Part shown: one piece after another, positions 1 to 37,819 of the stretch
Layout of the letters: every line of letters begins with the position of its first letter
Numbering within the stretch: the first letter of the stretch is position 1
DNA from: Williamwhitmania sp.
GTDB lineage: Bacteria; Bacteroidota; Bacteroidia; Bacteroidales; Williamwhitmaniaceae
Direction of reading: 5' to 3'
DNA length: 37,819 nt
NCBI GenBank assembly: GCA_035529935.1
Contig: DATKVT010000131.1
Span: forward strand, 1 to 37,819
The notes under the pieces: model-generated
Database searches by the model: none
What the model saw: the letters and a program-made list of their open reading frames with translations, nothing else
What the model was told of the DNA's origin: nothing
Program-made: the position numbers and the translations under genes

Positions 1-1
1 T

Positions 2-388
<387 letters not shown>

Positions 389-389
389 T

Positions 390-417
390 AAAAAAGCCAA
401 GAATTCTTGGCTTTTTT
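390..417 (+). terminator. Intrinsic terminator of pheS
   Basis: A perfect inverted repeat starts just after the pheS stop: the arms AAAAAAGCCAAGAA and TTCTTGGCTTTTTT meet in a central GAATTC. A GC-containing core flanked by A and T runs would work on either strand, but only pheS ends here. Confidence 0.9.
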
Positions 418-488
418 ACTGTTTTTAATTTCGGTTTTATTATTCTCATTTTTGCACTATCTTTCGGCACAATTACAACATTACAGCG

Positions 489-1196
489 ATGAAAAAGCCA
501 TGGAAAGAATTACCGAATTGCCCTGGGTGTAGTGTTTCTGAAATTAATATTTTCAAAAACCTCAACACAGAGGAGCGTGAGTATCTTAACCATGAAAAAA
601 ACTGTAATTCCTACCTAAAAGGTGATATAATATACCACGAGGGAAATAGAATCACCGGGTGCTACTGTGTAAATAGCGGAATACTAAAAATCTACAAAAC
701 AGGAATAGAGGGAAAGGAGCAAATCATTGCATTTGCACAGAAGGGTGACATAATAGGCTATCGTTCAATTCTAAGTAATGAACCTGCATGCACAACAGCG
801 CAAGTAATAGACGATGCCCTGCTATGCTATCTGCCAACCGATGTTCTTCTAAGCTTAGTAAAGAGTAACTCATCGTTTTCACTTGATTTAATGCAACTTA
901 CATGCAAAGAATTAAATCAAGCAAACATGTATATCAAGGACATTGCGCAAAAAACGGTAAGGGAAAGATTAGCAGAAGTCTTGCTAATGCTCAGAAACAA
1001 TTTTGGGGAGGACCAGGATTCATTCTTAAAAATAATACTAACCAGAGAAGATTTGGCCAATATTGTAGGTACAGCAACAGAATCTGTAATCAGGTTACTT
1101 TCAGAATTCAAGTCTGATAGCCTAATAGAGTTATCCAACAAAAAGATAAAACTGAAAAATATTAGCGCATTAAAGAAAATAGCTAATGATATCTAA
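489..1196 (+). CDS. Crp/Fnr family transcriptional regulator
   Basis: A 235-residue regulator of the Crp/Fnr superfamily. Residues ~20-140 form a cNMP-binding-like beta-roll ([10 protein letters not shown]...[14 protein letters not shown]...[11 protein letters not shown]), followed by a dimerisation helix and a C-terminal winged helix-turn-helix with [24 protein letters not shown] as recognition region. The roll lacks the FGE...R(S/T)A phosphate-binding cassette, so cAMP binding is not expected. Cysteines lie at 11, 14 and 39 and again at 58 and 60; the N-terminal CPGC recalls FNR-type redox sensors, but Fe-S binding is not proven. Anaerobic or redox control is therefore an inference. It is convergent with ruvB and their stop codons overlap (CTAA, 1193-1196). 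A weak -7-like TATCTTTC lies at 458-465. Family certain, ligand unknown. Confidence 0.9.
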
Positions 1197-2221
1197 GAAA
1201 AGAGATCAGGCTCACTTAGATATGATAATCCCAGATGCTCATAGGCTAGTTTAGTAACTTCTCTACCTCTTGGTGTTCGCATAAGGAATCCTTCCTTAAT
1301 CAAGAAGGGCTCATATACCTCTTCTATAGTTCCAGCATCTTCACCAACAGCAGTAGAAATAGTGTTAAGACCGACTGGACCACCACTAAATTTGCCGATA
1401 ATTGTTTGTAAAATGCGGTTATCCATTTCATCTAAGCCACGCTTATCAATGTTAAGAGCATCAAGGGCAATACGCGTAATTTCTATATCGATTTTCCCAT
1501 TTCCTTTAACCTGAGCAAAATCACGAACACGTCTTAAAAGAGCATTGGAAATTCTAGGTGTTCCTCTACTACGAAGAGCAATTTCCGTGGATGCTTGATC
1601 TTCAATTTGTATGCTCAAAATACTTGCTGAGCGATTTATAATTCCCTTAAGAACAGTATGATCATAATACTCAAGATGAGACTTTATGCCAAATCTTGCT
1701 CTTAATGGACTAGTAAGTAATCCACTTCGAGTGGTAGCACCAACAAGCGTAAATGGATTAAGCGTAAGCTGTATGCTACGTGCACTCGGTCCTTTATCCA
1801 ACATGATATCGATGCTGTAATCTTCCATAGCGGAGTATAAGTACTCCTCCACAACAGGACTTAATCGATGTATCTCATCAATAAATAGAATATCTCCAAA
1901 ATCAAGATTTGTTAAAAGTCCAGCTAGATCACCAGCTTTATCTAAAACAGGACCCGAAGTAATTTTTAAATTACTTCCCATTTCTCTAGCAATAATATGA
2001 GCAAGTGTTGTTTTGCCTAAACCGGGAGGACCATGCAGTAACACATGGTCGAGTGCCTCACCTCTCTGCTTTGCTGCTTGAACAAAAATCTTTAAATTCT
2101 CAACAACAGCCTTCTGGCCATCAAAATCGGCAAATTCAATGGGCCTAATTCTTTTTTCAATATCACCATCAGAATCGGCAAACTCACCAAATACTCTACT
2201 ATCATCACTTTGCTTCTTCAT
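1193..2221 (-). CDS. ruvB: Holliday junction branch migration helicase RuvB
   Basis: A 342-residue AAA+ motor that drives Holliday junction branch migration with RuvA in recombinational repair. Visible motifs: Walker A GPPGLGKT (64-71), Walker B LFIDEIH (112-118), sensor 1 GATTRSG (161-167) and the arginine-finger segment SPLRARFG just after it. The C-terminal winged-helix DNA-binding domain includes [12 protein letters not shown] and [17 protein letters not shown]. Length is normal. Only 2 bases separate it from the upstream MORN-repeat gene, so it is the last gene of the nadA-MORN-ruvB operon. ruvA and ruvC are not in the window. The N-terminal 20 residues are more acidic than in most homologues. 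Confidence 0.97.
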
Positions 2222-2223
2222 AG

Positions 2224-3744
2224 CTAATCCTCAACCCTAAACCCGTTTATTTTGAAAACCTCACCAGCTTTATACTGAATAGTGATTATCACAAAACCAT
2301 CTTCAGAATACTTTTTCCATAAACCTACAGGATACCCACTTGAATAGAATTGTTCTTCCTGCAAAATACCATTTGGATAGAAAAATAGATGGCGACCATC
2401 AGCTATACCTTGGTTATAGGAACCTCTAAAGCAAATCTTGCCATTAGCATAATAATACTTCCATTCACCATCCTTAGCATCGCTAACAAACCGACCAGTT
2501 TCTACCAGATCACCCTGAGTAATTCTCCATTTTCCATCTTTTAAACCAGAAATATAAGATCCAACAACAAGGGTGTCGCTCTTTTCATCTAGCTCATAGT
2601 AAAGGCCATCTCGCAATCCATTATAATATTCCTCAAATTTTCTTAAAGACCCATCATCATTAAACCATTCCCAACTACCTGATACTTTACCCTTAGCAAA
2701 GGTACCACTTTGTTCTACTCTACCATCTCGATAAAAATATTTCCACCTACCAACTCTTTGTGACAATAAATAGGCTCCACTAGCCTTTACAAGTTTTGTT
2801 CCTTCATAAAATTCACGCCAATGGCCACTTTTGTATCCGTTAGTATCCACAGGACCTGAAGATTCTAATAGACCAAGCGAACTATAAACTAAGCATGAAT
2901 CCAACTTACCCGTTGATGAAAAATAATGATTACCAACTCTAATTTTTCCTAAAAAAGTTCCTCTTTCAGTAATGCCCTTAACTGAATCAACTAATTCCTT
3001 TAAAATCAACTCGTCATTAGATATTGAATCTCTAACAATAGAATCATTTCTATATAGGATTGCATTCACCAAAGCACCCTTTTGATTATATATCTTCACA
3101 TATCCATTCAGTAAGCCATTAATGTAGACTTTCTCATCCTTTATTCGTCCATTATCAAAAAAGGTCTTCCAAACACCATAAGGTTTTCCAAATGAATCCG
3201 TTCTATTAACCTCCTCATAATAAAGTAATCGTCCATTGCTGAATTCGCATAAAGTAGTGACACAACTATCCTTATCGAACTCCTTTTCAACGCCATCCTT
3301 TTTTCCACTCACATAATGAGTTATCCTATTAATAGAACCATTAGAATAATAGTAAAAACCATAATCCTCATGTCTATCATTTAAATATAGTTCCTTACTA
3401 ATTAGAATTGGTTTATTGCTACCACTACCATTAACCATTTGATAGGTAAAATAGTATCCACTCTTTTTTCCTAAGTAGTAATTGATAATACTCTTTACAT
3501 TACCAAGATTATCGAAAAACTTCCAAGTGCTGTCTAAAACAGAATTTCGCCACAATCCCTCAGATTTAATTACTCCATTAACATAATAAGTTTTCCAAAA
3601 ACCATCAGGTTTACCATTTTTGAAATAACCTTCACTACTAAGTACACCATTAGGATAGTAGAACTTTTTAAACTCCCTAACACCACCTTGTCCAAATGAA
3701 TATAGGGAACTAATAAGAAAAACTAAAAAAAAACTAATTCTCAT
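2224..3744 (-). CDS. Secreted YwqK/MORN-variant repeat protein
   Basis: About 506 residues made almost wholly of YwqK-type MORN-variant repeats: a unit of ~22 residues such as [20 protein letters not shown] then [15 protein letters not shown] recurs about a dozen times or more. The start at 3744 is chosen because it gives a clean signal peptide ([19 protein letters not shown]); an upstream in-frame ATG at 3783 would add 13 residues before it. The protein should be exported and periplasmic or surface-located. YwqK proteins are often called antitoxin-like by database transfer, but nothing here suggests a toxin partner. It sits between nadA and ruvB in one operon, 2 bases from ruvB. Function unknown; MORN-like repeats usually act as structural or binding scaffolds. 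Confidence 0.85.
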
Positions 3745-3832
3745 CTTCCAAAAATGAATCGTCAATGGAAGTTTAGATATCATAAATAGCCCTATTTAAA
3801 GTCGATACTCGCATAAAAATAGTAAGCCATAA

Positions 3833-4819
3833 TTATAAAAGCCCCAATTTTGCAGACATATCAAGCATCCTTACAATTGGTTTACGTGCAGCATCCATAA
3901 GAAGATTATCCATACTAACCTCTGGCTCGTCATACAAAAGGGTAAGATATATCTTTTTTAAAGTTATAAGCTTCATAAAATTACAATCATTGCATCCGCA
4001 AGTTGCATCAGTTGGAGGCGCAGGCAAAAAAATCTTATTATAGCTGGATTTTTTCATCTGATGAATAATACCTGGCTCAGTTGCAACAATATATTCCTTA
4101 CCGCTATCAGTTTTAGTATATTTAAGTAGAGCAGCTGTACTACCAATAAAATCAGACATAACAAGTATTGGCTTCTTACATTCTGGATGTGCAATTATCT
4201 TTGCATTGGGATGCTCCTTCTTTAACTCAATAATTCTTTCAACAGAAAACTCTTCATGAACATGGCATGCCCCATCCCAAATAACCATTTTTCTACCAGT
4301 AATGCCTTGAATATAATTTCCAAGGTTTCTATCTGGTCCAAAAACAATTTTCTCATTTTTTGGAAGGCTATTCACAATTTCAACAGCATTGCTTGAGGTG
4401 CAAATAATATCACTAACCGCTTTAATCTCTGCGGTAGTATTAACATAGGAAATTACAGTATGCCCAGGGTATTCCTTCAAAAATTCTTTAAACTTGCCAA
4501 CGGGAGCTGAATCCGCTAAAGAACATCCAGCATTAAGATCGGGAATTAATACTTTCTTTGTTGGCGAAAGAATTTTTGCTGTTTCTGCCATAAAATGAAC
4601 ACCAGCAAAAAGAATAATATCAGCATCATTTGAGGCTGCCTTTTGAGAAAGTGCCAATGAATCACCAACAAAATGCGCTACATCTTGAATTTCAGGCAAC
4701 TGATAGTAGTGGGCCAAAATAATAGCATTCTTCTCTCTACACAATTTGGATATTTCGCTTGAGAGATCAACATTGGGATCCACCGGAACATCTATAAAAC
4801 CGTTTTTCAACAATTTCAT
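3833..4819 (-). CDS. nadA: Quinolinate synthase
   Basis: A 328-residue quinolinate synthase, which condenses iminoaspartate with dihydroxyacetone phosphate in de novo NAD synthesis, using an oxygen-sensitive [4Fe-4S] cluster. Visible: LAHYYQLPEIQDVAHFVGDSL near the N-terminus, cluster cysteines in LNAGCS (C99) and DGACHVHEE (C185), and the last Cys of the ATCGCNDC cluster (C279). EP-rich and TxPGI-type segments (VATEPGIIHQMKK) also match the family. It is the first gene of a leftward operon with the MORN-repeat gene and ruvB. nadB and nadC are not adjacent. No strong promoter box was found upstream; CATTTTTG on the minus strand at 4915-4922 is a one-mismatch -7 candidate. Confidence 0.97.
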   Translation of the reverse strand: MKLLKNGFIDVPVDPNVDLSSEISKLCREKNAIILAHYYQLPEIQDVAHFVGDSLALSQKAASNDADIILFAGVHFMAETAKILSPTKKVLIPDLNAGCSLADSAPVGKFKEFLKEYPGHTVISYVNTTAEIKAVSDIICTSSNAVEIVNSLPKNEKIVFGPDRNLGNYIQGITGRKMVIWDGACHVHEEFSVERIIELKKEHPNAKIIAHPECKKPILVMSDFIGSTAALLKYTKTDSGKEYIVATEPGIIHQMKKSSYNKIFLPAPPTDATCGCNDCNFMKLITLKKIYLTLLYDEPEVSMDNLLMDAARKPIVRMLDMSAKLGLL

Positions 4820-5324
4820 CCTTATAATATTATTTGTTTTTCTTTAAAAGAATTTAAAAATGATGGTAATGTTAGTCGGTTAGCTTGGTTGGTAAAAAAG
4901 AAACTCCGCCGTTGCAAAAATGATTATTAAAAATCAAAAAACATAGTATTAACAACCATCAATAGATAAAGGTTATTAGATTAAAGGTGGTTACAAATGT
5001 TTTTAACAATTGTTCATAAGGTAGGGTGTTCATAAAAACAATGTTACTGAAAGCCTATTTTGATGTTAATTGAGTGTTAATTCTTCCATGGAAAATACTG
5101 ATAAAAAAGCCTTGACTTTTGTGTATTAGCAATGCTTACGAAATAATTAGCAAGAAGTCAATAGTCCGAGGACGCTTTTTCTGACCCAATCGTCAACAAT
5201 TTATCAACAGCAATTTTCATGTTTATTAGGGGTTTTCTGGATATGAAATAGTCGGTAGTGAAAATAATTGTGGGATTGCTAATTTTGCAATTCAGTAAGG
5301 ATTAAAAAATTTATAACTGGAGAT
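4820..5324. other. Intergenic region between nadA and rpiB
   Basis: About 500 bases of AT-rich DNA between divergent genes, with no convincing ORF or structural RNA. It must hold the nadA promoter (leftward) and the rpiB promoter (rightward; box at 5280-5287). A 10-bp palindrome AACAATTGTT lies at 5005-5014, and a lone DnaA-box-like TTATCAACA at 5201-5209. Neither is enough to assign a function. Confidence 0.6.
5280..5287 (+). promoter_or_regulatory. -7 box for rpiB
   Basis: TAATTTTG is an exact match to the Bacteroidota -7 consensus TAnnTTTG. It predicts a transcript start near 5292 and a leader of about 33 bases before the rpiB ATG. No clear -33 TTTG is seen. Confidence 0.55.
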
Positions 5325-5774
5325 ATGGAAAAATTTTTGGTGGGTATTGCGTGTGACCATGCTGGCTATGAAATGAAGGTGGCAATTTTGGCACACTTGG
5401 CACAACGCGGATTTAAGGTAGTCGATTTTGGGACCAATTCCGAGGAGAGCGTTGACTACCCTGATTTTGCTCATCCGTTGGCTACGGCTGTTGAGCAAAA
5501 GGTTGTAAATATGGGTATTTCCCTTTGTGGTAGCGGGAATGGTATTAACATGACCATGAATAAGCATCAGCAAATAAGGGCAGCGCTTTGCTGGACGGAG
5601 GAAATTTCGCGCCTTGCTCGGCTGCACAATAATGCAAATGTATGTTCTCTTCCTGCTCGATTTATCTCTCTTGACTTGGCCAAAAAGATTGTAGATGTTT
5701 TTTTAAGCACCGAGTTTGAAGGAGGTAGACACCAAAGGCGCATTGAAAAAATACCGATTAAAGCGAAGCTATAA
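5325..5774 (+). CDS. rpiB: Ribose-5-phosphate isomerase B
   Basis: A 149-residue RpiB/LacAB-family sugar-phosphate isomerase that interconverts ribose 5-phosphate and ribulose 5-phosphate in the non-oxidative pentose phosphate pathway. Visible: ACDHAG (10-14) near the N-terminus, the catalytic loop LCGSGNGI with the expected Cys (C68), and RLARLHNNANV containing the active-site His (H101). The CGSGNG form of the loop, rather than CGTGIG, is one I associate with Bacteroidota members. Cytoplasmic. It converges on the VanZ-like gene with a 6-base overlap (5769-5774). Specificity for ribose rather than allose phosphate is assumed from the family. Confidence 0.93.
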   Translation: MEKFLVGIACDHAGYEMKVAILAHLAQRGFKVVDFGTNSEESVDYPDFAHPLATAVEQKVVNMGISLCGSGNGINMTMNKHQQIRAALCWTEEISRLARLHNNANVCSLPARFISLDLAKKIVDVFLSTEFEGGRHQRRIEKIPIKAKL

Positions 5775-6155
5775 TACCTCTTCTGTCAGTCGATGAATGG
5801 CAGCGTAGCTCACGAGTGCGGCAAAAACGCCTAACGCATTGGCTGCAATATCTAGCAATTCAAAAGACCGATGTGAAAAAACGTAAAGTTGAAGGAGTTC
5901 AATAGCAATGCCATAAGAAAGGGCAATGAGGGAGCCATAGAGAAAAGGCTTGGCATTTTTCCTTAGTTCCTCATTTCTGTGGATAAAAGCAGAATAGAGA
6001 AATATGGTGAAAATATAGTAGAGAGTGAGGTGTACAACCTTATCGAGGTATGGCAAGGTGACAATTTTAAATTTGCTTAATTCATCACCGGGAATGCCAC
6101 ATATAATGAGAATAAAAAGACCCCAAACAATTGATTTCCAGAAATATTTTATCAT
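5769..6155 (-). CDS. VanZ-fold small membrane protein
   Basis: A 128-residue integral membrane protein of the VanZ-like family. Four hydrophobic segments are visible: near residues 5-22, 37-58, 70-90 and 105-120. The family hallmarks are present: LDKVVHLTLYY, a loop with charged residues, and ELLQLYVFSHRSFELLDIAANALG, which matches the conserved E(x)hQhh...R..dhxDhhaNhhG pattern. The name comes from a glycopeptide-resistance cluster, but most VanZ-like proteins have no link to vancomycin and their role is unknown. It stands alone, divergent from hemW and convergent with rpiB. No resistance genes are near it. Confidence 0.85.
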   Translation of the reverse strand: MIKYFWKSIVWGLFILIICGIPGDELSKFKIVTLPYLDKVVHLTLYYIFTIFLYSAFIHRNEELRKNAKPFLYGSLIALSYGIAIELLQLYVFSHRSFELLDIAANALGVFAALVSYAAIHRLTEEVL

Positions 6156-6212
6156 AATATCAACAATCTGTTTGAGATCAATATATGAACTTTTTGAATA
6201 ACCTTATTCCCG

Positions 6213-7340
6213 ATGGCTGGAATTTACCTTCACATCCCCTTTTGCCGGCACAAGTGTCTATACTGTGATTTTTACTCCGTTGCCTCCCTCGGTCAAAAGG
6301 ATTTGATGGTTGCGGCACTGTGCAGCGAACTAGACCAGCGAAAGGACTACCTTGCTGGAATGGTTATTGATACCATTTACTTTGGGGGTGGAACCCCATC
6401 GGTGCTTACCGCTGGAGATGTTGGCCAAATTTTAGATAGGATAAAGTGCTATTTTAGCATAAACGATAATGTAGAGGTTACATTAGAGGCCAACCCGGAA
6501 GATCTGTCGGCTACTTTTTTGCAAGAGCTTTACCTAGTTGGTGTAAATCGGTTAAGTATTGGTATTCAATCGTTTTGCGATGATCATCTCCGCTATTTTG
6601 GGCGTCATCATTCGGCCGCACAGGCTTTTGAATCATTTCATGCTGCTCGAAATGCGGGATTTAACAATATTTCTATCGATTTAATTTACGGCTTTCCGGG
6701 TTTGGCAACAGAGCAATGGGACCGAAATGTTGAGATGGCCATAGAACTTTCGGCAGAGCACATTTCGGCCTATCAGCTGATGGTAGAGCCCGGCTCCCTG
6801 TTTTTTAAACGACAACAGCAGGGCAACTTTGTTCCCGCTAATGACGAGGAAAGCATTCGTCACTACCAGCAATTAACCGCAAGGCTTGGAAGCGTCGGTT
6901 ATGAGCACTATGAGCTGTCGAATTTTTGTAAACCAGGATATGAGTCGCGACACAATTCTTCCTATTGGTATGGTGCCCACTATCTTGGGCTTGGTCCCGC
7001 TGCCCACTCCTATAACAGCGAAAGTCGCCAGTGGAATGCGGCTTATAACAAACGATACCTTGATGGTATTTCTTCTGGGCGCCTAGCCTTTGAGATTGAA
7101 TATCTTAGCGAAGAAGAGAAGTATAATGAGCTATTGCTAACGCGGCTCAGAACAAGCCGAGGGTTGCTTCGCACCGAGTTGGATGGCTTAAGTATTCAAA
7201 CGCGTAAGTTTTTTGAAAACCAAGTGAGGAAGATGTTGAATGTTGGTCTGGTTGAGGAACGTGCAACCGGTTGGATTATTCCTGAGCAAAAATGGTTTAT
7301 TTCCGATGGAATCATTGCGGATATGATGATGAATCGCTGA
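6213..7340 (+). CDS. hemW: Radical SAM heme chaperone HemW
   Basis: A 375-residue radical SAM protein. IYLHIPFCRHKCLYCDF gives the [4Fe-4S] cysteines C11, C15 and C18. The fourth Cys typical of HemN (CxxxCxxCxC) is replaced by Phe, which is the mark of HemW rather than coproporphyrinogen dehydrogenase. Further motifs: YFGGGTPS (SAM binding), EANPEDL, NRLSIGIQSF, and SIDLIYGFPGL. The C-terminal region contains the HemN_C-type domain with LLLTRLRTSRGL. HemW binds heme and delivers it to acceptor proteins; it does not itself make protoporphyrinogen. It is a single gene here, starting 57 bases from the divergent VanZ-like gene. A bidirectional-looking hairpin downstream belongs to the RND operon on the other strand. 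Confidence 0.93.
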   Translation: MAGIYLHIPFCRHKCLYCDFYSVASLGQKDLMVAALCSELDQRKDYLAGMVIDTIYFGGGTPSVLTAGDVGQILDRIKCYFSINDNVEVTLEANPEDLSATFLQELYLVGVNRLSIGIQSFCDDHLRYFGRHHSAAQAFESFHAARNAGFNNISIDLIYGFPGLATEQWDRNVEMAIELSAEHISAYQLMVEPGSLFFKRQQQGNFVPANDEESIRHYQQLTARLGSVGYEHYELSNFCKPGYESRHNSSYWYGAHYLGLGPAAHSYNSESRQWNAAYNKRYLDGISSGRLAFEIEYLSEEEKYNELLLTRLRTSRGLLRTELDGLSIQTRKFFENQVRKMLNVGLVEERATGWIIPEQKWFISDGIIADMMMNR

Positions 7341-7362
7341 GCTAACAGTTAACTCGAAATCG

Positions 7363-7401
7363 AAAAAAGAAGGGCGCACATTGTATAAATGGCGCCCTTC
7401 T
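7363..7401 (-). terminator. Terminator of the RND operon
   Basis: Inverted repeat AGAAGGGCGC (7368-7377) / GCGCCCTTCT (7392-7401). On the minus strand the stem is followed by a run of T (bases 7363-7368), so it ends the leftward pump operon. On the plus strand no T run follows, so it is less likely to end hemW. Confidence 0.88.
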
Positions 7402-7420
7402 GAATAAGGAGATATGGCTG

Positions 7421-10400
7421 TTAGCCTTTTGCTTTTCTGTATTTTCGTGCGGTTGAACGCCTAATTGACCTTATGTTGCGGGTGTATATAATAAAATACA
7501 TCGCCGGAATAAGAATCAAGGTTAGAAACGTTGCAAAGGTTAAACCAAAAATAATCGTCCAGGCCAATGGGCCAAAGAACATTACGTTATCGCCACCAAA
7601 ATGGATATGCGGTTGAAGTGATGCAAACAGCGATACAAAGTCGATGTTGAAACCAACCGCAAGCGGAATTAGGCCAAGAACCGTAGCCGATGCCGTTAGC
7701 ACAACCGGGGTTATACGCGTTTTACCTGCTTCAACAATGGCGTTTCTTGTTTTGGCACCCTCTTCCTTAAGCACATCGGTAAATTCAACCAATAGTATTC
7801 CGTTTCGGACCACAATACCAGCCAGAGCAACAAGGCCCAAACCAGTCATGATAATGGAGATGGTCATACCAAAGAAGATGTAACCGAGCAACACTCCCAT
7901 CACGCTGAAAATTACCTCTGAAAGAATAATTATCGGTTTCGATAGCGAGTTGAACTGGTTGATTAGGATAAACAGTATAAGGAAAAGGGAGAAGAGCAAC
8001 GCCTTGCTGAGAAAGGCCATTGTTTCAGCCTGATCTTCCTGCTCTCCGGTAATTCGAATCTGAACGCTAGATGGTTTTGTAAATGCAGGGATTGCCTTCT
8101 TTATTTTAGCGATAATTTCGTTAGACGTATAACCTGTAAGCACGTTGGAAGAGACGGTGATTACGCGCTTTAGGTTTAAGCGATTAATTTCACCATAACT
8201 TTTTGTGTATTCCACATGAGCAACTGCCGACAATGGTATCTGCCGCAATGTGCCAGAGTTCATGTCCCTGTATGTAAGGCTCAGGTTCATCAACTGCTCT
8301 ACATCGTTGCGCTGATAGTCCTTGAATCGAAGAATGATTGGATATTGATCTTCTCCTTCTCTGTATTTTGAAATTTCGGTACCAAGAAGTGCTGTGCGAA
8401 TTTGACTTCCTATCATTCCTGCCGAAACGCCATCACGGTTTGCTCTTTCACGATCCAACTTTATGAGCAGCTCCGGTTTGGAGGTGGCAAAGTCCGTCTT
8501 AAGCTCTTCAATCCCATCAATTTGGAGCGAGTCGAGATAGCGCTTAAAGCGATTTGCAGTAACAACCAGCTGGTCGAGATTTTCACTCGATAATTCAATG
8601 TTGATTGGCTTTCCAACAGGAGGACCATTTTTGTTTTTATCTACCACGATATCCGCGCCAGGTATTCCCTTTATATTATCGCGGATTTTTGACATATACA
8701 CCGAGGTGTTCTCGCCATTTCTCTTTGAGAATTCAACAAAGTTTACCGATATCTTGGCCAGGTTGGACGATTTTGTACTATTGTCGAACTGATTATCGGA
8801 GGCCTGAAGCGCAACATTGGTAAGTACAGATTCTACAATTGGATTGTTTTTACCAAGGACTTCCATAATTCGATGCTCAACAACTTTAGCAATGGAGTCG
8901 GTGACCGAAATATCGGTTCCAATGGGCAGCTTGATATAGGTAATAACGTTGTTAGGCTGATTGTCGGGGAAAAACATAACCTTAGGTGGCTTAAGTGCAA
9001 CCAGTACCATGGTTAAGAAGAAAAGGCCAACCATACCCGTTAACAACCAGTATGGACGTTTTCCCGCAAGTACCCAGCGCAGTAAATTCTCATATCTCCT
9101 CATCATTGCCGGGATGAAATGCTGCTGAAATTTCCGTAAAATTTTATAGCCGTATAGATTGTGAAGCAACGCTATTAATGCAACAAAAATCATTAAGTTG
9201 GCAAATGCCCGCAAACCAAACAGGTAAAAGGGGATTGAGGCAATTGTAATCCCGCTACAAATTAGGTATAGTTTTTTAAGAGGGGTTGGATGCTCCTCCT
9301 CGTCGTGCTTCATAAAATCGATGGCAAATACCGGATTGATGATGTAGGCCACAATTAGTGAGGCAAAGAGCGTAATAATTAATGTTACGGGTATAAAATA
9401 CATGAATTCACCAACTACTCCGGGCCAAAAGGCAAGCGGGAAGAAAGGAGCTAATGTGGTTAGGGTTCCAGATAGAATAGGAACAAACACCTCTCCGGCT
9501 GCATACTTGGCCGCACTTTTAATATCCATCTTCTTTTTCATGAATATTCGGTGGGTGTTCTCGATAACCACAATGGCGTCATCTACCACTATTCCTAGGG
9601 CAAAAATAAAGGCAAACATTACCAGCATGTTCATAGTAAACCCGATGTATGGCATGACGATATACGCCAGCGCCATGGAAAGCGGGATGGATAATCCCAC
9701 AAACAAGGAATTCATAATACCCATGAAAAACATCAGCACAATAGTTACCAGAATGAAGCCAATGATAATGGTGTTATTCAGATCCGATAAGGTTGTTCTG
9801 GTGTATTTGGATTGATCGCCGTTTATGGTGATTTTTAGGCTGTTAGGCAAAGAGGTTTCCTTCATCTCCTTGATAATCTGTTTAATTTTATCAGAAGCAT
9901 CAAGCAGATTTTGACCACTTTTCTTGACAATGTTGAGGGTAATTACATTTTTCCCGTCTTGGCGAGCATAGCTCTCCTGTTCATGGAAACCATCGCGGAC
10001 AGTTGCAATATCCTTGAGCTTTACCAGCGCACCGCTAGCTGTTGTTACCACAATATTCTTAACATCGTCGAGGCTTTTAAATTCACCAACTATTCTAACG
10101 GTGCGGCTCATTCCTTGCAGATTGATGTTTCCGCCAGAAATGGTTGCATTATCGTTGGTTATGGCATTTTGAACCTCAGTAAATGTTAAGCTTGCGGCTT
10201 GCATTTTATACATATCGATATCGATCTGTATTTCTCGGTCGAGTGCACCAATAATGTCAACACGGGTTATTTCCTTGAGGCTTTCAAATTTATCCTTTAA
10301 GTCGTCTCCGTATTTCTTGAGCTTATCGAGAGGGAGATCGCCTGAAAGTTCAATGTACATTATCGGAATGTCCGATAGGTCGATATCTGTAACTTCGGGG

Positions 10401-10798
10401 TCTGTTTTTAAATCGGAAGGTAAGTCTACCTTCGATTTGTCAACTGCATCTTTTACTTTCTGCTTAGCATCGGTTACGTCCACATCTGTATTAAACTCAA
10501 CCACAATCGCAGAAAAATCCTGCACCGAGCGGGAGGTAATTTTTTTAACCCCGTTTATGGCCTTGATGTTTTTCTCGATAGGGCGAGTGATTAGGTTTTC
10601 AATATCGGCAGGAGAGGTTCCTGGGTATACTGTATTGACAATTATGTTTGGAATTACAATTTCAGGGAATTGCTCCTTGGGAATGGTTAAGTAGTTAAAA
10701 AGCCCAAACACCGCTATGATAATGACCAACACATAGATGCTAAGTTTATTGTCAATTGCCCAGCTGGTTGGTTTGAATTCTTTCAGTTTTTTATCCAT
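7421..10798 (-). CDS. RND family efflux transporter, permease subunit (HAE1/AcrB-like)
   Basis: An 1125-residue inner-membrane proton-driven pump that forms a tripartite efflux system with the adjacent adaptor and TolC-like channel. The N-terminus has TM1 (LSIYVLVIIIAVFGLFNYLTIPKE-type), a first periplasmic porter domain, then the TM4 proton-relay motif GIVVDDAIVVIENTHR with the paired Asp. The second half repeats the layout and ends in TM11-12 (FGLTFATFLTLILIPAMYF). It is longer than AcrB because of an extra region after TM6 (about residues 510-590: EEEHPTPLKKLYLICSG... and LFGLRAFANLMIFVALIALLH), which adds two hydrophobic segments. Third gene of tolC-like - adaptor - pump, 30 bases after the adaptor. 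Substrate cannot be told from sequence. Confidence 0.94.
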   Translation of the reverse strand: MDKKLKEFKPTSWAIDNKLSIYVLVIIIAVFGLFNYLTIPKEQFPEIVIPNIIVNTVYPGTSPADIENLITRPIEKNIKAINGVKKITSRSVQDFSAIVVEFNTDVDVTDAKQKVKDAVDKSKVDLPSDLKTDPEVTDIDLSDIPIMYIELSGDLPLDKLKKYGDDLKDKFESLKEITRVDIIGALDREIQIDIDMYKMQAASLTFTEVQNAITNDNATISGGNINLQGMSRTVRIVGEFKSLDDVKNIVVTTASGALVKLKDIATVRDGFHEQESYARQDGKNVITLNIVKKSGQNLLDASDKIKQIIKEMKETSLPNSLKITINGDQSKYTRTTLSDLNNTIIIGFILVTIVLMFFMGIMNSLFVGLSIPLSMALAYIVMPYIGFTMNMLVMFAFIFALGIVVDDAIVVIENTHRIFMKKKMDIKSAAKYAAGEVFVPILSGTLTTLAPFFPLAFWPGVVGEFMYFIPVTLIITLFASLIVAYIINPVFAIDFMKHDEEEHPTPLKKLYLICSGITIASIPFYLFGLRAFANLMIFVALIALLHNLYGYKILRKFQQHFIPAMMRRYENLLRWVLAGKRPYWLLTGMVGLFFLTMVLVALKPPKVMFFPDNQPNNVITYIKLPIGTDISVTDSIAKVVEHRIMEVLGKNNPIVESVLTNVALQASDNQFDNSTKSSNLAKISVNFVEFSKRNGENTSVYMSKIRDNIKGIPGADIVVDKNKNGPPVGKPINIELSSENLDQLVVTANRFKRYLDSLQIDGIEELKTDFATSKPELLIKLDRERANRDGVSAGMIGSQIRTALLGTEISKYREGEDQYPIILRFKDYQRNDVEQLMNLSLTYRDMNSGTLRQIPLSAVAHVEYTKSYGEINRLNLKRVITVSSNVLTGYTSNEIIAKIKKAIPAFTKPSSVQIRITGEQEDQAETMAFLSKALLFSLFLILFILINQFNSLSKPIIILSEVIFSVMGVLLGYIFFGMTISIIMTGLGLVALAGIVVRNGILLVEFTDVLKEEGAKTRNAIVEAGKTRITPVVLTASATVLGLIPLAVGFNIDFVSLFASLQPHIHFGGDNVMFFGPLAWTIIFGLTFATFLTLILIPAMYFIIYTRNIRSIRRSTARKYRKAKG

Positions 10799-10828
10799 TG
10801 TATCTATTTTAAACCGAAGGGTTCTGGA

Positions 10829-11947
10829 TTAATAACGAATGCTGGCACCGTCTATTAAGTCTTGGTATCCAAGGGTAATTAGCTTGTCACCAGGTTTTAA
10901 GCCGGAAATAACTTCCACTAAGCCATTGTTGGTTGTGCCAAGAACAACGCTTTGCTTCTTTGCTTCAATATTGTTTCCATTCTGCCTGACAACAAATACG
11001 TATGTGCCATCAGCATCGCTGCTGATAATATTTTGAGAAACAACAATGGCCTTTTCCTTGTAGTAGTCGTTGATGTTGAGAATAGCCACCATATTGGCCT
11101 TTAGATTTGGCACCTTAGTGTCGATGCTTGCTTCAATGTTGAAGGTGCGATTAACCGGGCTGATATACTTACTTACAAAATCGACACGGGAGGTTGCGTT
11201 GGCATTTATGTCAGGAAAATTTATGGTAAGCATATCACCTTGGTTAACCTTTGAGGTATACGCTTCGGAGATATCGGCTTTAACCTTCAACTTTCCAAAC
11301 GCTACAACTCGGTAAAGAACTTGTTGTGGACTTGGGGTAACCATACCTCCAACCTTGATGTTGCACTCTTCAATGGTTCCGTCCGAAGGTGACTTAATCT
11401 TGAAATTGTTGAGTTGATCCTTGGTGGCCGCCATTTGTTGCTCCAGCGATTCCTTGTTGGTTTTTGCCTGAAGGTATTGAACCTCGCTCCCCACCTTTTG
11501 ATCCCATAAGCGCTGCTGTTTGTTGAACAGATCAAGTGCCATGTTATATTGCGTCTGAAGGCTTTGAAGTTGCTTCTGATATTGTTGGTCGTCGATTTGT
11601 GCAAGCACCTGTCCCTTTTTTACCACTGTTCCCACGTCGGCATATCTTGCCACTACAGTTCCGCTAGCTTGTGCAAAGACGGCAGCATTTTGGTCACCAT
11701 CAAGCTCTCCATAAACTTTTATGAAGTGGCGAAAGGGTTGGAATGCTACATTTTCAACCGAAACGAGGGCGTATTTTTCTGTTGAATTCGTATCGGTTTT
11801 TGTTGTCGAAATTTCCTTTTCGAGGGTTTCAATTTTTTGGGTTAAGGCCTCCCTTTGGTCCTTAAGCTTGTTCAGCTCATTTTGCTTGTTGCTGCTGCAG
11901 GCAAGAAGCAGCGAACTAAGTGCAAAAACAATGATTTTTGTATTCAT
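10829..11947 (-). CDS. RND efflux periplasmic adaptor (membrane fusion lipoprotein)
   Basis: About 372 residues. The start at 11947 is chosen because it gives a lipoprotein signal, MNTKIIVFALSSLLLACSS, with lipidated Cys17; an ORF start 24 bases further upstream would place eight polar residues before it. After a short coiled coil (NELNKLKDQREALTQKIETLEKEI) come the lipoyl/barrel-sandwich half-motifs (AQASGTVVARYADVGTVVKKGQVLAQIDDQQ and IKSPSDGTIEECNIKVGGMV) flanking an alpha-hairpin with LFNKQQRLWDQKVGSEVQYLQAKTN, then a beta-barrel and membrane-proximal domain. It links the RND pump to the outer-membrane channel. Gap to the TolC-like gene is 29 bases and to the pump gene 30 bases, so one operon is likely. 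Confidence 0.93.
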   Translation of the reverse strand: MNTKIIVFALSSLLLACSSNKQNELNKLKDQREALTQKIETLEKEISTTKTDTNSTEKYALVSVENVAFQPFRHFIKVYGELDGDQNAAVFAQASGTVVARYADVGTVVKKGQVLAQIDDQQYQKQLQSLQTQYNMALDLFNKQQRLWDQKVGSEVQYLQAKTNKESLEQQMAATKDQLNNFKIKSPSDGTIEECNIKVGGMVTPSPQQVLYRVVAFGKLKVKADISEAYTSKVNQGDMLTINFPDINANATSRVDFVSKYISPVNRTFNIEASIDTKVPNLKANMVAILNINDYYKEKAIVVSQNIISSDADGTYVFVVRQNGNNIEAKKQSVVLGTTNNGLVEVISGLKPGDKLITLGYQDLIDGASIRY

Positions 11948-11976
11948 AATAGTGGATGTTGTCGTTAACAAAATTT

Positions 11977-13302
11977 TTACTGCTGGTTGTTGTTGAGTTT
12001 TTCAAGCGTCGTTTTTGCTGTAAGCAAACTGTTCATCGCGTTGAAATAGTCAGATTCAGTTGATAGGTATTGATTTTCTGCTTGGTATAGATCGCTACTT
12101 GTGGTCACTCCTTCCTTGTATTTTATCATGGTGTGATCCAGAATTTTTTTAACCAGAGCAAGGTTTGCTTTGGTCGTTATGTAGCTGGAGTAAGCATTTT
12201 TGAAGTTGTTTTGTGCATTTTCAAACGAAAGCATTAAGTTCTGCTCTGCCATTTTGGTATTGTTCTGCGACTGTTGGTACTGTTTACGTGCTTGCGAAAG
12301 TTGCGAAAGTTTCATTCCGCTTGTGAAGATGGGCACATCGAGGGAAAGGCCGAAAACATCCTCCGGCTGAAAGTTAAAGCTAGAGGTGTTAAGTAGCTTT
12401 TGGTGCTGATAGTAGGCAGAAATGGTGGGCAGAAAAAGTGATTTCTGACGATCGAGGCTCAACTTTTGAAGTTTTTCAGCAGTAACAGCCACACGGTAAT
12501 CTGGATTTGCTTTTAGATTAAGGGCTGTGTTGAGGCTTGCTGTTAATTTTCCCTCTTCAATATAGTCGTTAAGACTATCGGTAAGTTCAATATTTGTTGA
12601 TAAATCAAGCCCTAGTTGGAACTTGAGTAGGTTTTTAGACCACTGTGATTGGCGCTCAAGGTTCGCAACCGCGTTGTCAATGTTTGCCTTGATTATGCGG
12701 AGCTGGTCAACATTTGTTTCCTCAACAAGGCCCTGGTCACCTAAGGCAATTATATCGCCAAGGTTCTTGTTCGTAACCACCTGGGTCTCCTTCATGATTT
12801 TAAGATTTTCCTCCATAATCAACACAAGGTAGTAGCCAGTAGTAACCGATTCCCGAATATCGTTTTTTGTCTTTGTCAGATTTCGGTCAGAGAGTTCCTT
12901 ATAAATTTTTGATGCCCTTAATCCAACAATATATTCACCGCTAAACACAAGCTGAGTAACCTTAACGCTCCATGAGGTGCTATTGGCGACGCCAAGTTTT
13001 ATGGCTTGTGTTTTAGTTGGATCGGTAAAATCTGGGAATATGGCCGTCGGAACACTAAAAGTATGTTGATATGATCCGGAACCAGTTACCTGAGGAAGAC
13101 CAGAGGCCGTCGTTTCCCATATCTTTTTCTTTGCGATCGCCAAATCGAGTTCGCTATTTTTAACTTGGAGATTATTGCTCTCCGCATACTCTATGGCCTT
13201 GTTCAGCGAAAGCGCCATAGCCGTAGAATCTGATTGCGAGAATGCAGAGGTGACTAAGCTCGTAATCAGCAAGGGTAGGACAAGAAGTGTTTTTTTAACC
13301 AT
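11977..13302 (-). CDS. TolC-family outer membrane efflux channel
   Basis: A 441-residue outer-membrane factor with a signal peptide (MVKKTLLVLPLLITSLVTSAFSQ). The body shows the duplicated TolC/OEP pattern: LSLNKAIEYAESNNLQVKNSELDLAIAKKKI in the first repeat and a second half with LFLPTISAYYQHQ and AEQNLMLSFENAQNNFKNAYSSYITTKANLALVKKILD, rich in long coiled helices that build the periplasmic tunnel. The final KYKEGVTTSSDLYQAENQYL is typical of the family. It is the first gene of the efflux operon; in many Bacteroidota RND operons the channel gene comes first. No TetR or other regulator gene is adjacent. A candidate promoter box lies about 135 bases upstream. Confidence 0.93.
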   Translation of the reverse strand: MVKKTLLVLPLLITSLVTSAFSQSDSTAMALSLNKAIEYAESNNLQVKNSELDLAIAKKKIWETTASGLPQVTGSGSYQHTFSVPTAIFPDFTDPTKTQAIKLGVANSTSWSVKVTQLVFSGEYIVGLRASKIYKELSDRNLTKTKNDIRESVTTGYYLVLIMEENLKIMKETQVVTNKNLGDIIALGDQGLVEETNVDQLRIIKANIDNAVANLERQSQWSKNLLKFQLGLDLSTNIELTDSLNDYIEEGKLTASLNTALNLKANPDYRVAVTAEKLQKLSLDRQKSLFLPTISAYYQHQKLLNTSSFNFQPEDVFGLSLDVPIFTSGMKLSQLSQARKQYQQSQNNTKMAEQNLMLSFENAQNNFKNAYSSYITTKANLALVKKILDHTMIKYKEGVTTSSDLYQAENQYLSTESDYFNAMNSLLTAKTTLEKLNNNQQ

Positions 13303-13435
13303 TGGATGTTATTGTGTTTTTGTTTGAACCAAAAAAAATATTTGTGTTCGCAAGCAAGGCATTCCTGCATATTGTTCGTTGGTGAAAATGAAGTTATTAC
13401 CGCCGATAATATTACTAATTTTCCCTTTTGTGCGA

Positions 13436-13443
13436 CGAAAGTA
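13436..13443 (-). promoter_or_regulatory. Candidate -7 box for the efflux operon
   Basis: On the minus strand this reads TACTTTCG, one mismatch from TAnnTTTG. It abuts a perfect box on the other strand, giving a divergent pair. It would leave a leader of roughly 130 bases before the TolC-like start codon. Confidence 0.35.
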
Positions 13444-13451
13444 TATATTTG
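13444..13451 (+). promoter_or_regulatory. Candidate -7 box reading into the repeat region
   Basis: TATATTTG matches the Bacteroidota -7 consensus exactly. It points rightward to the short ORF at 13528, about 70 bases beyond the predicted start. A TTTTG lies at 13426-13430, but the 13-base spacing is shorter than the usual ~19-20. Confidence 0.4.
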
Positions 13452-13527
13452 CCTGCACGAAAAAAAATTAAAAGAGAAAAGATAAAAATTGTTAACAAAC
13501 AATTAACCCAAATCGTTCAGTAAAGCT

Positions 13528-13662
13528 ATGAAAAACAACTTGTTTCTACTATTATTATTACTGTTGAACGATGACAAAAGAACAACAATCACAAAAATGA
13601 CAAAACAATATCTCGACGAAAAGGCAAAAAAGCAGGCTGAACCGTCGTTCGTTCACGACTGA
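13528..13662 (+). CDS. Possible small ORF, 44 codons
   Basis: An ATG-started frame of 44 codons ending in TGA. The product begins MKNNLFLLLLLLLNDDKR, a short run of leucines after two Asn residues, and continues as a charged, Lys-rich tail ending EPSFVHD. It lies about 70 bases downstream of a perfect -7 box on the same strand and stops one base before the outer arm of an inverted repeat. The Leu run could be a short membrane segment or signal-like sequence, or simply an effect of AT-rich codons. No homologue is recognised. It may equally be non-coding leader sequence. Confidence 0.25.
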   Translation: MKNNLFLLLLLLLNDDKRTTITKMTKQYLDEKAKKQAEPSFVHD

Positions 13663-13800
13663 CCCATTGCAGGCAAACCTGATTTTTTCGTTTTGTCGCT
13701 GCTATATAGCAGGCATGATGCTTTATTGGAGCGATGTAAATTTGATTGTTGTGCAAAATATATATTGTATATTTCAACAATCCACGTGCCTGCAATTGGG
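13663..13800. repeat. Nested inverted-repeat region
   Basis: Outer arms CCCATTGCAGGCA (13663-13675) and TGCCTGCAATTGGG (13787-13800) are complementary apart from one extra base. Inside lie a 14-bp perfect palindrome CTGCTATATAGCAG (13699-13712) and a hairpin at 13745-13781 (ATTGTTG...CAACAAT enclosing AAATATA/TATATTT with a 4-base bulge). The layout would suit a structured RNA, a small palindromic repeat element, or a regulator-binding region. I cannot tell which. Confidence 0.5.
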
Positions 13801-13992
13801 CTCTCCACTTATAATGTGACATCTTAATCTGCTTATCATTAACAAACCCATCAATGTTTCTTTCTATTTGTGAGAGGTATTAATGCGAAAGGTTTAGCAA
13901 GAACCGGCTGCAAAAATAGCAGATAGTTAATGAATTAAGAAATTTGGTATAAATTTTCGCTCCGTGCTTAAAGTTAAATTAGTCGCAGACGG

Positions 13993-14064
13993 AGTAAATG
14001 TAGCCTATTGTCAATATTTACCCGAAACGCATTTGGATTTAAACATTTTTAGAATACATTTACT
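13993..14064. repeat. 10-bp inverted repeat around the kinase promoter
   Basis: AGTAAATGTA at 13993-14002 is exactly complementary to TACATTTACT at 14055-14064. The right arm covers the -7 box of the downstream kinase gene, so a protein bound at both arms could block or loop the promoter. Confidence 0.5.
14032..14062 (+). promoter_or_regulatory. Promoter of the cNMP-domain histidine kinase gene
   Basis: -33 element TTTG (14032-14035), 19-base spacer, -7 element TACATTTA (14055-14062, one mismatch to TAnnTTTG). It predicts a start near 14068 and a leader of about 25 bases. Confidence 0.55.
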
Positions 14065-14091
14065 TCTTGTCAGATTCCTAAACATTAAGCA

Positions 14092-15297
14092 ATGAACCTG
14101 TTTCCTAATAATATTGAAAAAAAATCTAACGCGTCGATACTTAAGCTTGTTTCAATTTTTGCCGAAGTTCCAAATGATGTGATTGATGAAATAGCAAAAG
14201 TTTCTACGTCACAATTTTTTAAGCAGGATCAGGTTATATTCAACAAGGGGGATATGGATTTTGCGCTCTATGTAATTGTGAGCGGGAAGGTTAAGGTTCA
14301 TGAGGGCGAGCACATTTATTCAACATTTTCCAGCAATGAATATTTCGGTGAATATGCTCTGATAGACAGCTCTCCACGCTCTGCAACCATAACGGCAACG
14401 GAAGCAACAGAATTACTTAGACTCGATCAATCTCACTTTATCCAAATAATAGAATCAAATAAAAAGATTACCCAGAGCATACTCAAAGCTCTCATCATGA
14501 GGCTTAGGGACTACAACGTGTTGCAGCATGAACTCATTACTAAAAACGAACAAATCCAGCGCCAGCGTGATGAGTTGGAAATGCAGCGGAAGGAGTTGGA
14601 GGTGCTGAATGCCACAAAGGATAAGTTTTTTGCCATCATTGCCCACGATTTGCGCAACCCTTTTTCAACAGTGTTAAGTTTATCAGAGTTGCTTGCCCGC
14701 GAATTTGAAAATTTTGATCCAGAACGGTTAAAAGAGTTTATAGGACAGATTTACAAGTATTCCAACAACACCTTTAACCTCCTTGAGAATCTTCTTCAGT
14801 GGTCTTTGGTTCAAACCGGGAGAATGCCATTACGCCCCAAGGTGGTTAATATCTGTGATATTGTAAATGAGAACATCGAACTTTTGCGAGGTAATGCTGT
14901 CAACAAAGGCATTGAGTTAAACGGTCCAAAATGTGGCGAATGGTTTGCCTATGTTGACGTCAATATGATAACTACGGTGGTTCGTAACCTCGTTTCCAAT
15001 GCAATAAAGTTTACATCTGCAGGTGGTGAAGTTTCGATATCAATCGTGCAGGACAATGAATTTGTTCTTGTAACTGTTTCCGATACAGGTGTAGGTATCT
15101 CGCCAGAAGATATGAACAACCTATTTAAGCTGGACAGCAATCCAACAACCATGGGTACTGGTCAGGAGAAAGGTACCGGTTTGGGCCTCATTCTCTGTAA
15201 GGAATTTGTTGTGCGTAATGGTGGTAAAATATGGGTTGAAAGCATTCTTAATCAAGGAACCACCTTTTTCTTTACAGCACCAAAGTTAGATCGCTAG
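14092..15297 (+). CDS. Cyclic-nucleotide-binding-domain histidine kinase
   Basis: A 401-residue soluble protein, with no membrane segment. Residues ~15-135 are a cNMP-binding domain with the complete phosphate-binding cassette YFGEYALIDSSPRSATITA (E87 and R96 in the places that hold the ribose and phosphate in CAP/PKA-type domains). A coiled coil follows (ITKNEQIQRQRDELEMQRKELE, ~149-170), then a HisKA domain with H185 in FFAIIAHDLRNPFSTV, and a HATPase_c domain: N box NLVSNAIKFT, G1 DTGVGI (331-336), and GTGLGL (361-366). It has no receiver domain, and no response-regulator gene is adjacent. It should autophosphorylate in response to a nucleotide or similar ligand in the cytoplasm; the ligand and partner are inferred. 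It converges on ispD, sharing CTAG as overlapping stop codons. Confidence 0.9.
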   Translation: MNLFPNNIEKKSNASILKLVSIFAEVPNDVIDEIAKVSTSQFFKQDQVIFNKGDMDFALYVIVSGKVKVHEGEHIYSTFSSNEYFGEYALIDSSPRSATITATEATELLRLDQSHFIQIIESNKKITQSILKALIMRLRDYNVLQHELITKNEQIQRQRDELEMQRKELEVLNATKDKFFAIIAHDLRNPFSTVLSLSELLAREFENFDPERLKEFIGQIYKYSNNTFNLLENLLQWSLVQTGRMPLRPKVVNICDIVNENIELLRGNAVNKGIELNGPKCGEWFAYVDVNMITTVVRNLVSNAIKFTSAGGEVSISIVQDNEFVLVTVSDTGVGISPEDMNNLFKLDSNPTTMGTGQEKGTGLGLILCKEFVVRNGGKIWVESILNQGTTFFFTAPKLDR

Positions 15298-15974
15298 TTT
15301 TCTTGAGCCCATTTTTCAGCCACAATGCTTGCCATAAGAAGCTCTTCGTGTGTTGTAATCTTAAGATTCAACTTATTTCCTTCAATAAGGGTGATTTTGG
15401 TTCCAGAAACTTCAATTACCGATGCGTCATCGGTAAATACATCCTTATATGGTTGTGCGTAACCCTTCAAAAGCACGTCTCTTTTAAAAATCTGCGGTGT
15501 TTGAACGCGCTTCACGTCTCTGCGCTTCAATGGGCGGCTTCCATCAGGGGTAAGCAGCCGAATGGAGTCTACCGACTCAATAACGGGAACGGCGGTTCCA
15601 GTTTTGTCAGCAGCTTCAAAACAGCGACGAATGGTTACTTCGTCGATGAATGGCCTAACGCCGTCGTGTATGGCAATTAACTCCTCATCACCCAAGGCGG
15701 CAATACCATTTTGTACAGAGTAAAAGCGCTCTTCTCCTCCTTTTACAAGGGTCACCGCAAATGGTGGATTAAACTCTTTTTGAATTGCTTCCCAGGAGTC
15801 GAAGTGCTGCGCGGGAATAACGAGAATGAGGGTCATTTCTGGGTCGAACCGATAGAACGCTTCAAGCGCCCAAAGAACAATGGGCTTACCCCCAATGAGT
15901 TGGAATTGCTTAGGGATGTCACCTCCAATTCGGGTACCAATTCCACCCGCAACAATAATGGCTGCCTTTTTCAT
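15294..15974 (-). CDS. ispD: 2-C-methyl-D-erythritol 4-phosphate cytidylyltransferase
   Basis: A 226-residue enzyme of the MEP isoprenoid pathway, which transfers CMP from CTP to methylerythritol phosphate. Visible: the nucleotidyltransferase P-loop-like start IIVAGGIGTRIGGDIPKQF, GGEERFYSVQNGI, the IHDGVRPF motif with the metal/substrate Asp, and VKRVQTPQIF with TDDASVIE near the end. Length is normal. ispF is not fused or adjacent. The start at 15974 gives the expected compact N-terminus (MKKAAIIVAGG). A one-mismatch -7 box lies upstream at 16008-16015. Confidence 0.95.
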   Translation of the reverse strand: MKKAAIIVAGGIGTRIGGDIPKQFQLIGGKPIVLWALEAFYRFDPEMTLILVIPAQHFDSWEAIQKEFNPPFAVTLVKGGEERFYSVQNGIAALGDEELIAIHDGVRPFIDEVTIRRCFEAADKTGTAVPVIESVDSIRLLTPDGSRPLKRRDVKRVQTPQIFKRDVLLKGYAQPYKDVFTDDASVIEVSGTKITLIEGNKLNLKITTHEELLMASIVAEKWAQEN

Positions 15975-16007
15975 TTTCTCTTAACTTCGTGGTGAAAATA
16001 TTGTTTA

Positions 16008-16015
16008 CGAAGGTA
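16008..16015 (-). promoter_or_regulatory. Candidate -7 box for ispD
   Basis: On the minus strand this reads TACCTTCG, one mismatch from TAnnTTTG, about 33 bases upstream of the ispD ATG. The predicted leader is about 29 bases. Confidence 0.4.
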
Positions 16016-16032
16016 GTATAAACTAACAAACG

Positions 16033-16692
16033 ATGGAACAGGTTGACATAATCAATTTTTTGTCTGATTTACAGAAGAATAACAACCGTGAGTGGTTTGC
16101 TGAGCATAAGGCGAGCTATCAAAAAACTCTTACGGGATTTGAAAACATTATGAGCCGAATAATCTCTTTGGTTGGCATGTTCGACAAGGAGGTGGTTGGG
16201 CTTAACCCCAAAGCGTGTATTTTCCGCATTTACCGAGACGTTCGATTCTCGAACGATAAAAGTCCATATAAAACCCATTTTGGCGGTTTCATTGCTCCGG
16301 GTGGACGAAAAAGTTCAGGAGGCGGCTATTACATTCATCTCGGTCCTGGCGAATCTATGGTTGCCGGTGGAGCATGGAGGCCAGAGTCAGAGCACCTTAA
16401 AAAAATTCGTAGGGCAATTGATTTTTACCACGAGGAGTTTTTGCAGATTGTGGGAGACAAAGATTTTAGTAGGTGGTTCGACGATTTATCGAACGAAGAC
16501 TCACTCGTGAGAGTTCCTGCTGGATTTTCTGTTGACTCGCCTGTTGCGGCCTATTTAAAGCTGAAAAGTTTTACGGTCGGCAGAACCTTTACCAACAAAG
16601 AGGTGTTTTTGCCCACGTTTGAGAACCAGCTGGTTGAGGGTTGCCGGGCAATGTTTGGGCTTAACAAGTTTTTGCGCGAGGCCATTGAATAG
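16033..16692 (+). CDS. DUF2461 domain protein (TIGR02453 family)
   Basis: A 219-residue cytoplasmic protein of the DUF2461 family. Hallmarks are FLSDLQKNNNREWFAEHKASY near the N-terminus, FRIYRDVRFSNDKSPYKTHFGGFI in the middle, and GGYYIHLGPGESMVAGGAWRPE, the conserved glycine-rich segment. The conserved charged RDxRFSxDKxPYK motif suggests an enzyme or nucleic-acid role, but no activity is established for the family to my knowledge. It is divergent from ispD, with 58 bases between them, and converges on the acyl-CoA ligase gene. Confidence 0.88.
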   Translation: MEQVDIINFLSDLQKNNNREWFAEHKASYQKTLTGFENIMSRIISLVGMFDKEVVGLNPKACIFRIYRDVRFSNDKSPYKTHFGGFIAPGGRKSSGGGYYIHLGPGESMVAGGAWRPESEHLKKIRRAIDFYHEEFLQIVGDKDFSRWFDDLSNEDSLVRVPAGFSVDSPVAAYLKLKSFTVGRTFTNKEVFLPTFENQLVEGCRAMFGLNKFLREAIE

Positions 16693-16717
16693 ACAACGCG
16701 CCTAGTATTCCGTTTTT

Positions 16718-18379
16718 TTAGATATCCACGGTACTGTACAGAAATCGCTTTATGCTCTTCTTGGGCGTTTTTTCAAACTCCTCAGGATAGAGTTTCGTTT
16801 TCGCCAACTGCATGAAGGCAGGCAGCTGTTCGTTGATATTTTTTCGATTTTCCTCCATAATAATCTCGAGGTCGTTGGTGTTGACACCGGCCTCGTCAGC
16901 AGCCTCATAGTCGGGATAGATGAGAGCTACCAGACGGCCGTTGCGCTCTACCACCAACGATTCTTGAATAAATGGCATGTTGTTCAACCTTGCCTCAATT
17001 TCTTCTGGATAGATGTTCTGTCCAGTTGAGCCAAGAATCATGCTTTTGCTTCGTCCTTTGATGAAGATGAATCCATTTGTATCTACAACTCCAAGGTCTC
17101 CGGTGTGAAGCCATCCTTCGGGTGAAATTGTAGCACGAGTGGCCTCTTCGTTTTTATAGTAGCCAAGCATAACATTCTCCCCTTTCACCAGAATTTCGCC
17201 AACCACATTCTGTGGATCAGGGGAATCAATCATAATTTCGAGGGTGGGAAGGATTTTTCCACAAGAGCCGACTGGGATTTCTTTCCATGAAGCATACGAA
17301 ATCAGCGGCCCGCACTCGGTCATACCAAACCCTACGGTATACTGGAATTTAATTTTTTTTAAAAATTCTTCCACTTCAAGATTAAGTGGTGCTCCGCCAA
17401 TAATTACCTCAATGAAGCTTCCACCGAAAACGTCGGTGAGTTTTTTGTTTACCTGCTGAAAAATTTTTTTATCGAGAAGAGGAACATTCATAAGCATCTT
17501 CATGGGGCGCTTATTGAGAGTCGGCAGAATCTGCTTTTTGTAAATTTTCTCGATTATTAGTGGCACTGTAAGAACAAGTCTCGGTTTTATGTGCTCAAAA
17601 GCTTGCATAATTAGCTTTGGAGCAGGCGTTTTTGTTAGGAAGTTAATATGGCATCCAACAGAGAATGGCCACAAAAATTCAAAAGCGCATCCATAGGCAT
17701 GCGCCAATGGTAAAAAGGAAACTATTCTATCGCCAGGACGCAAGGGTATGGTGGTGTGGCCAAAGAGCATGTTTGCCGCCAAGCTGTTTAGTGGGAGCAT
17801 TACACCCTTAGAGAAGCCGGTTGTTCCTGATGTATAGCTTATTACACCAAGATTACTGTTTGGGATTTCTGCAAAATTTAGATCTTTGGGCTGGAGCTCG
17901 GCAAAAGCATCGCTATCGCTTTCAATCAAATGATTTGTCTGATCGGCTGCTGCCTGATTGTGGTGGGTAAGTAGGCCAAAGTTGGTAAGCGAAAAAAATG
18001 CGCGAACACTCCTCATTGATGACTCATCAATATTTTCCCAGATATTATCGCTGGAAAACATGAGAACCGAGTCGGAGTGGTTAACAATGTGGTGAATGTC
18101 GGCTGGCGCAAAATCGGGTAGGATAGGAACAATAACCGCTCCGTATGTAACAACGGATAGATATGCTATCGCCCAATTGCTGCTATTTCGACCTATAAGA
18201 GCAACCTTATCACCTTCGCAAAGCCCCCATATTTTATAGTATTCATGCAGCAGTGCAATTTTTTTGGCGACATCGGCGTAGGTATATGTCTTGTCGAGGT
18301 AGTCAGAAAAGGCAGGCCTATTCCAATTTTGCTTCAGGCTTTTTTCTACGTATTCCTTAATAAAGTTTTCGTTAATCAT
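16718..18379 (-). CDS. AMP-forming long-chain acyl-CoA ligase, copy 2
   Basis: A 553-residue ANL-superfamily ligase that activates a carboxylic acid to an acyl-AMP and then a thioester. Motifs: P-loop YTSGTTGFSKGV (A3), GFGMTECGP (A5), GWLHTGDLG (A7), FIKGRSKSMILGSTGQNIYPEEIE (A8 hinge), and a C-terminal TPKKSIKRFLY with the likely catalytic Lys. Similarity is greatest to long-chain fatty acid ligases (FadD-like). It is shorter than eukaryotic-type ACSLs. It follows its paralogue by 32 bases on the same strand, so both are probably one transcript. Substrate not deducible; a lipid A, lipid or fatty-acid salvage role is possible. Confidence 0.88.
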   Translation of the reverse strand: MINENFIKEYVEKSLKQNWNRPAFSDYLDKTYTYADVAKKIALLHEYYKIWGLCEGDKVALIGRNSSNWAIAYLSVVTYGAVIVPILPDFAPADIHHIVNHSDSVLMFSSDNIWENIDESSMRSVRAFFSLTNFGLLTHHNQAAADQTNHLIESDSDAFAELQPKDLNFAEIPNSNLGVISYTSGTTGFSKGVMLPLNSLAANMLFGHTTIPLRPGDRIVSFLPLAHAYGCAFEFLWPFSVGCHINFLTKTPAPKLIMQAFEHIKPRLVLTVPLIIEKIYKKQILPTLNKRPMKMLMNVPLLDKKIFQQVNKKLTDVFGGSFIEVIIGGAPLNLEVEEFLKKIKFQYTVGFGMTECGPLISYASWKEIPVGSCGKILPTLEIMIDSPDPQNVVGEILVKGENVMLGYYKNEEATRATISPEGWLHTGDLGVVDTNGFIFIKGRSKSMILGSTGQNIYPEEIEARLNNMPFIQESLVVERNGRLVALIYPDYEAADEAGVNTNDLEIIMEENRKNINEQLPAFMQLAKTKLYPEEFEKTPKKSIKRFLYSTVDI

Positions 18380-18411
18380 AGGGAACGCGTTTTTTGGTTA
18401 GAATCAATATG

Positions 18412-20073
18412 CTAAGCGCTAGGCGCTTGGTAAAGAAACCGCTTTATGCTGCGCTTGGGCGTTTTTTCAAATTCTTCGGGATAGAGTCTCACTTCACTGA
18501 TTTGACAATAAGCAGGAAGCATTTTGTTGACATCCATCCGGTTTTCTTCCATTTTCTTTTGGATATCATCGGTTCGTATTTTTTGCTTATCGGCCAATTC
18601 GTAGTCGGGATAAACTAGGGCGATTAATTTTCCAGAGTGTTCAACAACAAGCGATTCCTGAACAAAGGGCATGTTGTTAATTCTTGCTTCAATTTCTTCG
18701 GGGTATATGTTTTGGCCCGAAGCACCAAGTATCATGTTCTTGCTTCGACCTTTAATAAACAGAAACCCATCCTTGTCCAACAGGCCAAGGTCTCCGGTAT
18801 GCATCCATCCATCAGGGGTAAAGGCCGCTTCGGTAGCTTCTTCGTTGCGGTAGTAGCCAAGCATAACGTTGTCGCCCCTGACAAGAATCTCCCCAACGAT
18901 ATTTTCAGGATCGTCAGAGTCAATTTTTATTTGCATCCTGGGTGCCGCTTTTCCGGTGGAGAAGAGTTTTGTCTCGTTCCAGGGGGCATACGCAACAATG
19001 GGGCCACACTCAGTCATACCATATCCAACCGTAAAACGAAACCCAATTTTTTTCAGAAAACTTTCCACCTCTGGGTTCAGCGCTGCTCCACCAATTACCA
19101 CCTCGTGAAATTCGCCACCAAAAATAGAGGTCAGCTTCTCGTTAATTTTTTTACAAATGCGGCGATCGACGATGGGGAGCTTAAGCAGTAATTTCACCGA
19201 TGGTTTATTTATTGCATCCAGAATATTTTTTCGATAGATTTTCTCAATAATTAGAGGAACGGACAGAACCACTTTGGGCTTTAACTCTGCAAATGCTTCC
19301 AAAATAATTTTAGGAGAGGGTGTGCGGGTAAGAAAGTTTATGTGGCATCCCCTGGTGATGGGGTATAAAAATTCGAAAGCACCACCATATGCATGGGCCA
19401 GTGGAAGTATACTGACCATGTTTCCGCCTGGTTCTAGGGGTAACACATCCTCGGCAAATAGTAGGTTTGAATTTAATGAGCGGTAAGGTAGCATGACACC
19501 TTTGGAGAAGCCTGATGTCCCTGAAGTATAGTTAATTATAGCCAATTCTTCCGGAGCATCTCTATGGTAAGTAATGCATTCTGGGGTAAATCCAGTGGCG
19601 TACTTTTCCTTAAATAACCGCGGTAGGTCACCATGAATTTGGCGAACTGAAAAGGGTGTGTTCTCATGAAGAATGTCGAAGGCAGTCAGTGAAATTATGC
19701 ACTTAACTCCAGGTATCTTTGTTTCGTTGAGATTGTCCCAAATTTGGTCGCCTGTAAACAGCACCATCGCTTCCGAATGGTTTACGATATGGTGAATATT
19801 GTCGGGCTTAAAGTCTTGTAAAATAGGAACAACGATGGCACCATAGGTGGTAATTGATAGAAATGCCACGGCCCAGTTGGAAGAATTTCTTCCTACAAGC
19901 GCAATTTTATCCCCTTTTCGAATCCCTGTTTTTTCAAATATGATATGGATTTTAGCAATTTTTCGAGCAATGTCCTTGTAGTAATAGGTTGTTCCTTTAT
20001 AATCGCTAAGTGCAGGCAGTTCCCAGTTTTGACGAATACTCTTTTCAATATGGGCAACAAAGCTTTTTTCCAT
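18412..20073 (-). CDS. AMP-forming long-chain acyl-CoA ligase, copy 1
   Basis: Exactly the same length as its downstream neighbour (553 residues) and clearly paralogous along the whole chain: both share HHIVNHS, LPLAHAYG, RPxLVLTVPLIIEKIY-like and NIYPEEIEARxNNMPFxQESLVVE segments. Motifs: YTSGTSGFSKGV (A3; Ser for the second Thr), GYGMTECGP (A5), GWMHTGDLG (A7), FIKGRSKNMILGASGQNIYPEEIE (A8), TPKRSIKRFLY (C-terminal Lys). It should activate fatty or related acids with ATP and CoA. It leads the two-gene operon, with a good promoter upstream at 20150-20179. The pair looks like an old tandem duplication followed by divergence, since many substitutions separate the copies. Confidence 0.88.
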   Translation of the reverse strand: MEKSFVAHIEKSIRQNWELPALSDYKGTTYYYKDIARKIAKIHIIFEKTGIRKGDKIALVGRNSSNWAVAFLSITTYGAIVVPILQDFKPDNIHHIVNHSEAMVLFTGDQIWDNLNETKIPGVKCIISLTAFDILHENTPFSVRQIHGDLPRLFKEKYATGFTPECITYHRDAPEELAIINYTSGTSGFSKGVMLPYRSLNSNLLFAEDVLPLEPGGNMVSILPLAHAYGGAFEFLYPITRGCHINFLTRTPSPKIILEAFAELKPKVVLSVPLIIEKIYRKNILDAINKPSVKLLLKLPIVDRRICKKINEKLTSIFGGEFHEVVIGGAALNPEVESFLKKIGFRFTVGYGMTECGPIVAYAPWNETKLFSTGKAAPRMQIKIDSDDPENIVGEILVRGDNVMLGYYRNEEATEAAFTPDGWMHTGDLGLLDKDGFLFIKGRSKNMILGASGQNIYPEEIEARINNMPFVQESLVVEHSGKLIALVYPDYELADKQKIRTDDIQKKMEENRMDVNKMLPAYCQISEVRLYPEEFEKTPKRSIKRFLYQAPSA

Positions 20074-20149
20074 AAAAATTACTCTTTAAAAATAAGTTAA
20101 GTTGTTGATATTAAGAGCAATGATTGGTTTGCCTTAACGGCGAACCTGA

Positions 20150-20179
20150 CAAAAGTATAAAAAAATTAATCTTAGCAAA
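20150..20179 (-). promoter_or_regulatory. Promoter of the acyl-CoA ligase pair
   Basis: On the minus strand: TTTG (20179-20176), 18-base spacer, TACTTTTG (20157-20150), an exact TAnnTTTG match. The predicted leader is about 70 bases. This is one of the best promoters in the window. Confidence 0.6.
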
Positions 20180-20266
20180 TATTTTAGTAAAATCGTTGTA
20201 CCATAGTGGTTTCGTTATTTTTTTAACAGTGTGGTGCAATGATTATAATGGCAATCAGGTTTAAAT

Positions 20267-20300
20267 AAAAAGACGTCTGCTTTGGGGGCAGGCGTCTTTT
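20267..20300 (-). terminator. Terminator after the gldA / coiled-coil gene pair
   Basis: Stem AAAAGACGTCTGC / GCAGGCGTCTTTT with one G-T wobble and a 7-8 base loop, just past the stop of the leftward gene at 20322. On the minus strand the stem runs into CTTTTTATTTAA. Confidence 0.88.
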
Positions 20301-20321
20301 ACTCGTTAAGCAAAAATTGCT

Positions 20322-21239
20322 TTATTTGATCATGAACTGAGTGGTTCCAATCTGCATCCCGTCCGTGAATATATTTACATCGTAAGAACCCGATACAAGG
20401 TCGCCATTGTTGTCGTAGAAAATGCAAAGATCAACATCCTTATTCTGGTAATCGATCTCTCGTTTTGCTGAGAAAACAATCTTTTGACCCTGATAATCAA
20501 ACAGGTCCGTTTCAGATTTGGCCAGCACATATTTGTCAGGTCCGGTTATGCGGACGTAGACATCGCGCAATCCTGCTTGTGCAATATCGTTTTCTACGAG
20601 GGTAAAGCAAACCTTAATTTTATCGATACGGCGAGCTCGTGTAACCGTCTTACCACGCTTGTTAATTAGGGTTGCAGCAATATCGCGAGCCTTAATTATG
20701 GAGCCTTTTTGAACCTTACTCGAGAGTTCCTCATTTTTTTGTGACAGCTCCTGGTTTGCCATTTTGGTCATTCCTGATTCCTCCTTCACCTTCACATTTT
20801 CAGCAATGAGAGCTTGGTTCATGGTGTTCAGTGAGTCAATTTGCTGGATATAGCTCTTCATTATAGATCGAAGCGTTCCTAACTCTTTTTGATAATCCTT
20901 GATTTTTTGATAGTTGATGGCTTTTTCTTGCTTCATTTGAGCAAGAAGCCCCTGAATTTTACCACGCTCAACAGCAAGTTGGTTGTTTATGGAGTCGTTG
21001 TTTGATTCAAGATTTTTGTAGTCGGAGTATAGGTTGTTGAGATTCGATTCAATGCTGTCCTTCTCTTCATTGAGCTGGTACTGTATCACTTCTGATTGTT
21101 TCTTTTCTGCGCTATACTTCCAGAAAAGCAAGCCACAGATAACAACCAAGGCTGCAATTATGACGAGGTAGCCAATGCTCGACTTTTGGCTGGGCTGAGC
21201 CGTCTGCAAATTTTGTTCTTCCATAAACTTTTGGGCCAT
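20322..21239 (-). CDS. Single-pass membrane coiled-coil protein
   Basis: A 305-residue protein I do not recognise by name; similar proteins are, to my knowledge, common in Bacteroidales. Layout: a short cytoplasmic N-terminus, one membrane segment (~22-41, IGYLVIIAALVVICGLLFWKY), a long coiled coil (~45-180, rich in E, K, N, Q and S with repeated DSIxxNL and LYSDYKNLE patterns), and a C-terminal beta-rich domain (~185-305) with KVCFTLVENDIAQAGLRDVYVRITGPD and FDYQGQKIVFSAKREIDYQNKDVDLCIFYDN. The topology suggests an inner-membrane anchor with the coiled coil and C-terminal domain in the periplasm. It follows the gldA-like gene by 38 bases, so it may be co-transcribed. Function unknown. Confidence 0.8.
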   Translation of the reverse strand: MAQKFMEEQNLQTAQPSQKSSIGYLVIIAALVVICGLLFWKYSAEKKQSEVIQYQLNEEKDSIESNLNNLYSDYKNLESNNDSINNQLAVERGKIQGLLAQMKQEKAINYQKIKDYQKELGTLRSIMKSYIQQIDSLNTMNQALIAENVKVKEESGMTKMANQELSQKNEELSSKVQKGSIIKARDIAATLINKRGKTVTRARRIDKIKVCFTLVENDIAQAGLRDVYVRITGPDKYVLAKSETDLFDYQGQKIVFSAKREIDYQNKDVDLCIFYDNNGDLVSGSYDVNIFTDGMQIGTTQFMIK

Positions 21240-21277
21240 TTAAATTTCAGTGGGTGAAGATAGGAACATTTTTAATA

Positions 21278-22198
21278 TCAGCGATTACCGTCGAGGGTGA
21301 GCTCGTGGAAAACATCTTCCAAATGTTTTTCTTGCGTTTGTAAAGTAATTATGGTTGCTCCTTGCTGAACCGCTTTATTAAAGATGGCAACTCTTGGGTC
21401 TCCGTTTTTCTCCACCAGAAGCATCCAGCCCCTCGCTCCAATTTTGGTAACACGCAAAACCGAATCAATGCCCTTAAAAAATTCGGGGTCAATATCTTCG
21501 GTAAACTCAACAAATACGGAGGTGTCTCCACCTTGGGCATGAAGCTTTAGGTCGTCCTGATTTTCGTTGGCAACAATTTTTCCTTTACTTATAATTATGA
21601 CCTTGCTACACACGGCCTCTACCTCTTGCATGATATGGGTGGAGAGCATCACTGTCTTTGTTTTCCCAACCTCTTTGATTAGGTTTCGAATATCCACAAT
21701 TTGGTTGGGGTCAAGGCCCGTTGTGGGCTCGTCAAGAATGAGCACCTCTGGGTCGTGAATTAGGGCTTGAGCTAGGCCAACTCGTTGTCGATAACCCTTG
21801 CTGAGCATGGATATTTTTTTGTGCTTTTCCATCCCAAGTCCAGTAAGTTCAACGAGGTCGTCGACTCGCTGTTGAAGATTTTTCACGCGATGTAAATTAC
21901 CAATGAAGGTTAAAAACTCCTTCACATACATATCAGTATAGAGTGGATTGTGCTCTGGCAGGTAGCCTATCAAACTTTTAATGGTAAATGGATCTGCCGA
22001 AACATCGATGTTGTTGATAAGGGCAACGCCGGAATTGGGGTGGATCACGCCAACGAGGGTTTTCATGAGCGTTGATTTTCCTGCACCATTTGGGCCGAGA
22101 AATCCAACGACCTCTCCTGAATTTACGGTGAAAGAAACATCATCAAGTGCTTTCTGTTCTCCGTAAAGTTTGGTTATATTGCGTACTTCAATGGACAT
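21278..22198 (-). CDS. gldA: GldA-type ABC transporter ATP-binding protein
   Basis: A 306-residue ABC ATPase. The start at 22198 (MSIEVRNITKLYGEQ) is chosen because a perfect -7 box sits just upstream at 22219-22226, which places an alternative upstream start (22252) outside the transcript. Visible: Walker A GPNGAGKST, Q-loop region IGYLPEHNPLY, signature LSKGYRQRVGLAQAL, Walker B VLILDEPTTGLDP, H-loop STHIMQEVEAVC, and a GldA-style C-terminal extension ending HLEDVFHELTLDG. In gliding Bacteroidota GldA works with the GldF and GldG membrane subunits, but these are not adjacent here. Close homologues are found in non-gliding Bacteroidales as well, so motility is not proven. Confidence 0.8.
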   Translation of the reverse strand: MSIEVRNITKLYGEQKALDDVSFTVNSGEVVGFLGPNGAGKSTLMKTLVGVIHPNSGVALINNIDVSADPFTIKSLIGYLPEHNPLYTDMYVKEFLTFIGNLHRVKNLQQRVDDLVELTGLGMEKHKKISMLSKGYRQRVGLAQALIHDPEVLILDEPTTGLDPNQIVDIRNLIKEVGKTKTVMLSTHIMQEVEAVCSKVIIISKGKIVANENQDDLKLHAQGGDTSVFVEFTEDIDPEFFKGIDSVLRVTKIGARGWMLLVEKNGDPRVAIFNKAVQQGATIITLQTQEKHLEDVFHELTLDGNR

Positions 22199-22218
22199 GG
22201 CTATATTTTGTAGATCGA

Positions 22219-22226
22219 CAAAGCTA
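22219..22226 (-). promoter_or_regulatory. -7 box for the gldA-like gene
   Basis: On the minus strand TAGCTTTG, an exact match to TAnnTTTG, with TTTG at 22253-22250 further upstream (23-base spacing, longer than usual). It predicts a start near 22214 and fixes the start codon at 22198. Confidence 0.55.
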
Positions 22227-22317
22227 CAAATTACCAGAAAATATCGTATCAAATGACACAGATACTTTTTTTTGTCGTATCATAAACTAGAAACGTCTCA
22301 TTTAACAAATTGGTATT

Positions 22318-22530
22318 ATGTATATCACTCCATTTCGATTAGGACTACTCACTTTCATTGCAATTTTTCTTGGTTTTAACACCCCGATGCTTATTACCGC
22401 GCTGCAGCAAGGAACTTCCTTAACAAATCCAGTGCTCAATATTTCCGGGTTAGCCTTACTGGGTATCGTGGTAATATTAAATCAGGTTTTTCAAAACCGA
22501 AAGAGCAAGGTAGATGTGGAAAAACAATAA
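22318..22530 (+). CDS. Small two-helix membrane protein
   Basis: A 70-residue protein with two hydrophobic segments (~6-29, RLGLLTFIAIFLGFNTPMLIT, and ~41-59, ISGLALLGIVVILNQVF) and a basic, polar C-terminus (QNRKSKVDVEKQ). No family is recognised. Its 3' end overlaps the following barrel gene by 17 bases, which argues that it is translated and coupled to it. A one-mismatch -7 candidate (TACTTTTT, 22263-22270) precedes it. Coding status is likely but the function is unknown. Confidence 0.6.
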   Translation: MYITPFRLGLLTFIAIFLGFNTPMLITALQQGTSLTNPVLNISGLALLGIVVILNQVFQNRKSKVDVEKQ

Positions 22531-23614
22531 CCGCTGGGCTCCAATTACAATTGGCTTGCTTAGCGTTTGCGTCCCTCTTTTCTCTCAGGTAAAGCCAGTT
22601 GAGGTTTTACCCGATTCGGTTAGCCGTGGCCAGAATAGTTTTTTGGTGATCCCCACAGCAATTTATGCTCCTGAAACTCGTTGGGCATTTGGACTCTCTT
22701 CCGGTTACTACTTCTCCAAAGACAACAGCCGAAAGGTCTCGAACATTCAGGGAGATTTAACATACACGCTCAACGATCAGTTTAAGGCATCCATCTCCCC
22801 AAAGGTTTTTTCTGACGATAAGCGAAGCTTCTACTCAGGTAGGGTGGTGGCCATGAACTATCCCGATAAGTTTTATGGTATTGGTCGGCATGCCGATAGT
22901 AGCCAAAATTATACGTGGAAAAATCTCTCCTTTTTGCTTCAGCGTCAGAAAGTGATTTTTGCCGATCTCATGCTGGGCGTTCAAATGTTCATTGATTATG
23001 GCAGGATGAAGGATTCCCTTCCCTTAAGCCGTTATGCAAATGAAGAAATTAGAGGTAACGGGGAATATCTTACCGCAGCACTTGGTGCGCTGGCTACTTG
23101 GGACAGCCGTGATAATATGTTTTTTGCAAGAACCGGTAGTTTTTATAAGCTCTCGTTGCTTGTGAACAGTAAGATTTTTTTAAGCGATTGTGATTACTCC
23201 CGTTTCACCATAGATATTCGTGAATTTGGGTTACTTACACGAAGAATTTCGTTGGGTTTCCAATATTTTGGTGATTTTACTTGGGGTGAGGTACCATTTC
23301 AACGGTTACCGATGGAGGGTGGTTCTGATATACTTCGAGGAGTAAGGCAGGGGCGTTACCGCGACAAGATGATGATGGCGACGCAGCTTGAGCTTCGGGC
23401 CAATATCTTTCGTCGGCTTTATGCCACAACTTTTATAGCGGCAGCTGATGTTGCTCCTGTTGTAAACGAATTTCTTATAAAAGAGTCCAACATTTCGTTT
23501 GGGGGTGGGTTTCGTTATAGGCTGAATAAGGCTGGCGTAAACCTCCGCTTCGACACAGGATATTCACCAGGGGGTAAACCTCTTTATTACTTTACTGCGC
23601 TGGAGGCCTTTTAG
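22514..23614 (+). CDS. BamA/Omp85-like outer membrane barrel protein without POTRA domains
   Basis: A 366-residue outer-membrane protein with an N-terminal signal (...WAPITIGLLSVCVPLFSQ). The rest is amphipathic beta-sheet of the Omp85 barrel type: PTAIYAPETRWAFGLSSGYYF at the first strand, YGIGRHADSS, GALATWDSRDNMFFARTGSFYKL, and EGGSDILRGVRQGRYRDKMMMATQLELR, which corresponds to the conserved (V/L)RG(F/Y/V) tip region. It ends in Phe, as expected for BAM substrates. There are no POTRA repeats, so it is not BamA itself. Such short barrels are widespread in Bacteroidota and their role is uncertain. Overlaps the preceding small gene; a C69 dipeptidase gene follows 26 bases later. Confidence 0.82.
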   Translation: MWKNNNRWAPITIGLLSVCVPLFSQVKPVEVLPDSVSRGQNSFLVIPTAIYAPETRWAFGLSSGYYFSKDNSRKVSNIQGDLTYTLNDQFKASISPKVFSDDKRSFYSGRVVAMNYPDKFYGIGRHADSSQNYTWKNLSFLLQRQKVIFADLMLGVQMFIDYGRMKDSLPLSRYANEEIRGNGEYLTAALGALATWDSRDNMFFARTGSFYKLSLLVNSKIFLSDCDYSRFTIDIREFGLLTRRISLGFQYFGDFTWGEVPFQRLPMEGGSDILRGVRQGRYRDKMMMATQLELRANIFRRLYATTFIAAADVAPVVNEFLIKESNISFGGGFRYRLNKAGVNLRFDTGYSPGGKPLYYFTALEAF

Positions 23615-23640
23615 TAGCAAATTGCTAAAACACTCTTTTC

Positions 23641-25269
23641 ATGAAGAAGTATTTTCTTTACCTTGTTGTGAGCGTGGTTCTCACAAATCAGGGCAGTGCC
23701 TGTACTAACCTAATTGTCACCAAGGGCGCATCTCATAATGGTTCAGCCTATATCGTCTATACCTGTGATGGTGAATTTCTTCCACACCTGCGCTACGATC
23801 CGGCGAGAACAGCTAAGCCAGGCGAGGTAATCCGTTTAATGAACTGGGAAACTGGAGCCACCGGAACCATTCCAGAAGTAGCTCAAACCTATGCCGCCGT
23901 TGGCCCACATATCAACGAGTACCAGGTGGCAATTGGTGAAACTACATTTGGCGGGCGCGAGGAGCTTTGGGATAAAACCAAACCATTACACTACTGGCAA
24001 ATGATGCAGATGGCCCTTGAGCGATCGCGTACGGCTCGCGAGGCGGTTGAAGTACTTACAAACCTTGTTGGAACATACGGATACGGCAGCACGGGCGAGT
24101 CATTTTCTATTGTCGATCCAAACGAAGCTTGGCTACTCGAAATGATTGGAAGCGGCGGTGATGAATCTGGCCCGATTTGGGTGGCGGTAAAAATCCCGGA
24201 TGGATATGTATGTGCACATGCCAACCATTCCCGCATTGGAGAATTCCCGCTCGATAAGCCCGAAGAGTGTATTTACTCAAAAAATGTAATATCGTTCGCG
24301 GTAAAAAAGGGCTACTACAATCCAAAGTCGGGCAAGCCATTTCAGTTTAACCAGGCCTACGACCCCGCTGATCCAACCAAGCTGCGCTATTGTGAAACCC
24401 GGGTGTGGAGTCTCTTCAACCGAATTGCCCCAAGTATGCACCTTTCTATGGATTACAACAGAGGAGTTCAAGGTGCCAAACGCTATCCATTGTGGATAAA
24501 GCCCGACAAGAAGTTGAGGCTTCAGGATGTGATGGCCCTTATTCGTGATCATTATGAGGGAACCTCCATTGAAATGACCAAAGGACTTGCCGCTGGTCCG
24601 TTTGGTTCTCCCGATTATTGGAGGCCATTGACCTTTCAGGTTGATTCGGTGCAGGGAACGTGGGAGCGATGCATTTCTACCTATAATACAGGCTTCTCCT
24701 TTATTGCTCAGTTACGAGGATGGTTGCCAAACCCAATAGGTGGAATATTATGGTATGGCGTGGACGACACCTATACCACCTGCTACTTTCCCATTTATGC
24801 CGGAGTTACCGATGTCCCAAAGCCATTTACAGAGGGGACACTTCGACACTTTTCCATGAATTCGGCCTGGTGGATTTTTAACCTTGTGGCCAACTATGCC
24901 AACCTTAAGTACAGCTATATGGTTAAGGATATTCAAAAGGTTCAGCAGCAGATGGAGGCGGATTTTCGCAGCGAAATACTAGAAATGGATAGTAAGGCGC
25001 TGGCGTTGAAGAATGATCCGGAGAAAATGCACGCCGCGTTGACTCAGTTTTCGGTAGATGCTGGCAATAAGGTCTTTAGTAAGTGGACGGAGCTGCTCTT
25101 CGACCTGATTACACGCTACAACGATGGCTATGTGCAGGACAGCCTTGGCAATCCACAGCAGGTTGGATATCCGCAGGAATGGTATCGTAGAGCCCTGAAA
25201 GATAATCCCGGTATAGCCATTCCTGTGTGGTATGAGAATCAGGAATCAAAAGAGCCAACAAATTTTTAA
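23641..25269 (+). CDS. C69-family dipeptidase (PepD-like)
   Basis: A 542-residue peptidase of family C69, N-terminal-nucleophile hydrolases. The signal peptide (MKKYFLYLVVSVVLTNQGSA) is followed directly by CTNLIVTKGAS, so cleavage after A20 would expose Cys21 as the catalytic N-terminal nucleophile, as in the family. Further family segments: GEFLPHLRYDP, ATGTIPEV, EYQVAIGETTFGGREEL, GYGSTGESFSIVDPNEAWLLEMIG, VCAHANHSRIG and MSLDYNRG-like motifs. It probably hydrolyses dipeptides in the periplasm. C69 proteins in gut and environmental Bacteroidales often supply amino acids from peptides. Likely co-transcribed with the barrel gene; terminated by the hairpin at 25283. Confidence 0.9.
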   Translation: MKKYFLYLVVSVVLTNQGSACTNLIVTKGASHNGSAYIVYTCDGEFLPHLRYDPARTAKPGEVIRLMNWETGATGTIPEVAQTYAAVGPHINEYQVAIGETTFGGREELWDKTKPLHYWQMMQMALERSRTAREAVEVLTNLVGTYGYGSTGESFSIVDPNEAWLLEMIGSGGDESGPIWVAVKIPDGYVCAHANHSRIGEFPLDKPEECIYSKNVISFAVKKGYYNPKSGKPFQFNQAYDPADPTKLRYCETRVWSLFNRIAPSMHLSMDYNRGVQGAKRYPLWIKPDKKLRLQDVMALIRDHYEGTSIEMTKGLAAGPFGSPDYWRPLTFQVDSVQGTWERCISTYNTGFSFIAQLRGWLPNPIGGILWYGVDDTYTTCYFPIYAGVTDVPKPFTEGTLRHFSMNSAWWIFNLVANYANLKYSYMVKDIQKVQQQMEADFRSEILEMDSKALALKNDPEKMHAALTQFSVDAGNKVFSKWTELLFDLITRYNDGYVQDSLGNPQQVGYPQEWYRRALKDNPGIAIPVWYENQESKEPTNF

Positions 25270-25282
25270 CAGCTACATGGTT

Positions 25283-25324
25283 GCAAAAAACGCCAGTCTC
25301 TATTTAAGACTGGCGTTTTGCTTT
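25283..25324 (+). terminator. Bidirectional terminator
   Basis: Stem ACGCCAGTCT (25290-25299) / AGACTGGCGT (25307-25316), loop of 7 bases, preceded by a run of A and followed by TTTGCTTTT. It separates the convergent dipeptidase and T9SS-tail genes and can end both. Confidence 0.9.
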
Positions 25325-25339
25325 TCCGTAAAATGAATG

Positions 25340-26572
25340 CTACTTGATTACGATTTTACGAGTAATGCTTCTTCCGTCGAAAACAAGTTGCAGAAAGTAA
25401 TTACCTGTTGGTTTGTCGAGCTTGTAACTTTTTTTGAATGAGTCCGAGACACTCTGGGTATCATTCACGAGAATTTTCCCCTCTTCCCCAGCAATTTTAA
25501 CGGTTAACTTACCGCTTGCCGCTGGTGTAAATGCAAGGGTTAAGTTGTTTGTCGATTCCGACGATTCCAATCCAACAGAGAGATTGCCATCGGGGATTTT
25601 TTTATCACTCTTTTCCTTTTTAAATCCACCTTTTTCAAGCATGGCAATCTCTTCGTTGGAAGGATCGGATACAATTAAGGTCGATTCCATTTTTTTCATC
25701 ACTATTTTTTTCACCTTTTTCTTATAGGAATTTTGGTTAACCATAACAACGTATGATTTGCTCTTTGGTCCGACAGCATTGGTAGAGTCTTTGTCGGAGA
25801 TAATGATTTTAATCTGCTTACCCCCCTTTGAATTAACAATTATTTTTTCGGTTTTACAGTTGCCTGGCTTACCCGATTTTGTTATGACGGCTCGAGAAAG
25901 CACCATTACATGCTTTTTACCTTTGGGGTTGAAAAAGTAGCCGTAATGTCCATCTTTTACTGGTTTTCCCGTTGCTGCATCAATCCATTCCTCCTTGCCC
26001 TTGGGTTGCAAATACACCTTTTGTTCGGAAGAATCTCCACGAGTAATTCGGTAAACCTTTAATCCTGAATACTCTCCCTTCTGGGGTAATTTCCCTTCAA
26101 CTTCTAGTTTTTTAAGCATTTCTTGCATCTCTTTGGGGTTGGATGAATCAAACTGTTCAACTTCGATCTGTTGTTTGTGCGGACGACCAACGGTATCTTC
26201 TTCCATAAGGAAGTCCGAATCGTCCGAAAAGAACTGCATTTCAGGAAGGGTTATTTGGTCGTTAAGGCTATCTAGGTTGACCCACATCCCGGCCATAGCC
26301 CTATTTATCTCTTGGGAAATGGAGTCGGAGTTGAAGTAAAAGTTGTGGAGCGATTTTTTTATCACTCGCTCTAAGCTGTCACCGTTTGGCATGGTTCTTA
26401 AGTCCAAGACAATGTTATTATCCCAAGGCGAAATGATAATGGTGTCGCTGTCGCTATTCCAAGTAGCGCTTTTGTGCGGTTGATCTTGCGATACCGCTTG
26501 GGTGGAGGCTGCAAAAAGGGAAATAGCTGTAAGCACCGCCACTTTTGTCGTTTTTACAATAGCTGTTTTCAT
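25340..26572 (-). CDS. Exported protein with T9SS-type C-terminal tail
   Basis: A 410-residue secreted protein. N-terminal signal (MKTAIVKTTKVAVLTAISLF...AVSQ). The middle is polar, rich in Ser, Asp and Lys, without a domain I recognise; it includes SGLKVYRITRGDSSEQKVYL and a Lys-rich stretch (KKKVKKIVMKKMES). The last ~75 residues (NLTLAFTPAASGKLTVKIAGEEG...YKLDKPTGNYFLQLVFDGRSITRKIVIK) fit a Por-secretion (type A) sorting domain: ...G.Y.L.V..G.....KIVIK. If correct, it is exported by T9SS and anchored at the surface. It is divergent from the RprX/RprY-like system, 134 bases apart, which suggests that system may control it. Function unknown. Confidence 0.75.
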   Translation of the reverse strand: MKTAIVKTTKVAVLTAISLFAASTQAVSQDQPHKSATWNSDSDTIIISPWDNNIVLDLRTMPNGDSLERVIKKSLHNFYFNSDSISQEINRAMAGMWVNLDSLNDQITLPEMQFFSDDSDFLMEEDTVGRPHKQQIEVEQFDSSNPKEMQEMLKKLEVEGKLPQKGEYSGLKVYRITRGDSSEQKVYLQPKGKEEWIDAATGKPVKDGHYGYFFNPKGKKHVMVLSRAVITKSGKPGNCKTEKIIVNSKGGKQIKIIISDKDSTNAVGPKSKSYVVMVNQNSYKKKVKKIVMKKMESTLIVSDPSNEEIAMLEKGGFKKEKSDKKIPDGNLSVGLESSESTNNLTLAFTPAASGKLTVKIAGEEGKILVNDTQSVSDSFKKSYKLDKPTGNYFLQLVFDGRSITRKIVIK

Positions 26573-26599
26573 AGTAGTTGTATAGTTTGATAATTGTTA

Positions 26600-26607
26600 C
26601 AAAACTA
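26600..26607 (-). promoter_or_regulatory. -7 box for the T9SS-tail gene
   Basis: On the minus strand TAGTTTTG, an exact TAnnTTTG match. The predicted start near 26595 gives a leader of about 23 bases. No clear -33 element. Confidence 0.5.
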
Positions 26608-26694
26608 CCAATGCGCTGATGGATTGAGTGTTAATGGTCGGTTAATAAGAGCTAACGAAAAGTTAATGTTGATGCAATGCGTTTTCTCTTTTCC

Positions 26695-26702
26695 TACCTT
26701 TG
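26695..26702 (+). promoter_or_regulatory. -7 box at the kinase start codon
   Basis: TACCTTTG matches TAnnTTTG exactly, but lies only 4 bases before the apparent ATG at 26707, so the transcript would begin at or next to the start codon. A TTG at 26669-26671 gives a 23-base spacer. A chance match cannot be ruled out. Confidence 0.35.
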
Positions 26703-26706
26703 GGGT

Positions 26707-28473
26707 ATGAACAAACGAAGAATAACGCTGATATTTATTTTAGTTGGCCTTTCGCTTGCGGGAATAATTGCGATTCAAGTCTTTTGGATTCGAAATGCCT
26801 TGCAGGTGTAGGAGGCTCAGCTCGATGCATCGGTAAATGAGGCGCTCAGCTCTCTGGTTCGTAAGCTGGAAAAGCGAAAGGTTGTGCTCTTGGCAAGTGA
26901 GTTGGATAAAGATAGCCTTGTTGCTCCAGCATTTCAAACTCCCAAAATTCGGCACAAGGGGCATGGTAAACAGATTCGGGAAGAGAGCGAAATTGTTTAT
27001 ACCGGTCCCGATAAGCCAGTTACATTATCGCAAAAATCCATAAAGGTCAGGAGCAAGGGAAAAGGGAAATCCTCGGTATATTTCTTCTCCGACTCTGTTT
27101 TGGCGCCGGAGAGTATGCAGGTGAAATCTACGGTTGAGCGAATCAATGTAGACTCTATAGAGGCGGTAATTGCGGAAGCGATTCACAAGTCGACAAATAG
27201 CCTTAACGCAACTATTGCCAACAACCACTTTAAGATGGAGTGGATCGTGAATGAGTTGGGTAAGAATGGTAGTCGGGTTGTGACACATACCATAAATAGC
27301 CAGAGTGATGATTCCATTACTGGGCGGGCGCAATGGCTGGAGCTGGTTCGCAATGCCTATAAAAATAAGTTAAACATCATGCGGCAAATTGCTGTTGATG
27401 CCGATGCATCTAAGCTGCCGCTTGAAAAACGAGTCGACTTTAAGGGGCTCGAAAAGATGGTGGATGAGGAGCTCACTGCAAAAGGAGTATCTCCAGCAGC
27501 AAAGATTTGCGTTACCAGTGGACCTACCTCCCGAATGGTTTTTTCCTCTAAGGGTTATGATAGCCTTTATGTTGGTCACATTTATAAAACGGCACTTTTC
27601 CCCGAGAACATTATACCGCTTACCGATACGCTGCACGTTTATCTTCCCCTTAGGCGGAGGCAGATATACTCATCGGCTTTTGTACCAGGTGTGGCATCAC
27701 TGGTGTTTACCTTAATTATGGTTATTACTTTTTACCTTTCGTTGAGGACAATTGTGAGGCAGAAGAAGTTGGCTGATATGAAAGCCGATTTCATTAACAA
27801 CATGACACACGAGCTAAAAACACCCATTGCCACAATTCGACTGGCCGTGGATTCGATAGAAAACACGAAGACGATTAGCAATCCCGAAAACATAAAGTAC
27901 TTCACTGCGGCAATCCGCGATGAGAACTTTAGAATGAATAGGATGGTTGAACAGGTGCTACAGGCTGCCCGCTTGGAGCGTAAAGAGTTACGTCTTGTTT
28001 TCACTGAAATAAATTTTGGTGCTTTGGTGGATGCGGTGGTTGCTAAAATGCAAATTATGGCAAAAGAACGAGGTGGATTTATTCGTTTTGAGCCCGCTTT
28101 GGGTGAGTTATATATCCATGGCGATCATGCACACTTGGAGAGCATGGTCACGAACCTCATCGACAATGCTATAAAGTACTCATCCGGTGTTCCGCAAGTA
28201 ACTGTATTTGTAGGTTTGAGCCTTGGAGATGTGGTGCTAACTGTTGAGGACAAGGGAATTGGCATGAGCCGGGATGAGCAGCGGAGAGTCTTTGAGAAAT
28301 TTTACCGAGTGCCGCATGGCAATGTCCACAATGTAAAGGGATTTGGTTTGGGGTTGAGCTACGTTAAGGAGGTGGTTGAGCTGCACGGGGGAGTTGTAAA
28401 GCTAAAAAGTGAGCAAGGAAAAGGATCTTCCTTTTCTGTTTTTATTCCCGAAAGAAAGGCTAACAATGAATAG
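26707..28473 (+). pseudogene. RprX-like sensor histidine kinase interrupted by an in-frame TAG
   Basis: The frame from ATG 26707 would encode 588 positions, broken by TAG at 26809-26811 (codon 35). Before it: MNKRRITLIFILVGLSLAGI, TM1 (~6-28). After it the frame continues with QLDASVNEALSSLVRKLEKR, which fits the periplasmic sensor domain typical of Bacteroidota kinases. Then come TM2 (~325-347), HisKA with H368 in NMTHELKTPIATIRLAVDS, and HATPase with N box NLIDNAIKY, DKGIGM and FGLGLSYVKEVVELHGG. Without TAG read-through, an internal start gives a kinase lacking TM1. CAG to TAG would be a one-base change. The 3' end overlaps the response regulator by 8 bases (ATGAATAG), so the pair were built as a unit. 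Sequencing error is the main alternative. Confidence 0.85.
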
Positions 28474-29173
28474 GAGTGCAAAACTATTATTGGTTGAGGA
28501 TGATGTAAACTTTGGCGCAGTGCTAAAAGCTTACCTTCAAATGAACGACTTCACGGTAACCCTCATCTCCGATGGATCTTCGGCAAAGGCTCAGTATAAG
28601 GTGGGTGCACACGACCTCTGCATTCTTGATGTTATGCTACCCGGATTGGACGGATTTACTCTAGCAAAGCACATACGAATGGTCGATCCCGATGTGTCGT
28701 TCATTTTTCTTACTGCGAAATCCATGAAGGAGGACGTGGTGGCGGGCTATGGTTTAGGTGCCGACGATTACATTACAAAACCATTTGATTCAGAGTTGTT
28801 GCTTCTCAAAATTCAAGCTATTCTGCGGCGGTCTAATGTTGGACAGATCCTACACCCGGCAATTTTGCAGGAGATTAGGTTGGGTCGGTTTACCCTCGCC
28901 ACCGACACCAGAACACTAAGGATTGATAGTGTAGTACACCGACTTTCACCAAGGGAATTTGATCTTTTGCTTTTGCTGAACGAGCATCGGAATCTTGTGC
29001 TCGAGCGGGAAGAGACTTTGCGCCAGATTTGGGGTGACTTTTCTTACTTTACAGCACGAAGCATGGACGTATACATTGCAAGACTGCGGAAATATCTGGC
29101 CGATGATCCTTCCATCGTTATTGAAAATATTCACGGAACAGGTTTCATACTAAGGGTTTCCGATTCTGATTGA
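28466..29173 (+). CDS. OmpR/PhoB-family response regulator, RprY-like
   Basis: A 235-residue regulator. Receiver domain: acidic pair E11/D12 (LLVEDDVNFG), phospho-acceptor D55 in CILDVMLPG, T83 in FLTAKS, K105 in DYITKPFDS. C-terminal winged helix (residues ~135-233) with LSPREFDLLLLLNEHRNLVLEREETLRQIWG and the recognition helix segment ARSMDVYIARLRKYLADDPSI, then IENIHGTGFIL. The start at 28466 lies inside the kinase stop (ATGAATAG), a typical coupled arrangement; an upstream in-frame alternative at 28409 would add 19 unrelated residues and is rejected. It should be phosphorylated by the kinase encoded just upstream, if that kinase is active. It looks intact. Confidence 0.93.
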   Translation: MNRSAKLLLVEDDVNFGAVLKAYLQMNDFTVTLISDGSSAKAQYKVGAHDLCILDVMLPGLDGFTLAKHIRMVDPDVSFIFLTAKSMKEDVVAGYGLGADDYITKPFDSELLLLKIQAILRRSNVGQILHPAILQEIRLGRFTLATDTRTLRIDSVVHRLSPREFDLLLLLNEHRNLVLEREETLRQIWGDFSYFTARSMDVYIARLRKYLADDPSIVIENIHGTGFILRVSDSD

Positions 29174-29202
29174 TAAACGAGAACAAAAGCAGCTATAATT
29201 GT

Positions 29203-29210
29203 TACCTTTG
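29203..29210 (+). promoter_or_regulatory. -7 box for dnaG
   Basis: TACCTTTG, an exact TAnnTTTG match, about 45 bases upstream of the dnaG ATG at 29255. No good -33 element at the usual distance. Confidence 0.5.
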
Positions 29211-29254
29211 TATTCACGCTAGATTTTTATAACAAATAGATTACCAATTGTTTG

Positions 29255-31201
29255 ATGATTGATTCAGCTACAGTAGAGCGCATTATGGCCGCGGCCAGCA
29301 TACAGGAGGTGGTTCAGGATTTTGTATCGCTGAAGAAGCGGGGAGTCAACTATTTGGGTCTATGTCCTTTTCACAACGAAAAAACGCCATCGTTTACTGT
29401 TTCTCCGGCCAAAGGGATTTTTAAGTGCTTTGGTTGCGGCAAGGGGGGGAACTCGGTAAATTTTGTCATGGAGCTGGAGCATCTTAGCTACTACGATGCA
29501 CTTAAATATCTAGCCAAGAAATACAATATTGAGGTAAAGGAGCGCGAGCTTAGCCAGGACGAGGTGCGCCAAAATGACGACCGCGAGAGCATGATGGTAC
29601 TGAATGCCTGGGCTCAGCGACACTTCTCCGACACGCTTTACCATCACGTTGACGGAAAAAATATTGGCTTAGGGTACCTCAAGGAGCGTGGCATGCGTGA
29701 CGAAACCGTTAAAAAGTTTCAGCTAGGCTACGCCCTCGATAGCCGCGATGCATTTAGCCAAGCCGCCCTTCGACAAGGATATAAGAAGGAGTATCTCGTA
29801 AAGACAGGACTTACCATCGACAATGAGCATGGGCTAATGGATCGATTTTTTGGCAGAGTCATCTTCCCCATTCACTCCATTAGCGGCAGGGTTATCGGAT
29901 TTGGTGGCCGTATTCTCCGTAACGATAAGAAGACGGCAAAGTATTTAAACTCCCCGGAGAGCGAGGTATACCACAAAAGTCAAACCCTTTATGGAATATA
30001 CTTTGCCAAACAGGCCATAACGCGCGAAAACAAATGTCTTCTGGTGGAGGGCTATACCGACGTTATTTCGCTGCACCAAGCTGGAGTAGAGAATGTGGTT
30101 GCCAGTTCGGGAACCTCCCTAACTATTGAGCAGATTAGGCTCATCAAGCGCTTTACTCCTAACGTTACCATTTTATACGACGGTGATGCGGCAGGAATAA
30201 AGGCGTCGCTTCGTGGAATCGACCTCGTGCTTGAAGAGGGATTGAACGTAAGGGTATTGTTGCTACCTGAGGGGGAGGACCCCGATTCCTTTGCTAGAAC
30301 ACGTTCGGCAAGTGAGCTCCTTGCATTTATTGGGGAGAAGGAGGAGGATTTTATTTCGTTTAAAACGCACCTACTACTGGAAGACGCAGGAAAGGACCCT
30401 GTGTTACGGGCAAATCTGATCTCGGATATTGTCCGATCCATTAGTTCCATTCCCGACGCTATCACCCGCACAGTCTATACCCGAGAGTGCAGTAGAATGC
30501 TCGACATTGAAGAGCGGGTTCTTTTTTCGGAGGTTGGAACCAACAGAAGGAAGAAGTATGATGCTGAGCAGCAAAAGGCGCCGGCATTCAATACGCCATA
30601 TCAAGAGCATAAGGAGCTGGCGCTACCCTCGTTTATTCAGGGTGTTTTTTGTGAGGAACAAGAAAAAGAGTTAATATACTACCTGCTAAAGTTTGGTAGC
30701 CAGGAACTTTACAAATTCGATGACGCAACAACTGGTGAAGTTGTATCTGTATCCATTGCCAGCTATATAATTTCAGAGGTAAAAAACGATGAGTTGGAAT
30801 TTACAAACCTAGCTTACCGTCAACTATTTGATGAGTATTATCGGATGATGGAAACTGGGCTAATCCCGGAAGCTCGAAACTTTCTCCACCATCCTGATGT
30901 AGCGGTGAGTGAGCTTGCTGTAAATATTCTGAGTTCGGAACACCATGCCAGCAAGCTGTGGGAAAAGCACAGCGCACATGTCGAAACCGAGGAGATGATT
31001 CTTAGCAAGGCCGTACCTAAGGCTGTGATTGTTTATAAGACTAAGATTATTCAAACCGTAATGGGAAAACTCCTGACGCAGCTGTCGGAACATTCTAAAA
31101 ACGGAGAACTCGATGGCGTAAACAACATTTTAACACAGTTTTCGCAGCTTACAGCGCTTAAAATGAAGCTTGCAAAAGAGTTGGATCGTGTTGTATTATA
31201 G
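29255..31201 (+). CDS. dnaG: DNA primase
   Basis: A 648-residue primase that makes RNA primers for replication forks with DnaB. The ATG at 29255 is chosen over a TTG three bases earlier. N-terminal zinc-binding domain: CPFH (C37, H40) and CFGC (C58, C61), the CHC2 motif. Catalytic core: RFFGRVIFPIHSISGRVIGFGGR, then TOPRIM with E265 in EGYTDVISLHQAG and D309 in YDGDAAG, plus LPEGEDPDSFAR. The C-terminal ~200 residues are the helical helicase-interacting region, less conserved. Length is normal for Bacteroidota. It starts 82 bases after the response regulator and has its own likely promoter. Confidence 0.96.
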   Translation: MIDSATVERIMAAASIQEVVQDFVSLKKRGVNYLGLCPFHNEKTPSFTVSPAKGIFKCFGCGKGGNSVNFVMELEHLSYYDALKYLAKKYNIEVKERELSQDEVRQNDDRESMMVLNAWAQRHFSDTLYHHVDGKNIGLGYLKERGMRDETVKKFQLGYALDSRDAFSQAALRQGYKKEYLVKTGLTIDNEHGLMDRFFGRVIFPIHSISGRVIGFGGRILRNDKKTAKYLNSPESEVYHKSQTLYGIYFAKQAITRENKCLLVEGYTDVISLHQAGVENVVASSGTSLTIEQIRLIKRFTPNVTILYDGDAAGIKASLRGIDLVLEEGLNVRVLLLPEGEDPDSFARTRSASELLAFIGEKEEDFISFKTHLLLEDAGKDPVLRANLISDIVRSISSIPDAITRTVYTRECSRMLDIEERVLFSEVGTNRRKKYDAEQQKAPAFNTPYQEHKELALPSFIQGVFCEEQEKELIYYLLKFGSQELYKFDDATTGEVVSVSIASYIISEVKNDELEFTNLAYRQLFDEYYRMMETGLIPEARNFLHHPDVAVSELAVNILSSEHHASKLWEKHSAHVETEEMILSKAVPKAVIVYKTKIIQTVMGKLLTQLSEHSKNGELDGVNNILTQFSQLTALKMKLAKELDRVVL

Positions 31202-31250
31202 CGCAATAGTGTATTATGACGATGTTGAAGACACTTTGTGTTTTTTTTTG

Positions 31251-31258
31251 TAAATTTC
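31251..31258 (+). promoter_or_regulatory. -7-like box before the lipoprotein gene
   Basis: TAAATTTC, one mismatch from TAnnTTTG, directly after a T9-G run. The same arrangement recurs at 32191-32207 upstream of the ABC gene. Confidence 0.4.
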
Positions 31259-31309
31259 GTGCTTGGAACTGGTTATTATAACAACATTACTGTATAAACC
31301 ATGCTTATT

Positions 31310-32137
31310 ATGAAAACGATGACAAACGCACGGAAACTCGCTCTCGCCGGAATGGCACTAACTTCCCTATTTCTGTTTGCTGCCTGTGGTGGTGGACAAC
31401 AAGCCAGCAAGGCAACTCAGGATGACAACCTTCCAAAGGACTCTCTGGTAAAGGAAGTTACGAAATATCCCCTCCCAACAGCCTTTGAGGTTACCAACCT
31501 CTTGAACAAAGCTGGGGCTGGTTATATTCTTAGCATTTCCAACACCATATCTAATGCTGACAAATATTTTACGGAGAATAGCAAGGCTATCAACCTTGGA
31601 GTGTATGGTGCCGATTTAGCTTATGCCAGCACCTATCAGATGAAGCAGGAAACCATGAACTACCTAAAGGTTTCGAAAAGAATGATTGATGAGCTTCAGA
31701 TCTCTACCGAGTTTAACTCTACGTTTGCCGATCGCGTTGAAAAAAACATCGATAGCCAGGACAGCCTAATCAAAATAATTAGTGATTCATTTTACAAAAC
31801 CTATGAGTTCTTGACCAGCAATGGCAAGGATAATCTATCGCTTTTGGTTATGTCGGGCAGCTGGGTTGAGGGTGTTTATATTACCTCCGAAATAGAGAAA
31901 ACGAGCAAGAATCCTCAGGACATCATTAAGATTCTTCAAGGCCAAGACGCTTCTCTGATTAAGTTACTTGATCTTTTAGACAAGAATAAGAGCAATGCCG
32001 ACATTGCTGAGATGCAAACAAAGTTGCAGGTTGTTGCCGATGCGTATAAAACTATTCAGGGTGATAAGGTTGACCAAAAAATGTTGGACAAGTTTGGCGT
32101 TGTTGTTGAAAAATTGCGCAACGAACTTATTAAATAG
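31310..32137 (+). CDS. Predicted lipoprotein of unknown function
   Basis: About 275 residues. The signal (MKTMTNARKLALAGMALTSL) ends in a lipobox LFAACGG, so Cys26 is likely lipidated; an ATG three codons earlier (31301) is an equal alternative start. The mature protein is mostly helical: a Ser/Thr/Lys-rich linker, then AFEVTNLLNKAGAGYILSISNTISNADKYFTENSKAINLGVYGADLAYASTYQ-type segments and repeated amphipathic helices to the end. I recognise no domain, though similar lipoproteins occur in Bacteroidales. It stands between dnaG and the TerB/ABC gene, each with its own signals: a -7-like box before and a strong terminator after. Confidence 0.75.
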   Translation: MKTMTNARKLALAGMALTSLFLFAACGGGQQASKATQDDNLPKDSLVKEVTKYPLPTAFEVTNLLNKAGAGYILSISNTISNADKYFTENSKAINLGVYGADLAYASTYQMKQETMNYLKVSKRMIDELQISTEFNSTFADRVEKNIDSQDSLIKIISDSFYKTYEFLTSNGKDNLSLLVMSGSWVEGVYITSEIEKTSKNPQDIIKILQGQDASLIKLLDLLDKNKSNADIAEMQTKLQVVADAYKTIQGDKVDQKMLDKFGVVVEKLRNELIK

Positions 32138-32168
32138 CGTGTGATTAAAGTATATTCCAATTGAAAAG

Positions 32169-32198
32169 ACACCTGCTTTTATGCAGGTGTTTTTTTTT
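32169..32198 (+). terminator. Terminator of the lipoprotein gene
   Basis: Stem ACACCTGC (32169-32176) / GCAGGTGT (32183-32190) with a 6-base loop and a T8 run. The T run ends directly in the -7-like box TAAATTTC (32200-32207) for the next gene. Confidence 0.92.
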
Positions 32199-32199
32199 G

Positions 32200-32207
32200 T
32201 AAATTTC
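32200..32207 (+). promoter_or_regulatory. -7-like box before the TerB/ABC gene
   Basis: TAAATTTC, one mismatch from TAnnTTTG, immediately downstream of the terminator T run. Predicted leader about 70 bases. Confidence 0.4.
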
Positions 32208-32283
32208 ATGCGTTATATTCCATGCGGTTATTAGAAAATGGATAGAGTGAAAATGAGCATAAACCTAACGGAAGTTTTTTAGA

Positions 32284-35200
32284 ATGAACGAATCGGTATT
32301 GAACGCCCTGATGCAGCTTTTTGCACTCATTGCCAACGAGAACAATTCAAACATCTCTGCAAGAGGGAAGCAAATTGTGGCGTCGTACCTCGCTCAGCAT
32401 ATTGGTGAAGAACATTCAAGGGAGTATCTCAAACTTTTTGAGGACTACTTCACCTTTTACAAGCAAGAACTTTCGGAGGTAGATTCAACCATTATGGTGG
32501 TAGCAGCCGATGGGACCATGGTGGCGACTCAAGCATCTAAGATATGTTCGCATATTACAAAAAGCCTTCATAAAACCGAGCGAATCGTTGTTTTTCTTAG
32601 ACTTCTAGAATTCATTAATGTAGATGGAATTATTACCACACAAGAGGAGCATTTTGTGCACATCGTGGCACAATGCTTCAATATTGGCACCAGAGAGTTT
32701 GAAAACATCTTTCAGTTTGTAGTATCTCCCTTTAAGAATAGTATTTCCAGAAATCAATTGCTAATAATTTCTGATTCGGAAGAGTTGCAAATAGAGGAAT
32801 TAGAAGGGCTTTGGGTGGAGACGAATAGGCCACGTGAGGAGGAGCGGAAGTTTATTGTTAGGCCTAATCTCCAAGGGAGTATTTTTATTTTGAAGCTCGA
32901 CACCATCAATCAGTTTCTTTTAAGGTATTTTGGAACAGGTGAGGTGTATGTTGGCAATAGGGCTATAATTTCGGGTGTAACTTATATTATAGATACCGGG
33001 TCTATCATTAAAATCCCTGAGAACGAACCCATCTATTTTCGTGAAATAGAAAGCCAGCTATTCGCTCATGCAGGTAGCAATAGCATCATTTTCTGTGCTG
33101 AGAATCTCTCTTTTCGTTTCAAGGGAAGCCAAAATGGGATAAAGCAGTTCAGCTTTTGGGAGGAGTCGGGTCAAGTTATCGGGGTGATGGGTGGAAGTGG
33201 GGTTGGAAAATCAACATTGCTGAACCTTCTCAACGGGAAAATAGAGCCTCAAACAGGAACGGTATTAATTAACGGGTACGATGTTCATCGTGAGCGATTT
33301 AGGCTAGAGGGAGTTATTGGTTTTGTTCCACAGGACGATTTACTTTTTGAAGACCTATCGGTATACCAGAATTTATACTACAACGCCAAGCTCTCGTTTA
33401 GCAATTTTTCGGAGTATAAGCTGCGCGAAACAGTTGAGCACATTCTTCGTGACTTCGACTTGGAGGATATTCGCGACCTCAAGGTTGGTGATCCACTCAA
33501 TAAGTCCATAAGCGGTGGTCAGCGAAAGCGCCTAAACATTGCACTTGAGCTCATGCGCGAACCCTCCGTGCTCATGGTTGATGAACCCACGTCAGGACTA
33601 TCATCTCAGGATTCGGTGATGGTAATGGAGCTGCTGAAGGATCAAGCCCGCAAGGGAAAGTTGGTGATAGCAAATATTCATCAGCCGTCGTCGCGTATTT
33701 TTAAGATGCTCGATAAGCTTTGGATCTTCGACAAAGGGGGCTATCCAATTTTTCAAGGGAATCCGCTCGATGCCATTGTCTACTTTAAGCGGATGAATAC
33801 CCAGGTAAACGCTTCCGAAACGGAGTGTCCATACTGTGGTAACGTGAATCCAGAGCAGATATTGGAAATCATAGAATCGAAGGAGGTTGATAAGGATGGG
33901 AGGTACACCCGTAAACGGCGGAAAACATCAGAAAAATGGCATGAGTTATACAAAGAGCATATACAGCCACGAATAAAGCGGAAGGAATCGAAAAGGATAA
34001 TCCCCAAAAATTACTTCAATATCCCCAACATTGAGGTTCAGATGCAGATATTCTTTCTGCGAACTCTTTTGGCCAAGCTATCTAATAAGCAGTATCTCAT
34101 CATTAATTTGCTCGAGGCTCCTGTTTTGGCTTTTATTTTAGGATACTTTACAAAGTACGCCGCAGGAAATACCTACATATTTAGCGAGAATAGAAATCTT
34201 CCAGCATTCTTGTTAATGAGCGTTGTGGTAGCTTTGTTTTTAGGTCTTACGGTAAGTGCAGAGGAAATAATTAAGGACAGGAAAATTCTAGAACGAGAGT
34301 CGTTTCTTAACCTCAGCCGGTTCAGCTATTTGAATTCTAAAATCCTTTTTCTTTTTGGGGTTTCAGCCATTCAAATGGCACTGTTTGTACTAGTCGGGAG
34401 CTATATTCTTCAAATTAAGGGAATGTTGCTGGTTTACTGGCTGGTTCTATTTACTACCAGCTGCTTTGCTAATATAATTGGATTAAATATCTCTTCGGGC
34501 CTTAATTCTGTGGTCGCTATTTACATTCTTATTCCCCTAATCTTGGTTCCACAGTTACTCCTTAGCGGAACCATAGTTCCGTTCGATTACCTTCACCGAA
34601 AGCTTACCGATAAGGTATACGTTCCGTTGGTAGGAGACTTAATGGTGTCGCGTTGGGCATATGAGGCGTTGGCTGTAGAGCAGTTCCGCGATAATAAATT
34701 TGAAAAGGTATTTTTCCCCTACGAGCAAGTTATAAGCACTGCATCCTACAACACCAGTTTTCTTATTCCGAAGTTGCAGAATATGCTGGAGGATGCCATG
34801 CGTTATAAGGAGTCTGGCGGTTCCATTGCTGCAATAAATAGCCGACTGATTGTTGTGAAGAACGAAATGGTTGCTCTGCAAAATGAATCAGGTAAACCAC
34901 CGTTTGAGTATCTCGGCAAGATGGATGATGCGGGCCTTACAAGCAATGTGTTTGAAGAAGCCACGGGCTATCTGTACTTTATAAAGAAATACTATTTCGA
35001 TCAGGCTGATTCAGCCACACACGAAAAGGATAGCATCTACCGACGATTGGTAGATCACCTTGGTATCGATGCGGTAGTTAAGTTGCGTCAAGATTACTAT
35101 AATAAAGCCCTTGCAGACTATGTTCTAAACACCCAAGAAGTTAACAAGATGCTTGAGCGACCAACCCAAATTATTCGCAAAAAGGATCCCATCTTTATGA

Positions 35201-35424
35201 TGCCAACCATGAATTGGGGACGAGCGCAGTTCTATGCTCCAATGAAAAAATTTAATGGGCATTACGTGGACACCCTCTGGTTCAACCTAGCCTTTATCTG
35301 GGTTATTAACCTGTTTTTTGCCGTCACCCTTCAGTTTGATGTTTTGCGAAGAATCATCACCTACTTTGATAACATTCGAATCCGAAAATCGCAGCAGGAA
35401 AAAGGTGCAGACCGAAGTGTATAA
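32284..35424 (+). CDS. TerB-like domain / ABCG-type ABC transporter fusion
   Basis: A 1046-residue protein. Residues ~1-150 are helical and resemble a TerB-like tellurite-resistance-associated domain (LMQLFALIANENN, VVAADGTMV...EFINVDGIITTQEE). A beta-rich linker (~190-265) follows. The ABC ATPase has Walker A GGSGVGKST (303-311), signature ISGGQRKR (409-415), Walker B VLMVDEPTSGL (429-438) and H-loop IANIHQPS. A short segment with CPYCGNVNPEQIL (CxxC) comes next. The C-terminal half holds about six membrane helices of ABC2/ABCG type, e.g. LLEAPVLAFILGYFT, LMSVVVALFLGLT, FTTSCFANIIGLNI, IYILIPLILVPQLLLSG, and a long soluble loop before the last helix (LAFIWVINLFFAVTLQF). Nucleotide-first order matches ABCG half-transporters. 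Substrate unknown. Confidence 0.85.
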   Translation: MNESVLNALMQLFALIANENNSNISARGKQIVASYLAQHIGEEHSREYLKLFEDYFTFYKQELSEVDSTIMVVAADGTMVATQASKICSHITKSLHKTERIVVFLRLLEFINVDGIITTQEEHFVHIVAQCFNIGTREFENIFQFVVSPFKNSISRNQLLIISDSEELQIEELEGLWVETNRPREEERKFIVRPNLQGSIFILKLDTINQFLLRYFGTGEVYVGNRAIISGVTYIIDTGSIIKIPENEPIYFREIESQLFAHAGSNSIIFCAENLSFRFKGSQNGIKQFSFWEESGQVIGVMGGSGVGKSTLLNLLNGKIEPQTGTVLINGYDVHRERFRLEGVIGFVPQDDLLFEDLSVYQNLYYNAKLSFSNFSEYKLRETVEHILRDFDLEDIRDLKVGDPLNKSISGGQRKRLNIALELMREPSVLMVDEPTSGLSSQDSVMVMELLKDQARKGKLVIANIHQPSSRIFKMLDKLWIFDKGGYPIFQGNPLDAIVYFKRMNTQVNASETECPYCGNVNPEQILEIIESKEVDKDGRYTRKRRKTSEKWHELYKEHIQPRIKRKESKRIIPKNYFNIPNIEVQMQIFFLRTLLAKLSNKQYLIINLLEAPVLAFILGYFTKYAAGNTYIFSENRNLPAFLLMSVVVALFLGLTVSAEEIIKDRKILERESFLNLSRFSYLNSKILFLFGVSAIQMALFVLVGSYILQIKGMLLVYWLVLFTTSCFANIIGLNISSGLNSVVAIYILIPLILVPQLLLSGTIVPFDYLHRKLTDKVYVPLVGDLMVSRWAYEALAVEQFRDNKFEKVFFPYEQVISTASYNTSFLIPKLQNMLEDAMRYKESGGSIAAINSRLIVVKNEMVALQNESGKPPFEYLGKMDDAGLTSNVFEEATGYLYFIKKYYFDQADSATHEKDSIYRRLVDHLGIDAVVKLRQDYYNKALADYVLNTQEVNKMLERPTQIIRKKDPIFMMPTMNWGRAQFYAPMKKFNGHYVDTLWFNLAFIWVINLFFAVTLQFDVLRRIITYFDNIRIRKSQQEKGADRSV

Positions 35425-35490
35425 ACCTGCGTACAGGTCGAACTAGATTGGAAAGTATAGAGAAATTCCTTTAAGAAAACAGGATTGATA

Positions 35491-35510
35491 TTATTAAGCC
35501 GACTTAATAA
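35491..35510 (-). repeat. Short inverted repeat at the yccF stop
   Basis: TTATTAAG / CTTAATAA with a 4-base CCGA loop overlaps the stop codon of the leftward YccF gene. AT-only arms and no T run make it a weak terminator at best. A second small hairpin ACCTG-CGTA-CAGGT at 35425-35438 follows the ABC gene. Confidence 0.3.
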
Positions 35511-35875
35511 ACCTCTTTGCCAAAAGGAGAAAGGGCTAATCCAGCCAACTTAACATGTTGTCCGGCAAACGGAATGCCTACAATGGTAATAGCCAGAAGT
35601 GCACCAAAAACAAGATGGCTAAGTGCGATCCATATGCCGCCAAAAGCCAACCATATAATATTGAGTAATATTGAAATACAACCGCTCGACCGTTCTGTGG
35701 TTTCAATTTTTCGACCAAAAGGCCAAAGAGCAACCCATGCCAACTTGTAGGCTTGTATTCCAAAGGGTATGCCTATGATGGTTATGCAGAGAATGGTTCC
35801 GCCAATTAAATATTCAAAAGAAATTACAAGGCCACCAAAGAGCAGCCAAACAATATTTCCGAGTGTTTTCATCAT
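35504..35875 (-). CDS. YccF domain inner membrane protein
   Basis: A 123-residue membrane protein with two tandem YccF repeats. Repeat 1: NIVWLLFGGLVISFEYLIGGTILCITIIGIPFGIQAYKLAWVALWPFG; repeat 2: NIIWLAFGGIWIALSHLVFGALLAITIVGIPFAGQHVKLAGLALSPFG. Each has the hallmark IxGIPFG/A and xPFG motifs and about two membrane segments. Its role is not established; E. coli YccF is a predicted inner-membrane protein. An alternative start one codon later is possible (MM). A perfect -7 box (35956-35963) and an inverted repeat (35893-35913) lie upstream. Confidence 0.9.
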   Translation of the reverse strand: MMKTLGNIVWLLFGGLVISFEYLIGGTILCITIIGIPFGIQAYKLAWVALWPFGRKIETTERSSGCISILLNIIWLAFGGIWIALSHLVFGALLAITIVGIPFAGQHVKLAGLALSPFGKEVY

Positions 35876-35892
35876 TCTAGCTATTTCCTAAA

Positions 35893-35913
35893 CAAAAGAA
35901 ACTTTTTCTTTTG
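35893..35913. repeat. 9-bp inverted repeat upstream of the YccF gene
   Basis: CAAAAGAAA (35893-35901), CTT, TTTCTTTTG (35905-35913): perfectly complementary arms 17 bases before the start codon, downstream of the promoter box. It could be an operator or a hairpin in the leader. Confidence 0.45.
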
Positions 35914-35955
35914 GATTTTAAAAGTAAAAACAAATGATTCGGTAGGCATAATGCA

Positions 35956-35963
35956 CAAAAATA
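35956..35963 (-). promoter_or_regulatory. -7 box for the YccF gene
   Basis: On the minus strand TATTTTTG, an exact TAnnTTTG match; predicted leader about 75 bases, containing the inverted repeat at 35893-35913. Confidence 0.45.
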
Positions 35964-36028
35964 TGCCAAGTGAATAGTATTTAAGTAATTGAACTTAACG
36001 CTTTGGGCTTGTTTCTTTTGTTAGTTGA

Positions 36029-36058
36029 TTGGTGAACAACACCGGTCACCTATTTTTC
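36029..36058 (+). promoter_or_regulatory. Promoter of the sirtuin gene
   Basis: TTG (36029-36031), 19-base spacer, TATTTTTC (36051-36058, one mismatch to TAnnTTTG). The predicted start near 36063 rules out starts at or before 36029. Confidence 0.5.
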
Positions 36059-36092
36059 GTTTTGTGTTGGTGGAGGAACATATTTTTAAACT

Positions 36093-36097
36093 GGAGG
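36093..36097 (+). promoter_or_regulatory. Shine-Dalgarno site of the sirtuin gene
   Basis: GGAGG 3 bases before the ATG at 36101. SD sites are rare in this window; this one fixes the start codon. Confidence 0.6.
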
Positions 36098-36100
36098 TGC

Positions 36101-36793
36101 ATGAAAAGATTGGTTGTTCTCAGTGGTGCTGGTATAAGCGCTGAAAGTGGGCTTAAAACTTTTCGCGATATGGGTGGACTTTGGGAGCAATACAATGTTG
36201 ACGAGGTGGCCAGTCCCCAAGCGTGGCGAACCAATCCTGCGCTTGTGCTCCGATTTTATAATGAGAGACGAAAGGCGCTCTTTGCAGCGAAACCCAACGC
36301 TGGTCATATTGGCATTGCTAACCTGCAGGAGCACTTTGAGGTTATTGTTATAACCCAAAACGTCGATGACCTGCACGAGCAGGCAGGTAGCAAGCAGGTA
36401 ATTCACCTGCACGGAGAGCTACGAAAGGCTCAAAGTACCGTTGACCCATCATTGGTTTATACCCTTAAAACTTGGGCGCTAAATATTGGTGACCGTTGCG
36501 AGAAGGGTTCACAGCTGCGACCCTACATTGTGTGGTTTGGTGAATCTGTCCCCAACTATCCAGCGGCAGTGGAGTTGGTTAAGACGGCAGACATCTTTGT
36601 TGTTGTTGGGACATCGCTCAACGTCTACCCCGCAGCCGGATTAGTCGATTATTGCGGAAAAGATTTACCGTTATTCCTAATCGATCCTAATGATCTCCCT
36701 GTATATTTGAGAAAAAATATGACGCTTATAAAAGAGCCAGCGAGTAAGGGAGTACCAATACTGGCAAAGTTGCTGGTTGAAAAACTTCTGTAG
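36101..36793 (+). CDS. cobB: Sirtuin-family NAD-dependent protein deacylase (CobB-like)
   Basis: A 230-residue sirtuin that removes acyl groups from lysines using NAD. Start at 36101 rests on the SD site and promoter; a longer frame would add 24 unrelated residues. NAD-binding GAGISAESGLKTFRD (10-23), TQNVDDLHEQAG (85-96), HLHGEL with catalytic His104, VVGTSLNVYPAAG (168-180). Tyr53 and Arg56 in FYNERR match the pair that gives CobB/SIRT5-type enzymes desuccinylase activity. The usual four zinc cysteines are absent: only C133 remains between residues 105 and 145, with AQSTVDPS where CobB has its first Cys pair. Related Bacteroidota proteins may share this loss, by my recollection. A truncated barrel gene follows on the same strand. 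Confidence 0.9.
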   Translation: MKRLVVLSGAGISAESGLKTFRDMGGLWEQYNVDEVASPQAWRTNPALVLRFYNERRKALFAAKPNAGHIGIANLQEHFEVIVITQNVDDLHEQAGSKQVIHLHGELRKAQSTVDPSLVYTLKTWALNIGDRCEKGSQLRPYIVWFGESVPNYPAAVELVKTADIFVVVGTSLNVYPAAGLVDYCGKDLPLFLIDPNDLPVYLRKNMTLIKEPASKGVPILAKLLVEKLL

Positions 36794-36820
36794 TCCAAGG
36801 TAATTAATAACATTTTGAAT

Positions 36821-37141
36821 ATGAAAGGCTTGGTTGTTGTACTTCTACTATTCCCCGGAGTTGTTTTAGCCCAATTATTTAAGGGTGGCGTTCAAGGGGG
36901 TATTACCATGAGTCAGGTTGATGGCGACCGCTATGCCGGTTTTAATAAAACAGGAATATGGGGTGAGCTGTTTGTGGAGTATCCTTTTACGGCGAATACC
37001 AGCTTGCATATTGGGCTATCTGGAGTTCAGAAAGGCTCCTTTCAGCGTTTCGATCCACAGGACTACTATAGAATGAGCTTAGTTTATGCCGAAATCCCCA
37101 TTCTTTACCAGTATCGTTTTCTCGGCAAGGCAATAATGTAG
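36821..37141 (+). pseudogene. Truncated outer-membrane beta-barrel protein
   Basis: An ATG at 36821 opens 106 codons: signal peptide MKGLVVVLLLFPGVVLAQ, then GGVQGGITMSQVDGDRYAGF, SLHIGLSGVQKGSFQRFDPQDYYRMSLVYAEIPILYQYRF, which matches the N-terminal half of PorT-like / OMP_b-brl barrels (usually ~200 or more residues). The frame stops at TAG 37139-37141 after FLGKAIM. None of the other frames continues the barrel, so it is a truncation, not a simple frameshift. A short stand-alone product is possible, but loss of the second half of the barrel is more likely. A TTG two codons upstream is an alternative start. Confidence 0.7.
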
Positions 37142-37384
37142 GGGGGATAAAACGAATAGTGTAAAGTTGTAAAATTGTTGAATTGTGTGAAACATACACC
37201 ACTATTGATTTGTGGCGTAATTTGTGGCAAGATACAAAAAAAACGAAACGTGCAAAGTGGTTAATTTTGGGTTAATAAAATGGGCTGGATTATTCCTATT
37301 GTTTAAACAAAGGTTAAGCAATGATTAAATACCATTAGAATAGTTGTATTTACGGCATATTTTGGGCAGCATTTGGCTGCGTTT

Positions 37385-37407
37385 GGCTCCTTAATTGGGG
37401 CTTTTTT
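37385..37407 (+). terminator. Weak terminator-like hairpin
   Basis: GGCTCC / GGGGCT with a 6-base loop, two G-T wobbles, then a T run. It is about 245 bases downstream of the truncated barrel gene. Confidence 0.3.
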
Positions 37408-37448
37408 ATTACCAGGCGTGTAGGGGTATAATTGGAGATAAAAACAGT

Positions 37449-37484
37449 TTGGTTAGTCAATTGGTTAGTCAATTGGTTAGTCAA
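37449..37484 (+). repeat. Three tandem 12-bp repeats
   Basis: Three perfect, head-to-tail copies of TTGGTTAGTCAA at 37449-37460, 37461-37472 and 37473-37484. Each unit has TTG...CAA ends, a partial dyad. Iteron-like or protein-binding arrays, or slippage-prone tandem repeats, are possible. Confidence 0.9.
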
Positions 37485-37722
37485 AAGGCATAAAATAAAA
37501 GAGTGTATAAGTATATGTAATCATTAATAAAGTGTTAAAACATGGCATAATATAAGCATATAGGGGTATGTAATGCCAGTATATAAACTGTATTAATATT
37601 GTGTAACGTTCTGATATACAAATAATAAAGTATTATACTTACCTGAAATAGGTGAGTAGGTGTGTGCAAAAGGCTTATAAAATGGTAATTATCATCTTCC
37701 TGAGGTTAGGAAAACGATTGAG

Positions 37723-37819
37723 TTAACCCATGCTATTTATGCGAATTGATGCTTTTACCAGGGCGGCAAATTTAACGGCATCTCTTGGTATTTCGCTATC
37801 TTGATGGTGCTGGTTTTGG
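37723..37819 (-). CDS. C-terminal tail of a leftward gene cut by the window edge
   Basis: The minus-strand frame from 37818 to TAA at 37725-37723 is open for 31 codons and reads as soluble protein sequence (QNQHHQDSEIPRDAV, then KFAALVKASIRINSMG). The composition looks coding rather than random AT-rich DNA, but no family can be named from this tail. It is the only hint of what lies right of the window. Confidence 0.35.
   Translation of the reverse strand, partial: QNQHHQDSEIPRDAVKFAALVKASIRINSMG

Follow-up and report, generated by a model that had tools for sequence, protein, structure and literature searches.

The window, the whole 37,819-nucleotide stretch analyzed here, corresponds to contig C131 of a draft genome of Williamwhitmania sp. 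that comprises 4.0 Mb in 233 contigs and contains some contamination. As shown in Table 1, the gene for an RprX-like sensor kinase is followed on the same strand by a response regulator gene and is preceded, 134 bases from its ATG, by a divergent secreted-protein gene. In the assembled sequence, the kinase frame extends from the ATG at 26707 to a TAG at 28471-28473, and codon 35 (26809-26811) is a further TAG. This single TAG separates the first transmembrane segment (TM1) from the sensor domain; the two-gene operon is otherwise intact, as are its operator, its promoter, and the divergent gene.

Table 1. Features of the kinase-regulator locus in the window
Feature	Position	Strand	Basis
Secreted-protein gene, 410 aa; signal-peptide-like start, T9SS type A sorting tail	25340..26572	-	TIGR04183, 25.7 bits vs. 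cut-off of 23
Four direct GTTAA repeats (starts 0, 11, 21, 32; steps 11, 10, 11), probable operator	26630..26666	+	19/20 positions match
TAnnTTTG -7 promoter box (TACCTTTG), 4 bases before ATG	26695..26702	+	Spacing in relatives
Kinase codons 1-34, start codon and TM1, 5' of the stop	26707..26808	+	Homologous N terminus in 94/94 full-length relatives; hydropathy peak
In-frame TAG, codon 35	26809..26811	+	Sense codons and no stop in the relatives' column
Kinase remainder: sensor region, TM2 (~residues 323-350), HisKA, HATPase_c; TAG end	26812..28473	+	Frame, domain search, hydropathy
OmpR/PhoB-type response regulator (RprY-like), intact	28466..29173	+	Domain search; 8-base overlap with kinase end

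We compared the locus with that of the only congener (G001), in which the flanks are collinear, with the C69 peptidase gene (74% identical) on one side and the DnaG gene (81% identical) on the opposite side. The three-gene module (25340-29173) is absent from the congener, and the flanking genes lie ~310 bases apart (L210, 9533-9840). Because the whole module is missing at a collinear locus, it is dispensable in the genus; its presence in one genome and absence from the other could reflect either a gain in the former or a loss in the latter. Elsewhere in the window (16718-20073), two adjacent paralogous genes of 553 aa lie in tandem, as they also do in the congener.

The kinase frame and its relatives

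Beyond the in-frame TAG, the kinase frame is free of stops for 553 codons, and the chance of such a run at this base composition was computed to be ~6e-16. The domain search revealed HisKA (E 8e-13) and HATPase_c (E 5e-27), with the catalytic His and the N, G1, F, and G2 motifs that mark a HisKA-type sensor kinase, and all of the columns that are invariant across the family are kept (H368, N487, D515, G517, G519, G545, G547, and G549). Hydrophobicity is strongest in two stretches, residues 5-28 and residues 323-350. The sequence-only reading had described a frame split by the TAG, with TM1 before it, coherent sensor, TM2, HisKA, and HATPase segments after it, and no other stop over 550 codons, and the assembled sequence, the hydropathy profile, and the domain matches bear out this description. 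Under the standard code, the two TM helices do not occur in one polypeptide, the TAG parting TM1 from the rest; the first in-frame start 3' of it is a GTG at 26884, 24 codons on, whose product would lack TM1.

We aligned the window frame, with an X standing for the stop, to the stop-to-stop frames of 94 full-length relatives of the kinase. The TM1 segment 5' of the stop aligned in 94/94 relatives, and the residue at the stop column was Lys in 35, Arg in 25, Gln in 20, Glu in 5, and another residue in the few others, with a stop in 0/94. The change had been read from the letters alone as CAG to TAG. A one-base change is indeed sufficient, but CAG is not the only route, since relatives have AAG, CAG, GAG, TCG, and TTG at this column and all of these differ from TAG by a single base; the ancestral codon may have been any of them. 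The kinase gene is missing from the nearest genus mate, and the next relatives are ~35-45% identical. Among the matches listed from ~200 genomes of the order, whose alignments mostly fell short of TM1, there were no internal stops in kinase-family members, and the junction around the TAG was not found in viral contigs. The stop lies inside the true frame and is not shared by the relatives, as in a nonsense pseudogene.

Other matches to the HATPase domain with apparent internal stops were also checked. Three were normal terminal stops, and one, near the end of contig C44 (L202, ~270-640), was the decayed HATPase remnant of another kinase, with several stops, some upstream and one an in-frame TAG.

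Regulator, operator, and family assignment

The regulator gene lies directly 3' of the kinase gene in 106/109 related loci, and in the window it is intact, as had been noted earlier. A GTTAA array with at least 17/20 matches was found at 61/94 related kinase genes, the window gene included, and shuffled sequences never gave more than 16 matches. The array is positioned at -77 from the kinase ATG in the window and at -76 or -77 in most array-bearing relatives. Direct repeats in tandem, spaced by roughly one helical turn, are characteristic of OmpR/PhoB-type regulators. With this spacing, and because the RprY protein of P. gingivalis binds the promoter of its own gene (PMC3646045), the array is most naturally read as a site of autoregulation, and it is a probable operator for the regulator.

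Between this array and the ATG lies a match to the Bacteroides consensus for the -7 box, TAnnTTTG (PMC7366714). The gap of 4 bases from box to ATG recurs in 48 of the 61 operator-bearing loci, the window included. So short a gap suggests that the kinase transcript is likely leaderless or nearly leaderless; in Bacteroides, mRNAs with leaders shorter than 10 nt are rare, and two of those listed encode sensor kinases (PMC7366714). No earlier description of a four-box GTTAA operator with a TAnnTTTG box was found in the literature that we consulted.

The conserved promoter box and GTTAA repeat before the ATG confirm the gene start and place the TAG inside the true gene. The sequence-only reading had held that relatives in which the gene starts after 26811 would speak against an interrupted kinase; instead, the upstream TM1 is present in 94/94. 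A late start, with the TM1 codons belonging to an unrelated short frame, could use the in-frame GTG at 26884, but the homologous in-frame TM1 of every relative and the promoter and operator spacing, which fits the ATG at 26707, rule it out and leave it a probability close to nil.

A divergent frame is the upstream neighbor in 48/89 related loci, at most of them ~120-170 bases away and usually with a signal-peptide-like start. For the secreted-protein gene of the window itself (25340-26572), no sequence relative was found among the order relatives searched, nor was it found in viral contigs. This gene is a possible target or partner of the two-component pair.

The designation RprX-like, given to the kinase from the letters alone, holds at the family level; the kinase is not, however, the genome's own RprX but belongs to a second pair. 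On the RprY model (NCBIfam cut-off of 370 bits), the window regulator scored 251.6, below the equivalog cut-off, and the regulator of a second pair, on contig C45 of the same genome (G000), scored 339.6; the likely RprY orthologues of the genus themselves reach only ~340. The better fits to the model were this C45 pair and one on contig C25 of the congener, and their kinases fall outside the window clade. That clade (support 0.97) has 67 members, of which 60 carry the operator, and excludes L204 and L205, so that in the kinase tree the window kinase does not group with the RprX orthologue of the genus. The lower RprY score and the position of the kinase outside the grouping of the RprXY orthologues indicate that the window pair is an accessory RprX-like paralogue. 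By these scores and tree positions, the intact RprXY orthologue of the genome is likely the pair on contig C45.

Possible readings of the in-frame TAG

We asked whether TAG is read as sense in this genome, through pyrrolysine or an alternative code. The sequence-only reading had proposed a search for a suppressor tRNA with a CUA anticodon. The tRNA survey yielded 58 matches in the genome, to all but one of which ARAGORN gave an anticodon, and CUA was not found among the called tRNAs. For PylS, there was one weak model match, of 19.8 bits vs. a cut-off of 178, and similar weak matches occurred in most control genomes. Release factor 1 is present, TAG terminates 12/26 other window genes as well as the kinase gene itself, and internal stops were found in 0/118 response-regulator domains (genome and congener) and 0/40 ABC domains. 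The open frame is the one observation that favors recoding; against it, neither a CUA tRNA, nor loss or competition of release factor 1, nor avoidance of TAG was seen. Recoding of TAG in the genome is therefore very unlikely, and release factor 1, the tRNAs, and stop usage together rule it out, with almost no probability left to it.

The survey also contained a tRNA-like element on contig C114 (L161, ~58-146, minus strand; 33.5 bits). It is aberrant, with an extra hairpin, and has no ARAGORN call or definable anticodon.

We examined the kinase for signs of decay. A first test, in which 9/76 conserved positions differed, as many as in only 2/94 others, gave an apparent signal that vanished after weighting and correction for divergence. 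In the sequence-weighted comparison, the kinase deviates at 8/74 conserved positions, where ~6.2 would be expected of a member with its degree of divergence (z 1.4); its conserved positions thus do not appear clearly eroded, and the response regulator shows no excess of changed conserved positions (z -1.2). A stop could arise in the kinase frame by 202 single-base routes, and because none of them has produced a second stop, neutral divergence after the break has an upper bound of ~0.05 substitutions per site. The kinase gene, if dead, died recently. This absence of decay would be equally expected under sequencing error or readthrough.

Under an assembly or sequencing error, the organism would have a sense codon at this site and its kinase would be functional, consistent with the functional appearance of the remaining gene, the operator, and the regulator and with a draft of 233 contigs and some contamination. 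However, the TAG site lies in mid-contig and coincides with neither a homopolymer nor a long repeat. A substitution error that yields an in-frame stop is rare per gene, whereas bacteria commonly carry true nonsense alleles. We consider such an error unlikely.

Alternatively, occasional UAG readthrough or a downstream restart might yield enough full-length or truncated kinase. That the downstream frame is not clearly eroded agrees with such leaky expression, as does the finding that in-frame stops with apparent readthrough are widespread in prokaryotes (PMC7918605). On the other side, release factor 1 is present and a suppressor tRNA was not found, the RNA around and after the stop is no more structured than shuffles (z 1.2 and 1.8, the weaker direction) and gives no indication of a stimulatory stem, a restart at the first available codon would omit TM1, and the stop is absent from all other species examined. 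Leaky expression is in our judgment quite improbable. There is only a slim chance of an amber-throttled two-component system, in which low readthrough would set the amount of kinase by termination efficiency and the regulator would be made fully.

Probable loss of a spare sensor and its parallels

The probable reading is that the accessory RprX-like sensor kinase recently acquired a nonsense mutation, either inactivating or polymorphic among strains, and that this is an ordinary case of a spare sensor being lost. When intact, the system would detect an envelope signal via the region between TM1 and TM2, and the kinase would phosphorylate the regulator; through the GTTAA array, the regulator would act on its own operon and probably also on the divergent secreted gene. 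With the TAG in place, translation would stop after a 34-residue TM1 peptide. A product restarted downstream, at the GTG or beyond it, would lack TM1 and have a misplaced sensor region, so that input sensing would be lost. The same transcript could still give rise to the regulator, which would then operate with no sensor of its own, and the intact likely RprXY orthologue on contig C45 may reduce the cost of the loss.

Similar losses are known from P. gingivalis. The sensor kinase of HaeS-HaeR (PGN_0752-0753 of ATCC 33277) is destroyed in one strain, in which the regulator gene is intact (PMC3764172), and RprX has been lost from P. gingivalis, which retains RprY (PMC6032018). These precedents make the finding ordinary in kind. 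The window resembles HaeS-HaeR in having a broken kinase and an intact regulator; unlike the 2.5-kb deletion in that system, which was proven by strain comparison, the window has a single stop codon in one genome. The window pair belongs to the same broad kinase-regulator family as RprX-RprY of B. fragilis and the orphan RprY of P. gingivalis, but it is a paralogue. Single stops in otherwise open, constrained prokaryotic frames that are common to two or more species have also been described (PMC7918605); the window kinase likewise has a single stop in an otherwise open frame, but its stop is not shared with any relative examined.

If the stop is real, the locus would be another two-component system that is losing its sensor first, caught before further damage, in a paralogue that the genus can do without. 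A likely leaderless kinase gene, preceded at constant spacing by the four-box GTTAA operator and accompanied by a divergent secreted gene, forms a recurrent regulated module of Bacteroidota. This module is the more novel result and may matter more than the broken sensor, as it provides a candidate regulator site that is now directly testable.
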